Positions 1 through 64,000 of a DNA stretch of 64,000 bases are shown here, in pieces; position 1 is the stretch's first letter; the number at the start of each line of letters is the position of its first letter. Source of the stretch: Syntrophomonadaceae bacterium (GTDB lineage: Bacteria; Bacillota; Syntrophomonadia; Syntrophomonadales; Syntrophomonadaceae); contig JAAYRQ010000125.1 in assembly GCA_012518685.1 (NCBI GenBank), forward strand, positions 1 through 64,000, given 5' to 3'. The translations under genes were made by a program, and so were the position numbers. The notes under the pieces are model-generated. The model saw only the letters and a list, made by a program, of their open reading frames with translations. It was not told where the DNA came from and ran no database searches.

Positions 1-59
1 TTCTAGATTGGATAAGATGGATTCTAGATTGGATAAGATGGATTCTAGATTGGATAAAT
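1..59. repeat. 21-bp tandem repeat (ATTCTAGATTGGATAAGATGG, about 2.8 copies, truncated by window edge)
   Basis: Direct reading: ttctagattggataagatgg / attctagattggataagatgg / attctagattggataaat; encodes the heptad DKMDSRL. Confidence 0.9.
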
Positions 60-199
60 TAGAAAAAGGTCAGAAAAAGATGCAGAAAGATATTACCCAA
101 ATAAAACTTGAAGTTAGTGGGATATGGGAAGATATTAAAAGAATAGATAAAAGGGTTACTAAGCAAGAAAATGAAATAGAATATTTAAAAAGCCTATAA
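8..199 (+). CDS. coiled-coil heptad-repeat protein, probably 5'-truncated by window edge
   Basis: MDKMDSRLDKMDSRLDKLEKGQKKMQKDI...; heptad repeat continues to the window start. Confidence 0.6.
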   Translation: MDKMDSRLDKMDSRLDKLEKGQKKMQKDITQIKLEVSGIWEDIKRIDKRVTKQENEIEYLKSL

Positions 200-374
200 T
201 ATTGACCTTAGGATAATCTAACCAAACAATAGAATCTATTTGTTGCATTTCGCAAGTTCTAACATTTTTAACCACACCTTTAATATTGATTATAATATTT
301 ACTCACCTAAACTTGCAAAAACCATAAAACTATATTATTTTAAAATCGTTAATATCCAGAATGGAGTGCTAATA

Positions 375-815
375 GTGCTTTTCATTAATAACAAAAAAGG
401 TTTTACTTTAATCGAAGTCTTAACTTCTATGTTATTATTAGTTTTATTAACTATAAGTTTGTATGCAGTTGTTGTTTCTAGTAACATTTGGATATCTAAG
501 GCAGGAAAATCTACTAGAGCTATAACTTTAGCTAATTCTATAATTGAAGATATTAAAGCTAATTCTTATAATATACCAGTCGGAGTTTATAATCGTATAA
601 TGATTTACGAGAGTATTGGAAAAAATGGTCTAGGATTATCTACTAATTACAGTGACGAAAAATGGGGCAATTATGATATATCGATAACTATTAATGAAGC
701 ATCTATGGCGAATACTTCAGCCAATAATCTTTTAGAAGTGATAGTTAAAGTAAGTTGGGAAGAAGATTCTATCAATTATGAGGAAAAGTTAATTTCCATT
801 ATTGCTAGGCGTTAA
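375..815 (+). CDS. prepilin-type N-terminal cleavage/methylation protein (type IV pilin-like)
   Basis: KKGFTLIEVLTSMLLLVLLTISLYAVV class III signal; in-frame GTG at 375 with upstream GGAG preferred over 240. Confidence 0.8.
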   Translation: MLFINNKKGFTLIEVLTSMLLLVLLTISLYAVVVSSNIWISKAGKSTRAITLANSIIEDIKANSYNIPVGVYNRIMIYESIGKNGLGLSTNYSDEKWGNYDISITINEASMANTSANNLLEVIVKVSWEEDSINYEEKLISIIARR

Positions 816-833
816 TAATAAAAAGGTATAATT

Positions 834-1298
834 ATGCTGGAAAAAAATTTCAATCAGAAGGGATTTAGTTTAATTGAATTAATATTAGCTTTAGGCATTA
901 GCACTTTGGTAATAATCAGCTTATTATTAGTATTTATAGCCTCATTGAATGCTTATAAATGGGGAAGTACTGCAACTGATAATCAATATATGGCGAGAAG
1001 AGCTATTAATGATATTGAAAAAGATGTAAAAGAGGCTAAGCTTGTGAAAATTAACGAAGAAAATGATATATTAACACTTAATGAAGGAAAAGAAGAAATT
1101 AGATACTATACCCAGAAGCAGAATTTGATAAGATATGCTAATAAATCTGCTACTCCTATTGCGGAAAATGTAAGTCTGCTATTGTTTGAATTCCAGGCTG
1201 AAAATGACAATTTACTTGGAATCGAAATAGGGGTTACGAGTGGGGATGGGGACTATTGCCTAAAAGCCCAAATCTTTCCACGCACTTTTAAACCATAA
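834..1298 (+). CDS. prepilin-like protein (PilW-type)
   Basis: QKGFSLIELILALGISTLVIISLLLVFI prepilin signal. Confidence 0.8.
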   Translation: MLEKNFNQKGFSLIELILALGISTLVIISLLLVFIASLNAYKWGSTATDNQYMARRAINDIEKDVKEAKLVKINEENDILTLNEGKEEIRYYTQKQNLIRYANKSATPIAENVSLLLFEFQAENDNLLGIEIGVTSGDGDYCLKAQIFPRTFKP

Positions 1299-1315
1299 GT
1301 AGGTGTCGGCAAACA

Positions 1316-2809
1316 ATGTTAAAAGGTGAGCAAGGCAATCTAATCTTAATGACGATAATAATTTTAGCAGTAGTAAGTATATTAGGTATTTCTTTAGTGA
1401 CACTGGCTAGCTTAGAAAACTTGATGGTTGTTAATGTAAATAAAAACAAACAAGCCTATTTAGCTGCTGATGCTGGAATAGAAATAGCTAGAGATATAAT
1501 TATAAACAAGCTAAAAACTAATACCCCCATAGACAAAATAAAGGAAGATATTATGGAAAACTTCCAGAATGAGCTAGAGATAGGTGAAAATTTAACTACT
1601 AAAATAATAGCCTTAGATATAGATAAATATAATTCTGATGAAGAAATAGAAATTACAGCCCTAGGTAGATACCTAGATAATGAGAAAAAGGTAGCAGCAA
1701 TTTTAAAATTTACTAACCTGCCTATAAACCCTATTAAAACTAACAATTTTAAAGCAGCAGGACGATACAATGAAAAAATAGATTATAATAATACATATTT
1801 TATTGAAGAAGAAGAAGGCTGGGTTATTAAAAGCTATTATGAACCTTGGGGTAAAGTAATCACGAGTGATGGTGACATCCTATACAAAAATATTGTAACA
1901 AATGAACCAGATAGTAAATATTTTAATACGGAACTTGCTGAGATTGCTATAGCCCAGATGACACCTCTTACCCCAAAGAATGAGCCAAATCCAGATCGCC
2001 CTCCCCATTTATTAAATTCTCAGGACTTTCTTAATACAGGCTATGAAAGTGAATTTTGCTTGCCAAGTCTTAGCAAAAGTGATGTAGCTTATTTTTACCA
2101 AATTGCTTTGCTAGATAAAGATAATTGGGATATATGGGATGAAAAATACAAGAAGGGCAATAAAGGGAAGTTTTCTCTTGATAAGGTAGAAAAACCATAC
2201 AATTATATTGTCAGCGATTTGGATGATATTTCTGTTAATGATATACCTTCTAAAAAGAATATAAATATTACTATCAAAAATGAATTTAGGCAGAAGTTTC
2301 TTAATTGGCAACACTTTTTTTTAGGCATAAAGACTCCAGCGGTTACTTATGCTCCAGATGATGAAAAAGTCCTGTTAATAGTTACTAATGATAATTTACA
2401 TTTAGAAATAGAGAACCAACTAGATAGTATGCTTCTGGATTTATCGGCTATTACCTTATATTTATTATCATCTGGCAATATTAATTTCACCCATAGCTAT
2501 AATTCACTAAATCAAGCTAATACAAGTACGGAACAAAAACTAAAAGTATATGCACTAGCTGGACAGAGTCTGGCACTAGATAGCAATATTAATAATCTGA
2601 TTATTAATGGGTCACTACAATCCCCTAAGGATCTAACTATTGATATTGATGATAGTGTACTTATTAAGGATGAAGTAAATGATTTAGAGGATTTTATAGT
2701 TAATATAAGTACTAAAAACAATTATACATTAGTAGATAATTTTCCCTTTCGCTGGTCCTTCTTAGGCATAGGCAGAATAATTGATTATAGGCAAGGGGTA
2801 GAAGAGTAA
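1316..2809 (+). CDS. PilX-like minor pilin/pilus assembly protein
   Basis: MLKGEQGNLILMTIIILAVVSILGISLVTLASLE N-terminal helix, position inside the pilus operon. Confidence 0.6.
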   Translation: MLKGEQGNLILMTIIILAVVSILGISLVTLASLENLMVVNVNKNKQAYLAADAGIEIARDIIINKLKTNTPIDKIKEDIMENFQNELEIGENLTTKIIALDIDKYNSDEEIEITALGRYLDNEKKVAAILKFTNLPINPIKTNNFKAAGRYNEKIDYNNTYFIEEEEGWVIKSYYEPWGKVITSDGDILYKNIVTNEPDSKYFNTELAEIAIAQMTPLTPKNEPNPDRPPHLLNSQDFLNTGYESEFCLPSLSKSDVAYFYQIALLDKDNWDIWDEKYKKGNKGKFSLDKVEKPYNYIVSDLDDISVNDIPSKKNINITIKNEFRQKFLNWQHFFLGIKTPAVTYAPDDEKVLLIVTNDNLHLEIENQLDSMLLDLSAITLYLLSSGNINFTHSYNSLNQANTSTEQKLKVYALAGQSLALDSNINNLIINGSLQSPKDLTIDIDDSVLIKDEVNDLEDFIVNISTKNNYTLVDNFPFRWSFLGIGRIIDYRQGVEE

Positions 2810-3768
2810 TGTTGTTGAAAAAGAACCATGTAGTTGCCATAGATATAGATGATATCAAAATTAAGTTGATATACTTAAAACAATATAGAGGCAAATATGA
2901 GTTAATTGAAACTATTTCACTAGAAACACCTCCTGATACTGTAATAAATGGAATTATTTTAGAACCCCAAATATTAGGGGAAAGGATTGGCGAGCTTGTT
3001 CGTGATTATAAATTAACGGGTAAAAAGACGATAACGGCAGTTTCGGGCTCCCAAATATACATAAAGAACTTACTTATGCCTAAAATGAAACATACAGACC
3101 TAAGACAAGCAGTCCAATTTGAAGCTACTAAATTCTTACCCGTACCTGTACCAGAAATGGTTATAGATATATTTCCTTTGAAAAATACGGTTACTGAAAA
3201 TGGTCTTAAAACGGAATTGTTTTTTGTGGCAATACGCAGGCAGCAAATAGAAAATTTAGAGAAATGCCTTAAAATAGCTAATCTGAACTTAAAAATAATA
3301 GACTTAAAGCCCTTAGCAATCAACCGTATTATTGCTAATCCTAAGAATTACTCAGTCAAGGCTTTACTAAACATAGAAGCTAGCCGCTCGGACTTCTCTA
3401 TTCTAAATGGGGAAAATTTGTTGTTTTATCATCCTTTTGGGTTGGGTTACCTAGATTTAGATAAAGATGTAGAAGAAGACCATGATAATTATAAACAGGA
3501 AATTATTAATGAAGTGGTGCGTTCTCTGGAATACTATAATAATGAATATCAAATGTATCCTGAAACTATAATTATTACAGGATACAGTCAAATTGATAAT
3601 GTCAGCAAACTACAGCAACTAATAAAAGACAATATTTTTGATAATGTGCAAATAGGGGAAGTAAATTCTAACCTAGTAAATCCCCATAAGATATCTGAAT
3701 TCCCCAGTCCACAGTTTCAAACTGAGTATATGCTTACACTAGGTTTAGCAATAAGGGGTGGACTATAA
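2809..3768 (+). CDS. pilM: type IV pilus biogenesis protein PilM
   Basis: Actin-like PilM pattern (VAIDIDDIKIKLI..., KNLLMPKMKHTDLRQAVQFEATKFLPVP), followed by PilN/PilO-like genes. Confidence 0.8.
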   Translation: MLLKKNHVVAIDIDDIKIKLIYLKQYRGKYELIETISLETPPDTVINGIILEPQILGERIGELVRDYKLTGKKTITAVSGSQIYIKNLLMPKMKHTDLRQAVQFEATKFLPVPVPEMVIDIFPLKNTVTENGLKTELFFVAIRRQQIENLEKCLKIANLNLKIIDLKPLAINRIIANPKNYSVKALLNIEASRSDFSILNGENLLFYHPFGLGYLDLDKDVEEDHDNYKQEIINEVVRSLEYYNNEYQMYPETIIITGYSQIDNVSKLQQLIKDNIFDNVQIGEVNSNLVNPHKISEFPSPQFQTEYMLTLGLAIRGGL

Positions 3769-4310
3769 TGCGAGAAATTAAAATAAATCTTACAACTAAT
3801 CAAAATAAACAAAATATAATATTTACTACCCCAGTCATTATATTTTTGATATTTTTGATAGTGGCTACTAGCCTAGGCATAATCTATGGTTTAGCATCAG
3901 AAGAGCTGCGTCATCAGCAAATGATTAACAATAATCTGAAAATAAAAAATGAAGAAATTATAGCTATAAATAATAATTTAAGCAAAAAATCGGAGTTAGC
4001 TGGGAAATTAAATACAAAAGAAAAGTTAGTAAAGGAATTAAGCAGTGAAATTCCAATACTAAGCAAGGCTTTTGCAGAAGTTGAATCGGCTATAACACCA
4101 GACAGCATGCTACTCAACTTAGTAATTAACTATGAAAAAATAGAAATAACAGGCATAGCTACTAACCATGCCGAAATTGCTTATATTATTGCTAACATCA
4201 GGGAAAGTAAATATTTTATTAATACCAAATTAGTTTCTACCCAGGTGATGTCACATAGTGAAAAACTTATGTTTCATATAGAAACCTATTGGGAGGTATC
4301 TACAAAATGA
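3768..4310 (+). CDS. pilN: PilN-like pilus assembly protein
   Basis: MREIKINL N-terminus, single TM then coiled coil, downstream of pilM with ATG overlap. Confidence 0.65.
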   Translation: MREIKINLTTNQNKQNIIFTTPVIIFLIFLIVATSLGIIYGLASEELRHQQMINNNLKIKNEEIIAINNNLSKKSELAGKLNTKEKLVKELSSEIPILSKAFAEVESAITPDSMLLNLVINYEKIEITGIATNHAEIAYIIANIRESKYFINTKLVSTQVMSHSEKLMFHIETYWEVSTK

Positions 4311-4969
4311 GGCTAACCAAGAAGGAAGCTATAGTAATAACCATGTTGCTTGTGATTGCAGCAGTATATATTTTCTATAAATTCATATATGGACCGATTA
4401 TTAACGAAACTAATCAATTAGTTATTAAAAATAGTAAACTAAAGGCTTCACAGGAAAGAGCTCTTAAAGAAGATCTATTAAACGGTGATAATGAGTTAAT
4501 TAATAATATTAATAAACTTAACAGCCTTAATGCACTTATACCCAATATGCCATTTATAGCTGAAAGCTATAAGTTTCTTGATGATACAGCTAGAAATAAT
4601 AACTTAAAGTTCTTTGCTAGTGGTTTAGATAATGAAATAAATGAAAAAACCATAAATGATAATCTAACATACTACGAGTGCCATTATGTTCTTAACCTTA
4701 ATGGTTCTTATCCTAATTTAGTGAAATTTATTAGAGAAATTGAAGAGTCTGAACGCTTATATTGCTTAGATAGTATATCCTTGGTTATAGGTCAGACTAC
4801 TATAGTTCTAGAAGATGGGGTTACTACTACTGATTATAATGCAGATGATATTAGTATGATAGTAGAATTAAAAACTTTTTATGATGATTTAATCTTATCT
4901 GAAATAAATAGCATAAATAAAATTAACTATAATAATGAACCAGGTCTTAACCCCTTTCGCATCCATTAA
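4307..4969 (+). CDS. pilO: PilO-like pilus assembly protein
   Basis: ATGA overlap with pilN stop; TM plus coiled coil; order pilM-pilN-pilO. Confidence 0.65.
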   Translation: MRLTKKEAIVITMLLVIAAVYIFYKFIYGPIINETNQLVIKNSKLKASQERALKEDLLNGDNELINNINKLNSLNALIPNMPFIAESYKFLDDTARNNNLKFFASGLDNEINEKTINDNLTYYECHYVLNLNGSYPNLVKFIREIEESERLYCLDSISLVIGQTTIVLEDGVTTTDYNADDISMIVELKTFYDDLILSEINSINKINYNNEPGLNPFRIH

Positions 4970-4973
4970 TCAA

Positions 4974-5020
4974 ATGACCTAGCTTACACAAAGTTTTTGT
5001 GCAGGCTAGGTCATATTTTT
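4974..5020 (+). terminator. Rho-independent terminator (ATGACCTAGC...GCTAGGTCAT + ATTTTT)
   Basis: 10-bp inverted repeat plus inner pairing, T-run; lies between convergent pilO and selenoprotein genes. Confidence 0.8.
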
Positions 5021-5046
5021 ATCAGCTATGTTGGGTGGTATGTTTT

Positions 5047-5382
5047 TTATAGTGAACAACTTACATTTTGTACTCCTTTAACTTTTTGAATGCCTTTAAT
5101 AATTAACTTGTTAAAAATCCACCATTTTTTCACATCGATTTCGACGAGTATATTTGGAGCTATGCTAATATCGTTTGATTTCCATATGTCTATATTGCCA
5201 AAATAGCTACTAGTATAATTGCTCATTTCTTTAGGAGCGGGCCGACCCCTACGAACTGCAGGGATGAAGAAGATTTCTAGATGACCTCAACCGCAACCAC
5301 TGTGTCTAGTCTTTACATAAACTGTTATTTCCTTGCCTTTTTCTTCTATATATTTTACTGCTGCAGGGCTAATAATAAACAT
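5047..5382 (-). CDS. CC/Se-motif family (HesB-like) selenoprotein; in-frame UGA at 5289-5287 read as Sec
   Basis: Reverse-strand translation: MFIISPAAVKYIEEKGKEITVYVKTRHSGCG-U-GHLEIFFIPAVRRGRPAPKEMSNYTSSYFGNIDIWKSNDISIAPNILVEIDVKKWWIFNKLIIKGIQKVKGVQNVSCSL*; SD AAAGGAG upstream; frame open on both sides of one TGA. Confidence 0.85.
5245..5265 (-). promoter_or_regulatory. putative bacterial SECIS element
   Basis: 21 nt after the UGA: AUCCCUGC-AGUUC-GUAGGGGU, 8-bp stem (with G-U pairs) and 5-nt loop with G at position 2. Confidence 0.7.
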
Positions 5383-5411
5383 CTACATCAACTCCTTTAA
5401 GTATAGATTAG

Positions 5412-5430
5412 CATACCCCATAAGGGTATG
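5412..5430. promoter_or_regulatory. inverted repeat CATACCC-CATAA-GGGTATG, candidate operator
   Basis: Perfect 7-bp arms, 30 bp upstream of the selenoprotein start and about 107 bp upstream of tldD. Confidence 0.5.
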
Positions 5431-5536
5431 GCAAGTAAAAAATGTAGTATAAGTAGGAAATATTATTAATAATGGCGAATAGTTAATTTGTATTTAAAAT
5501 GGGAAAACTATATTACTAAATATCTGGAGGATTTTA

Positions 5537-6964
5537 ATGCTTAATAAAAATGTACTTACTAAAATTTTAGATATTGCTTTAAAAAAAGGTGGAGATTTTG
5601 CAGAAATATATGTGGAAGAAAAAACCGTTAATAATATTTTTTGTGAGGATAATAAAATAGAACGAATTAATGGTGGCATTGAAAAAGGGGCTGGCATTAG
5701 AGTGATTAATGCTGGGAATACTGCCTATGTTTATACAAATGACTTAACTGAATCTGGTTTATTAAACTCGGCGATTACTGCGAGCAATGCATTAGTAAAT
5801 GCTAATTCAGCACCCATATCCAATATTAATTTACAAGTAAGAAAACCTAATTATACCTTAGATTGTTTAAAACAGCCCGATAATATGGGTATTGAGGATA
5901 AGATTACTAAGATATTAGATGCAAATAAGCTAGCTCGTAATATAAGTGAAGAAATTCGTCAGGTTACCATTGCTATAGGGGATAGTAAGAAAAAACTACA
6001 AATAGCTAATAGTAATGGGGTTTATGTTGAGGACGAGCGTCTGCGGGTTAGATTAATCGCCAACATTGTATCTGGCAGAGATAATTTAATCCAAACAGGT
6101 TACGAATCGGCGGGGGGTGTATGTGGTTTAGAATTACTAGATGAATTTTCCTTAGAAGCATTAGCCGAAAAAGCAGCTAATTTATCTCTTAATATGCTAG
6201 ATGCTAAGCCTGCACCTGCAGGAAAGATGCCTATAGTTATGGCTGCTGAAGCAGGTGGAACTATGGTACATGAAGCCTGTGGACATGGCTTAGAGGCAGA
6301 TTTGGTACAAAGAGGATTATCCGTATATAATAAAAAAGGAGAAAAAGTTGCTAATGAAAAAGTGACAGTGATTGATGATGCTTCAATTCCTAGCAAATAT
6401 GGAAGCTATGTTTTTGATGATGAAGGAGAAGTAGGTCAAAAAACCATACTCATTGAAAATGGTTATTTAACTAACTACATGTATGATTATTTAACTGCCG
6501 AAAAGGATAAAGTAAAATCTACTGGTAATGGTAGGCGTGAATCCTATCAACATAAGCCTATACCCCGTATGAGTAATACTTATATAGCTCCAGGATTTGA
6601 TAAACCTGACGAAATTATTAAGTCAACTAAAAAGGGGCTTTTAGTAAAAAAAATGGGGGGCGGTCAAGTTAATACGACTAATGGAGATTTTGTTTTTGAA
6701 GTTTCTGAAGGTTATTTAATAGAAGATGGGGAAGTGCAATACCCAGTAAGAGGTGCTACTCTGATAGGTAATGGACCTATCGCTTTAACTCAAATAGATA
6801 GGGTAGCTAATGACATCGGCTATGCTATAGGTACTTGTGGGAAAGATGGGCAAGGGGTACCTGTAGCCGATGCTCAACCGACCATAAGAATTAAAGAATT
6901 AACTGTAGGTGGTACAGCTATAGACCATGATAATTTGACCATTAAAAGGATTAGAAGAAAGTAG
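5537..6964 (+). CDS. tldD: TldD family metallopeptidase
   Basis: HEACGHGLEAD metal-binding motif, AGTMVHEACGHGLEADLVQRG. Confidence 0.95.
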   Translation: MLNKNVLTKILDIALKKGGDFAEIYVEEKTVNNIFCEDNKIERINGGIEKGAGIRVINAGNTAYVYTNDLTESGLLNSAITASNALVNANSAPISNINLQVRKPNYTLDCLKQPDNMGIEDKITKILDANKLARNISEEIRQVTIAIGDSKKKLQIANSNGVYVEDERLRVRLIANIVSGRDNLIQTGYESAGGVCGLELLDEFSLEALAEKAANLSLNMLDAKPAPAGKMPIVMAAEAGGTMVHEACGHGLEADLVQRGLSVYNKKGEKVANEKVTVIDDASIPSKYGSYVFDDEGEVGQKTILIENGYLTNYMYDYLTAEKDKVKSTGNGRRESYQHKPIPRMSNTYIAPGFDKPDEIIKSTKKGLLVKKMGGGQVNTTNGDFVFEVSEGYLIEDGEVQYPVRGATLIGNGPIALTQIDRVANDIGYAIGTCGKDGQGVPVADAQPTIRIKELTVGGTAIDHDNLTIKRIRRK

Positions 6965-6974
6965 GTGACTAGCG

Positions 6975-8318
6975 ATTAAAGAACATTTGCAAGCTGTGGC
7001 TGAAAAGGTTTTAAATATAGCTACTGACCAAGGAGTAGATGCCGAAGCTTTTTTACTACACAATAGAGAATTAAGTATAGAAGTTAATAATGCTCAAGTA
7101 GAAACACTAAAACAAGCTGAGGAAATAGGACTAGGAATTCGGATAATTAAAAATGGATGTTTAGGTTTTACTTATACCAGTGATTTAGCTGATAATGCTA
7201 TTATAACGGCAGTTAAAAATGCTATTAATATTGCTCAATTTACTACACCAGATGAACATAATTCATTACCAAAAAAACAGGAAAACTATCCTGAACTAGG
7301 GTTTCTTTATGATGATGAATTTAATACTATTAATATAGATGAAAAAATTAACTTGGCTAAAAGAGTGGAGGAAATAGCCCAAAATTATGACAATAGAATC
7401 AAAATAGTAGAAAGTGCCACTTATGAGGATACTGAATTTAGTTCCTTGATTGTAAATACAAATGGATTGTATGCTTGTGAAAAAGCAAATTATGGAGGTA
7501 TATATGTTTTTTTAGTTGCTGAAGAGCAAGGGATAGCCGAAAATGGTTATGCTATGATGGTTAACAGGAAGTTGTACGATATAAATCCAGAATTAGTAGC
7601 TAAGGAAGCTACCCAAAATGCCCTTAGAAGTCTAAATGCTAAAAGAATAGATTCTGCACAGCTGCCTTCTATTATGGAGCCTTACATAATGACAAAATTT
7701 ATGGGCTTGATTGCTCAAATGATAAATGCTAATGCTGTGCAAAAAGGAAAATCTCTTTTTGCTAATAAAGAAGGTGAAATAGTAGCCTCCCCTATATTCA
7801 ACCTAGTTGATGATGGGCTCTTACAAGACGGCATAGCTAGCTTTCCTTTTGACAGTGAAGGAGTAGGGTCAAGGAAGAATGATATTATAACTAAGGGAAT
7901 TTTGCAAGGGTTTTTATATGATACTTATACAGCGAATAAAGCTGGAATAAATTCTACAGGTAATGCAGCTAGGGGGTCATTTCGAGGATTGCCCACCGTA
8001 GGGACTACTAATTTTACTATATTACCTGGCGATAAAACTCCAAAATCTTTAATCTCTGATATTGAAAAAGGTTTTTATATTACTGAAGTAATGGGTATGC
8101 ATACTGCTAATCCAGTGTCAGGAGATTTCTCAGTAGGTGCTGCTGGCATTATGATAGAACAGGGTGAACTAACTTATCCTGTTAGGGGGGTTACTATCGC
8201 AGGTAATCTTATTGATTTTTTACAAGATATTGATGCTATAGGGAATGATATTCGCTTTTTCGGAGGGCGATCATCACCGACTATTAGACTAAAATCTTTA
8301 AGTATTGGTGGAGAGTAA
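6975..8318 (+). CDS. pmbA: TldD/PmbA (TldE) family protein; probable ATT start
   Basis: GIRIIKNGCLGFTYTSD, FLYDTYTANKAG, NPVSGDFSVGAAG; in-frame stop just upstream leaves ATT 6975 (SD AGGTG) or TTG 6987 as start. Confidence 0.9.
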   Translation: MKEHLQAVAEKVLNIATDQGVDAEAFLLHNRELSIEVNNAQVETLKQAEEIGLGIRIIKNGCLGFTYTSDLADNAIITAVKNAINIAQFTTPDEHNSLPKKQENYPELGFLYDDEFNTINIDEKINLAKRVEEIAQNYDNRIKIVESATYEDTEFSSLIVNTNGLYACEKANYGGIYVFLVAEEQGIAENGYAMMVNRKLYDINPELVAKEATQNALRSLNAKRIDSAQLPSIMEPYIMTKFMGLIAQMINANAVQKGKSLFANKEGEIVASPIFNLVDDGLLQDGIASFPFDSEGVGSRKNDIITKGILQGFLYDTYTANKAGINSTGNAARGSFRGLPTVGTTNFTILPGDKTPKSLISDIEKGFYITEVMGMHTANPVSGDFSVGAAGIMIEQGELTYPVRGVTIAGNLIDFLQDIDAIGNDIRFFGGRSSPTIRLKSLSIGGE

Positions 8319-8346
8319 AACTTATGTAATAGGGGGAACTAAAGAC

Positions 8347-8802
8347 TTGCTTAAAATACTTATCATAAATGGACCTAATTTAAATATGTTGGGGGTTAGA
8401 GAACCAAAAATATATGGTGAAATGAGCCTTAATTTATTGGAAGATGAATTGAAAAGTTATACGAAAAACAAAAATATAGTTTTAGATTTTTTTCAATCGA
8501 ATCATGAAGGTGAAATAATAGATAAGATACATTCAGCATACGATAAGATAGATATTATAATTATTAATGCAGGGGCTCTTACTCATTATAGTATTGCTAT
8601 CCATGATGCTCTTAAGTCAGTAGCCATCCCGACTATAGAAGTTCATTTAAGCAATATTTATAATAGGGAAGAATTTCGCCAGCAATCTTTTATTGCACCA
8701 ATCGCTATTGGCGGTATCTATGGCTTCGGCAAAGATGGTTATAAATTAGCTATAGATGCTGCAATAAGGTATTTAGATGGCAAGGCAGGTGGTTTGAATT
8801 AA
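8347..8802 (+). CDS. aroQ: type II 3-dehydroquinate dehydratase
   Basis: LIINGPNLNMLGVREPKIYG, FFQSNHEGEIIDKI, INAGALTHYSIAIHDAL, EVHLSNIYNREEFR. Confidence 0.95.
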   Translation: MLKILIINGPNLNMLGVREPKIYGEMSLNLLEDELKSYTKNKNIVLDFFQSNHEGEIIDKIHSAYDKIDIIIINAGALTHYSIAIHDALKSVAIPTIEVHLSNIYNREEFRQQSFIAPIAIGGIYGFGKDGYKLAIDAAIRYLDGKAGGLN

Positions 8803-9853
8803 TAGGCTAGATAAGTTAAAAGAACAGTTAAATTTACTTAATATAGATGCCTTTTTAGTTACCAAAGCAGAAAACATTTTTTATCTATCTAATTTTACTG
8901 GGGGTAGTGATGCAAAATTATTAGTAAGTGAGATAGATAACTACATAATTACAGATTCTCGTTACACAGAACAAGTAAAACTAGAATCACCTGAATGGGA
9001 ACTTATTGAAACAAAACCTAGCTCTGATAGTAGGTGGCTGGAATTATTAAAAAAATATAAAAAAATAGCTTTCGAGACTTCTATAAGTTATAAGGATTAT
9101 AAAAAAATTCAGGAGGGTTTAGGAGATAATTTAGTAGCCACTGATAATGTTATTGAAAAATTAAGAATGATAAAAGAACCCCAAGAAATAAAATTATTAA
9201 AAGAAACAGCTCAAATCAGCACCAAGGTATTTGCTGAAATAAAAAATTATATTGCGGAAGGCCTAACTGAAAGGGAAATTGCTAACCAAATAGTTTTTTT
9301 ACTAAAGGCCAATGGTTGTACGAAAGAAGCTTTTGATACTATAGTAGTAGCGGGTGAAAATTCGGCTCTACCCCATGGTGCTCCATCGAATAGACAATTG
9401 GCTAGGGGGGACATGTTAACTCTTGATTATGGAGGTTTTTATAGGGGATATGCAGGGGATATGACTAGGACAGTAGTTATTGGCGAAGCTAATTCTAAAC
9501 TAAAAGATTACTATGCCAAGCTATTAGAGGCACAAGAATTAGGAGTTAGTTTAGTTAAAGCTGGAGTAATGGCTAAAGATATTGATAAGGCGGTTCGGAA
9601 TCTACTTATAAATTATGATTTAGCTCGATATTTTGTGCATTCTACTGGTCATGGCCTAGGCTTAGAAGTGCATGAAATACCTTCTATATCCTATAAAAGT
9701 GATATAATATTACAAGAAAATATGGTAATTACAATTGAACCTGGTATTTATATTAAAGGATGGGGAGGAATACGGATTGAAGATACCGTAATCGTTAAGT
9801 CAGATAGTTGTGAAGTGATCACAAAAGCAGACAAGGATTTATTAATTTTTTAA
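8798..9853 (+). CDS. pepP: Xaa-Pro aminopeptidase (M24 family); probable ATT start
   Basis: ORF track begins at 9167, but the same frame is open from 8798 (INRLDKLKEQLNLLNIDAFLVTKAENIFYLSNFTGG...) with SD AGGTGG 5 nt upstream; M24 motifs ALPHGAPSNRQL, LDYGGFYRGYAGDMTRT, STGHGLGLEVHEIP. Confidence 0.9.
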   Translation: MNRLDKLKEQLNLLNIDAFLVTKAENIFYLSNFTGGSDAKLLVSEIDNYIITDSRYTEQVKLESPEWELIETKPSSDSRWLELLKKYKKIAFETSISYKDYKKIQEGLGDNLVATDNVIEKLRMIKEPQEIKLLKETAQISTKVFAEIKNYIAEGLTEREIANQIVFLLKANGCTKEAFDTIVVAGENSALPHGAPSNRQLARGDMLTLDYGGFYRGYAGDMTRTVVIGEANSKLKDYYAKLLEAQELGVSLVKAGVMAKDIDKAVRNLLINYDLARYFVHSTGHGLGLEVHEIPSISYKSDIILQENMVITIEPGIYIKGWGGIRIEDTVIVKSDSCEVITKADKDLLIF

Positions 9854-9865
9854 TGGAGGGATACT

Positions 9866-10423
9866 ATGATATCTGTTAATGATTTTAAAACGGGTGTAAG
9901 TATAGAAATGGACGGGCAAGCTTTTGTAGTAGTAGAATTTCAGCATGTTAAGCCTGGTAAGGGTGCTGCTTTTGTTAGGGCAAAATTAAGGAATATAAGC
10001 TCTGGAGGAATTATAGAAAAAACTTTTAGAGGTGGGGAAAAGGTAGCTAAGGCTCACTTAGATCGCAGAGAAATGCAGTATCTCTATAATGATGGAGAAG
10101 GTTATGTGTTTATGGACAATGAATCTTATGAACAGACTTCTATATCGGAAGAAGCTATTGGTGAAGGCATAAAATGGCTTTTAGAAAACATGAATATTCA
10201 TGTCTTAGTTTTTCACGATAAAATAATTGGTGTTGAACTACCTAATTTTGTAGAGTTAAAAGTAACTGAAACCGAGCCAGGGGTTAAAGGCGATACAGCT
10301 ACTGGTGCTACCAAACACGCCACAGTAGAAACTGGTGCTCTTGTGCAAGTTCCTTTATTTATAGAAGTTGATGATATATTAAGAATAGACACTAGAACTG
10401 GTGAATATATGGAAAGGGCATAA
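9866..10423 (+). CDS. efp: translation elongation factor P
   Basis: [43 protein letters not shown]. Confidence 0.98.
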
Positions 10424-10443
10424 TATATATTGTAGGTTTATTT

Positions 10444-10501
10444 CCTCCTTTTTAGACTAATAATAAGCTTAGTTATTAAATGTCTATAAGGAGGTTTTTT
10501 T
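10444..10501 (+). promoter_or_regulatory. terminator-like hairpin enclosing the SD of the next gene
   Basis: CCTCCTT...AGAC...TAATAA/TTATTA...GTCT...AAGGAGG then TTTTTTT and ATG. Confidence 0.7.
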
Positions 10502-10909
10502 ATGAAGGATATTTCTGAAAGGGTTAGTTATTTACAAGGATTAAGTGAAGGGATTAATCTTAACAAGACTAGTCCCCAAGGTAAGATTATAGCTGGTATT
10601 TTAGCGGTTTTAGGTGAATTAGCAGATGAGATAACTTATATGCAAAATGAATTTGATAATATCAAAGAATATGTCGAAAGCATTGATGATGATCTATTGG
10701 ATATTGAAGAACATATTTTTGCAGCAGAAGAGGAGTTCATAGAATTTGATTGTTCACATTGTGGAGAAAATCTATATTTTGAAACTAACCTATTAGATGA
10801 AGAAGAAGCTATAGAAATTATATGTCCTAATTGCGATGAAGTAGTATTTATCAATGATGGGGCTTTTGATTTTGAACATGCCAATATGGAGCCTGATTTT
10901 TTGGCTTAA
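10502..10909 (+). CDS. CD1247 N-terminal domain-containing protein with C-terminal zinc-ribbon-like CxxC pairs
   Basis: MKDISERVSYLQGLSEGINLNKTSPQGKIIAGILAVLGELADEI; CSHCGEN, CPNCDE; located after efp. Confidence 0.75.
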   Translation: MKDISERVSYLQGLSEGINLNKTSPQGKIIAGILAVLGELADEITYMQNEFDNIKEYVESIDDDLLDIEEHIFAAEEEFIEFDCSHCGENLYFETNLLDEEEAIEIICPNCDEVVFINDGAFDFEHANMEPDFLA

Positions 10910-11011
10910 AATGCAGATTATAGTAAATAGAAATAAAAGCAATAAACCTAACTAAATCTAGTCTTATTTTACCGTTATTAGATATAGGGAATTTTGTATC
11001 TGCGGACTTAT

Positions 11012-11056
11012 TAATTATCTCTATTGTAAATATTTATTGCAATAGGGATAATTAAG
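11012..11056. terminator. inverted repeat between convergent genes, probable terminator/hairpin
   Basis: TTAATTATCTCTATTG / CAATAGGGATAATTAA, 16 bp with one G-U; no clear T-run. Confidence 0.45.
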
Positions 11057-11073
11057 TGCGTTCACCATTTAAG

Positions 11074-12393
11074 TTAATTTGCAATCTTGTTAATTGATTT
11101 ATTTAAAGTGAAATAAAATTCAACACCTAAATCAGTATTATTTACTCCAAAATCACTTGCGTGAAGTTCTAATATAGTTTTTACTACAGCTAAGCCTAAC
11201 CCAGTCCCACCAAATTTCCTGTTTCTTGATTTTTCCACTCTATAAAAAGCATCCCATATTAAATTTTTTTCTTCTTTGGTAAAGTAATTTGTATTGTTTT
11301 GAATTTTAATAAGTACCTGGTCAATTTTATCTGTTATTATAATTTTAATAACACTACCTTCTGGGGAATGCCTTATCGCATTACTCAATAAGTTTATTAC
11401 CACATTTTCTATACGCGAGGTATCTCCACTTACAATATAATCTTTTTCTAGATTTATTTGAATTTCTAAATCTTTTTCTTTAAGATTTAGCTTGAATTTA
11501 TTTATACAAATTAATAGTAAATCATTTAAGGAGAAGTCTTCCCAGGTAATTTTTAGAAACCCATATTCAAATTTCGTTAAATCTAGCATGTCTTCGACTA
11601 GATATTTCATTTTCTGGCTTTCATCAATAATAATGTTAATAAACTCGTTTTTCTCGTTCTCTTCTACTATTCCATCATTTAAACCTTCAGCATAACCTTC
11701 GATTATGCTAATAGGGGTCTTTAATTCATGGGAAACAGCCGCAATAAATTCTTTTCTCATATTATCAATATGTGTTTTTCTGTTAACATCTTCTTTAAGT
11801 TTTAGGTTGTGTATAGATAGACTAGTATTGAGGAGAATTAGTTCTTTAATAGCATAACTACTAAAAGCTGCTGCAATCCCTATCCATAGGAAACAAAAAT
11901 ACCTAATTACTAAAGTACCTGATAATGAGCCATCAGGGTACAAAGTAGGATAATAATGTAAAAGAAGCAAATCTCCTAAGATGCATAAAGTAGTGCTAAA
12001 AATCACTAATAATAAATCAAAATAAAAAACAGACATCAGTATTAATAAATAATATATGGCGTAACTTTCAGGTGCATCGTGAGGCACAGTCCTTAATGCT
12101 GTTATCCATATAAAAACTATAGAAATTACTAACCACTTGCTATATGGCCTAACACCATATTTAGCAATATATTTCCAAAGTAAAAAACCTATAATAAAAG
12201 AGAATGCCGTTGCCTTTGCTACTGCTCCAATGTTAATTGCTTTTGTAGCTATACCTAATACTTCTAAAATAGCTGTAACTAATATCATCAAGCTTACTAT
12301 AATTGTAGTAGCTAGCATAACACGATAGTTGTTTTTTTTGCGGTTATTTTCTAATATTTCATTACTTAGAACTTGCTTCATATCCTTTCCCAC
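11074..12393 (-). CDS. sensor histidine kinase with multi-TM N-terminus
   Basis: FIAAVSHELKTPISIIEGYAEGL (H box), NAIRHSPEGS, RKFGGTGLGLAVVK. Confidence 0.95.
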   Translation of the reverse strand: MGKDMKQVLSNEILENNRKKNNYRVMLATTIIVSLMILVTAILEVLGIATKAINIGAVAKATAFSFIIGFLLWKYIAKYGVRPYSKWLVISIVFIWITALRTVPHDAPESYAIYYLLILMSVFYFDLLLVIFSTTLCILGDLLLLHYYPTLYPDGSLSGTLVIRYFCFLWIGIAAAFSSYAIKELILLNTSLSIHNLKLKEDVNRKTHIDNMRKEFIAAVSHELKTPISIIEGYAEGLNDGIVEENEKNEFINIIIDESQKMKYLVEDMLDLTKFEYGFLKITWEDFSLNDLLLICINKFKLNLKEKDLEIQINLEKDYIVSGDTSRIENVVINLLSNAIRHSPEGSVIKIIITDKIDQVLIKIQNNTNYFTKEEKNLIWDAFYRVEKSRNRKFGGTGLGLAVVKTILELHASDFGVNNTDLGVEFYFTLNKSINKIAN

Positions 12394-13082
12394 TTCCTAC
12401 CATCCAACATGTACCCATAACCTCTAACGGTATTAATTAATTCACCTTTCCCCTGTAATTTTTCTCTCAATCTCCATATATGGGTGTCAACTGTTCTTAG
12501 ATCACCATTATAATTAAAGCCCCATACCGCATTTAGTATTTGTTCTCTTGATAATACTTGGTTTTTATTTTTAATTAGATAGATTAATAATTCATATTCT
12601 ATAGGGCTTAAATTAACTTCATTGGCATTTACTTTTATTTTATGGGAGCCAGTATTAACTTCTATTCCTTTATATTTTATGAAATTTTCATTATTTGCTC
12701 CCATGTTATTAAATCTTTTGATTAAAGCTTTTGTTCTAGCCATTAAGATTCTAGGGGTAAAAGGCTTGGTAATATAGTCATCAGCACCTAATTCAAAACC
12801 CATTACTTTATCATCATCCTCAGCCCTAGCAGTAAGGATAATAATAGGTACACTAGAATCCTGTCTAATAATTTTGCATACTTCAAATCCATTGGGTGCA
12901 GGTATCATTAAATCTAAAATTACAATGTTAATTTTATTTTCATGGAATTTTGATAGTGCTTCCTTTCCCGTGCCTGCTTCAAAAGTATTATATCCTTCTT
13001 TATTAAAATATCGTATAAGTAAATTCCTCATCCGTATGTCATCTTCGACTATCAAAACATTTTTTCCCATTATAGATACCAC
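12378..13082 (-). CDS. OmpR/PhoB-family response regulator
   Basis: VLIVEDDIRMRNLL receiver, LDLMIPAPNG, VDTHIWRLREKL winged helix. Confidence 0.95.
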   Translation of the reverse strand: MVSIMGKNVLIVEDDIRMRNLLIRYFNKEGYNTFEAGTGKEALSKFHENKINIVILDLMIPAPNGFEVCKIIRQDSSVPIIILTARAEDDDKVMGFELGADDYITKPFTPRILMARTKALIKRFNNMGANNENFIKYKGIEVNTGSHKIKVNANEVNLSPIEYELLIYLIKNKNQVLSREQILNAVWGFNYNGDLRTVDTHIWRLREKLQGKGELINTVRGYGYMLDGRKWERI

Positions 13083-13109
13083 ACCTCCCTTGAGTAATTA
13101 AAAATGCCT

Positions 13110-13154
13110 AAAACAATAATAAGCAAGGGTATTATTCCTGCTTATTATTGTTTT
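13110..13154 (-). terminator. Rho-independent terminator of the CoA-transferase genes (perfect 16-bp stem)
   Basis: AAAACAATAATAAGCA...TGCTTATTATTGTTTT. Confidence 0.75.
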
Positions 13155-13200
13155 AATAAACTATGCTATATAATCGTAATTAACAAATAATATTAAAATA

Positions 13201-13971
13201 CTATAGGGGCATTTTTGTAAAAACTCCAAATGGATCGACCTTATTTCTTAAAATATTAATAGTAGTCTCATCTGGCATTTCGGTTTCAGTAATATCATCG
13301 GATATAATTATTTCAAAACCAGTACACATATCTACTATATCTTTAGTAATACCAGGGTGTAAACTGATAGCCTTCATTCTTTTTGTTTCATCATCAAATC
13401 CATAGACACCTAATTGTGTAATAACTCTCCAAGGTCCTTGTCCAAATAAGTCTAGTTTTTCCCTTTCATCTCCACCATTTAAAAAACCTGGGCTTGTTAT
13501 AAAGTCAACTTTTTCGGGGAATTTTTCCTTAGTTTGTAGTCCGACTAATACGCTTCGGTCACTTAATGAGGCTAAATCATTTCCTCCTCCACTCCCTGTA
13601 AGTCGAACTTTAGGCTCCTCATAAGTTCCTATCAAAGTTGTATTTACATTACCATACTTATCTATTTGAGCACCACCTAAAAAACCTAGATCTACATACC
13701 CGGCTGCACATTGTCCAAAAGAATTAGGCATATCTAAAATAATAGGTGCTTTATAATAAGTCCAAGGACATGCAACTGACCAAGGCATTTTACCTTCGAA
13801 AAGGGGATCTTGGGCACCACTTTCATAAACTAAGGTGCTATTAGGTGCATGGGTTGCCTTAGCTAATAAGGCCCCAACCAAGGGTAGGCCTGTTCCTACA
13901 TATACGATTTCGTTATCATTGATAGTTCTTGATAAGCAATAAGCTAAAATTTCTAATGGATTTGTTTGCAT
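13201..13971 (-). CDS. CoA-transferase subunit beta (glutaconate/IpdB-like)
   Basis: VGTGLPLVGALLAKATHAPNSTLVYESG, GGAQIDKYGNVNTT, GSGGGNDLAS. Confidence 0.85.
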   Translation of the reverse strand: MQTNPLEILAYCLSRTINDNEIVYVGTGLPLVGALLAKATHAPNSTLVYESGAQDPLFEGKMPWSVACPWTYYKAPIILDMPNSFGQCAAGYVDLGFLGGAQIDKYGNVNTTLIGTYEEPKVRLTGSGGGNDLASLSDRSVLVGLQTKEKFPEKVDFITSPGFLNGGDEREKLDLFGQGPWRVITQLGVYGFDDETKRMKAISLHPGITKDIVDMCTGFEIIISDDITETEMPDETTINILRNKVDPFGVFTKMPL

Positions 13972-15200
13972 TAGATTATCCCCCCTTTGTTATTTTGTGA
14001 TTGCTCAAATTCTTCTAAATTTTTAAGCCTTAATAATGTTTCTGTTTGACGGTTAATTTCTTGTTCATAACTTTCCTCCCAAGGATAACGCCAATAGGGA
14101 TACTGTTCGGAATTTACTTCTTTATAATCATAATCTATCACCCCAATGTCATTGAGCCCTTCAGCTACTTTGGTCAGTTTATTTCTTTTTACTATCTCAC
14201 GAATACCTCCACCTAGTTTATCTACAAAATCATAATGATCTCTGCAGCTAAATACCCAGTAATCCAAAAACTTATTAAAATTCTCATCTGATTGGAAAGC
14301 AATTCTCACACCTTGTTCCCACCATTGACGATGCCAATAATAATACCCTGGTACACTACCTGGAACATTACCAAATGGCATTTCTACAACTGCATCTACA
14401 TACATAAAAGGTATAGAGTTTCCAGAAGTATTATTTCGTATCTCATCTTCACTTACTAATTCTTCACAAGTAATTACTACTTTTCTTGAAGCAACTGATA
14501 ATGCTATATCGTTTACTACTGGTCCCCAAATCATGGCGTTGCCATATTTATCTGCTTTTTGAACATGAATAAAGACTATATCGGGATATAATGCTGGTAT
14601 AAGGCAAACCATATCTTTTTCTGGCTCGTCTTTAAACGCATGGCTTGAAATTTTCACATAAGGATTATGTTTTACCATATCCGAACCAAGCATAACTTTA
14701 CTAGCTAGATAGGGGACTCCCATTTGAGCAGCCTTGAATCCTAAAGCTTGTGCACCATGGCTCCATTCTGATAATGGCTCGACTTTTTTTTCTTTAATAC
14801 TACGATGAAACATTTTGTCAATGCCCCTCATTTCGGCACCAGTATAAGAATTGTGCATATAACCAATAATTCCACCACCTATAGGTATGCCACCTACACC
14901 AATTGGTGCCCCCATTAAAGTAAGCTCTCTTTTTTCTTGCCTAATCATTTCAAAAAATGCTTGGGTACAACCCCTAACCCAACTGAAGCCAGTATCTGAA
15001 ATAATATCTCCATCAATTACGAATTCTTGTACTGCTTCTTTAAGGCTCATACATTTATTAATCCTATTTCTACTTTTTTTAAAATGTACTTCACGCCATG
15101 AATTTGTATCTACTAGCCTATTTCGAGATGTTCTAATATGATAATCTCTTTCTGTCTCATTTGCTTGTTTGTCTGGCATTTTAAAAACATTTTTCTCCAT
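13971..15200 (-). CDS. CoA-transferase subunit alpha (glutaconate/IpdA-like)
   Basis: IGVGGIPIGGGIIGYMHNSYTGAEMRG; PDIVFIHVQKADKYGNAMIWGP; adjacent to the beta subunit. Confidence 0.85.
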   Translation of the reverse strand: MEKNVFKMPDKQANETERDYHIRTSRNRLVDTNSWREVHFKKSRNRINKCMSLKEAVQEFVIDGDIISDTGFSWVRGCTQAFFEMIRQEKRELTLMGAPIGVGGIPIGGGIIGYMHNSYTGAEMRGIDKMFHRSIKEKKVEPLSEWSHGAQALGFKAAQMGVPYLASKVMLGSDMVKHNPYVKISSHAFKDEPEKDMVCLIPALYPDIVFIHVQKADKYGNAMIWGPVVNDIALSVASRKVVITCEELVSEDEIRNNTSGNSIPFMYVDAVVEMPFGNVPGSVPGYYYWHRQWWEQGVRIAFQSDENFNKFLDYWVFSCRDHYDFVDKLGGGIREIVKRNKLTKVAEGLNDIGVIDYDYKEVNSEQYPYWRYPWEESYEQEINRQTETLLRLKNLEEFEQSQNNKGGII

Positions 15201-15381
15201 CTTCCTCCCCCTATTTTTGAAATTCTATTCGTGAACATTTTGATTATTTTACATACGACTATTTTAAAAAATGATTGTTACATTTGTGTCACAAGCACTA
15301 GATTTTTTATAAATTTTCTACGAATTATTGGTATATTTTTCTCAGTTTACCAATATCTATTTAGAACAAGGTGGTGATTAG

Positions 15382-16335
15382 GTGGAATTTTCTAATTCAA
15401 TAGTTACTAGGGAAGTTATTCCTTATTTTTCTCCAGTTATTAAATCCTTATTAAGTAATGCCCCTAGTTCACTTTTTAATAATTTAGAAGAAATTAGATT
15501 AAGAATTAATAATCCTTTAATTCTAAAAGTGGGTGAGGATGATTTTACCATCACTAAAAATGGTGAAGTAACTAGAGATGTTAATAGGGGCTATCTTGTA
15601 ACTTCTGAAGATATCTATCGTCTTATAGCCTCTATCAGCGATAATTCTTTATATGCTTTTTCCGAAGAAATTAGACGGGGTTTTATTACTGTTCCAGGTG
15701 GTCACAGAGTAGGACTAGCTGGGCAGGTATTAGTGGAAAATTATGATGTAAAAAATATTACTAATTTTTCAGGTATATGTTTTAGGATTGCTAAAGAGGT
15801 TAGGGATTGCAGCCTTACTTTATATAAAAAGATTTGCAATAAGGAAGGACAGGTTAATAACACCTTAATTATTTCACCGCCTAGATGTGGTAAAACTACA
15901 ATTTTAAGGGACTTAGCTAGATTATTGGCAACGGGAAACAGGGCGATAAATCCTAAAAATGTAGTTGTAGTTGATGAAAGATCTGAATTAGCAGGTAGTT
16001 ATATAGGTGTTCCTCAATTAGATGTGGGCATAAGGACGGATGTATTAGATGCCTGTCCGAAAGCCTTAGGGATGATTATGGCTATTCGTTCTTTATCTCC
16101 CCAAGTAATTATTACGGATGAAATAGGTAGCCTAGCTGATATAGAGGCTATTAATGAATGTATAAATGCTGGTGTAGCCGTTATTGGTAGTGTACATGCT
16201 CTTAATTTAGAAGAAGTTAGGGCTAGACCGCTATTAGCTAAACTTATCAATAGTAAAGCTTTTAAGTTGGGAATAATATTATCTCGGAAAAATGGACCAG
16301 GTACTATTGAGGATATCGTAAGATGGGAGGGCTAA
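15382..16335 (+). CDS. spoIIIAA: stage III sporulation protein AA (ATPase)
   Basis: ISPPRCGKTTILRDLARLL Walker A, VVVDERSELAG; first gene of the spoIIIA cluster. Confidence 0.97.
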   Translation: MEFSNSIVTREVIPYFSPVIKSLLSNAPSSLFNNLEEIRLRINNPLILKVGEDDFTITKNGEVTRDVNRGYLVTSEDIYRLIASISDNSLYAFSEEIRRGFITVPGGHRVGLAGQVLVENYDVKNITNFSGICFRIAKEVRDCSLTLYKKICNKEGQVNNTLIISPPRCGKTTILRDLARLLATGNRAINPKNVVVVDERSELAGSYIGVPQLDVGIRTDVLDACPKALGMIMAIRSLSPQVIITDEIGSLADIEAINECINAGVAVIGSVHALNLEEVRARPLLAKLINSKAFKLGIILSRKNGPGTIEDIVRWEG

Positions 16336-16338
16336 AAA

Positions 16339-16860
16339 ATATTTATTAAAACCTTTGGGATTGCCTTTGTTGTAGCAGGGTTTGGTGCAGGTGGCTTATT
16401 AAGAGCTAACAAAATGGTAAAAAGAGTGAGTCAACTTAGGAAGTTACGCTGGGCTCTTAGTTTCTTAGAAAAGGAAATGTCATACAATTATACACCCTTA
16501 AGTAGTGCTATGTATAAGACTTATCAATTTACTCCAGCCCCTATAAATAAAATCTTTCAGGAATGTAGCCAGTATTTGACTGAAAAATCTGGGGTTACTG
16601 GTAATGAAGCATTAACCAAGGCTCTCAGAAAGGTTGCACCTAGCTTAGAACTCTATCCAGAAGATATTGACTTGATTTTAGCTAGCTCTAATCAACTCGG
16701 TATGTCTGATATATATGAACAAAAAAAGTTGTTTAATCTTCTGCAAGAAAATTTGAAAATTCAAGAAGAAAAAGCCCAGAATGATCTTAATTCTAACCAA
16801 AAACTATGGTCCTATGGGGGCTTCATATTAGGCAGCATAATTGTGATACTTTTAATCTAA
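16339..16860 (+). CDS. spoIIIAB: stage III sporulation protein AB; apparent ATA (16339) or ATT (16345) start
   Basis: Frame open upstream of track start 16414: IFIKTFGIAFVVAGFGAGGLLRANKMVKRVSQLRKLRWALSFLEKEMSYNYTPL; SD GGAGGG 7 nt before ATA; no ATG/GTG/TTG in the N-terminal TM part. Confidence 0.9.
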   Translation: MFIKTFGIAFVVAGFGAGGLLRANKMVKRVSQLRKLRWALSFLEKEMSYNYTPLSSAMYKTYQFTPAPINKIFQECSQYLTEKSGVTGNEALTKALRKVAPSLELYPEDIDLILASSNQLGMSDIYEQKKLFNLLQENLKIQEEKAQNDLNSNQKLWSYGGFILGSIIVILLI

Positions 16861-16879
16861 AGAGAAGGGGGTTTTAAGT

Positions 16880-17074
16880 ATGAATATAGATATAATTTTT
16901 AGAATTGCAGGGATAGGGATATTAATTTCAGTTTTATCGATTGTCTTAAAACAGGCTAAGAAGGAAGAACAAGCAGAGATGTTGACTTTGGCAGGTGTGG
17001 TAGTGGTCTTAATTATTGTAGTACAACTTATGAATCAGTTATTTACTGTGGTTAGATCAGTTTTTAATTTATAA
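16880..17074 (+). CDS. spoIIIAC: stage III sporulation protein AC
   Basis: 64 aa, MNIDIIFRIAGIGILISVLSIVLKQAKKEEQAEMLTLAGVVVVL. Confidence 0.97.
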   Translation: MNIDIIFRIAGIGILISVLSIVLKQAKKEEQAEMLTLAGVVVVLIIVVQLMNQLFTVVRSVFNL

Positions 17075-17091
17075 AAAAGGGGGCTAACCTT

Positions 17092-17481
17092 ATGGAGATT
17101 GCCCAAATCGTTGGTCTAGCTTTAGTTACTACCATTCTTTTATTAATTCTTAGACAGGAAAAACCCGTTATGGCAGTAGTTTTAAGTATTGTTTTTAGTA
17201 TTATAGTTTTTACCTTAATGATGGGAAAAATGGGTTCCATTATAAATGTTATGAAAGAATTGACCCGAAGAGCAGAAATTAATTATTTTTTTTTAGCCAC
17301 GATTTTAAAAATATTAGGAGTGGCATACTTAGGTGAATTTGCCGCTACAATATGTCAGGATGCTGGGGAAGAAGCCGTAGCTAAAAAGGTGGAGTTCGCT
17401 TCTAAAATTATTATCGCGGTATTAGCTTTACCAATAATAATTGCTATTTTAGAGTCCTTACTTGAACTTATGCCCAGATAA
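17092..17481 (+). CDS. spoIIIAD: stage III sporulation protein AD
   Basis: MEIAQIVGLALVTTILLLILRQEKPVMAVVLSI; synteny. Confidence 0.96.
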   Translation: MEIAQIVGLALVTTILLLILRQEKPVMAVVLSIVFSIIVFTLMMGKMGSIINVMKELTRRAEINYFFLATILKILGVAYLGEFAATICQDAGEEAVAKKVEFASKIIIAVLALPIIIAILESLLELMPR

Positions 17482-17508
17482 GATTTCAGTTTTACGGGGG
17501 AAATATTA

Positions 17509-18702
17509 ATGCGAAATAAGAAAATAACCTTACCCCTAAAATACATAATTATATTATTTCTAATTAACTTGTTTCTTTTCTCTTTGGGTACTTATAGTGT
17601 GGCTAGCGAAGTTGAGACCTTTTCCTTGTATGATACTATGGCAAATCTTGACTTGGATAGTTTAGAAGAATACAAGAAAAATGTTGATGAGGAAATTAAC
17701 AATTATTTTGATAACAAATCTGTTAAGGAATGGTTAATAGATTTTGTTAAAGGAGAATGGCAGTTTGATATTAAAGAAGTGGGAGGCAATTTAATTTCAA
17801 CCCTACTCAAAGAAGTAGTTGCGAATTCTGGCTTGTTAGGGAAGTTACTTATACTTTCTATCTTAGCTGCTTTATTAATTAATCTACAGACCGCCTTCTC
17901 CTCTAGTATTGCCAAGGTATCATATTTAGCGACTTTTTTAGCCTTATGTGCTATAGCTTTAGGATCATTTAATATTGTTTTGTCTATAGGACAAAACACA
18001 GTTGATAATATGGTGGCATTTATGATTGGGATGTTACCACAGATGATGGTTCTAGTAGCTGGCTTGGGCAATATTAATACTTCTTTAATGCTTTTTCCTA
18101 TTCTTATGACTACTGCAACTGCTTTAGCCAATGCGATAAAAAATATTGTTTTCCCACTTATTATTTTATCGGCCATTTTAAATATTGTGAACAATATGTC
18201 GGATACTATAAAAGTAGAAAAACTAGCTAAATTCATGGGGCAAATAGCCCAAATAACCTTAGGCTTTTTCCTAACTATTTTTGTTGGTGTAGTAACATTA
18301 AGGGCTATTTATGGTGCTGCCTTAGATAAAGTTACCTTAAGGACTACGAAATTTGTTACAGATAATGCTATTCCAGTAGTAGGTAAAATGTTCTCCGATA
18401 CGATTGAAGTTGCTGCAGGTTATATAGTAATGCTTAAACAGGCTATTGGGGTATTTGGCTTGCTAGTTGTTTTGGGTATAATCATAACTCCTTTATTAAA
18501 AATAGCTGCAATTGCTCTGATATACAAAATAACGGCCGCTATTGTTGAACCACTAGGTGATACTAGAACCGCAACTATTTTAGAAATTATGAGTGCCCAT
18601 TTATTTTTAATGTTATCAGCTGTAGCGGCTGTGGGCTTAATGTTTTTTATTATGATTGCTATAGTTGCAAGCATATCAAATAGTGCTTTTATGATGCGTT
18701 AG
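17509..18702 (+). CDS. spoIIIAE: stage III sporulation protein AE
   Basis: Multi-TM protein, synteny, characteristic length and signal. Confidence 0.95.
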   Translation: MRNKKITLPLKYIIILFLINLFLFSLGTYSVASEVETFSLYDTMANLDLDSLEEYKKNVDEEINNYFDNKSVKEWLIDFVKGEWQFDIKEVGGNLISTLLKEVVANSGLLGKLLILSILAALLINLQTAFSSSIAKVSYLATFLALCAIALGSFNIVLSIGQNTVDNMVAFMIGMLPQMMVLVAGLGNINTSLMLFPILMTTATALANAIKNIVFPLIILSAILNIVNNMSDTIKVEKLAKFMGQIAQITLGFFLTIFVGVVTLRAIYGAALDKVTLRTTKFVTDNAIPVVGKMFSDTIEVAAGYIVMLKQAIGVFGLLVVLGIIITPLLKIAAIALIYKITAAIVEPLGDTRTATILEIMSAHLFLMLSAVAAVGLMFFIMIAIVASISNSAFMMR

Positions 18703-18712
18703 GTGGTGTTTA

Positions 18713-19297
18713 ATTATAGTTGTTTTAAAAGAAATAGTAAGGAATGTGCTAGTAATTATTCTTCTAGCTAGCTTTTTAGAACTTATTTTACCAAATGGTA
18801 AAATTAAGCCTTTTGTAAGATTTGCCATTGGTTTATTTATTTTAATTTCTATTTTAAATCCTGTTTTAAATTTTTTGAATAGTGATAAAGATTGGCATTT
18901 AGATTTATGGAACTATAATGAAAAAATACTTAACGAAGAGGAAATATTAAAATCTGGTATCCAAATTAATGAACAATTAATAAGCAATAGTGATGAAATA
19001 ATTAAAGAAAAATTAGCTGGACAGATTAGTGCTGTAGCTATGCTTGTCGAAGGTATTGAAACCGTAGAAACGAAGCTTGTTTTATCTAGTAATGGTGAAT
19101 TATCTACTATTTCACTTTTAGTTAGCCCTGAGATATTAGCATCAGATAATAATGAAAAACAGCTAGAAATATTTTCTACTAATAAGATATTAAAAGATGA
19201 AGAAAAAGAAAGGTTAGTTAATAAAATATTAAACATAATGGAAAATATGTATGGTTTAGATAGCAGTAATATTAAAATTGAATTCAAGGAGGGTTAA
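18713..19297 (+). CDS. spoIIIAF: stage III sporulation protein AF; probable ATT start
   Basis: IIVVLKEIVRNVLVIILLASFLELILPNGKIKPFVRFAIGLFILISILNPVL; SD AGGTGG 6 nt before ATT 18713; track start GTG 18746 cuts the first TM. Confidence 0.92.
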   Translation: MIVVLKEIVRNVLVIILLASFLELILPNGKIKPFVRFAIGLFILISILNPVLNFLNSDKDWHLDLWNYNEKILNEEEILKSGIQINEQLISNSDEIIKEKLAGQISAVAMLVEGIETVETKLVLSSNGELSTISLLVSPEILASDNNEKQLEIFSTNKILKDEEKERLVNKILNIMENMYGLDSSNIKIEFKEG

Positions 19298-19300
19298 AGC

Positions 19301-19885
19301 ATGCTAGACGAGTGGTTCAGAAAAAACCCTAATGGAGATGAAAAACCTAGTAAATGGGAATTGTTAAATAATAAAAAAAAGCAGCTTATAATAATTATTA
19401 TTTCCCTAGGATTATTAGCACTTATTTGGCCATCCTCTAAAGTAGAAAACAATAAAACTACAGGAATTTGCAGTAGCATTGAGGTTAAGGAAGGCAATAT
19501 ATCCAAAAGTATGGCACAAGAATTAGAAAGTATTTTAACTAAAATTGATGGGGTGGGAGCAGTAGATGTAAGTTTATCACTATCTTCAGATGGCACAAAA
19601 TCGTATCTTACTAATACACGGGAAGAAAAAAGAGATATCAAAGAAGCAGATAATAAGGGAATGAAAAAGAATACCTTAGAAGAAAATCTTACCCGTGATT
19701 TAGCTGTGTCATCAGGTACCCCTTTACTAATAGAAGAAAAAAGACCAGAAATACTAGGGGTATTAGTAGTTGCAAATGGGGCTAATAATTCAGAAGTGGC
19801 AGAACAGTTAATTAGTGCTACTGCAACTCTGTTTAATATATCTCCACACAAAGTAACAGTAATGCCTAGAAAGGGTGGGGGATAA
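19301..19885 (+). CDS. spoIIIAG: stage III sporulation protein AG
   Basis: TM plus KIDGVGAVDVSLSLSSDG; synteny. Confidence 0.93.
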   Translation: MLDEWFRKNPNGDEKPSKWELLNNKKKQLIIIIISLGLLALIWPSSKVENNKTTGICSSIEVKEGNISKSMAQELESILTKIDGVGAVDVSLSLSSDGTKSYLTNTREEKRDIKEADNKGMKKNTLEENLTRDLAVSSGTPLLIEEKRPEILGVLVVANGANNSEVAEQLISATATLFNISPHKVTVMPRKGGG

Positions 19886-20427
19886 TGTTAGTGATTAATA
19901 ACAGACGGCTAAAATGGTATATTATAATAATTGTGATTACATTATTATTATTTGGGGGTATTAATTATTATGATAAATTGACCGCTAATCAAGGGCAGCT
20001 AGAGAATATTGTTGCTGTTAATAATATAGATTCAATTAATAATGCCAGTCTTAATGTAAAAGGAGAATTTAAAGCAAACTTTTTTGCGGATTATCGCATG
20101 GAGAGAGAAAGATTAAGGGGAAGACAATTAGAATTGTTAAAAAACATAATTAACAATGAAGCTACCGAAGAAAAAGCCAGAACTGCTGCTGCCATTAAGA
20201 TAGTTGATATTACAACTGATATGGAAAAAGAAATTCAAGCAGAAAATATTATAAAATCAAAAGGATATATTGATTGTGTAATAATTATGCAAGCAGAAAC
20301 TAGCACTATTATTGTGCAATCAGATAATCTTACTATGATGGAAGAAGAGGAATTATATGATATAGTTGGGAAAATAACTGCTATAAGTAATGATAAAATA
20401 TCAATAATTGCCAAAAAACTAAATTAA
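19885..20427 (+). CDS. spoIIIAH: stage III sporulation protein AH
   Basis: FFADYRMERERLRGRQLELLKNIINNEATEEKARTAA. Confidence 0.95.
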   Translation: MLVINNRRLKWYIIIIVITLLLFGGINYYDKLTANQGQLENIVAVNNIDSINNASLNVKGEFKANFFADYRMERERLRGRQLELLKNIINNEATEEKARTAAAIKIVDITTDMEKEIQAENIIKSKGYIDCVIIMQAETSTIIVQSDNLTMMEEEELYDIVGKITAISNDKISIIAKKLN

Positions 20428-20513
20428 AAATAACAATTATGTTGTATACAATGGATTAATCATTGAAATACCAAGACTTTATTTTTATAATAATATAATC
20501 AGGGTAAATTAGA

Positions 20514-20535
20514 TACTCAGGTTTGCAAACCTGAG
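20514..20535. terminator. 22-bp perfect palindrome ACTCAGGTTTGCAAACCTGAGT (terminator or operator)
   Basis: Direct reading; between spoIIIAH and the carboxylase gene. Confidence 0.5.
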
Positions 20536-20597
20536 TCTATTTATATATAGGCATAAAACCAGGTATTACCTGGAATTATGCAGTGGGGAGGTCAATT

Positions 20598-22493
20598 ATG
20601 CATAGAGTTAAAATAACTGATACCAGTTTAAGAGATGCTCATCAGAGTTTATGGGCGACTAGAATGACTACAGAGGATATGTTACCTATATTAGAACATA
20701 TCGATAATATTGGATACCATTCTATTGAAGTATGGGGTGGGGCTACCTTTGATGTTTGTATTCGTTACTTAAATGAGGATCCTTGGGAAAGATTAAGGAC
20801 GATTCGCAAGGAGATTAAAAGTACTAATTTACAAATGTTATTAAGGGGTCAATCTTTAGTAGGCTATACTCATTATCCCGATGATGTTGTGGAAAAGTTT
20901 ATTTATAAGGCGGCAGAAAATGGCATAGATATCTTTAGGGTTTTTGATGCCCTAAATGATATTCGTAATTTAGAGACTTCGTTGCAAACTATTAAGAAGA
21001 CGGGTAAACATGCTCAAGCTTGTGTAGTCTATACTATTAGCCCTGTTCATTCTATCGAACATTTTGTAAACACAGCTTTAAGCTTAAAAGATATGGGTGC
21101 TGATTCGATCTGCATAAAGGATATGGCTGGTTTGCTATCACCTTATGTTGCTTATGAACTAGTAGCCTTATTAAAGGAAAAGGTTAAATTGCCTATCCAG
21201 CTTCATACTCATTATATAGGGGGCTTAGCCATTGCTGCCCTTTTAAAAGCTACCGAGGCCGGAGTTGATATAATTGATACAGCTACTGTTCCTATGGCTT
21301 TTGGCTCTTCACAACCACCTGTAGAAACGATTGTTAGGGCCTTACAAGATACTGAACATGATACAGGATTAAAATTGCATGAGCTATTTGAAGTAGCTAG
21401 TCATTTTGAAAAGATAAGAAAACATAAGGGTTTTGAACGCGGAGTCACTAGAATTACGGATATGAAGGTATTTGAACATCAGGTGCCTGGTGGTATGATT
21501 TCTAATTTATTTTCCCAGTTAGAAGAACAGAATGCTTCCCATCGTATGGAAGAAGTGCTGCAAGAAATACCGTATGTTAGGGCAGATATGGGTTATCCGC
21601 CTTTAGTTACTCCGACTAGCCAGATTATTGGTATTCAAGCGGTCTTAAATGTCTTAATGGGCGAAAGGTATAAAATGTGCCCAGGTGAGGTAAAAGACTA
21701 TGTGAGGGGTTTTTATGGTAAACCTCCTATGCCTATTAATCCCGAAATTAAAAGCCTCATCATAGGTGATGAGGAAGTAATAGAAACTAGGCCAGCTGAT
21801 TTAATAGCTCCAGGCTGGGAAAAGGGTAAAAAAGAAATAGGGGATATGGCTAAAAGTGAAGAGGATATATTGACATATATTTTGTTTCCGCAAGTGGCTT
21901 TAAAGTACTTTGCTTATCGGGATGAGATGGGGGCAGATGAAATTGCTCCTATATTAACCACCGAAATAGAAAATACTAATATTAATGAAAAAAAACCTAT
22001 TAAAGAAAAAATAATTCCAACAGCTAAAAAAAGGTCAAACCAAAAGGGGGACGAGGAGATGAATTTTGCAGAAATTAAAGAGCTTATGATGTTACTAAAT
22101 AGTACAGATATAGGGGAAATAGAATTAGAAAAGGAAGATTTTAGACTTAGCCTACGCAAAACAAATGCAGAAGGTGATAATAAAAATAAATCTAATCGTA
22201 CTGTTACATCTAAAGTTACAGCTAATGAAGATGATCTGGAAGTAAACGAAAACATTGAGGAAGTAGTATCTCCTATGGTAGGTACTTTTTATGCTGCTCC
22301 TTCCCCGGATGCCCCGCCTTTTGTTAAGGTTGGCGACCAGGTTGATAGAGGTCAAACCTTATGTATAGTTGAAGCTATGAAATTAATGAATGAAATTAAG
22401 GCAGAAAATGCGGGAGTGGTAGTAGACATTTTAGTTGACAATGCTGAACCAGTTGAATATGGTCAACCAATATTCTTAATTGAAAAAGAATAG
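20598..22493 (+). CDS. carboxyltransferase (pyruvate carboxylase subunit B/oxaloacetate decarboxylase alpha-type) fused to AccB-type biotin carrier domain
   Basis: [27 protein letters not shown]-terminal [34 protein letters not shown]...[10 protein letters not shown]. Confidence 0.92.
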
Positions 22494-22506
22494 AGGAGTG
22501 GATAAG

Positions 22507-23844
22507 TTGTTTAATAAAGTTCTCATAGCTAATCGAGGGGAAATAGCTTTAAGAATAATAAGGGCTTGTAAAGAGTTAGGTGTAAAAACAGTAGCGGTTT
22601 ACTCAATTGCTGACAAGAATAGTTTACATGTGACAAATGCCGATGAAGCAATATGTATTGGAGCTTCGCCCGCTAATCAAAGTTACTTAAATGTTTCTAA
22701 TATTATTGCTGCAGCCCAAATATCTGGAGCCGATGCTATTCATCCAGGTTATGGTTTTTTAGCAGAAAACCCACATTTTGCTGCATTATGTGAAACTAAT
22801 AGGATAAAATTTATCGGTCCCAAGCCTGAGGTTATAGAAATGATGGGGGATAAGGTAAAAGCTCGTGATTTAATGGAAAAGGCTGGGGTTCCCTGTGTTC
22901 CTGGCAGTGATGGAGCTGTTAAAAGTTATGAAGAAGCATTTAGTGTGGCGAAAGTTATAGGATATCCTGTAATGATTAAGGCGGCAGCTGGCGGTGGCGG
23001 CAAGGGTATGCGATTAGCACACAACGAAACAACCCTAAAGGATGCATTAGATATGGCAAAACTAGAGGCAGGTACCGCCTTCGGTAATGATGAAATATAT
23101 ATTGAAAAATATGTAGAAGAGCCTAGGCATATTGAAATACAAATCTTAGGTGATGGACAAGGTAATATTATTCATTTAGGTGAAAGGGATTGTTCTATTC
23201 AGAGACGCAACCAGAAATTGTTAGAAGAGTCACCTTCTACCTTGTTAGATGAAACTTTAAGGGAGCAAATGGGCGAAGTTGCAGTTAATGCAGCCCAAGC
23301 TGTTAAATACACTAGTGCTGGTACTATAGAATTTTTAGTAGATAAATACAAAAACTTTTATTTTATAGAAATGAATACCCGAGTACAGGTAGAACATCCT
23401 GTTACAGAAATGGTTACAGGCATTGATATTATTAAGGAACAAATTAAAATAGCTGCTGGACAAGCCTTAAATATTACCCAAGAAGATGTTGTTTTAAATG
23501 GTTGGGCAATAGAATGTAGAATTAATGCTGAAGACCCCGACAATGATTTTGCTCCTTCACCAGGCAAAGTTGGTAAATACATAATACCTGGTGGACCAGG
23601 GGTTAGGATAGACTCGTTTATTCAACAAGGTTATATTATACCGCCTTATTATGATTCAATGCTAGCAAAATTAGTTGTATGGGGGCAGACCCGTGAGGAA
23701 GCTATTACTCGTATGAAAAGGGCACTTAATGAATTTACTATTGAAAACATAAAAACGACCATACCTTTTCACTTAAAGGTATTAGATAATGCTTTTTATA
23801 AAAAAGGTGAGGTATATACTAACTTTATACAAAGGCGTATGTGA
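22507..23844 (+). CDS. accC: biotin carboxylase (TTG start)
   Basis: [59 protein letters not shown]. Confidence 0.97.
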
Positions 23845-23937
23845 TAAAATAATTTTCGTTACTTATGGATAAATTTGAAAATAATAGTATGCCTATGTTA
23901 CAATAACGAATATAAATATTGTGGAGGTGGACATTAA

Positions 23938-24341
23938 TGGACACACAAAGACCTGAAATTAATAATGAATTTGGAAGTATAAGGATTGCTGATGAGGTTG
24001 TAGCTACCGTAGCTGGACTAGCTGCTTCTGAAGTCGAAGGCGTTGCGGCTATGAGTGGTAACTGGGGTACTGATTTTGCAGAAAGATTAGGTAGAAAAAA
24101 TTTTGGCAAAGGAATTAGGGTGGAAGTAACTGGAGATGTTACTACAGTAGATATATATATTGTAGTAGAATTTGGTTATGCCATCCCTGAAGTTGCATCA
24201 AATGTACAAAAAGATGTTAAGGCAGCGGTAGAAACTATGACAGGCTTAACTGTTAGCACAGTTAATGTGCATATTTCAGCGGTTTCAATGAAAAAACAAC
24301 CCGTAAACGAATTTGATGCCCTTGACCCAGAAATTGAATAA
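23938..24341 (+). CDS. Asp23/Gls24 family envelope stress protein
   Basis: GSIRIADEVVATVAGLAASEVEGVAAMSG; VNVHISAV. Confidence 0.95.
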
Positions 24342-24360
24342 TAGTAAATAAGATAATTAT

Positions 24361-24395
24361 ATAGATAACCCCCTGATTATCAGGGGGTTATCTAT
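24361..24395. repeat. 17-bp near-perfect hairpin between asp23 and amaP
   Basis: ATAGATAACCCCCTGAT-T-ATCAGGGGGTTATCTAT. Confidence 0.75.
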
Positions 24396-24425
24396 ATTCC
24401 TAACTTTTAGAAAGAGGTGTCAATC

Positions 24426-24971
24426 TTGGCTAATGTATGGAGATTAGTAGTATTTTTATATAGTTTATTGTTACTAGCTTTATCTAGTATTGCAATAATA
24501 GCGGCTATAGGAAGACCAGAACCTATAGAATATATTAATTATGCATTATCAACCCCTACCAATCGTATTATGCTAGGCTTAGTAGCCATAATATTTTTTG
24601 TTATAGCACTATTATCAATAATTTCGTCATTTAAAGTAGAAAAATCTATACCAAAACTAAAGCCTAATTCTATAACTGTACAAAGTACTTTAGTGGGACA
24701 AGTTTCCATAACCATCCCAGCTATTAAGGTAATTATAATGAAAGCTATTAAAACTATTGAAGGTGTTAAAGAAGTAAAATCATCAGTTAGTAACGGAGAT
24801 AAAGGCTTAATTATAGACCTACATATTATGATTAACCCTGATTTGAATGTAGCAGAGGTTACTAAAAATATGCAAAGTGTGGTAAAACAATATGTAGAAG
24901 AATTTGGTGGCTTAACTGTTGATGAAGTTAAAATATTAGTAGATGATTTTGGACAAAATCCTTCATCTTAA
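24426..24971 (+). CDS. amaP: alkaline shock response membrane anchor protein AmaP
   Basis: Two N-terminal TM segments then an Asp23-like region; between asp23 and DUF2273; TTG start with SD AGAGGTG. Confidence 0.85.
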   Translation: MANVWRLVVFLYSLLLLALSSIAIIAAIGRPEPIEYINYALSTPTNRIMLGLVAIIFFVIALLSIISSFKVEKSIPKLKPNSITVQSTLVGQVSITIPAIKVIIMKAIKTIEGVKEVKSSVSNGDKGLIIDLHIMINPDLNVAEVTKNMQSVVKQYVEEFGGLTVDEVKILVDDFGQNPSS

Positions 24972-24991
24972 AATATAAAGGGGGATTTAAC

Positions 24992-25216
24992 ATGTGGGAG
25001 AAACTATTACTATCACTTATTAATAAACATCGTGGTAAAACTATTGGTATCTTAATAGGCCTACTAGCTAGTATTTTGTTTATCAGTTATGGTTTTTGGA
25101 AAGCTATATTTATTATTATTTGTATTAGTTTAGGTTACTTTATAGGAAGAAAAATAGATGAAGATAAAAATTTAGAATTATGGATAAAACAATTATTTAA
25201 AGATAAGGAACAATAG
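24992..25216 (+). CDS. DUF2273 family small membrane protein
   Basis: GKTIGILIGLLASILFISYGFWKAIFIIICISLGYFIGRKIDE; asp23-amaP-DUF2273 order. Confidence 0.85.
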   Translation: MWEKLLLSLINKHRGKTIGILIGLLASILFISYGFWKAIFIIICISLGYFIGRKIDEDKNLELWIKQLFKDKEQ

Positions 25217-25253
25217 CATATATTCATATAGCAATTAAGGAAGGAAGATATGT

Positions 25254-25664
25254 TTGAGCAGACGAAAGGCTAGAGAAGTTGCTTTTAAGGTAATATATCA
25301 AGTTGACATAGTTAAGGCAGATGTAATAGATGCTTTTAAACATACTATAGAAGAGGAAAATTTACCCGATAAGGATAGAGCCTTTGCTTGGCAATTAGTG
25401 TCGGGTTGTTTGGATAACATTGAACTAATCGACAGCAAAATCTCTCATTTTTCTACAGCCTGGGATATAAGTCGTATGCCTTCAGTTGATCGAAATATAT
25501 TACGAATTGGTGCTTATGAAATATTATTTACTGATAGCTCTTTACAAGCAATCCCGATTGATGAGGCCATAGAAGTAGCTAAGAAATATAGTACCGATAA
25601 TTCCCCAGGTTATATAAATGCTATTTTGGATAAAATAAAAGGTGAAAAGGAATGTTCTATCTAG
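25254..25664 (+). CDS. nusB: transcription antitermination factor NusB
   Basis: SRRKAREVAFKVIYQVDI; RMPSVDRNILRIGAYEIL; PIDEAIEVAKKYS. Confidence 0.97.
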   Translation: MSRRKAREVAFKVIYQVDIVKADVIDAFKHTIEEENLPDKDRAFAWQLVSGCLDNIELIDSKISHFSTAWDISRMPSVDRNILRIGAYEILFTDSSLQAIPIDEAIEVAKKYSTDNSPGYINAILDKIKGEKECSI

Positions 25665-26608
25665 GTATTGACACTAGTCTTTATACTACTTCTTTAGCAG
25701 TAGTAGACGAAAAATTTAATATTTTATGGGAAAAAAGAATGCCCCTTACTGTTGAAAAAGGTGAAAGGGGTTTAAGACAATCAGAAGCACTCTTTTATCA
25801 TATTAAAAATCTACCCTTATTATTTCAAGCATTATCTAACCACTTAGAAATTGAATATAAGGCTATAGCTGTCAGTGCTACACCTAGACCTATAGTGGAT
25901 AGTTATATGCCCGTTTTCAAAGCGGGAGAAGCAGTAGCTATTTCACTATGTAGCCTGTTAAGAATTCCTTTGTATTTAGTTAGTCATCAAGAAGGACACA
26001 TTATGGCAGGAATAGCCCATAATCTAGAATTATTAGCTGAAAATGAATTTTTGGCTATTCATTTTTCTGGTGGTACTTCTGAATTACTCCATATTTCAAA
26101 AGGCAAGAGTAATAATTATTTCAAAATAAATGTTAGCTTAGCGGCTCTAGACTTATATGCAGGTCAATTTATTGATCGGATAGGAGTAGCTTTAGGACTG
26201 CCTTTTCCAGCTGGGCAAGAATTAGAAAAACTTGCCCTAAGTGCAACTAATTATAATATTACTATTCCAGCGGCAGTTAAAAAAGAAGGTTTTTCTTTTT
26301 CTGGTGCAGAAACTATGGCAATAAAGTTAATAAAAGAAGGTGTTCCCCGAGCTGAAATTGCCTATGCAGTTTTTAGGAATATTGCAAATTCTATAGAAAA
26401 AGCAATTTTACTAGCTGCTGAAAAACACAAGAATAAAAATGTTTTATTAGTAGGTGGTGTAATGGCTAATTCATTAATTAGAAAAAGATTAAGGGAAAGG
26501 CTAGAACATCCAGCGGTAGGGATGAAATTATATTTTGCTACAGCTCAGTTAAGTACTGATAATGCTGTAGGAATAGCTTTGTTAGGCATGGTTTTAGAAA
26601 CTAAATAA
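25652..26608 (+). CDS. Kae1/TsaD-like protein (O-sialoglycoprotein endopeptidase-like paralogue)
   Basis: LGIDTSLYTTSLAVVD, VSHQEGHIMAG, LLVGGVMAN, TDNAVGIA. Confidence 0.85.
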   Translation: MFYLGIDTSLYTTSLAVVDEKFNILWEKRMPLTVEKGERGLRQSEALFYHIKNLPLLFQALSNHLEIEYKAIAVSATPRPIVDSYMPVFKAGEAVAISLCSLLRIPLYLVSHQEGHIMAGIAHNLELLAENEFLAIHFSGGTSELLHISKGKSNNYFKINVSLAALDLYAGQFIDRIGVALGLPFPAGQELEKLALSATNYNITIPAAVKKEGFSFSGAETMAIKLIKEGVPRAEIAYAVFRNIANSIEKAILLAAEKHKNKNVLLVGGVMANSLIRKRLRERLEHPAVGMKLYFATAQLSTDNAVGIALLGMVLETK

Positions 26609-26664
26609 TTTATAGTATTAGTTTTAATAACTACATTTTTTATTGAGAAAGTGGTATTTATAAT

Positions 26665-27861
26665 ATGGCCGATTTTATTACTGTTACCGAACTTAATAAG
26701 TATGTTGAAAATATTTTAAAAGCAGATATATTTTTAAATAATTTTTGGCTAAAGGGTGAAATATCTGGTTTTAGATTATATCGCCAATCTGGGCATATGT
26801 ATTTTACTTTAAAGGATGAAACTGCACAGGTTAGTTGTGTTATGTTTAAAAGTAGAAATAAAAACTTAGATTTTGTACCTGAAGATGGTCAAAAGGTATT
26901 ACTAAGAGGACAGGTTAGCTTATTTGCTGAACAAGGTAAATATCAAGTATATGTTGAAGAAATGCAGCCCTATGGTTTAGGGGGGCTATTTTTGTACTTA
27001 GAACAACTTAAACAAAACTTGGCTAAGGCAGGTTATTTTGCTGCAGATAAGAAAAAGATAATTCCGCAATTAGTTAATAAAGTGGGAGTGGTTACTTCTC
27101 AAGATGGTGCTGCCTTTCATGATATAGTAAGAGTATTAAGAAGTAGGCATAGTGGGGTAGAAATTATCTTAGCTCATACTACTGTTCAAGGTGAAGAGGC
27201 ACCTATGGAAATTGCTAATGCTATAAATAGATTAAATGAACATAATTATGTAGAAGTTATAATTGTAGGTAGGGGTGGAGGTTCTTTAGAAGATTTAATG
27301 GCTTTTAATAGTGAGGAAGTTGTTAAGGCTATTTATAAATCTACCATTCCTATTATATCGGCAGTAGGGCACGAGATTGATTTTAGCTTAGCTGATTTAG
27401 CGGCTGATGTAAGAGCGGTAACTCCAACCCAAGCTGCACAATTGGCTGTACCTGAAATAGCTTTACTAGAAAAACAAATTAAGGACTATAGGGAAAGATT
27501 AACTTTAGCTGTAACTAGACATATTAATCATAGAAGTGAATTAATAGATAATCTTATGATGCGAAAAGTATGGAAAAATCCTAAAATTCTAATTGAAGAA
27601 AGGGAAGAAAGGCTATCAACTCTTCAAAACAGCCTTTTAAAAGCAATAATTAGCAATATAGATAAAAGACATACACAACTTTCTTCACTATTGTCAACTT
27701 TAGATGCCCTTAGTCCTTTAAAAGTTAAACAGAGGGGCTATGCTATATTACTTAAAGAAGGCAAGTTAATTCGCTCCATTAATGATGTTAATATAGGGGA
27801 TCAGGCTATGGCTAAAATCGCTGATGGCACAATAAATGTACTTATTACAGATAAGGGGTAA
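26665..27861 (+). CDS. xseA: exodeoxyribonuclease VII large subunit
   Basis: FWLKGEISGFRLYRQSGHMYFTLKDETAQVSCVMF; VGRGGGSLEDLMAFN. Confidence 0.97.
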   Translation: MADFITVTELNKYVENILKADIFLNNFWLKGEISGFRLYRQSGHMYFTLKDETAQVSCVMFKSRNKNLDFVPEDGQKVLLRGQVSLFAEQGKYQVYVEEMQPYGLGGLFLYLEQLKQNLAKAGYFAADKKKIIPQLVNKVGVVTSQDGAAFHDIVRVLRSRHSGVEIILAHTTVQGEEAPMEIANAINRLNEHNYVEVIIVGRGGGSLEDLMAFNSEEVVKAIYKSTIPIISAVGHEIDFSLADLAADVRAVTPTQAAQLAVPEIALLEKQIKDYRERLTLAVTRHINHRSELIDNLMMRKVWKNPKILIEEREERLSTLQNSLLKAIISNIDKRHTQLSSLLSTLDALSPLKVKQRGYAILLKEGKLIRSINDVNIGDQAMAKIADGTINVLITDKG

Positions 27862-27869
27862 TATATCTA

Positions 27870-28091
27870 ATGGAAAATATTAATTTTGAATTAGCCCTAA
27901 AACGCTTAGAGGATATTGTCAGCTTAATAGAGAAAGGGCAGTTAGACCTTGATGAATCTATTAAATTATTTGAAGAAGGTATGAAGTTATCAGTTTTTTG
28001 CCAAACAGAATTAGAAAAAGCTGATAATAAGATTAAGCTTTTGTTGGCTGATGAAGAAACTGGTGAATTAAAAATTATTTCACAAGATTAA
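27870..28091 (+). CDS. xseB: exodeoxyribonuclease VII small subunit
   Basis: NFELALKRLEDIVSLIEKGQLDLDESIKLFEEGMKL. Confidence 0.96.
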   Translation: MENINFELALKRLEDIVSLIEKGQLDLDESIKLFEEGMKLSVFCQTELEKADNKIKLLLADEETGELKIISQD

Positions 28092-28154
28092 TCACCTTGC
28101 GATAAGTATTAACTTTATAGCATGGGCGATGGTAAAGTTTTTAAGGAGTACTAT

Positions 28155-29051
28155 ATGGATTTATCTATTTTTTCACATGAACTTAATATAAGAAAAAAAC
28201 TTATAGAGGATAATTTAGTTAAATGCATAAATATTAATGCTCATCCACCCTCTATTCATGCTGCTATGGAATATGCCCTATTAAATGGTGGCAAAAGGAT
28301 AAGGCCGATTATGGTTTTAGAAGGGGCGAAGTTGGCGGGTATTGATTATAAAAAGATTCTACCAACTGCTTGTGCACTGGAGTTAATACATACTTATTCT
28401 CTAGTGCATGATGACTTACCCGCTATGGATAATGATGAATTACGCAGGGGTAAACCGACCTGTCATATAGAATATGGAGAAGATATAGCTATATTAACTG
28501 GGGATGCACTACTTACTTTGGCTTTTGAGTTATTAGCCAGTAATAGTCAAGTGGTGGGGATAAATAATCTCAATGTAGTTAAGGTTATAAGCGAAGTTGC
28601 GAATGCAGCAGGGAGCCAAGGTATGATTGGTGGACAAGTAATCGACTTGGCTTCTGAAGGTAAAAGCATTGATTACGATAGCTTGCTTAATTTACATAGT
28701 CTTAAAACTGGTAAATTATTTGAGGCTTCCTTAGTTTCTGGAGCAATTTTAGGGGATATGGGTGAAGAAGATATTAAAAAATTAAGAAACTATGCTTATC
28801 ATTATGGTTTGGCCTTTCAAATAACTGATGATATTTTAGATGTAACTGGAGATGTAAGCAAAGTTGGCAAGCCTATAGGCAGTGATGAAAAAAATTTCAA
28901 AACTACTTATCCTACTTTGTTTGGTATAGAAAAATCTAAAGAATTAGCTAAGGTGAATATAGATAAGTGCATTGATAACCTTAATAGTTTTGGTGAAAAG
29001 GCAGATTTTTTAAAAAGTTTGGCAATATATACTTTATTAAGAAACAATTAA
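28155..29051 (+). CDS. ispA: farnesyl diphosphate synthase/polyprenyl synthetase
   Basis: GGKRIRPIMVL, LVHDDLPAMDNDELRRGKPT, FQITDDILDV. Confidence 0.96.
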   Translation: MDLSIFSHELNIRKKLIEDNLVKCININAHPPSIHAAMEYALLNGGKRIRPIMVLEGAKLAGIDYKKILPTACALELIHTYSLVHDDLPAMDNDELRRGKPTCHIEYGEDIAILTGDALLTLAFELLASNSQVVGINNLNVVKVISEVANAAGSQGMIGGQVIDLASEGKSIDYDSLLNLHSLKTGKLFEASLVSGAILGDMGEEDIKKLRNYAYHYGLAFQITDDILDVTGDVSKVGKPIGSDEKNFKTTYPTLFGIEKSKELAKVNIDKCIDNLNSFGEKADFLKSLAIYTLLRNN

Positions 29052-29112
29052 TATTATAATTAAACTAGAACTAATTTTAGAAACTATGTTATAATTACTA
29101 TCTGATAAGAAT

Positions 29113-29690
29113 GCTGGCAAAAGGTTGCAGTATTCTAGTCAACTCTATTGATGTCGAAGACGGGCCTAAAAATCCGTTAAGGGCACATCGATGAAGCTTT
29201 TGGTAGCGGCTTCTGACGCCCAGTTAGGGGTCCTTGCTGGAAGTTAAGGGTAATGGGGCAATCCGCAAAGGCATGCGGGCATGACCCCCTTATCCGTGGA
29301 GGCTCTCTTTGCTTTGGTAAAGGGAGAAAACCTGCATTTGGTGCAAGCTGGGTGCAGTGTAGCCTGCCTTGCGTGGAGACGGCGAATGAGCGTAGGGGGC
29401 ATTACTATCTCGGCCAAGATAGTAACGGCCTGCTCTGAAACCGTATTCTGCAAAAGAGGCTAGACATTGATGTGAGTTGTTGAGGAAAACTCCTAGACTG
29501 TGTGTAGAAATACGCGGTTTGTCGGGGATTAAAGTGTGTACTAAGTGGTAGTCCAGCCTTGCTTTCGGTAACGGAGCAAAGCAAACATAAAGGGAAACCG
29601 CCCATTTGGTAACATTTGGGGGATTTGCTGGGAAAACCTGCTGGACCTAAGTCGCAGTGTTTACTCGATGAACAACCTTTTGCCAGAACT
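29113..29690 (+). ncRNA. ole: OLE (ornate, large, extremophilic) RNA
   Basis: About 580-nt GC-richer non-coding stretch between ispA and a membrane protein gene followed by dxs, the known OLE locus; terminal 14-bp complementary ends CTGGCAAAAGGTTG (29114-29127) / CAACCTTTTGCCAG (29673-29686). Confidence 0.92.
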
Positions 29691-29722
29691 GATTATTTTT
29701 TATCTAAGGGGATATAGCAACT

Positions 29723-30295
29723 TTGTTTAGCTATATAAAAAAAGAAAATTTAATATCTGGATTATTAGTAGCCTTTTTAACATTTTTTATTGCCTTGTTT
29801 GTGAGCTTAGGCTCCGAGGCTTTAGTGCGTGCAGTAAATAGTGTTTTATTGGCTATTGTTTTATTGTTGGGTATAATATTTTTAGGAATATTTTTTGATA
29901 TTATAGGAACTGCTGCTACTGCTGCAAAATTGCCGCCTTTTAATGCTAAGGCGGCAAAAAAAATATATGGGGCAAAACAAGCTGTTAAAATTACTATTAA
30001 TGCGGATAAGGTAGCTAATTTTTGTAATGATGTAATTGGTGATGTGGCAGGTACTTTAAGTGGGGCCATTGGTGCAGGAATTGTAATCAGCCTAGTTAAT
30101 TCTTTTAATTTACTTGACATAGTCTTATTAGGAGCGGTGATGACAAGCTTAATAGCTGCCCTAACAGTAGGCGGAAAAGCCATTGGTAAAAAAATCGCTA
30201 TTAATAAAGCTAATAATATTATTTTAAGGGTAGGAATTATCTTAGCCTGGATTGAAAAAATTACTGGTAAAGAATTGTTTGAGAATAGAAGGTGA
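29723..30295 (+). CDS. oapA: OLE-associated membrane protein OapA-like (TTG start)
   Basis: 190-aa multi-TM protein immediately downstream of OLE RNA and upstream of dxs. Confidence 0.85.
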   Translation: MFSYIKKENLISGLLVAFLTFFIALFVSLGSEALVRAVNSVLLAIVLLLGIIFLGIFFDIIGTAATAAKLPPFNAKAAKKIYGAKQAVKITINADKVANFCNDVIGDVAGTLSGAIGAGIVISLVNSFNLLDIVLLGAVMTSLIAALTVGGKAIGKKIAINKANNIILRVGIILAWIEKITGKELFENRR

Positions 30296-30302
30296 AACAG
30301 AT

Positions 30303-32210
30303 TTGATTTTAGATAGAATAGACTCACCAAAAGAATTAAAAAAACTATCCTTTGCAGAATTAACCGTTTTAGCAAACGAAATTAGGCAGTTATTAGTTGC
30401 TAGTGTTTCACAATGTGGTGGACATTTAGCTGCTAACTTGGGAGTAGTCGAATTAACAATAGCCTTACATAAGGTGTTTGATTTGCCTAATGATAAAATA
30501 ATATGGGATGTAGGACACCAAAGTTATGTCCACAAAATTTTGACAGGCCGTAAAGATAAAATGGATTCCTTAAGACAATACGGGGGGCTTAGTGGATTTC
30601 CCAAGTATGAGGAATCGATTTATGATGCCTTTAATACTGGACATAGTTCTACTTCTATATCTGCAGCCTTAGGTTTTGCCCTAGCGAGAGATATTAATAA
30701 TGATGATTACAAGGTAATTGCAGTGATTGGTGATGGTGCTCTAACTGGAGGTATGGCTTTTGAAGCGTTAAATCATGCGGGACATACTAGTAGTGACTTA
30801 ATAGTCATCTTAAATGATAATGAAATGTCTATTTCTAAAAATGTCGGAGCTATGTCTAGTTATTTGAATCGCTTAAGAACTGACCCTTCTTATGCTAGGA
30901 CTAAAGATGATATAGAACAACTTTTGCAAAAAATCCCTGGAATTGGTCCTAATATCTTAAGGGCAGCTGGTCGCTTTAAAAATACGGTAAAATATATAAT
31001 GGTACCTGGTACTTTATTTGAGGAATTAGGCTTTACTTATATAGGTCCTGTGAATGGACATAATCTTGAAGAACTTAATTTAGTCTTATCTAATGCTAAG
31101 AAAATGAAAGGACCCATACTAATCCATACTATTACCCAAAAAGGCAAAGGGTATGAACCAGCTTTGTTAAACCCCGATATTTTTCATGGGGTAGGACCCT
31201 TTGATATTGATACTGGTAGCCAAGTTAAAAAACCGATTAAGACTTATACCGAATTATTTGGTGAGTTTATGGTGAATAAAGCCCTAGAAGATAAAAAGCT
31301 GGTAGCGATTACTGCCGCGATGACTAGTGGTACAGGCTTAAGCGAATTTGCAAATAAGTTTCCTCATAGATTTTTTGATGTAGGTATATGTGAACAGCAT
31401 GCTGTGACTATGTCAGCAGCTATGGCCAGAGCAGGTTTAAAACCTGTAGTTGCTATATATTCAACTTTTTTACAAAGAGCCTATGATCAATTAATCCATG
31501 ATGTAGCATTGCAGAATTTACCAGTAATTTTTGCCTTGGATAGGGCTGGCTTAGTAGGAGATGATGGGCCTACACATCATGGAGTTTTCGATATTTCTTA
31601 TTTAAGGAGTATTCCCAACTTTACCATAATGGCACCAGCTAATGAGAATGAACTTTTAGATATGTTACATACCTCATTCTATATTGGTGGACCTGTAGCT
31701 ATAAGGTGGCCTAGGGGTGTCGGTGAAGGTGTGCAAATTAATAGTAGCAGAAATACTTTGGATATAGGTAAAATAAAAAGGATAAAAGATGGTGACAATT
31801 TAGCCATTATAGCAGTGGGTAGGGGGGTAAGTATAGCAATTGAAGTAGCTAAGTTACTAAAACAGGCTAGTATAGAAGCAGAAGTAATAGATGCTAGGTA
31901 TATTAAGCCCTTGGATAATGACGGCATTTTAGAAACAGCCAGCAAGGCCAGTTATATTATTACGATTGAAGATAACCTGCTAATGGCGGGGTTTGGTAGC
32001 AGTGTGGTAGAATTGCTTTCGGACTATAATGTAAATGTTAAAGTTCATAGGGTAGGGATTCCCGATGAATTTGTTGAGCATGGAAAAATAGATATACTGT
32101 ATGATTTTTTAGGCATGGATGCTAAATCGATTGTGGAATCTATTAGCACTAAATGGCCTGAACTTTTCGGATCATACTCTTGGGAGTTGCTGAAGTTTGG
32201 AAAAAACTAG
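30303..32210 (+). CDS. dxs: 1-deoxy-D-xylulose-5-phosphate synthase
   Basis: GGHLAANLGVVELTIALHKVF, GDGALTGGMAFEALNHAG, DRAGLVGDDGPTHHGVFD. Confidence 0.97.
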   Translation: MILDRIDSPKELKKLSFAELTVLANEIRQLLVASVSQCGGHLAANLGVVELTIALHKVFDLPNDKIIWDVGHQSYVHKILTGRKDKMDSLRQYGGLSGFPKYEESIYDAFNTGHSSTSISAALGFALARDINNDDYKVIAVIGDGALTGGMAFEALNHAGHTSSDLIVILNDNEMSISKNVGAMSSYLNRLRTDPSYARTKDDIEQLLQKIPGIGPNILRAAGRFKNTVKYIMVPGTLFEELGFTYIGPVNGHNLEELNLVLSNAKKMKGPILIHTITQKGKGYEPALLNPDIFHGVGPFDIDTGSQVKKPIKTYTELFGEFMVNKALEDKKLVAITAAMTSGTGLSEFANKFPHRFFDVGICEQHAVTMSAAMARAGLKPVVAIYSTFLQRAYDQLIHDVALQNLPVIFALDRAGLVGDDGPTHHGVFDISYLRSIPNFTIMAPANENELLDMLHTSFYIGGPVAIRWPRGVGEGVQINSSRNTLDIGKIKRIKDGDNLAIIAVGRGVSIAIEVAKLLKQASIEAEVIDARYIKPLDNDGILETASKASYIITIEDNLLMAGFGSSVVELLSDYNVNVKVHRVGIPDEFVEHGKIDILYDFLGMDAKSIVESISTKWPELFGSYSWELLKFGKN

Positions 32211-33000
32211 ATTGGATCAAGAGATTCATAGACAAGGTTTAACTGATAGCAGAGAAAAAGCAAAAGCATTAGTCCTGGCAGGAAAAGTTAAAGTAAATGG
32301 AGTAAGAGTAGATAAGCCTGGAACTAATGTAAAAAAAGATGTAACAATAATGATAGAGGCTCCTCCTAAGTATGTGAGTAGGGGTGGTTATAAGCTGGAA
32401 AAAGCTATTAGTGACTTTAATATTGATTTCAAAGACAAAATGGTTTTAGATGTAGGTGCCTCAACAGGCGGATACACAGATTGTGCCCTACAGCATGGTG
32501 CCCAAAAAGTTTGGGCTATAGATGTAGGATATGGTCAACTGGATTGGCGATTAAGAAATGATCCAAGGGTAATTAATATTGAACGGACTAATATTCGGAA
32601 TTTTACACTTGATGATTTAGGTAAACAGATGGATATAGTAACTATTGATGTTTCTTTTATATCTACTAAGTTAGTTTTTCCTATTGTAAAAGATTTAATA
32701 AAAAATACTGGAATTATTATATCCTTGATTAAGCCACAATTTGAAGCGGGAAAAAATAAGGTTGGTAAAAAAGGAGTAATAAGGGATATTAATATTCATA
32801 AGGAAGTTTTATTAACTAGTATTTTTAATGCTAACGAAGTAGGACTTAATTGTATTGGTATCACTTATTCACCCATAACTGGACCAGAAGGTAATATAGA
32901 ATATTTTTTATATCTGCATTTAATTAAGGAAAATTTAACTGATATTGATGATTATGTAGCTAAAGTAACCGCGGAAGCACATAAGAAACTAGGAGGTTAA
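32197..33000 (+). CDS. tlyA: TlyA family rRNA methyltransferase
   Basis: S4 domain; YVSRGGYKLEKAI; VLDVGASTGGYTDCALQHGAQKVWAIDVGYGQLDWRLR. Confidence 0.95.
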   Translation: MEKTRLDQEIHRQGLTDSREKAKALVLAGKVKVNGVRVDKPGTNVKKDVTIMIEAPPKYVSRGGYKLEKAISDFNIDFKDKMVLDVGASTGGYTDCALQHGAQKVWAIDVGYGQLDWRLRNDPRVINIERTNIRNFTLDDLGKQMDIVTIDVSFISTKLVFPIVKDLIKNTGIIISLIKPQFEAGKNKVGKKGVIRDINIHKEVLLTSIFNANEVGLNCIGITYSPITGPEGNIEYFLYLHLIKENLTDIDDYVAKVTAEAHKKLGG

Positions 33001-33007
33001 TGGTATT

Positions 33008-33817
33008 GTGAAAGTGCTTTTAGTTAATAACCGTTTAAAAGCTAGTACAGAAGTAATGGCTAAAGATATTGCTAATAGTCTAATTAAAAGGGATATTTCC
33101 GTAGTTATAGATGAAGGAAATGGCTATATTGATAATATAGATTTAGTAATAGTCTTGGGTGGGGATGGCACTATATTAAGGGCGGCTAGACAATATGCTT
33201 ATGAGAATACTCCTATTTTAGGTGTCAATATGGGTACTGTGGGTTTTTTAAGCACGATTGAGTTAAATGAATTTTATCATTATTTAGAACGCATTATAAC
33301 AGGTGATTATATTTTAGATGCTAGAATGTTACTAGATGTTATGATTTACAAAAATGGACAACTATATAAAAACAACATTTGTCTGAATGAAGTAGTCATA
33401 AAATCTAAGAATCACAAAATGATTAATTTCGATGTAGAAATTGGTGGAGATAAACAAAATTCTTATAAAGGTGATGGTCTATTGGTGGCTACACCCACTG
33501 GTTCAACTGCATATTCCTTATCTTGTGGGGGACCTATTGCAGATCCAGATTTGGAAGTATTTATTATTACCCCTATGGCACCACATCTTATCACGCAAAA
33601 ACCTTTTATCTTATCCGCTACAAAGGAAATTGTTATTAATAATTTTATTGCAGGAGAAGCTATAATTAGTATGGATGGGCAGATTGCTTTTGAGCTTGAT
33701 GCCTCCTTTTCAATACATATAAAAAAATCTGAGCATCAAGTTTTATTAGTAGATTTGAAACAAAAACCTTTTTTTTCTAACTTAGAGGCTCGACTTGGCA
33801 GAAATGGGGTCACCTAG
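33008..33817 (+). CDS. nadK: NAD kinase
   Basis: LGGDGTILRAARQ, GVNMGTVGFLSTIE, TPTGSTAYSLSCGGPI. Confidence 0.96.
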   Translation: MKVLLVNNRLKASTEVMAKDIANSLIKRDISVVIDEGNGYIDNIDLVIVLGGDGTILRAARQYAYENTPILGVNMGTVGFLSTIELNEFYHYLERIITGDYILDARMLLDVMIYKNGQLYKNNICLNEVVIKSKNHKMINFDVEIGGDKQNSYKGDGLLVATPTGSTAYSLSCGGPIADPDLEVFIITPMAPHLITQKPFILSATKEIVINNFIAGEAIISMDGQIAFELDASFSIHIKKSEHQVLLVDLKQKPFFSNLEARLGRNGVT

Positions 33818-33818
33818 C

Positions 33819-34391
33819 TTGAAAATAACCTATAAAAATGCGGTATTATTTTCACATTTATTTATGCAAAATTTAATATGCCAAGGTGATACTGTACTTG
33901 ATGCTACCTGTGGCAACGGGAATGATACTTTGTTTTTAGCTGATTTAGTCGGGGATACTGGTAAAGTATATGCTTTTGATATTCAGCTTGTCGCCATTAA
34001 TAATACTAAAGAAAAGTTATTAAATAACTTGGTAGCTGAAAGGGTGAAGTTGATTCACGATACTCACGAATCTATCGATTATTATATTGACGACCAATTA
34101 GATGGAGCCATGTTCAATCTAGGTTATTTACCAAATACCGATACTGACTTAATTACTTTACCTTCTTCTACATTATCAGCTATACAAAAAACTTTAATTT
34201 TATTAAAAGAAGGTGGATTAATAACTATAGTTTTTTATACTGGTCATTTTGGTGGATTAAAGGAATTAGAAGTAGTAGAGGCCAATCTGTCTAGTTTAGA
34301 TCAAAATGAATGGGTAGTCAGTCATCATAAGTTTATAAATCAAATTAACCATCCTCCCCAATTAATAACCATACAAAGAATTAGGAGGTAA
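33819..34391 (+). CDS. class I SAM-dependent methyltransferase (YtqB/rRNA methylase-like)
   Basis: DTVLDATCGNGNDTLFLADLVGDTGKVYAFDIQ; MFNLGYLPNTD. Confidence 0.85.
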   Translation: MKITYKNAVLFSHLFMQNLICQGDTVLDATCGNGNDTLFLADLVGDTGKVYAFDIQLVAINNTKEKLLNNLVAERVKLIHDTHESIDYYIDDQLDGAMFNLGYLPNTDTDLITLPSSTLSAIQKTLILLKEGGLITIVFYTGHFGGLKELEVVEANLSSLDQNEWVVSHHKFINQINHPPQLITIQRIRR

Positions 34392-34394
34392 TAT

Positions 34395-34847
34395 ATGAAA
34401 TTAAGACGCCAGTTTGCCATAATGGATATTATCGCCAATCACCGTATTACCACACAAGAAGATTTAAATAAGGCTTTAAAAGAGGCAGGTTTTAAGGTTA
34501 CCCAGGCTACTATCTCTAGAGATATAAAAGAATTACAACTAGTCAAAATTCCTTTTCAGGACAGTTATCGTTATGCCTTACCTGAAACAACTACTTTAAA
34601 AGGCACAGAACAAAGAATGGTTAGGGTTTTTAAGGATTCGGTTATTAATATTAATTATAGTGAAAACATTATTGTAATTAGGACTATGCCAGGAGCAGCT
34701 CAATCAGTTGCCTCAGTTATAGATAATGCTGATATGCCTAATATACTAGGCAGCGTGGCTGGTGATGATACAATTATAGTAGTAGTGAAGCCTATTTCGG
34801 CTGTGGAAAAGGTTTTGAAGGATTTTAACCGTATGATAAGGGAATAG
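34395..34847 (+). CDS. argR: arginine repressor
   Basis: TQEDLNKALKEAGFKVTQATISRDIKELQLVKIP; GSVAGDDTIIVV. Confidence 0.96.
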   Translation: MKLRRQFAIMDIIANHRITTQEDLNKALKEAGFKVTQATISRDIKELQLVKIPFQDSYRYALPETTTLKGTEQRMVRVFKDSVININYSENIIVIRTMPGAAQSVASVIDNADMPNILGSVAGDDTIIVVVKPISAVEKVLKDFNRMIRE

Positions 34848-34877
34848 TTTTAATTCTAATTTATAAGAGGGGATATT

Positions 34878-36560
34878 ATGTTAAATGAAATATTTATTAA
34901 TAATTTTGTTTTAATTGACGAATTAAGAATTAATTTTACCCAGGGTTTAAATGTATTAACTGGTGAAACAGGTGCAGGCAAATCTATAATAGTAGATGCA
35001 CTGGGATTAATTGCGGGAGATCGTTTAAAAAATGAAATAATTAGGGATGAGCAAAAAAGGGCAGTTGTTGAAGCTGTTTTTGATATTACTGATGATATTT
35101 CCTTGAATAATTTTTTACTAGAAAATGGACTTAGCCTTGTTGATGATGAACAGTTAATAGTTAGTCGGGAAATTCTGCCTAATGGCAGGAGTATAGCTAG
35201 AATTAACGGAAGAAACATTAATATTAGCACTTTAAAAGAAATTAGTAGCTATCTTTTAGACATGCATCTCCAACACGATCATTTAACCATTTTAAAGCCT
35301 GAAAATTATATAGATTATGTGGATAGTTTTGCCACTAATATTAAGGAAACTTTAACAACGATTAATGATTTATATCTTAATATAAAAGAGATTACAAATA
35401 AACTTACAGAACTAAGGACTAATGAAAATACTAGATTACAAAGAATTGACTTTTTAAGCTTCCAGATTAACGAAATAGGTAATGCTAAATTAACCGATGG
35501 TGAAGAAGAAGAATTAAGCCAGTTGGCAACTAGGGTTCGTAATGCCCAACATCTTGCCACTAATGCGACCGTTATTTATGAAGCTTTATATGCTAACGAA
35601 GTGGGCTTAAGTGCTTATGATCAAATTTCCAATGCTATAGATGCTATAAATGACACAGAAGATGAAATATTAAAATCATATTTACCTACTTTGGAAACTA
35701 TGTATTATAATTTGCAAGATATAAGTCATAACATTATAAAGTTTCGCGATAATCTTGATTTTGAACCTAATTTACTAGAAGAAATCGAAGACCGATTACA
35801 TGAAATTAATAAATTAAAATCGAAGTATGGAAATAATATTAAGGAAATTCTCGTATTTTATAATCAGGCTTTAGCAGAGCTAGAGCTACTTGAAAATAGT
35901 ACGACAAAGGAAGCTGAATTGGAAAAAGAATTGCATAAAGCTAATGAGGAATATAAGGAAACTGCTTTATTAATTACTGAACAGCGAAAAAAAGCGGCTA
36001 AACTTCTCGAGAAAATAGTTAATGAGGAACTATCTGCTTTAAATATGCCTAATTTAAAATTTGCGGTTGAAGTAATGCCTATTAATGAACCCTCTGCTAA
36101 AGGATTAGATAAAATAGATTTTTTATTTTCTCCAAATCCAGGTGAAGCATTAAAACCTTTAGCTAAAATTGCTTCAGGTGGTGAAATATCCCGTTTTATA
36201 TTGGCCTTAAAAATTGCCTTAGCCGAAGTGTATAATATCCCAACATTTATCTTTGATGAAATTGATGTTGGGGTAGGGGGAACTTCTTTATCTGCAATGG
36301 CAAAAAAGTTAGGAGAGCTGGCTAAGGCGAAACAAGTAATATTAGTAACCCACTCACCTCAAGTAGCTAGTTATGCTAATAATCATTTACTAATTGAAAA
36401 GTATGTGGCATATAACCAAACTTATACTACGGTTAAACTTCTCGCATATAATGAAAAAATCAAAGAACTAGCTCGTATGTTAGGTGGAGAAAATTATACT
36501 GATTTAACCTTAAAACATGCGGGTGAGATGTTAGATAAGGCCATTTTAGATAAGGCTTAA
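34878..36560 (+). CDS. recN: DNA repair protein RecN
   Basis: NFVLIDELRINFTQGLNVLTGETGAGKSIIVDAL; FDEIDVGVGGTSLSAMAKKL. Confidence 0.97.
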   Translation: MLNEIFINNFVLIDELRINFTQGLNVLTGETGAGKSIIVDALGLIAGDRLKNEIIRDEQKRAVVEAVFDITDDISLNNFLLENGLSLVDDEQLIVSREILPNGRSIARINGRNINISTLKEISSYLLDMHLQHDHLTILKPENYIDYVDSFATNIKETLTTINDLYLNIKEITNKLTELRTNENTRLQRIDFLSFQINEIGNAKLTDGEEEELSQLATRVRNAQHLATNATVIYEALYANEVGLSAYDQISNAIDAINDTEDEILKSYLPTLETMYYNLQDISHNIIKFRDNLDFEPNLLEEIEDRLHEINKLKSKYGNNIKEILVFYNQALAELELLENSTTKEAELEKELHKANEEYKETALLITEQRKKAAKLLEKIVNEELSALNMPNLKFAVEVMPINEPSAKGLDKIDFLFSPNPGEALKPLAKIASGGEISRFILALKIALAEVYNIPTFIFDEIDVGVGGTSLSAMAKKLGELAKAKQVILVTHSPQVASYANNHLLIEKYVAYNQTYTTVKLLAYNEKIKELARMLGGENYTDLTLKHAGEMLDKAILDKA

Positions 36561-36630
36561 TCTTTAGTTATTAGCCGATAATACAGTAGAAGAATTTTTA
36601 AACTGCTGCTACATTAAAATATGATTTTAT

Positions 36631-36668
36631 CTATACCTCTTGTTAATACATAACAAGGGGTATTTTAA
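36631..36668 (+). terminator. Rho-independent terminator downstream of recN
   Basis: ATACCTCTTGTTA-ATACA-TAACAAGGGGTATTTT. Confidence 0.75.
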
Positions 36669-36727
36669 TTTAACGGTATATATTCACTTTTCTAGGGAAA
36701 AAATAAATATATTAACTTTTCCTAGGG

Positions 36728-38041
36728 GTGAAAAAAGTGCGTAAATATAGACCTTATTTGGGTGTCATTTTATGTATTATGTTTATAGCTTTATGTACTA
36801 CTAGCTCGGTCAGAACTATATTATCTCTACCTGATAGTCAAAGATTAGTTGTAGGTGAATCTAGTAATATTTCTTTCAAATTACCTAATGCTATAGATGA
36901 AAAGCTAGATATGTTCGTTATTAGCCCAACTAGAAGTGTCTTTGCCAATCCAGATGATCCAACTGTAACGATAAGTAAAAATGAATTAGGTTATGAGATA
37001 ACTGCCATTAAGCCTGGTAAGGCGGATGTACAATTAAAATTACTAGGTTACATACCTATAAAAAACCTGGCTATTGAAGCAATGCCAAATCATAGGGTTG
37101 TAGTTGGGGGACATTCTATTGGTGTAGTTTTACAATCGCGAGGCATAATGGTGGTAGGTTTTGCTCCTATTCTAGATACTAATGGAGAAAAATCTTATCC
37201 TGCAAAAGATCAAGGGATAGAAATAGGGGATTTGATATTAAGGGTTGCTGATGAGAATGTAACTTCGGAGCAAGATTTAGCTAATATTATTGATGAAAAT
37301 AATGATTGTGAAGTTGATTTTACTATTAAAAGAAGGGATAAGTTGATTAATATCAAGGTAATCCCTAATTATTGTGAGGAAACTAAACGAAACCGTATTG
37401 GTTTATATGTTAGAGATGGAGTAGTTGGGGTAGGTACTATGAGTTTTTGGCATCCAGAAACCAAAGAGTATGCCGCCTTAGGTCATATCATTATGGATGC
37501 AGATACGAAGCAAGGCATAGATGTATTAAAAGGAAAAATAGTATCAGCTTCAATAGAAACTATTAAACCAGGAAAGCCAGGCAAACCAGGGGAAAAAATT
37601 GGCGTATTTAATAGCAAGGGAAGTATTAATGGAGATATAAGTAAAAACACCTATTTTGGCATTTATGGTACTACTAATGATGAAGTAAGAAACCCTAATG
37701 TAGCCTATACTATGGAAGTCGGCTATGCACATCAAGTTGTGCCAGGAAAAGCTGAAATATACACAGTTATAAATGGTAGTGATATAGAATGTTTTAATGT
37801 TGAAATAGAAAAAGTATATCCTGATAGGGAAAACGGTAAAGGTATGGTAATTAAGATTACTGATCCGAGATTAATTAGTATAACAGGAGGAATTATTCAA
37901 GGCATGAGTGGTAGTCCTATTATACAAAATTCAAGGATAGTAGGTGCAGTTACCCATGTGTTTTTAAATGACCCAGTTAGGGGTTATGGTGTTTTTATGG
38001 ATAATATGTTGTCTGAATTACCTTCTTTTGCGAATAATTAA
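36728..38041 (+). CDS. spoIVB: SpoIVB peptidase
   Basis: PDZ plus S55 domain, GGIIQGMSGSPIIQNSRIVGAVTHVFLNDPVRGYGVF. Confidence 0.97.
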   Translation: MKKVRKYRPYLGVILCIMFIALCTTSSVRTILSLPDSQRLVVGESSNISFKLPNAIDEKLDMFVISPTRSVFANPDDPTVTISKNELGYEITAIKPGKADVQLKLLGYIPIKNLAIEAMPNHRVVVGGHSIGVVLQSRGIMVVGFAPILDTNGEKSYPAKDQGIEIGDLILRVADENVTSEQDLANIIDENNDCEVDFTIKRRDKLINIKVIPNYCEETKRNRIGLYVRDGVVGVGTMSFWHPETKEYAALGHIIMDADTKQGIDVLKGKIVSASIETIKPGKPGKPGEKIGVFNSKGSINGDISKNTYFGIYGTTNDEVRNPNVAYTMEVGYAHQVVPGKAEIYTVINGSDIECFNVEIEKVYPDRENGKGMVIKITDPRLISITGGIIQGMSGSPIIQNSRIVGAVTHVFLNDPVRGYGVFMDNMLSELPSFANN

Positions 38042-38047
38042 ATATTT

Positions 38048-38054
38048 TTCGACA
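38048..38054 (-). promoter_or_regulatory. candidate Spo0A (0A) box TGTCGAA
   Basis: Plus-strand TTCGACA, about 210 bp upstream of the spo0A start. Confidence 0.5.
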
Positions 38055-38100
38055 AATCAATATAAGTTGAATCCCCAATTTTACTGAATACCCAGTTTAT

Positions 38101-38277
38101 ATGAAGATTTTTAAAGATAAAAAATTATCAATACTTTGTATCATTATGGTAATGTCTGAAACATTATTAGCTATTTTGGTAGAAAAAAAAAGCAGGGAAA
38201 AGTTGGCTGTTAGTCGAAAAGAGTTATTAAATCAGATATTATTCAGAGGTGAGGGGGATTTAACTTATGTTAGATGA
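38101..38277 (+). CDS. small ORF (58 aa, one predicted TM) overlapping the spo0A start
   Basis: [58 protein letters not shown]; no clear SD. Confidence 0.3.
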
Positions 38278-39070
38278 AGGAACAGGTATTAAAGTTTTGA
38301 TTGCCGATGATAACCGAGAATTTTGTGGAATACTCAATGACTATTTTACTAATGAGCCTGATTTTGAAGTAGTGGATGTTTGTACTAATGGTATGGAAGT
38401 CTTAGAAGTGTTGGAACAAAAAGATGTTGAAGTTTTAATATTAGATTTAATTATGCCTTACATGGATGGAATAGGGGTATTGGAAAAAATTAATGAACTT
38501 AATCTTAAAAATGACTTAAAAATTATTATTTTAACTGCTTTTGGTCAAGAAAATATAACCCAAAAAGCAGTACAACTCGGAGCGGATTATTATATTTTAA
38601 AACCATTTAACCTTCAAGTTTTAGGGGATAGGGTTAGGCAAATAGCTAGGGATATTAAAACTAAAGTGGAAACTAGAGTTAGCACAGCCACAATTACTTT
38701 GCCCACATCGACTCCTAGGAATTTAGAAGTAGAAGTTACGAAGATAATCCACGAGATAGGGGTACCTGCACATGTAAAAGGGTATCAGTATTTACGAGAT
38801 GCTATTATGCTAGTTGTAGAAGAAATTAATTATTTGGGTGCAGTCACGAAAGAATTATATCCTACTATCGCTCAAAAATATGACACTACTCCTAGCAGAG
38901 TTGAAAGGGCGATAAGACATGCCATTGAACTTGCTTGGGATAGGGGAGATATTGATAAAATTAACAAGTTCTTTGGTTACACTGTTAGTGGAGAAAAGGG
39001 TAAACCAACTAATTCCGAATTTATAGCTATCATTGCTGATAAATTAAGACTAGAAAACAAAGTTAGTTAA
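38267..39070 (+). CDS. spo0A: sporulation transcription factor Spo0A
   Basis: [11 protein letters not shown] receiver; [24 protein letters not shown]-type C-terminal effector domain, [21 protein letters not shown]. Confidence 0.98.
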
Positions 39071-39082
39071 AATTTAAAGCCA

Positions 39083-39126
39083 AACAATAACAACCGTCTG
39101 TAAGTTTCAGGCGGTTGTTGTTATAT
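39083..39126 (+). terminator. Rho-independent terminator of spo0A
   Basis: AACAATAACAACCGTCTG-taagttt-CAGGCGGTTGTTGTTATATTT. Confidence 0.85.
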
Positions 39127-39218
39127 TTATATATGGAAAGTTTTAATTAGGCTTATCTCGTGGTAATATAGTATGCGGTAATAAGAAAATTATCCCTTGT
39201 TTATAGTAGAGGTGTTTT

Positions 39219-40340
39219 ATGAATATTAAGGGAAGAGCTAGATTAGATAAGAGAACTAAAAATTTAGTGAAGAGATTAAAAAGAAATGATATAGCTATTA
39301 TTAAGCATGATGATATAGATGAAGTTGCAGCCAATTCAATTATTGACATCAAGCCTCAATTAGTTATAAATGCTGAACCTTCTATAACTGGCAAATACCC
39401 CGCCAAAGGTGTGTATAAAATTTTAAAAGCCGGCATACCTGTCTTAGATGAAGTTGAGGTAGATATTTTTGATAAGATTAGGGAAGGTCAGTTAATTACC
39501 ATAAAGGATAATCAGGTGTTTTTGGGTAATAAGCTAATTACTTCTGGTAAAATATTGACTTTGGAAGATGTGGTGCAAAAGTTAAAGGAAGCTAACAGCA
39601 ATATCGGTCAAGCTTTAGATAATTTTGTTGACAATACTTTAGAATATGCTAAAAAAGAAAAGTCTATTCTTCTAGGCAATATAGAGGTACCCATATTAAA
39701 AACTAATATGTTAAATCGCCATGTCCTGATAGTAGTTAGAGGAAGTAGCTACAAAGAGGATTTAAAAACCATTAATTCTTATATACAAGAGGAAAAACCT
39801 GTTATAATTGGGGTTGATGGTGGGGCAGATGCACTTATAGAGTGTGGATTAGTTCCCGATATTATAGTAGGGGATATGGATAGTGTTTCTGACGAATCTT
39901 TAAAATGTGGAGCGGAATTAATAGTCCATGCTTATGCTGATGGTACTGCCCCTGGGATGGAAAGATTGATAGAAATGAATCTGGAAGCTCAACCTTTTTA
40001 TATGCCTGGCACTAGTGAAGATTTAGCTATGATTTTAGCTTGGGAATATGGTGCTAGCCTTATGGTAGCAGTTGGTTCTCATTCTAATATGATTGATTTC
40101 CTAGAAAAAGGTAGGAAGGGTATGGGGAGTACTTTTTTAGTTAGGCTTAAAGTAGGTTCCATATTAGTTGATGCTAGGGGAGTAAGCCAGCTTTATAAGC
40201 AAAATTTACAAACAAAGTATTTAATACAATTATTAGTAGCTGCTTTAGTGCCTATTTTAATAATTTTATGGGTTTCTCCAGCTACGAAACCTTTTTTTAG
40301 ATTAATTTGGTTACAATTAAAAATCTTATTTAGTATGTAA
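39219..40340 (+). CDS. steA: putative cytokinetic ring protein SteA (thiamin pyrophosphokinase-like)
   Basis: GRARLDKRTKNLVKRLKRNDIAIIKHDDIDEVAA; GVDGGADALIECGLVPDIIVGDMDSVSD. Confidence 0.9.
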   Translation: MNIKGRARLDKRTKNLVKRLKRNDIAIIKHDDIDEVAANSIIDIKPQLVINAEPSITGKYPAKGVYKILKAGIPVLDEVEVDIFDKIREGQLITIKDNQVFLGNKLITSGKILTLEDVVQKLKEANSNIGQALDNFVDNTLEYAKKEKSILLGNIEVPILKTNMLNRHVLIVVRGSSYKEDLKTINSYIQEEKPVIIGVDGGADALIECGLVPDIIVGDMDSVSDESLKCGAELIVHAYADGTAPGMERLIEMNLEAQPFYMPGTSEDLAMILAWEYGASLMVAVGSHSNMIDFLEKGRKGMGSTFLVRLKVGSILVDARGVSQLYKQNLQTKYLIQLLVAALVPILIILWVSPATKPFFRLIWLQLKILFSM

Positions 40341-40356
40341 TTGAGGTGTTTTTTAA

Positions 40357-41262
40357 GTGATAGATATTAAGTACCATATAGCTTCGATAGTAGCTGTGTT
40401 TTTAGCATTGGGTTTAGGCATTCTTATAGGCAGTACTATTGTAGGTGATGAAATATTAGTTGATCAGCAGAAAAAGATGTTAGACAGGTTAGAAGAACAA
40501 TTTACTTTAATCAAGGACAGGGAAACCCAGCTGATATCGGATAATAATTATAAAGATGAAGTTATAAATAATTATGAAAATTTTAGTCAGATTTTACTTC
40601 CACCTTTAGTAAAAGGTCGTTTAGAAGGAGAAAAGGTGGCTATAGTAGTTACAAATAATACTGATATTCCTTCAGGATTAATCAATACCTTGACTATAGC
40701 TGGGGCCAAAGTAGTGTCTAAAACGGTAGTTTTAACTAATATTTCTCTAGCAAATGAGGAAATTCTCACCAAATTAAAACAGTATTATAATATTAATGAG
40801 GATATTGATAATATAGAGGCAGTAATTCGCGGTTATATAGGTGGTAGTGTGTCCACAGTTTTATTGAACGCTGATGATTATGGGATAATCGAATTTTTAC
40901 AAGAAAATCAGTTAATCAACTTTACTGGTGATTATGAAACAGACATTTCTAAGGTGATAATTCTAGGAGGTTCTAATAGTTTAGAAAATAATTATGCAGC
41001 AGATTTTGATACTAGCCTAATCCAACATTTAGACAATCATGGTTTAAAGGTATATGGTGTAGAAAAATCTAAAGCTGAACATTCATATATGTCATACTAT
41101 CAAAAATTTAATATTACTACTATAGACAATATTGATTTAAGTCCTGGGCAAATATCCTTAATCTTTGCTATAGAAGGTGAACTAGGGCATTATGGAACTA
41201 AGGCTACAGCACAGAAGTTTATGCCTTTGTTGCCTATAGAATCATTAGGAAGTGGAGAATAA
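40357..41262 (+). CDS. steB: copper transporter-family protein SteB-like
   Basis: DIKYHIASIVAVFLALGLGILIGSTIVGDEILVDQQK; follows steA. Confidence 0.85.
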   Translation: MIDIKYHIASIVAVFLALGLGILIGSTIVGDEILVDQQKKMLDRLEEQFTLIKDRETQLISDNNYKDEVINNYENFSQILLPPLVKGRLEGEKVAIVVTNNTDIPSGLINTLTIAGAKVVSKTVVLTNISLANEEILTKLKQYYNINEDIDNIEAVIRGYIGGSVSTVLLNADDYGIIEFLQENQLINFTGDYETDISKVIILGGSNSLENNYAADFDTSLIQHLDNHGLKVYGVEKSKAEHSYMSYYQKFNITTIDNIDLSPGQISLIFAIEGELGHYGTKATAQKFMPLLPIESLGSGE

Positions 41263-41933
41263 TGAAAACTATAAATGTTGTTATTCCGGCATTTAATGAA
41301 GCTAGTCGGATTGGTGATACTCTTAAAGCAGTACAAGAATTAAATAATATAGCTAAAATTATTGTAGTAAATGATGGCTCTACCGATAATACGGCTGATA
41401 TTGCCAGACATCATACTATGGATGTCATTAATTTATATGAAAATATCGGTAAAGGTGGTGCCATGAATAAGGCTCTATCTTACATTAATGCGGATATCAT
41501 TGTTTTTTTGGATGCTGATTTGGGAGAAACTGCTAATGAAGCTGGTAAATTAATTGATGAGGTAATATCTGGGCATGCAGATTTGGCTATTGCGGCTTTT
41601 CCGCCTCCCCAAAAGAAAGGTGGCTTTGGTTTAGTAAAAGGTCTAGCAGTTTATGCCCTAAAAAAGGCTGGGGCAAATAAGGTTACTGCGCCTTTAAGTG
41701 GTCAAAGAGCCATGACTAAAGAAGTGTTAAAAGCAGTAACCCCGTTTAGCGAAGCATATGGAGTGGAGCTAGCTATGAGTATTAAGGCACTTCGTTCAGG
41801 TTTTAAAATTATAGAAGTTCCTACAACTATGAAACATAATGAAACTGGTCGTGACTTAGCAGGTTTTAAACATCGAGGCAAACAGTTTTTGGATGTTTTG
41901 AAGGTTATTATATATGAAAAAGGAGCTAAATAA
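41262..41933 (+). CDS. glycosyltransferase family 2
   Basis: VVIPAFNEASRIGDTLKAVQ...VVNDGSTDNTADIA. Confidence 0.92.
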   Translation: MKTINVVIPAFNEASRIGDTLKAVQELNNIAKIIVVNDGSTDNTADIARHHTMDVINLYENIGKGGAMNKALSYINADIIVFLDADLGETANEAGKLIDEVISGHADLAIAAFPPPQKKGGFGLVKGLAVYALKKAGANKVTAPLSGQRAMTKEVLKAVTPFSEAYGVELAMSIKALRSGFKIIEVPTTMKHNETGRDLAGFKHRGKQFLDVLKVIIYEKGAK

Positions 41934-42755
41934 GTGGATATAATCATACCTGTTATAATTGGCTTTTTTCTAGCAATTTTCATAGAGTTTATACTATTGT
42001 TTTTATTAAAACCAATGTTAATCGAAGTGAATGCCGTCAGGGAAAATTATAAGGGGAATTATATTCCTGTCAGTGTAGGAATTAGCTGGCCTATGACAGC
42101 TATTATTGTTTTTAGTTTTTTATACATATTTTCATTTTATGAAGATATGTATCATTTATTTATATTAGGTATTGTGTCCATAAGTTTTTTAGGGTTTATT
42201 GATGACATTCTAGGCCAACGCGATACCTTAGGATTTAAAGGTCATTTCACAGAGTTTTTTAAAGGTCGCTTAACAACGGGGGGCTTAAAAGCACTAGGTG
42301 GAGGATTAATAGCCTTTTTTTTAGCTTTATTATTTTCGGCTACCTGGTATGAAGTTATTATTAATACTTTTATTATAGCTTTGTTTACTAATATGCTTAA
42401 CCTATTGGATTTAAGACCAGGGCGGGCAGTAAAGGGTTTTCTCTTTTTTTTGCTAATAATTATTATTTTAGCCAAAGGTAATATAGACTGGATTTTAATT
42501 AGCCCCTTATTAGGTGCAGTGCTGGTTTATTTTCCTCAGGATCTAAAAGCCCAAATAATGATGGGGGATGCGGGCTCTAATGTTTTAGGCTTAATTTTAG
42601 GCTTTTTATGTGTACTTTATTTATCTTGGTATTTTCGCCTTGCAATATTAATATTTTTAATTTTAATGCATATTTATACAGAAAAATATTCTCTAACTAA
42701 AACGATAGAAAATAACAGGTTATTACGAATAATTGATAATTGGGGGCGGGGTTAG
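41934..42755 (+). CDS. MraY/WecA-like glycosyl phosphate transferase
   Basis: Multi-TM, GFIDDILGQRDTLGFKGH, LLDLRPGRAVK, MMGDAGSNVLG. Confidence 0.75.
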   Translation: MDIIIPVIIGFFLAIFIEFILLFLLKPMLIEVNAVRENYKGNYIPVSVGISWPMTAIIVFSFLYIFSFYEDMYHLFILGIVSISFLGFIDDILGQRDTLGFKGHFTEFFKGRLTTGGLKALGGGLIAFFLALLFSATWYEVIINTFIIALFTNMLNLLDLRPGRAVKGFLFFLLIIIILAKGNIDWILISPLLGAVLVYFPQDLKAQIMMGDAGSNVLGLILGFLCVLYLSWYFRLAILIFLILMHIYTEKYSLTKTIENNRLLRIIDNWGRG

Positions 42756-42778
42756 TTATTTTATGAAAGGGGCTTAAT

Positions 42779-43906
42779 ATGATTAACGAAAAGCGTTTAA
42801 TAGACCTGTTCATTAGTTTAGTTGAAACTAGCTCGGAATCAGGCAAGGAAGGCAAGTTTAGGGATTTATTAATAACTGAATTTGCTAGAAGGGGAATTAA
42901 TGCTAAAGAAGATAAAGCAGGGGAAATCTTAGGTGGGGATAGTGGGAACTTATTAGTCTATATACCAGGGACTATTAATGCTACCCCACTTTTGTTTTCT
43001 GCGCACCTGGATACGGTTAAACCTGGTGAAGATATTAAAGCAGTTGTGCAAGAAGGATTAATTAAAAGTGTTGGGCCTACTATTCTTGGAGCCGATGATA
43101 AGGCTGCAATAGCGGCAATTATTGAGGCTTATGATGTTTTAATAGAAAACAATTTAGATTATCCGCCTTTGGAGTTATTATTTACTGTTAGTGAAGAACA
43201 AGGATTAAAAGGGGCCAAGGCTTTTGATTATAGTAAAATTCAGGCGAAAATGGGCTATGTTTTGGATGGTGGAGGTTCACCTGGAAATATTATATTAAAA
43301 TCGCCTGCTCAAAATGAAATTAAATTTCACATATATGGCAAGGCAGCCCATGCGGGTATTAACCCTGAGGATGGCATTAATGCTATTAATCTTGCTGCTA
43401 AAGCATTAGCTAGCCTTCCTTTTGGTAGAATTGATGAGGAAACTACCATTAATTTTGGCTTAATTTCTGGTGGTAAGGCCTCTAATATTGTAGCTGATTA
43501 TTGCTATCTTTTAGGTGAGGTCAGGAGTCTAGATAAGATTAAATTAGATAATATAACTGATAAGATGGTTTCTACTTTTACTAATTCTGTTACGGAACAA
43601 GGCGGCAGGGTAGAAGCTAAAGTAACCTTATTATATCCCGAGATTAATCTTAACCCTAAAGATGAAGTTGTAACTATAGTTACCCATGCCGCACAGAATA
43701 TAGGTTTGACACCAATATTAACCAATACTGGTGGGGGTAGTGATGCTAGTATTATTAATGGGCAAGGTATTAACTGTGCGAACCTAGGAATTGGCATGCA
43801 AAATGTGCATACGATTGATGAATTTATAAGTATAGAGGATTTGGTTAATGATACCAAGCTTATATTGGCTATCATTGCAGAATATATTAGGCATAAGGGG
43901 GCTTAA
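42779..43906 (+). CDS. M20/M25/M40 family metallo-hydrolase (PepT-like)
   Basis: FSAHLDTVKPGE, ILGADDKAAIAAI, TVSEEQGLKGAKAFD. Confidence 0.92.
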   Translation: MINEKRLIDLFISLVETSSESGKEGKFRDLLITEFARRGINAKEDKAGEILGGDSGNLLVYIPGTINATPLLFSAHLDTVKPGEDIKAVVQEGLIKSVGPTILGADDKAAIAAIIEAYDVLIENNLDYPPLELLFTVSEEQGLKGAKAFDYSKIQAKMGYVLDGGGSPGNIILKSPAQNEIKFHIYGKAAHAGINPEDGINAINLAAKALASLPFGRIDEETTINFGLISGGKASNIVADYCYLLGEVRSLDKIKLDNITDKMVSTFTNSVTEQGGRVEAKVTLLYPEINLNPKDEVVTIVTHAAQNIGLTPILTNTGGGSDASIINGQGINCANLGIGMQNVHTIDEFISIEDLVNDTKLILAIIAEYIRHKGA

Positions 43907-43908
43907 TT

Positions 43909-45006
43909 TTGCTAGATATTAAAAAAGGAACCATTGTTAAAGAAATATTTACTCGTATAGATGTTAAAGGATATTTAGTAAAGATAGCTGATAAGGAAGA
44001 AAAATGTATAGTTTACCCCGATTTAGTAGGTGATGTTAATATAGGTGATGAGGTTTTGCTTAATACTACTGCGATGGCACTTAATTTAGGTAGTGGTGGT
44101 TATCATTATGTAATAGCTAATTTACAAATGGAAGGTAAGGATTTATCGCCCAAAGGACATATTATGAAGTTACGATATACTCCAATGCAACTTAAAGTAT
44201 TAAGCGTTGAGGAAGAAGACAGTCCCTATTATGAAAAATTATCTAAAATCGATAGTTTAGGGGGGACCCCTGTCTTGGTAGGTACCCTACATTCTATGTT
44301 AGCCCCCTTGTCTTTGGTATTAAAAGAACACAGTTTAAAAATAGCTTATATTATGACAGATGGAGCTGCTCTGCCTATAGCTTTTAGTAATGTGGTGAAT
44401 GGACTTAAAGAAACAGGTTACTTAGAAGGTACGATCACTATTGGGCATGCCTTCGGCGGGGATCTAGAGGCAGTTAATATATATTCGGGTTTATTAGCAG
44501 CTAAGACGGTATTTGAGCCAGATGTAATCATAGTTACTATGGGACCAGGAATAGTTGGCACAGGAACTAAATGGGGATTTACTGGGATTGAACAAGGGGA
44601 AATTTTAAATGCCGTTGCAACCTTGAAAGGAACGCCAGTATGTGTACCTAGGATAAGTTTTGCTGATAAAAGGGATAGACATAAAGGTATCAGTCACCAT
44701 ACTCTAACAGTATTATCGCAAATATGTAAAGTTAAGGCTATAGTACCCTTAGCTAACCTAGCTGAAGATAAATTAACTTATATCTTAGAACAAATAAGGT
44801 CAAACCAACTATTAAACGACTATGAATTCATACTGCAGAATGTTTATTCTTTATTAGCAGTAATGCAAAAGAGTAAATTTAACCTCACTACTATGGGACG
44901 CACGATAGATGATGATCCGGATTTTTTCTTAAATTTAGCTGCTGCAGCATTTACAGCTATTGATGTTATTAATGGACAAAAATTAAATAAGCTGACTTTG
45001 GTATAA
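43909..45006 (+). CDS. DUF3866 family protein
   Basis: MLDIKKGTIVKEI..., VTMGPGIVGTGTKWGFTGIEQGEILNAV. Confidence 0.8.
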   Translation: MLDIKKGTIVKEIFTRIDVKGYLVKIADKEEKCIVYPDLVGDVNIGDEVLLNTTAMALNLGSGGYHYVIANLQMEGKDLSPKGHIMKLRYTPMQLKVLSVEEEDSPYYEKLSKIDSLGGTPVLVGTLHSMLAPLSLVLKEHSLKIAYIMTDGAALPIAFSNVVNGLKETGYLEGTITIGHAFGGDLEAVNIYSGLLAAKTVFEPDVIIVTMGPGIVGTGTKWGFTGIEQGEILNAVATLKGTPVCVPRISFADKRDRHKGISHHTLTVLSQICKVKAIVPLANLAEDKLTYILEQIRSNQLLNDYEFILQNVYSLLAVMQKSKFNLTTMGRTIDDDPDFFLNLAAAAFTAIDVINGQKLNKLTLV

Positions 45007-45009
45007 TGT

Positions 45010-45135
45010 CTAGTGTATATTAAGCCTAATAAATTCCTGTAGGGTGAGCTCGGGCGGATAATTAGCAAAAATATTCAATATATCTTTTACCTGCCCTATG
45101 AATATAATTTTATTAGATTCAAATATTAATGACAT
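45010..45135 (-). CDS. small ORF, 41 aa, unknown function
   Basis: MSLIFESNKIIFIGQVKDILNIFANYPPELTLQEFIRLNIH*; SD GAGGTG upstream; below the ORF-track length cutoff. Confidence 0.45.
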   Translation of the reverse strand: MSLIFESNKIIFIGQVKDILNIFANYPPELTLQEFIRLNIH

Positions 45136-45195
45136 TACTAATCACCTCGTAAACTAGTATATGTGTGTTTTGAAAAAATATGAGGAGGGCATCTG

Positions 45196-45747
45196 ATGGA
45201 TTTCACTGAAAAAACTGTCGGTTCTAAAGTAATCTTTTCTGGCAAAATAATTAATGTGCAAGTTGATACAGTTAGACTTCCCAATGGTAGAGAAAGCACT
45301 AGGGAAATAGTAAAACATGCAGAAGCAGTAGCCGTAGTAGCTTTGGATAATGATAATAATATTTATTTGGTTAAACAATATAGAAAACCCGTTGAAGAAA
45401 CCTTACTGGAAATACCTGCAGGCATATTAGAGCCTAATGAGGAATTAATAACTTGTGCCTATAGAGAACTGGAAGAAGAAACGGGGCTAAAAGCAAGTAA
45501 AATGGAGAAATTATTAAGCTTTTATAGTGCTCCTGGATTTACCGATGAAAAAATAACTATATATCTAGCTACAGAGCTGACTAAAGGGGAAATAAATTTT
45601 GATGAAGATGAATTATTAGAAACTCTTAAGATGCCACTTATTGATGCTTTTAATCTTATTAATAGTGGCTTAATTATTGATGCGAAAAGTATTATCGGTA
45701 TTCAATCCCTGTATAATAAAATAAAAATAATAGATGAAAAGGAATAA
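45196..45747 (+). CDS. nudF: ADP-ribose pyrophosphatase (NUDIX)
   Basis: AGILEPNEELITCAYRELEEETGLKA Nudix box. Confidence 0.93.
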   Translation: MDFTEKTVGSKVIFSGKIINVQVDTVRLPNGRESTREIVKHAEAVAVVALDNDNNIYLVKQYRKPVEETLLEIPAGILEPNEELITCAYRELEEETGLKASKMEKLLSFYSAPGFTDEKITIYLATELTKGEINFDEDELLETLKMPLIDAFNLINSGLIIDAKSIIGIQSLYNKIKIIDEKE

Positions 45748-45751
45748 TAGC

Positions 45752-46930
45752 TTGCGTAATATATTTTGTGATTTGCATATCCACATAGGTTCGGCCTTGA
45801 ATAAACCTGTCAAGATAACAGCTTCCCGTAAACTAACACTTGAACAGGTCTTATTTCACGATGCTGTCCAAAAAGGCTTGGATGTAGTGGGTATAGTTGA
45901 TTCGGCAAGTCCACTAGTAATAAAAGAAATAGAAATAATGCTGGAAAAGGGCTTACTAATTCCATTGCATGATGGTGGGCTAAGAGCTAGAAATGGCATT
46001 GTTTTATTATTAGGAGCAGAACTAGAAACCAGGGAGGGTATTCATGTTATAACTTATTTACCTGACTTAGATATGCTTAAGAAATATCAAAATTATATTA
46101 AAAGTCGGGTTACTAATGTTAACCTATCTACCCAAAGAGCTAGTGCAAGTATTAAAGAAATTCTTAATTTAAGCTATTTATGTGAAGGGGTTTTTTGTTT
46201 TGCCCATGCCTTTACACCACACAAAGGTGTCTATGGCCTTTTAACCGATAAACTTCTTAAAATATTAGGGCATGACTTAACCCAGATTAAGGTTATTGAA
46301 CTGGGTCTGAGTGCAGATTCCGACTTAGCAGATATGCTAGAGGAAACTAGGAATTTTACTTATTTGTCTAATTCAGATGCCCACTCTTCAGCAAATATAG
46401 CTAGGGAGTATAATTTACTTAAAGTAGCAGGGCTTAATTTTAAGGAGATTAAGCTAGCTCTGCATAATGAGGCAGGAAGAAAAGTAGTGGCTAATTATGG
46501 ATTAGATCCTTTAATGGGGAAATATCACCGTAGTTATTGTCTGGAATGTGAAAAGATTATGGCAGGAGTACCCCCAGTTTTTACTTGTCCTAATTGCCAG
46601 AATAATACTAAAATGGTGGCAGGGGTTTTTGACCGTATTGTAGAGATAAGAGATTATTCGGTGCCACACCACCCCCTTAATAGACCAGCTTATAATTATA
46701 GGGTACCCTTAAAAGATTTACCAGGTGTAGGTCCTAAAACCCTAGCCAAATTACACCAAAACTTTACTAGTGAAATAGAAGTTTTGGAATTGGCAAGTAT
46801 AGATGAGATAAGCCAGATTGTTGGAATTAACATTGCTAATATGATAAATAAAATGCGAACTACTAGACTTGATATTATTCCTGGTGGGGGAGGTTATTAT
46901 GGAAAAGTTGCGAAATATAATAGTAACTAG
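45752..46930 (+). CDS. endonuclease Q family protein (PHP domain)
   Basis: FCDLHIHIGSALNKPVKITASRKLTLEQVL; ChHHh zinc finger-like CLECEK/CPNC; GVGPKTLAKL HhH. Confidence 0.88.
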   Translation: MRNIFCDLHIHIGSALNKPVKITASRKLTLEQVLFHDAVQKGLDVVGIVDSASPLVIKEIEIMLEKGLLIPLHDGGLRARNGIVLLLGAELETREGIHVITYLPDLDMLKKYQNYIKSRVTNVNLSTQRASASIKEILNLSYLCEGVFCFAHAFTPHKGVYGLLTDKLLKILGHDLTQIKVIELGLSADSDLADMLEETRNFTYLSNSDAHSSANIAREYNLLKVAGLNFKEIKLALHNEAGRKVVANYGLDPLMGKYHRSYCLECEKIMAGVPPVFTCPNCQNNTKMVAGVFDRIVEIRDYSVPHHPLNRPAYNYRVPLKDLPGVGPKTLAKLHQNFTSEIEVLELASIDEISQIVGINIANMINKMRTTRLDIIPGGGGYYGKVAKYNSN

Positions 46931-47573
46931 TGACGCTAGTGGGGCAAAAAAGGCTGCACAGGCTGGCATGCTAGTGATTATTGTAGATGTAATAGATATG
47001 TCAACTACCTTAGAAAGTGCTTTAGATGCAGGGGCTTGTTATGTTTTAGGTGCTAGTCCAGATTACACAAATGCTCCAGTAAGTGTAAACCCTTATGCCA
47101 TAGGCTTGTATGCAGGCAACTTAGCCCAAGAAAAGGGCAGTAAAATAATAATAGTATCTGAGCCAAGAGTAGGAACTGATGAGGAAAGGGCTAGGCGTTG
47201 TCAAAATGTTATTAAGGGAATTGGAGAAACTAAAGCTATTATAGAGGCAATTATACCCAATATAGGTGCTGAAGTAGTTAAAATCACTGATTTTAAAGAT
47301 AAAATTGTTATAGCAGTAACTGATACAGGGGGAGTTGCTTTTGATGCGGCATTTATGGAAAATCGCCAGGTTATTACCGCAACTGTAGCCAGAACTTACA
47401 GGCAAAAAGGAGTTGAACCGGCTATAACTGGAGTTAAAAGGGTATTTGATACTATTAAACCTAGCGATACAGGTATAGCAGTAGTAGCAGCTAGCCAAAA
47501 TTCCTTAGAGGATGTTTTAGCAGCTCAGTATATTGCCAATCTTATTATGAATTATAGAAGTTTAAGTGTTTAA
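46899..47573 (+). CDS. conserved hypothetical protein
   Basis: Intact ORF, SD GGGGGAGG, MEKLRNIIVTSDASGAKKAAQAGMLVIIVDVIDMSTTLESALDAG. Confidence 0.75.
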   Translation: MEKLRNIIVTSDASGAKKAAQAGMLVIIVDVIDMSTTLESALDAGACYVLGASPDYTNAPVSVNPYAIGLYAGNLAQEKGSKIIIVSEPRVGTDEERARRCQNVIKGIGETKAIIEAIIPNIGAEVVKITDFKDKIVIAVTDTGGVAFDAAFMENRQVITATVARTYRQKGVEPAITGVKRVFDTIKPSDTGIAVVAASQNSLEDVLAAQYIANLIMNYRSLSV

Positions 47574-47594
47574 ACATGGAAGGGGGCATAAGCG

Positions 47595-48950
47595 ATGAAG
47601 CCTATTTACATTATAGGACATAAAAATCCTGATATAGATTCTATAGCTGCAGCAATAAGTTACAAATTCTATAAACAAAGCACAGATGAAGGCATATACA
47701 TAGCAGCAGCAGCAGGCGACCTTAATGAAGAGATTAATTTTGTATTGGAGAAGTTTAACTTTGAACCACCTCAAATAATCAGAAATGTCTATACTAAAGT
47801 TGATGACTTACTAGATACTACGGAAATTATTTATGCAACTATTGATATGACAGTTATGGAATTAGGGAATATTATGCAGAAACATAATATCAAAACTATG
47901 CCTGTATTAGATGACCAACATAAGTTTCTAGGCTTATTGACGATTGGCGATTTAGCTATGATTTTTATGGACAATTTAGGACAGGGACGAAACTTAGATA
48001 AAACCCCAGAAATATTAGGCAATATATTAAATTTAAAAGTTGCGGATATAATGCAAACTAGAGGATTAGCACTTTTTGAAAAGGATGAAACTGTTGAAGA
48101 AGTAAGAAAAAATATGTTAGCCACTAGATTTCGTAATTATCCTGTAGTTGATCAGGAAAACCGTTTTCTAGGAATGATTTCCCGATACAATCTGCTAGAT
48201 ATGAAGCGTAAAAAGATTATTTTAGTCGATCATAATGAAAGAAAACAAGCTGTGGAAGGTATCGAACAAGCCGAAGTCTTAGAAATAATTGACCATCATC
48301 GGGTAGGGGATATAGAAACCATTTCCCCTATATATTTTAAAAATGAGCCTGTTGGCTCGACATGCACCTTGATAGCGGAAATGTTTTTGGATAAAAAAAT
48401 GTTCATTAATAAAGATTTAGCGGGTCTTATGTTGTCAGGCTTATTATCAGATACTATGATTTTTAGATCACCTACTACTACTACTAGAGATACTAGAATG
48501 GCGAATAAACTAAGCGAAATAGCTGGGATAGATGCAATAGAGTTAGGTAAGGAGATGTTTGATAATACTAGCCTTTTAGACAAGCTATCTGATGTAGAGT
48601 TAGTCAGCCAAGACTTGAAAGAATATACAAGTAGTAATACTGTTTTTGCAATTTCTCAAATAGAAACAGTTGATTCAAATAGAATAGTTAATAGAAAAGC
48701 TGGCTTTAAAAAGGCTATGGAGAAAATATGTAAAAACTATGATTATGCTTTTATGTGTTTAATGGTAACCGATATTATAGCTGAGGGTACGGAATTAATT
48801 GTCAGCGGTGACAAGAGTATCTTGGTAGAAGATGCCTTCAAATCTTCCTCCTCATCAGAAGAAACTATTTTTCTTAAAGGTATTATGTCTAGGAAAAAAC
48901 AAGTTGTACCAGTATTATATGAAGTGTTAAGAAAGGCTACGATAATGTAG
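47595..48950 (+). CDS. ppaC: putative manganese-dependent inorganic diphosphatase with CBS domains
   Basis: IIGHKNPDIDSIAAAISYKFYKQ; CBS pair; DHHRVGDIET; GLLSDTMIFRSPTTTTRD. Confidence 0.92.
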   Translation: MKPIYIIGHKNPDIDSIAAAISYKFYKQSTDEGIYIAAAAGDLNEEINFVLEKFNFEPPQIIRNVYTKVDDLLDTTEIIYATIDMTVMELGNIMQKHNIKTMPVLDDQHKFLGLLTIGDLAMIFMDNLGQGRNLDKTPEILGNILNLKVADIMQTRGLALFEKDETVEEVRKNMLATRFRNYPVVDQENRFLGMISRYNLLDMKRKKIILVDHNERKQAVEGIEQAEVLEIIDHHRVGDIETISPIYFKNEPVGSTCTLIAEMFLDKKMFINKDLAGLMLSGLLSDTMIFRSPTTTTRDTRMANKLSEIAGIDAIELGKEMFDNTSLLDKLSDVELVSQDLKEYTSSNTVFAISQIETVDSNRIVNRKAGFKKAMEKICKNYDYAFMCLMVTDIIAEGTELIVSGDKSILVEDAFKSSSSSEETIFLKGIMSRKKQVVPVLYEVLRKATIM

Positions 48951-48978
48951 GATAATTTACTAATATTATATAAAACTA

Positions 48979-49013
48979 AAACGAAGGAATCTTCCTTCGT
49001 TTCTTAATTTTTA
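48979..49013 (+). terminator. Rho-independent terminator
   Basis: AAACGAAGGAATCTTCCTTCGTTTCTTAATTTTT. Confidence 0.8.
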
Positions 49014-49016
49014 TAC

Positions 49017-49241
49017 TCAGGATACATAACCATTAGTTGCTTTATATTTGTTGTTAGTAAAAATTAAATATAATATTTCAAAAATCCCAATAGTATTTAT
49101 AAGTAATAATGCAATATACCATCCAAGCTGTTTTAGTCTCGCAGCCCTCCATAAGGCTAAACCTTTCCATAATATAGACCAAATAATCAATAGCAAAAGC
49201 ATATTAGGGTTGTTTAATATTAATTCCAAATTATTAAGCAA
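49017..49241 (-). CDS. DUF5652-like small membrane protein
   Basis: LLLLIIWSILWKGLALWRAARLKQLGWYIALLLINTIGIFEILYLIF. Confidence 0.75.
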   Translation of the reverse strand: MLNNLELILNNPNMLLLLIIWSILWKGLALWRAARLKQLGWYIALLLINTIGIFEILYLIFTNNKYKATNGYVS

Positions 49242-49386
49242 GTTTTCAACTCCTTTTAGTAATTTTTAGTATCTATTTCTTTCAATTATTTTTTGCATAA
49301 AGTTTAAGATAATTAAATATCTATATAACAGTCCTACATTAATAGTTAATAATGCCTAATTGAACATGATGCAAAAGGAGAAATAT

Positions 49387-50001
49387 ATGAAAGTTAAGTC
49401 TGTTATTAAGCAACATATTAAGGAAAATAAGTGGCATTACTTAATATTAATTATATTTTTTTCTTTGGGTATATTTTTAGGGTACCACAAGATTTTTACT
49501 TTGTCTGGCGAAGTTAAGGAACACTTGTTAAGTCTAGTTAATACTTATATGCTAGGCGGTTTTAAGGGTGAATTATCCTCAGGTCACATTTTTTCTAGTG
49601 CTTATATCCAGCAACTGAAAACTATATTTATTATTTGGTTTTTGGGATTAACTGTAATTGGAATTCCCTTTATTATAGGGGTAGTCTTTTTTAGGGGATT
49701 TTCCTTGGGCTTTACCTTAGGATTTCTAGTTAAAGAAAAGGCAACTACAGGAATTATAATTAGTATTTTTTCAATTTTGCCACAAAACCTAATTTATATA
49801 CCATTAATTATGCTAATAAGTATAATAGCGATTAACTTTTCTATTTATATAGTAAGTGGTTATAATACTGGGGCAATACCTTTAAGTAAAGGATTAATGA
49901 AATATTTGCTTTTGTTAATAATCTTTTTAATCTTAGTTTTGTCTGGGGTTTTAATAGAGACTTACTTAGTTCCTTTTTTATTAGCTTTGTTTTTAAATTA
50001 A
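49387..50001 (+). CDS. spoIIM: stage II sporulation protein M
   Basis: FSLGIFLGYHKIFTLSGEVKEHL; multi-TM; upstream of xerD. Confidence 0.92.
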   Translation: MKVKSVIKQHIKENKWHYLILIIFFSLGIFLGYHKIFTLSGEVKEHLLSLVNTYMLGGFKGELSSGHIFSSAYIQQLKTIFIIWFLGLTVIGIPFIIGVVFFRGFSLGFTLGFLVKEKATTGIIISIFSILPQNLIYIPLIMLISIIAINFSIYIVSGYNTGAIPLSKGLMKYLLLLIIFLILVLSGVLIETYLVPFLLALFLN

Positions 50002-50013
50002 AGGAGGATTTTA

Positions 50014-50268
50014 ATGGTTATAATTATTAATAATTGGAAAGGAAAGGCATGCAAATTTATGACTGTATTAGTTTTAGTTCTTGTCTTTTCGGTCGTCATC
50101 CCTTATGTTGCAGGTACTTTTAGCAACATTGTTCCTGTTTTGAATACTTGGTTTGATGATGAACATCCTAGCGGTAATCCTATGCGAGTAGAAACAAAAG
50201 AAAACACTAAATTTGATGAAATGGTTGATTATGTGGTTTTCCAATTACAAGAATTTTATCAGGATTAG
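50014..50268 (+). CDS. small membrane-anchored hypothetical protein
   Basis: ORF with SD AAAGGAGG, one N-terminal TM; between spoIIM and xerD. Confidence 0.65.
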   Translation: MVIIINNWKGKACKFMTVLVLVLVFSVVIPYVAGTFSNIVPVLNTWFDDEHPSGNPMRVETKENTKFDEMVDYVVFQLQEFYQD

Positions 50269-50326
50269 CAGGAAATTAAAGAAGGTTTGTCAAAATAAGT
50301 AGGAAAACAATGGGAGGAAGGCATTA

Positions 50327-51217
50327 ATGGATATATATATAGCAGCCTTCATGGAGTTTTTAGCCTATGAAAAGGGCTTAGCTAAGAATACTCAAGCAGC
50401 TTATTCAAGGGACTTAAATAAATTTAATTCATTTTTAAAAAATAATGCTTCGATAAATACAGCAGATGAAATTACTAAAGAACATATAATTGATTTCCTA
50501 AACTGGCAGTTAGAATCTGGTATTTCTTATGCTACTGCTGCCCGTACCCTGTCATCCTTAAAAACATTTTTTAAGTTTTTAATCCTGGAAGATATAATTA
50601 AATTTAATCCTTCTTCTGATATTGATACCCCACGCATTAAGCGCAAACTTCCACAAATTCTTACCATAGAAGAAATCGATCATTTATTTAGTCAGCCTAA
50701 CTTAATAAAACCTTTGGGAATTAGGGATAGAGCTATGCTAGAATTAATGTATGGTACGGGGATTAGAGTGTCAGAGTTATTAGCTGTAAAAATGGAAGAC
50801 TTAAATACTACGGCTGGCTTCTTGAGATGTTTGGGCAAAGGGCAAAAGGAAAGGATTATACCCGTTAACCAGACTTCTATTGATTGGATTAATCGCTATA
50901 TTAGCAATGCTAGAAGTCTTTTAGTTAAAAGCCCTATAGAAAGAACGCTTTTTGTCAATGCTAATGGTAAACCTATGACTAGACAAGGTTTTTATAAAAT
51001 ACTAACCAATTATGCGGCTAAATCAAAGATTCAAAAGGAGATAACACCCCATACTCTAAGACATTCTTTTGCCACCCACATTTTAGAAAATGGAGCTGAC
51101 TTAAGGGCTGTACAAGAAATGTTAGGACATGCTGATATTTCTACTACTCAGATTTACACACATTTAACTAGGACCAGATTAAGGGAGGTATATCAATTAT
51201 ATCATCCGAGGGCTTAA
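50327..51217 (+). CDS. xerD: site-specific tyrosine recombinase XerD
   Basis: ELMYGTGIRVSELL, TPHTLRHSFATHILENGADLRAVQEMLGHADISTTQIYTHL. Confidence 0.96.
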   Translation: MDIYIAAFMEFLAYEKGLAKNTQAAYSRDLNKFNSFLKNNASINTADEITKEHIIDFLNWQLESGISYATAARTLSSLKTFFKFLILEDIIKFNPSSDIDTPRIKRKLPQILTIEEIDHLFSQPNLIKPLGIRDRAMLELMYGTGIRVSELLAVKMEDLNTTAGFLRCLGKGQKERIIPVNQTSIDWINRYISNARSLLVKSPIERTLFVNANGKPMTRQGFYKILTNYAAKSKIQKEITPHTLRHSFATHILENGADLRAVQEMLGHADISTTQIYTHLTRTRLREVYQLYHPRA

Positions 51218-51235
51218 TATTAAGGGGGCTTTATA

Positions 51236-52414
51236 ATGGGAGAAAGAGCGGTTGTAATTGTTTTAGATAGTGTTGGTATTGGGGAATTACCTGATAGTCA
51301 TTTATACGGTGATGAAGGCTCTAATACTTTAAAAAATACTGCCTTAGCAGTAGGAGGCTTATACTTGCCTAATATGCAAAAATTAGGCTTAGGTAACATC
51401 GAAGATATTGCTGGAGTGGCAAGAGAAAAAAATGCGATTGGCAGTTATGGTAAGATGAACGAAAAATCAATAGGAAAAGATACGACAACTGGTCATTGGG
51501 AAATGGTTGGTCTAATTCTAGAAAATGCTTTTCCTACATATCCTAATGGTTTTCCCTCGGATTTAATGGAAAGATTCGAGAAAAAAATTAATTGTAAAAC
51601 CATTGGCAATAAGGTTGCCTCAGGTACAGAGATAATAAAGGAATTAGGAGAGGAACATATAAGAACTGGTTTTCCTATAGTATATACTTCCGCTGATAGT
51701 GTATTTCAAATTGCTGCCCATGAAGAAATAATTCCCTTTACTAGATTATATGAGATATGTGAAATTGCTAGGGAGATGCTAACTGGCAATCATCAGGTCG
51801 GCAGGGTTATTGCTCGCCCTTTTGTCGGTGAAAACGGAAATTTTGTCAGAACCGCTAACCGCCATGATTACTCCGTAAAACCTAATCATAACATATTAGA
51901 TATAATATTAGAAAATAAGTTAGAAGTAATAGGTATAGGAAAAATTAAAGACATATATGGTGGTAAAGGAGTCAGCCAGTCCTTTCCTACTAAAAACAAT
52001 TTAGATGGCATTAATAAAATAAACAATCTATTAAAGGATGATTTTAAAGGACTTTTATTTGCTAATCTAGTTGATTTTGATCAGTTATTTGGGCACCGCA
52101 ATGATCCTTACGGTTATGCTAATGCTTTAGCCCTGTTCGATAATATGTTACCAGAGATAATGCAAAATCTGCAACCCGATGATTTACTAATAATTACCGC
52201 AGATCATGGATGTGATCCTACTACTCCTAGTACGGATCATTCTAGGGAATATGTACCACTTTTAGCTTATGGTCATAATTTCAAAAAGAATGTTAACCTT
52301 GGGATTAGGGATACATTTGCTGATCTAGGCCAAACAGTAGCAGAACATTTGGGGATTAAGGTAGCAGATGATTTAGCAGGTGTGAGTTTTTTAAGGGAAA
52401 TATCCTTATTGTAA
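51236..52414 (+). CDS. deoB: phosphopentomutase
   Basis: [62 protein letters not shown]. Confidence 0.97.
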
Positions 52415-52456
52415 GCTTTAGCGAACCAAAGTAGGATGCAAAAAGGGGAAATTTAC

Positions 52457-53758
52457 ATGCGAATGGTTGATATTATAAACAAGAAAAAAAATGCTAATGA
52501 ACTTACTAATGCTGAAATATCTTTTGCAGTCAATAATTATGTCTGGGACAGAATACCAGATTATCAAATGTCTGCTTTGCTTATGGCAATTTACTTTCAG
52601 GGTATGTCCAGTGAAGAAACTGCTAACCTGACTATGGCTATGGTGAATTCGGGAGATGTTTTAGATTTATCAAGCATTAAGGGTATAAAGGTTGATAAAC
52701 ATTCAACAGGTGGGGTTGGTGATAAGATTAGCCTGGTAGTGGTTCCCTTAGTAGCTGCTGTGGGTGTGCCTGTGGCTAAAATGAGTGGAAGGGGTTTAGG
52801 TCATACAGGGGGAACTATAGACAAGTTAGAAGCCATCCCTAATTATAAAACTGAATTATCTAAAAATGAATTTATTCATAATGTAAATACATATAAGATG
52901 GCTATAGTAGGGCAGACTGCTAACTTAGTTCCTGCAGATAAAAAGCTATATGCTCTAAGGGATGTTACGGCAACCATCGATAGCATACCCCTAATAGCTA
53001 GTTCCATAATGAGTAAAAAAATCGCCTCAGGGGCGGATGCCATAGTATTAGATGTCAAAGTTGGCTCAGGAGCTTTTATGAAATCTTTTGCTAAAGCTAA
53101 AGATTTGGCTCAAACTATGGTGGAAATAGGTCAATCTTTACAACGAAAAACCATAGCTATAATAACGAATATGGATCAGCCTTTAGGTCAAGAAATAGGA
53201 AACGCTAATGAAGTTAAGGAAGCCATAGCAATTTTAAGAAACCAAGGTACAAAAGATGAAACTGAAATCGCCTTAACTGTTGCAGCATATATGGCGGTAT
53301 TGGGAGGAGCTTTTTCAGATTTTAATTTAGCATATAAGGCCTTAGAAGATCTACTAATCTCTGGTGCTGCTATAAATAAATTTGCCCAATTAATTGAAAT
53401 ACAAGGTGGAGATAAGTCAGTTATAGATGATTTAACCCTACTTCCAAATGCAAAATTCAGCATAGAAGTGTTGGCAGAGAAAAGTGGCATAATCCAAAAA
53501 TTAAATGCTGAAGAAATAGGAATAGCGGCGATGCTATTAGGTGCTGGCCGTAAAACTAAGGCAGATAATATAGATTATGGAGCAGGTGTTAGTCTAGTGA
53601 AAAAGGTAGGGGATGTGGTTAAGGAAGGGGAAGCATTGTGTGTTCTCCATACTAATAAAGAAGAATTTTTAACCGCTTTAGACACTGCTAAAAATGCCTT
53701 TCTTATAGGGAAAGATGAAGTAGAATTATCCCCATATATATTGGCAAGGATTACATAA
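52457..53758 (+). CDS. pdp: pyrimidine-nucleoside phosphorylase
   Basis: VDKHSTGGVGDKISLVVVPLVAA; KMSGRGLGHTGGTIDKLE. Confidence 0.96.
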   Translation: MRMVDIINKKKNANELTNAEISFAVNNYVWDRIPDYQMSALLMAIYFQGMSSEETANLTMAMVNSGDVLDLSSIKGIKVDKHSTGGVGDKISLVVVPLVAAVGVPVAKMSGRGLGHTGGTIDKLEAIPNYKTELSKNEFIHNVNTYKMAIVGQTANLVPADKKLYALRDVTATIDSIPLIASSIMSKKIASGADAIVLDVKVGSGAFMKSFAKAKDLAQTMVEIGQSLQRKTIAIITNMDQPLGQEIGNANEVKEAIAILRNQGTKDETEIALTVAAYMAVLGGAFSDFNLAYKALEDLLISGAAINKFAQLIEIQGGDKSVIDDLTLLPNAKFSIEVLAEKSGIIQKLNAEEIGIAAMLLGAGRKTKADNIDYGAGVSLVKKVGDVVKEGEALCVLHTNKEEFLTALDTAKNAFLIGKDEVELSPYILARIT

Positions 53759-53843
53759 AATATCTATTGTAAATGTACCCCTTCGATTTGTTTAAGCATA
53801 TATTATAAAAAAACTATAAACATAATAGGAAGGGTGATATTAA

Positions 53844-54176
53844 ATGGCTAGTTTTACTACTGGACCTATAAGTAGTAGTAGTGATATAGATACCATTAGG
53901 ATTGAAGTACTTAATAATACTTCATCGCGTAAAACTTCGTCAGTTAGACTTTATGATTTATCTTTTACCCCCAAAAGAAGAATCGTAAGTCAGAGCTTGT
54001 CCTTAGCTGCTTACGCTACAGCAACTATTGATGTTCCTGCGGCAACTATAGAGCGATGGGAAGCTCAGGTTACTGCCCCTAGTACAAGTGTGAGGCTATG
54101 GGCAGGGGGAAGAAGTGGAGGAAGAAATTTAGCTGGGAATACTATAATTAATTCCGAATGGATTCAATATGAGTAA
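53844..54176 (+). CDS. hypothetical small beta-rich protein
   Basis: Intact 110-aa ORF with SD, MASFTTGPISSSSDIDTIRIEVLNNTSS. Confidence 0.65.
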   Translation: MASFTTGPISSSSDIDTIRIEVLNNTSSRKTSSVRLYDLSFTPKRRIVSQSLSLAAYATATIDVPAATIERWEAQVTAPSTSVRLWAGGRSGGRNLAGNTIINSEWIQYE

Positions 54177-54212
54177 AATATAAAATTAAATGTTAAAATT
54201 ATAATTAGAAAG

Positions 54213-54254
54213 TAAAAGGTATTTGCTAGATAGTTAATACCTTTTATTTTTTTC
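54213..54254 (+). terminator. Rho-independent terminator
   Basis: AAAAGGTATT...AATACCTTTTATTTTTTT. Confidence 0.85.
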
Positions 54255-54337
54255 CATTGATTAGTAAATTGTGCATAATAACTGTTATTACACAATATAA
54301 TCTAGCAAGTATAATTTTAATAGGAGGTTTTAATTTG

Positions 54338-55492
54338 ATGTTTAATAAGAAAAATATATCTGTTCTTGTATTGATATCGTTTTTATCTTTAATATATCTT
54401 AATATAGCGACAATCCCGGTAAATGCTGATGTTGTTGAGGTCAAGGCAGCTTCATATATTTTAATTGATGCAGATTCGGGTCAAATATTATTGGCTAAAA
54501 ATGAACATAATAAATTGGCTCCAGCTAGTATGACAAAATTAATGACTTTAATTTTAGCATTTGAAGATTTGGAAGCTGGAAAGGTAGGTCTGAAGGACAA
54601 GGTGATAGCTAGTGAAAATGCTTGGAAAATGGGCGGTTCTCAGATTTATTTAGAACCAGGTGAAGAAATGACTTTTGAGGATATGCTTATTTCAATTGCA
54701 GTAGGCTCGGCTAATGATGCTTGTGTTGCAGTTGCCGAACACTTGGAAGGTACCCATAAAAATTTCGTATTAAGAATGAACCAAAAAGCAAAAATGTTAG
54801 GACTTAAAAATACTAATTTTGTTAATTCTCATGGCTTAACTGCAGAAAATCATTATTCCAGTGCTGCGGATATGGCTACCATGGCTCGTCATGCCTTAAA
54901 TTTTCCGAAATTATTAGAATATAGTTCCATAAAAGAATACAATCTTAGGCAAGGGGACTTTAAATTATATAATACTAATAAGCTCTTATGGTGGTATGAA
55001 GGGGCTGACGGCTTTAAAACTGGTTATACTGATGCGGCTAAATTTTGTTTGACTTCTACAGTTAAAAGAGATGGTTTAAGATTGATATGTGTTGTAATGG
55101 CATCACCTGAACAAAGAGGTAACTTTAGGGATTCTATGCAATTACTTAATTATGGTTTTGCAAAATATGCCTATAAGAGTTTTTTTACCAAAGATAGTGT
55201 AAGCGGAAGCGTGAAAGTAGGGAAAGGCTCAGTAGAAGATGTTGAAGTTGTGGCTGAAGAAGATGTAGGTTTGATTGCACTAAAAGGTGAGGAAAAGGAT
55301 ATTACTTGTGAAAAACAATTAATTACTTATATTGATGCCCCCATTAAAGAAGGGCAAAAATTAGGGGAGATGGTTTTATATAAAGATGGCATTATAAAAA
55401 AGAAAGTTAATTTAATAGCTAACCACGAAGTACCGAAAGGTGGCTTAGTAAAAGAAATTTTGAAAATGCTTGCCGAAACTTATCTATTATAA
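54338..55492 (+). CDS. dacF: D-alanyl-D-alanine carboxypeptidase (DacF family)
   Basis: APASMTKLMTLILAFE (SxxK), SANDACVAVAEHL, GADGFKTGYTDAAKFC; SD AGGAGG. Confidence 0.95.
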   Translation: MFNKKNISVLVLISFLSLIYLNIATIPVNADVVEVKAASYILIDADSGQILLAKNEHNKLAPASMTKLMTLILAFEDLEAGKVGLKDKVIASENAWKMGGSQIYLEPGEEMTFEDMLISIAVGSANDACVAVAEHLEGTHKNFVLRMNQKAKMLGLKNTNFVNSHGLTAENHYSSAADMATMARHALNFPKLLEYSSIKEYNLRQGDFKLYNTNKLLWWYEGADGFKTGYTDAAKFCLTSTVKRDGLRLICVVMASPEQRGNFRDSMQLLNYGFAKYAYKSFFTKDSVSGSVKVGKGSVEDVEVVAEEDVGLIALKGEEKDITCEKQLITYIDAPIKEGQKLGEMVLYKDGIIKKKVNLIANHEVPKGGLVKEILKMLAETYLL

Positions 55493-55567
55493 ATGGAATT
55501 TAGTGGAAGGAAACAACCCCTTGATGTGGAACTATTATAAGTATGACAAATGGGAGGGGTTGTTTTG

Positions 55568-55900
55568 GTGGAAGTGGATTTTAAACAAGTTAGAAACACC
55601 TTAGTAATTAAAATAATAGGTGAGCTTGACTTAGTGGTAGCAGATAAGCTAAGAAAACAAATTGATAAAAAGCTAAATGAGGGCACTATCAAAAACTTAA
55701 TAATTAATCTAGAAAAGGTAACTTTTATTGATAGTTCAGGATTAGGGATGATAATAGGAAGATACAAGAAAATAAGTGCAAAAAACGGAAAAATATATAT
55801 AGTAGGTGCTAAACCTAATGTAGAAAAAATCTTGTTTTTTTCAGGAATTAACAAACTTATTCCTATGTATAAAAGTGAACAAGAAATAATTAGTATTTAA
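55568..55900 (+). CDS. spoIIAA: anti-sigma F factor antagonist
   Basis: VEVDFKQVRNTLVIKIIGELDLVVADKLR; STAS FIDSSGLGMIIGRYK; start TTG 55565 or GTG 55568. Confidence 0.96.
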   Translation: MEVDFKQVRNTLVIKIIGELDLVVADKLRKQIDKKLNEGTIKNLIINLEKVTFIDSSGLGMIIGRYKKISAKNGKIYIVGAKPNVEKILFFSGINKLIPMYKSEQEIISI

Positions 55901-55937
55901 TAAAGGGGGTGTATCCAGTATAAATGCTGGAAGGTGT

Positions 55938-56384
55938 ATGAGTGTTAAGAATTTTGTAAAACTAGAATTTTCAAGTTTGCCCGAGAATGTAGCTTTTGCT
56001 AGAGCCTCTGTAGGGGCTTTTGTTACTCAGTTAGACTGCACATTAGACGATATTGAAGAAATAAAACTAGTAATATCTGAAGCTGTTTCTAATAGCGTAA
56101 TTCATGGCTATAATAATGACCCCCATGGACAAATAGTAGTTATCGTATATATTTTTGATAATAATGGTCTAGAAATAATTGTGGAGGATTATGGTAAAGG
56201 TATAACAGACATTAGTAAGGCACTAAAACCCACTTATTCTACGGATCCTGTTCGTATGGGATTAGGATTTACTTTTATGCAATCATTTATGGATGAACTA
56301 GAGGTACACAGTGAGCCTAATAAAGGGACAAGTCTTAAAATGTTAAGAAGTTTTGCCATTATAAACAAGGAAGCTTTAGCTTAA
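55938..56384 (+). CDS. spoIIAB: anti-sigma F factor
   Basis: KLEFSSLPENVAFARASVGAFV; EIKLVISEAVSNSVIHGY. Confidence 0.97.
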   Translation: MSVKNFVKLEFSSLPENVAFARASVGAFVTQLDCTLDDIEEIKLVISEAVSNSVIHGYNNDPHGQIVVIVYIFDNNGLEIIVEDYGKGITDISKALKPTYSTDPVRMGLGFTFMQSFMDELEVHSEPNKGTSLKMLRSFAIINKEALA

Positions 56385-56400
56385 ATAAGGGGGAGTTTTT

Positions 56401-57129
56401 TTGTCCTCTGCTAGTTTTGATAATAATAATGAATTAATAGCTAAAGCACAAACAGGTGATGAGCAAGCCAGGGCTGATGTATATGAGGCTAATGTAGGCT
56501 TAATATATATGGTTTTGGAAAGGTTTAAAAACACTTCTTATGACTATGAAGATTTGTTTCAAGTAGGTTCTATCGGACTCTTAAAAGCTATTGAGAAATT
56601 CGATTTTTCTTTTAATGTAAAGTTTTCAACCTATGCCGTACCTATGATTATAGGAGAAATTAAAAAATTTTTAAGGGATGATGGTATAGTCAAAGTACAA
56701 AGGGGGGTTAAAGAGACTTTTACTAAAATTAGATGGGCCCAAGATAAGTTAAGAAATTCTCTTAATCGTGAACCTACTGTCAAAGAATTAGCCCTGTTTT
56801 TAGAAATTGACAAAGAAGAGATAGTATTAGCTTTAGAAGCCTGTCAGACTCCTGCATATTTGTATGATATTGTGCCTGGTGAAGACAAAAACCAGCTATC
56901 CTTAGCGGATAGATTAGCTGATGAAGAACAAAGTGTATCAGTTTTAGAAAAAATGGCCTTAAAAGAGGCTTTGGCCAAATTAAATGAAAGGGAAAGAGAA
57001 GTAATATTAAGGCGGTTTTTTAAAGATGAAACTCAAGCAGTAATAGCTTCAAATTTAGGTGTTTCTCAAGTGCAGATATCTCGTATCGAAAAAGCTGCAA
57101 TTGTAAAACTGAAAAACATACTTGCTTGA
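56401..57129 (+). CDS. sigF: RNA polymerase sporulation sigma factor SigF
   Basis: YDYEDLFQVGSIGLLKAIEKFDFSFNVKFSTYAVPMIIGEIKKFLRDDG; follows spoIIAB. Confidence 0.97.
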   Translation: MSSASFDNNNELIAKAQTGDEQARADVYEANVGLIYMVLERFKNTSYDYEDLFQVGSIGLLKAIEKFDFSFNVKFSTYAVPMIIGEIKKFLRDDGIVKVQRGVKETFTKIRWAQDKLRNSLNREPTVKELALFLEIDKEEIVLALEACQTPAYLYDIVPGEDKNQLSLADRLADEEQSVSVLEKMALKEALAKLNEREREVILRRFFKDETQAVIASNLGVSQVQISRIEKAAIVKLKNILA

Positions 57130-57156
57130 TATAAAAAAGATAATATTTATATTTTC

Positions 57157-57186
57157 AAACAACATCTATATAGATGTTGTTTTTCT
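57157..57186. terminator. perfect 26-nt palindromic terminator after sigF
   Basis: AAACAACATCTATATAGATGTTGTTT plus T-run. Confidence 0.8.
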
Positions 57187-57247
57187 ATGGGAAAAAGAAT
57201 AAATTTTTTACTTAAGACTAATAATATTTTTATGAGGAGGCGAAAGC

Positions 57248-57724
57248 ATGAGTGAAGTAAACGATGTAACCAAAGATGCCCTAAAAAAAATAAATGTTAA
57301 GGAATACGGGAATTTAGTAAAAGAGATGAAGCCTAAAAGGGCCCTAATACCAGATTTGATTTGGGCTTTTGTTATTGGTGGTCTTATTTGTTTAGTTGCT
57401 CAATTTATCCAAAATCAATTTATTATTAATGGTGTAAGTATCTTAGATGCCAGAGCTTCGACAGCTATTATAATGATATTTTTGGCCGCACTTGCTACTG
57501 GCCTAGGTATTTATGATATTTTGGGTGAAAGAGCAGGTGCAGGTACAATAGTCCCTATAACTGGTTTTGCTAATGTTATTGTAGCTTCTGCTATGGAGTT
57601 TAAAAAAGAGGGTTATGTTTTTGGGGTAGGTGCCAAGATTTTTAATGTGGCTGGACCTACTTTAGTTTTTGGCATTGTAACTGCAATGTTGATAGGTTTA
57701 ATAAAATTTTTTCTTATATCTTAA
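57248..57724 (+). CDS. spoVAC: stage V sporulation protein AC
   Basis: LIPDLIWAFVIGGLICLVAQ; RAGAGTIVPITGFANVIVASAMEFKKEG. Confidence 0.96.
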   Translation: MSEVNDVTKDALKKINVKEYGNLVKEMKPKRALIPDLIWAFVIGGLICLVAQFIQNQFIINGVSILDARASTAIIMIFLAALATGLGIYDILGERAGAGTIVPITGFANVIVASAMEFKKEGYVFGVGAKIFNVAGPTLVFGIVTAMLIGLIKFFLIS

Positions 57725-57748
57725 TTTAAAGGTAAGTAGGGTGATAAT

Positions 57749-58759
57749 GTGAAAACAGATAAAAAAAGGGGTATGCAAACTATCGCTTTGTCTAATCCGC
57801 CTGTATTAGCTGGTTGGGCTACTATAGTTGGTCCGAAGGAAGGAGAAAGTCCTTGGCAAAATTACTACGACAAGATTTTATCCGACTATATGTTTGAAGA
57901 GGATACATTTGAAAAAGCGGAAAGTAAAATTTTAAGGGAAACGATAAAACTGGTAGTCAATAAGAATAATTTGCAACTTGATGATATCGAAGTGTTTTTA
58001 TCAGGTGATTTGTTAAATCAAACAGTTTCTTCAAATTATGCCGCTAGAGAACTAGAAATTCCATATTTAGGTTTATATGGTGCTTGTTCTACTATGGCTG
58101 AATCTTTAGTTTTGGCAAGTATGTTAGTCGATGGTGGTTTTTATAATAAGGTTATTGCTGCAGCTTGTAGTCACCATTATAGTGCTGAACGGCAGTTTCG
58201 TTTTCCAGTTGAACAAGGTGTGCAATCTAATCCTACAAATCAATGGACAGCGACTGCGGCAGGGGCTCTTATAGTTGAAAACACAGGTATAGGTCCTTAT
58301 ATTACAAATCTAACTGTCGGAAAAGTTGTTGATATGGGGCAAGCCGATATAGCGGATATGGGTAGTGCTATGGCTCCTGCGGCAGTAGCAACAATTAAGC
58401 AACATTTTGCTGATCTTAATATACCGAGTGATTATTATGATTTAGTAATCACTGGTGATTTAGGTAGTTTTGGTATGGCAATTGCTGAACAACTTTTTAT
58501 TAAAGAAGGTATAGTTCCTCAGCCAAATTATACTGACTGTGGTGCAATATTTTTTGATAAAAAACAAAAAGTTAACGCTGGAGCTAGTGGCTGTGGATGT
58601 GCGGCTGCTATGTTGTGTGGTCCTTTATTAAATATGATGAAAATAGGGAAAATTAATAAATTATTACTAGTGGCTACAGGAGCTTTAATGAGTCCTATTA
58701 CATCTTTTCAAGGTGAAAGTATCCCAGCAATAGCACATGCGGTGGCTATTGAAAATTAA
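57749..58759 (+). CDS. spoVAD: stage V sporulation protein AD
   Basis: Thiolase-like SpoVAD, YLGLYGACSTMAESLVLASMLVDGG. Confidence 0.97.
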   Translation: MKTDKKRGMQTIALSNPPVLAGWATIVGPKEGESPWQNYYDKILSDYMFEEDTFEKAESKILRETIKLVVNKNNLQLDDIEVFLSGDLLNQTVSSNYAARELEIPYLGLYGACSTMAESLVLASMLVDGGFYNKVIAAACSHHYSAERQFRFPVEQGVQSNPTNQWTATAAGALIVENTGIGPYITNLTVGKVVDMGQADIADMGSAMAPAAVATIKQHFADLNIPSDYYDLVITGDLGSFGMAIAEQLFIKEGIVPQPNYTDCGAIFFDKKQKVNAGASGCGCAAAMLCGPLLNMMKIGKINKLLLVATGALMSPITSFQGESIPAIAHAVAIEN

Positions 58760-58777
58760 TTAAGGGGGATTGTTAAA

Positions 58778-59137
58778 ATGGGTCCATTATTAAATGCCTT
58801 TTTAACTGGTGGAGGGCTATGTTTAATAGGACAATTAATAATTAACTTGACTGATGCTAAAGTTACGCCTAGCCATATCCTAGTGGGCTACATTACAACT
58901 GGTGCGATTCTTAGCGGATTAGGTTTATATCAGCCACTGGTTGACTTTGGCGGTGCAGGTGCCACTATTCCTCTTTCTGGTTTTGGACATTTATTAGCCC
59001 AAGGCTCTTTAAAAGCTGTAGAAACTTCTGGTTTATTAGGTGCTATAAAAGGAGGAGTAGAAGCGGGTGCTGCAGGAATAACTGCTGCCATTGTTTTTGG
59101 TTATTTAGCGGCAGTAATCTTCAATCCTAGGGGATAA
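58778..59137 (+). CDS. spoVAE: stage V sporulation protein AE
   Basis: FLTGGGLCLIGQLIINLTDAKVTPSHILVGYITTG. Confidence 0.97.
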   Translation: MGPLLNAFLTGGGLCLIGQLIINLTDAKVTPSHILVGYITTGAILSGLGLYQPLVDFGGAGATIPLSGFGHLLAQGSLKAVETSGLLGAIKGGVEAGAAGITAAIVFGYLAAVIFNPRG

Positions 59138-59177
59138 TTTTTTTTACTTTGTCTTGAATGAGAAAGGGGAGTCTTAA

Positions 59178-60677
59178 TTGTTTAAAAAAAAAGCACATAT
59201 TCTACTTGATAAAGACTATAACAAAAATCTAGACTTCCTTAAAAAAGAATTAGGGGAAGGAGATAGTTTTGATGTAATAGTACGCGAATTTAAGGTTTTA
59301 AATAAAAGATGTGCCTTGATTGGTATAGACGGTTTTATAAAAGATGATGTATTAATATTTGTTATTAAAAGCTTGAATGGATTACGCAAAAAAAACTTTT
59401 TAATTAATGATTTAAAAGAACAACTAGAAAATACTATTCCATATATAGAACTTAGTTCTGAAAAACAAATAGATAAATTGTTATATGCGGTTTTATCTGG
59501 TTCTGTACTTTTAATAATTGATAGTTTGGATGCAGCATTTATCATTGATGCTAGGACTTACCCAAGTCGAAATCCTGAAGAACCTGAGTTAGAAAGAATA
59601 GTAAGGGGCTCTAGGGATGGATTTACGGAAACTATAGTTTTTAATACGGCCTTAATTAGAAGAAGAATTAGGGATCCAAAATTAAGAATTAAGTTATTAA
59701 ATGTGGGGAAAAGGTCAAAAAGTGATGTGTGTGTATGCTACATAGAGGACATAGCTAACCCCGATTTGGTTGAAAGTATTATAGGTAAGATAGAAGCTAT
59801 TGAAATTGATGCAATTCCTATGGCCGAAAAATCAATAGAAGAATTGATAACTCCAGGAAGTGTATGGAATCCCTTCCCTAAGGTAAGATACACAGAAAGA
59901 CCTGATGTTGCCGCTACTCATTTATTAGAAGGTCATATTTTAATAATGGTCGATACATCACCTAGCGTAATAATTGCACCTGTAACCTATTTTCATCATG
60001 TCCAACATGCAGAAGAATATCGGCAGAATCCAGCAGTAGGAGTCTATATAAGGTGGGTTAGATTTTTGGGGATATTTGCTTCTGTATTTATTACACCCCT
60101 ATGGTTGTTGTTTGTTCTATCACCTGAGTTACTACCTGAGGCGTTAAAATTTATTGGGCCAGAAAAGGTAGGTAAAATACCAATATTTGTGCAGTTTTTA
60201 ATAGCAGAAGTAAGTTTAGACTTAATCAGGATGGCTGCTATACATACCCCTTCACCATTGGCAACCGCTTTAGGAGTTATTGCTGCTTTATTAATAGGAG
60301 ATTTGGCGGTCACGATAGGCTTATTAGCACCAGAAGTCATTATATACACTGCTATAGTAGCAGTAGGGGCCTTCTCTACCCCAAGTTATGAAATGTCTAT
60401 GGCTAATCGGCTAGTGCGGCTGTTTATTTTAATTGGTACAGGTTTTTTCAAACTACCTGGTTTTATAATTACTTCCATATTATCGTTATTATTAGTGGGT
60501 TTTACTAAATCATTCGGAGTGCCATATCTATGGCCTTTAATTCCTTTTGATTTTAGGGCATTAAAAATCATTATTATTAGATCGCCCGTACCCATTCAAA
60601 ATATTAGACCTTCAATACTAAAACCCCAAGATGTTAGCAGACAGCCGATAGTGGCATTAAAACGAAGGAGGCAATAA
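59178..60677 (+). CDS. spoVAF: spore germination protein SpoVAF (GerA family)
   Basis: SRNPEEPELERIVRGSRDGFTETIVFNTALIRRRIRD; 499 aa. Confidence 0.93.
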   Translation: MFKKKAHILLDKDYNKNLDFLKKELGEGDSFDVIVREFKVLNKRCALIGIDGFIKDDVLIFVIKSLNGLRKKNFLINDLKEQLENTIPYIELSSEKQIDKLLYAVLSGSVLLIIDSLDAAFIIDARTYPSRNPEEPELERIVRGSRDGFTETIVFNTALIRRRIRDPKLRIKLLNVGKRSKSDVCVCYIEDIANPDLVESIIGKIEAIEIDAIPMAEKSIEELITPGSVWNPFPKVRYTERPDVAATHLLEGHILIMVDTSPSVIIAPVTYFHHVQHAEEYRQNPAVGVYIRWVRFLGIFASVFITPLWLLFVLSPELLPEALKFIGPEKVGKIPIFVQFLIAEVSLDLIRMAAIHTPSPLATALGVIAALLIGDLAVTIGLLAPEVIIYTAIVAVGAFSTPSYEMSMANRLVRLFILIGTGFFKLPGFIITSILSLLLVGFTKSFGVPYLWPLIPFDFRALKIIIIRSPVPIQNIRPSILKPQDVSRQPIVALKRRRQ

Positions 60678-60682
60678 AAAAA

Positions 60683-61675
60683 ATGGCTAAAATAGGGATA
60701 CCCCATAGCTTATTTTATTATTATCATTATCCATTATGGAAAACATTTTTTGAAATACTAGGGGTAACTGTCATTACATCACCGCCTACTAATCGCTTAA
60801 TAATTAATAAAGGGCTTAATTTAGCTGTTGATGAAGCTTGTTTTCCGATAAAAGTTTATTTTGGACATGTGGAAGAGCTATGCAAGGAAGATATAGATTA
60901 TATCTTTTTACCTAGGATGGTTAGCATTGAAAAGAAAGGCTATATTTGTCCAAAATTTATGGGCCTACCTAATATGATTAAAGCGGCTTTACCTAACTTG
61001 CCACCAGTAATTGATATTACCATTGATTTAAGTAAAACTGATAAAAAGTTGAAAAGTGATGTAATAAAAATAGGTCAGCTATTTACAGATGATAATAAAT
61101 TAATAAAAAGAGCCCTAGTGGCAGCAACTAATGAATTTTATCTATGTCGTTCCTTAACAAAACAAGGCTATTCTATGTCTGAGGCTATTAAAGTATGGGC
61201 GGGTGAAGAAGTAAATTTTAGTAAGGCTAATGATTTAACTATATGTCTTTTAGGTCATGGTTACTCTTTATATGATGAAGCAATTAGCTTAAATGTTATT
61301 AACAAGCTTAGAAATTTAGGGGTTAGGGTAGTTCTTCCAGAGTATCTTGAACGAAAAAAAGTAGAAGAATATGCGGCAACTGTTCCTAAACGAGTTTTTT
61401 GGACCTTAGGACGAAAAATGGTGGGTAGTGCCTTATATAGTGAAAAAAACCCAGAAATTGATGGAATTATTTATTTAGCTTGTTTTGGTTGTGGACCAGA
61501 TTCTTTAATTGGTGAAATAATTGAAAGAAAAGTGAAGGAAAAACCTTTTATGCTTCTTACAATTGATGAACATACAGGAGAAGGCGGATTTATGACTAGA
61601 ATAGAAGCTTTTTGTGACATGCTTAAAAGAAGAAGGGAGATTATATATGAAGGTAACTTTTCCACATATGGGTAA
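60683..61675 (+). CDS. acyl-CoA dehydratase activase-related/DUF2229-like protein
   Basis: IGIPHSLFYYYHYPLWKTFFEILGVTVITSPPTNR; ACFPIKVYFGHVEEL; CFGCGPDSLIGE; EHTGEGGFMTRIEAF. Confidence 0.8.
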   Translation: MAKIGIPHSLFYYYHYPLWKTFFEILGVTVITSPPTNRLIINKGLNLAVDEACFPIKVYFGHVEELCKEDIDYIFLPRMVSIEKKGYICPKFMGLPNMIKAALPNLPPVIDITIDLSKTDKKLKSDVIKIGQLFTDDNKLIKRALVAATNEFYLCRSLTKQGYSMSEAIKVWAGEEVNFSKANDLTICLLGHGYSLYDEAISLNVINKLRNLGVRVVLPEYLERKKVEEYAATVPKRVFWTLGRKMVGSALYSEKNPEIDGIIYLACFGCGPDSLIGEIIERKVKEKPFMLLTIDEHTGEGGFMTRIEAFCDMLKRRREIIYEGNFSTYG

Positions 61676-62771
61676 TACTCACATACCTATTAAAGCTTTA
61701 TTACACAAACTTAAACTAGAAGTAATACCACCACCCCCAGTAACCAAAAGGACTTTAGAATTAGGCATTAAATATTCCCCTGAGTATGCTTGTATGCCCT
61801 TGAAAATAAATGTTGGTAATTTCATCGAAGCTATTGAAAAGGGGGCTAATACAGTAGTTATGGCAGGGGGGTGGGGTCCCTGCCGTTTTGGCTATTATGC
61901 ACAAGTAGAAAGAGACATTCTACATGATTTGGGTTATAAATTCGATATGGTAGTATTAGAAGCTCCAGATTTCAAATTCAGTGAATTATTTAATCAAGTT
62001 AGGAGTTTGGCTAAAAATGTATCTTTGTATGAAGGCTTAAAAGCTGTAAATTTTGCCTGGCACAAGTTAAATGCGGTAGAAGTATTGGAAAAAAAATTAG
62101 AATACTTGTTACCAAGGGTTATTAACAAAAGGGAAATAGAGAAAATATATGACGAGGGTTTAATAACTATCGATAAGTGTGATAGTAAAATTGAATTAAA
62201 AAGTATAGTTAATGAATATATGAATAAGATGGAGGGTTTATCATTAAATAATGCCCAGATTTTAAAAATAGGTTTAATCGGGGAAATATATACTATTTTA
62301 GAACCTAGTACAAACTATGATATCATCAGGCATTTAGGACGCTTAAATGTTGAAATAACTAGGTCTATTTATACTAGTGATTGGGTAAATGACCATCTGC
62401 TAGGAAGTAAGATTAAAAAATCTAATCGTAAACATATTTTAACGGCCGCTAATCCTTACCTAGATTATTGGGTAGGAGGACATGGCTGGGAAACTATAGG
62501 TTTTGCAGTTGATTTTGCCCAGCGTGGTTTTAATGGGTTAATTCAAATAGGCCCTTTGACTTGTATGCCAGAAATTGTAGCCCACCAAATTTTAGGCAGG
62601 GTAAGTAACGAAGAAAACATACCAACCATGACCTTGTATTTTGACGAACATTCAGGACAAGCTGGAATAAGTACCAGAATAGAAGCTTTTGTAGATATGT
62701 TAAAACGCAAAAATTTTGCTTGCACTAATGAATATGTGGAAAAGGGGGTAGTAAATTGCAGTATTACTTAG
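61647..62771 (+). CDS. acyl-CoA dehydratase activase-related/DUF2229-like protein, second copy
   Basis: VTFPHMGNTHIPIKALLHKLKLEVIPPPPVTKRTLELG; EHSGQAGISTRIEAFVDML. Confidence 0.8.
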   Translation: MKVTFPHMGNTHIPIKALLHKLKLEVIPPPPVTKRTLELGIKYSPEYACMPLKINVGNFIEAIEKGANTVVMAGGWGPCRFGYYAQVERDILHDLGYKFDMVVLEAPDFKFSELFNQVRSLAKNVSLYEGLKAVNFAWHKLNAVEVLEKKLEYLLPRVINKREIEKIYDEGLITIDKCDSKIELKSIVNEYMNKMEGLSLNNAQILKIGLIGEIYTILEPSTNYDIIRHLGRLNVEITRSIYTSDWVNDHLLGSKIKKSNRKHILTAANPYLDYWVGGHGWETIGFAVDFAQRGFNGLIQIGPLTCMPEIVAHQILGRVSNEENIPTMTLYFDEHSGQAGISTRIEAFVDMLKRKNFACTNEYVEKGVVNCSIT

Positions 62772-63733
62772 GTGTTGATATCGGTTCTGTTTCAAGTAAT
62801 TTTGTGTTATTAGATGAAAAGCTTAAATTACAAGAAAAAGTGTATATGAGAACGAATGGTAATCCAGTGGAAGCTATAAAAAAAGGCTACTATAAGATCA
62901 GTAATAATATGACAAGTGATAAGCTAATTAGGGGTGTAGGCTGTACAGGTAGTGGAAGAACCTTAGCTAGTATTTTATTAGGGGCAGATATAGTAAAAAA
63001 TGAAATAACTGCCCATGGTATAGCTGCTTCCTATTTATACCCTGGTGTTAGAACAATTATTGAAATAGGTGGGCAAGATTCTAAGCTTATTATCTTAAAA
63101 GATGAGGTCATTCAAGATTTTGCTATGAATACAGTCTGTGCAGCTGGTACGGGTTCCTTTATTGACCAACAAGCTGCTAGGTTAAATATACCCATTAGTG
63201 ATTTCGGGGATACAGCTGCCACTTCAAGCCAAGCAGTAAGAATAGCTGGAAGATGTGGGGTTTTTGCAGAATCCGATATGATTCATAAACAACAAATGGG
63301 ATATCCAGTTTCTGATATTTTAATGGGTTTATGTGAAGCATTAGTACGAAACTATCTTAACAATCTTGGCAAGGGTAAGAAAATTGAAGCACCTATAGTA
63401 TTTCAAGGTGGGGTAGCAGCTAATAAAGGAATCAAATTAGCTTTTGAAAAAATATTAAAAATGCCTGTGGATGTTCCAGAATATTATAATGTAATGGGTG
63501 CGGTAGGCGTGGCAATTTTAGCCAAAGAAGCTGTTAGTAAATCTGGAAAGACGAATTTTAGAGGCCATAATTTTATCCAAACTGGGGATTTTGCTTCAAA
63601 TAGTTTTGAATGTAAGGGTTGTCCAAATTATTGTGAGGTAGCTATGATTAAAAGAGATGGTAAGGTATTGGCTTATTCGGGGGATAAATGTGGTAAATGG
63701 GAAACTACTTTGCATAATTTAGCTGTAGTGTAA
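62756..63733 (+). CDS. acyl-CoA dehydratase activase (BcrA/HgdC-like ASKHA ATPase)
   Basis: LGVDIGSVSSNFVLLD; TIIEIGGQDSKLIIL; NTVCAAGTGSFIDQQAARL; AGRCGVFAESDMIHKQQ. Confidence 0.92.
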   Translation: MQYYLGVDIGSVSSNFVLLDEKLKLQEKVYMRTNGNPVEAIKKGYYKISNNMTSDKLIRGVGCTGSGRTLASILLGADIVKNEITAHGIAASYLYPGVRTIIEIGGQDSKLIILKDEVIQDFAMNTVCAAGTGSFIDQQAARLNIPISDFGDTAATSSQAVRIAGRCGVFAESDMIHKQQMGYPVSDILMGLCEALVRNYLNNLGKGKKIEAPIVFQGGVAANKGIKLAFEKILKMPVDVPEYYNVMGAVGVAILAKEAVSKSGKTNFRGHNFIQTGDFASNSFECKGCPNYCEVAMIKRDGKVLAYSGDKCGKWETTLHNLAVV

Positions 63734-63736
63734 AAA

Positions 63737-63760
63737 GACCGCTGAGGCGGTTTTTTTTTG
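63737..63760 (+). terminator. Rho-independent terminator
   Basis: ACCGC-TGAG-GCGGTTTTTTTTT. Confidence 0.85.
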
Positions 63761-63890
63761 ACTATTTACATTGATAATTGCATAATCATTATAAGATTGG
63801 GCGATAATTTTTTAAATAATTTGTAAGGTTTTGTTTGTAATTACTGTATATTTATAATCAAATTAAAAAATATTTTAAAGGTAGGATAAG

Positions 63891-64000
63891 ATGAAATCTT
63901 TAAGAAGAATTACTACGATAATTATAGCTTTGCTTATATTTATTATATTTTTTGTGGTGGGCTTATCTTTAGCAAAATCGACATTAGGTGTAGCCCAGTT
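63891..64000 (+). CDS. 3'-truncated CDS with N-terminal TM/signal segment
   Basis: MKSLRRITTIIIALLIFIIFFVVGLSLAKSTLGVAQ..., open to window end, SD AGGTAGGA. Confidence 0.5.
   Translation, partial: MKSLRRITTIIIALLIFIIFFVVGLSLAKSTLGVAQ

Follow-up and report, generated by a model that had tools for sequence, protein, structure and literature searches.

OLE is a large structured bacterial RNA, known since 2006, which acts together with a membrane protein when cells respond to stress. To our knowledge, it ranks among the largest conserved RNAs of bacteria that still have no assigned biochemical activity. Three OLE partners, OapA, OapB and OapC, have been shown to be essential in Halalkalibacterium halodurans, and bS21 is a further published partner in the same species. 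OLE dimerises (PMC12286853), OapA tethers it at the membrane, and cells depend on the ribonucleoprotein (RNP) during cold, alcohol, Mg2+ and poor-carbon stress (PMC12265935). A GTDB survey reported 2,822 Bacillota OLE matches (PMC11332333), and the genome considered here or its relatives may well already be among them.

The locus described here lies in a 64,000-nt stretch of DNA (the window) from the draft genome of a Syntrophomonadaceae bacterium. The initial annotation had placed an OLE RNA at positions 29113-29690, and a covariance-model scan of the whole window with Rfam release 15 confirms this identity. OLE (RF01071) is the sole Rfam match in the window; it scores 471.8 bits (E 2.5e-135) against a gathering score of 50, spans 29106..29695 on the + strand and covers all 616 model positions (1-616) with a mean posterior of 0.96. 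The location therefore stood and the exact ends did not, because the Rfam match is slightly wider. Conserved segments of RF01071 are near-perfect, and the fold energy of the region beats 100 of 100 dinucleotide shuffles (z -6.9). The description of OLE as an RNA of anaerobic Firmicutes fits a host in Syntrophomonadaceae. The ole gene is single-copy in this genome (1.93 Mb, 188 contigs). It had also been remarked that the stretch is GC-richer than its surroundings, which holds: its G+C content is 48.8%, compared to 33.6% in ispA, 32.8% in oapA and 33.4% in the whole window, a level reached by <0.1% of 590-nt windows.

The gene neighbourhood is as the initial annotation had described it, with a gene-free stretch in an isoprenoid/recN operon setting and OLE directly upstream of oapA. 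There is no convincing gene between the end of the ispA open reading frame (29051) and that of the 190-aa protein (29723-30295), which is followed by dxs. The upstream neighbour is ispA (farnesyl diphosphate synthase; 28155..29051, + strand; NF045485, E 2.8e-107). Downstream, the longest open reading frame of dxs covers 30252..32210 (+ strand; TIGR00204, E 8.9e-253), and the true start of dxs probably lies further inside it. The surrounding cluster holds isoprenoid, recN and sporulation genes (ispA, dxs, tlyA, NAD kinase, argR, recN, spoIVB, spo0A), and oapA stands in tandem directly downstream of OLE with its start 28 nt past the end of the Rfam match. Elsewhere in the window, a 318-aa open reading frame at 25652-26608, between nusB and xseA, resembles by eye a TsaD/Kae1-type (ASKHA) paralogue. 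We put the probability that this locus holds a canonical OLE RNA gene of full length, accompanied by its partner oapA in the usual isoprenoid/recN/spo0A cluster, at about 97%.

The 190-aa protein, which had been proposed to be OapA (OLE-associated membrane protein A; 29723..30295, + strand, TTG start), is identified as such by homology to OLE-adjacent proteins. It aligns over its full length with those of 23 other family genomes (63-79% identity) and with counterparts in more distant Bacillota (Clostridia and Bacillaceae; 38-55% identity); the closest sequences come from Thermosyntropha lipolytica, Syntrophomonas palmitatica and many Syntrophomonas or Syntrophomonadaceae assemblies. Residues D103 and D107 do not vary in any of the 24 family or 38 wider sequences. 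The PM1 allele changes D100 and D104 of H. halodurans OapA (PMC9723947), to which D103 and D107 may be equivalent by D-x3-D spacing alone, with the H. halodurans sequence lying outside the aligned set. An AlphaFold2 model describes OapA as a helical membrane protein (pLDDT 84.5), and its only high-probability PDB fold matches by Foldseek are CNNM/CorB/CorC proteins. The top matches (7m1t, 7m1u and 7cff; probability 0.87-1.00, E 0.05-1.3, TM about 0.49) are non-significant by E-value (0.05). Searches of the window OapA sequence against PDB and Pfam/NCBIfam gave nothing usable, and the Pfam CNNM model matches the OLE-adjacent gene weakly (20-28 bits) in many relatives. Both the predicted CNNM-like fold and the weak Pfam matches are in line with the kinship between OapA and CNNM proteins that has been proposed in the literature (PMC11332333).

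The RNA itself is closed by a terminal helix. Complementarity of its ends over 14 bp had been noticed before, and it is exact: the 5' arm (29114..29127, + strand) and the 3' arm (29673..29686, + strand) are perfect complements that pair in the minimum free energy (MFE) structure. Inverted repeats of at least 14 nt occurred in 2 of 60 first-order resamples (700 nt), so such complementarity alone is only moderately unusual; covariation in relatives makes it convincing. Among 102 extracted OLE loci, 81 were distinct (41 of Syntrophomonadaceae type and 40 others). Terminal-helix cells are paired in 98% of cases in the first group and in 93% in the second, where the arm sequences are quite different; controls for these 40 OLEs gave 33-44% pairing with a slid register and a maximum of 78% in 1000 whole-arm re-deals. 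Six positions of the helix each have three to five standard pair types. Shared ancestry inflates re-deal tests on OLE helices, and it is the number of pair types that, despite this inflation, argues that the helices are real. The compared sequences indicate that the 14-bp end-to-end helix is kept by compensatory change across the 81 distinct OLEs.

Inside the terminal helix, a P3-type helix pairs 29135..29155 (CTAGTCAACTCTATTGATGTC, with a CTAG palindrome near P2) with 29463..29481, both on the + strand; its mean duplex energy in 73 sequences is -16.9 kcal/mol, compared to -8.4 kcal/mol with re-dealt partners. In the Rfam structure line, no pairing is assigned to the first 53 and last 21 positions, and both terminal-helix arms stay unpaired there. 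Family-wide sequences support both the closing terminal helix and the P3-type helix, two features that the Rfam structure annotation lacks. The helix numbering in the literature (P2, P3, P3.1) suggests that both are already drawn in the published model. The names P2/P3 and P4a are applied to the window OLE through a mapping made in this analysis. By this mapping, P4a is the hairpin around CGGGCCUAAAAAUCCG (29159..29178, + strand), which corresponds to an Rfam consensus helix (model positions 54-73), is present in the MFE structure and falls in what we take to be the OapA contact region of the literature. The P5/P5.1 hairpin (29195..29245, + strand; Rfam alignment and MFE structure) has the conserved GGGCACAUCGAUGAAG just 5' of it, and we take this region to be the published k-turn/OapC region, with a putative k-turn in the window. 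The 3' domain (29541..29660, + strand) keeps all hairpins of the Rfam consensus alignment, two of them with GGUAAC (GNRA-type) loops, and presumably contains the counterpart of the published OapB site (P12.2/P13).

Homology searches indicate that the genome encodes all three partners, OapA, OapB and OapC. OapB (88 aa; L039:4429-4695) lies between map and infA and has 7k9b, 'OLE-associated protein B', as its best PDB match (E 5.6e-8). OapC/YbxF (82 aa, with an L7Ae domain; L033:4010-4258) lies between rpoC and rpsL, and YbxF 4lck is among its top PDB matches. We take these two sites to be the positions of ybzG (oapB) and ybxF (oapC) in Bacillus genomes. Presence of OapB and OapC in the host is common, and not universal, among OLE carriers. 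These genes bear on whether the locus could instead encode a reduced 'variant 1 or 2' OLE of the TANB77 or RF39 type, without the OapB site or P7/P8. One shortened hairpin and the small genome would suit such a variant; no Rfam hairpin is missing, the pair of GGUAAC hairpins in the 3' domain among them, and both OapB and OapC are encoded here, whereas variant clades largely lack the two proteins (PMC11332333). We consider a reduced variant very unlikely.

Neither bS21 (rpsU) nor HIT was found in this draft genome. That the OLE RNP naturally does without bS21 here was considered and rejected: bS21 is present in 51 of 54 family genomes, and its expected site here is the end of contig C80, which stops inside the acyl-CoA dehydrogenase gene found ahead of HIT-rpsU in a relative. 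The loci concerned are G000 contig C80 (L127:6482-6637) and L121:2180-2804. With C80 ending at the expected site and HIT also missing, an assembly gap is the likely reason.

An extended -10 element, TGnTATAAT (TGTTATAAT; 29087..29095, + strand), lies about ten bases before the Rfam start and is probably ole's own promoter, judging from its recurrence in relatives. Of 79 loci, 67 have an exact TATAAT in the 70 nt ahead of the OLE core, compared to about 6.5 in mononucleotide shuffles, and it is mostly preceded by TGn. Family-wide sequences support a conserved extended -10 promoter, in keeping with the report that ole has a separate promoter in H. halodurans (PMC9723947). A generic -35/-10 scan did not list the element at 29087-29095. 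Three loci (L014, L049 and L053) have near-matches such as TACAAT or TAAAAT at similar spacing and no exact TATAAT.

Position and orientation would also allow the RNA to be a long structured leader acting in cis on oapA/dxs rather than a free RNA, since oapA follows it directly on the same strand and a scan between the two found no intrinsic terminator. Against this, H. halodurans OLE is an abundant trans-acting RNP component (PMC9723947, PMC12265935), there is covariation in the closing terminal helix, and the genes for OapB and OapC lie far from OLE, so that a cis-acting leader seems very improbable. Least credible of all is a decayed or non-functional remnant, to which the one hairpin shortened by ~20 nt (model positions about 198-240) might point: the match spans 616/616 model positions with high posterior, its conserved segments are near-perfect, neither the terminal nor the P3-type helix is disrupted, the oapA frame is open with its invariant residues kept, and relatives share the same OLE length class.

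With the locus read as a canonical OLE gene, a working scheme can be outlined, in which we infer the transcription, dimer, membrane and RNP steps from published H. halodurans and Clostridium acetobutylicum work. OLE would be transcribed both from a promoter of its own and through read-through, and would fold into a dimer. OapA, a putative reduced CNNM-type transmembrane protein, would hold it at the membrane, and together with OapB and OapC the RNA would form an RNP that the cell needs in cold, alcohol, Mg2+ and carbon-source stress. OLE may further replace the cytoplasmic regulatory domains of MpfA/CorC proteins and so gate divalent-cation transport by OapA, a step to which we give about even odds. 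That OLE supplies OapA with what CBS/CorC domains supply to MpfA has been proposed before (PMC12265935).

No CNNM/MpfA protein was found in this draft genome. If none is truly present, the genome would be a clean case for OLE replacing CBS/CorC domains; the missing protein may also reflect a draft gap, as is likely for bS21. It is doubtful that OapA and OLE form the sole CNNM-type module here, with the RNA regulating the main divalent-cation exporter in place of CBS/CorC domains. Across Syntrophomonadaceae, a strong CNNM match accompanies OLE in about 29 of the 44 genomes that carry the RNA, and a strict exclusion between OLE and MpfA does not hold here. Nearly every OLE-negative genome has a strong CNNM match, a difference that is confounded by incomplete assemblies (Fisher p = 0.05). 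Most family genomes retain a true CNNM/MpfA protein, so OapA-OLE has not simply taken its place in Syntrophomonadaceae. With most genomes carrying both, the OLE-MpfA anticorrelation known from the literature is weak in this family.

OLE occurs in 44 of 54 Syntrophomonadaceae genomes, and its true frequency is probably higher because OapA is present in four of the ten OLE-negative genomes, and in three of these four it sits at the edge of a contig, so that OLE would fall beyond the break. Reading the OLE-negative relatives as true losses was rejected, since several look like contig breaks of this kind. One candidate true loss is G003, one of two OLE-negative genomes that are >90% complete; it is 94% complete, has neither OLE nor OapA and encodes two CNNM proteins.

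The locus is an ordinary, routine full-length OLE locus that adds no new kind of system: the class, operon context and OapA are already published, and the identification is largely expected because nearly all relatives carry OLE. None of the papers searched mentions OLE RNA together with Syntrophomonas. The locus offers a clean set (OLE, OapA, OapB and OapC, with no detected MpfA) in a syntrophic anaerobe. It resembles OLE of H. halodurans and C. acetobutylicum (RF01071) in its full-length covariance match, oapA immediately downstream, the ispA/dxs/recN/spo0A neighbourhood and the encoded OapA, OapB and OapC; a probable promoter of its own is shared with H. halodurans, where one has been reported. 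It differs from both in its A/T-rich terminal helix (CTGGCAAAAGGTTG), which is typical of Syntrophomonadaceae, in a 5' arm whose register is shifted by one base and in a P6 that, by inspection, has no exact CCUCCU anti-Shine-Dalgarno match. One hairpin is shorter than in the Rfam consensus, and the length class of the RNA matches that of relatives. Compared to MpfA/CorC/CorB (CNNM, DUF21) Mg2+ transporters, the predicted OapA fold may resemble the CNNM transmembrane domain, whereas OapA, at only 190 aa, is without the CBS and CorC domains of these proteins.
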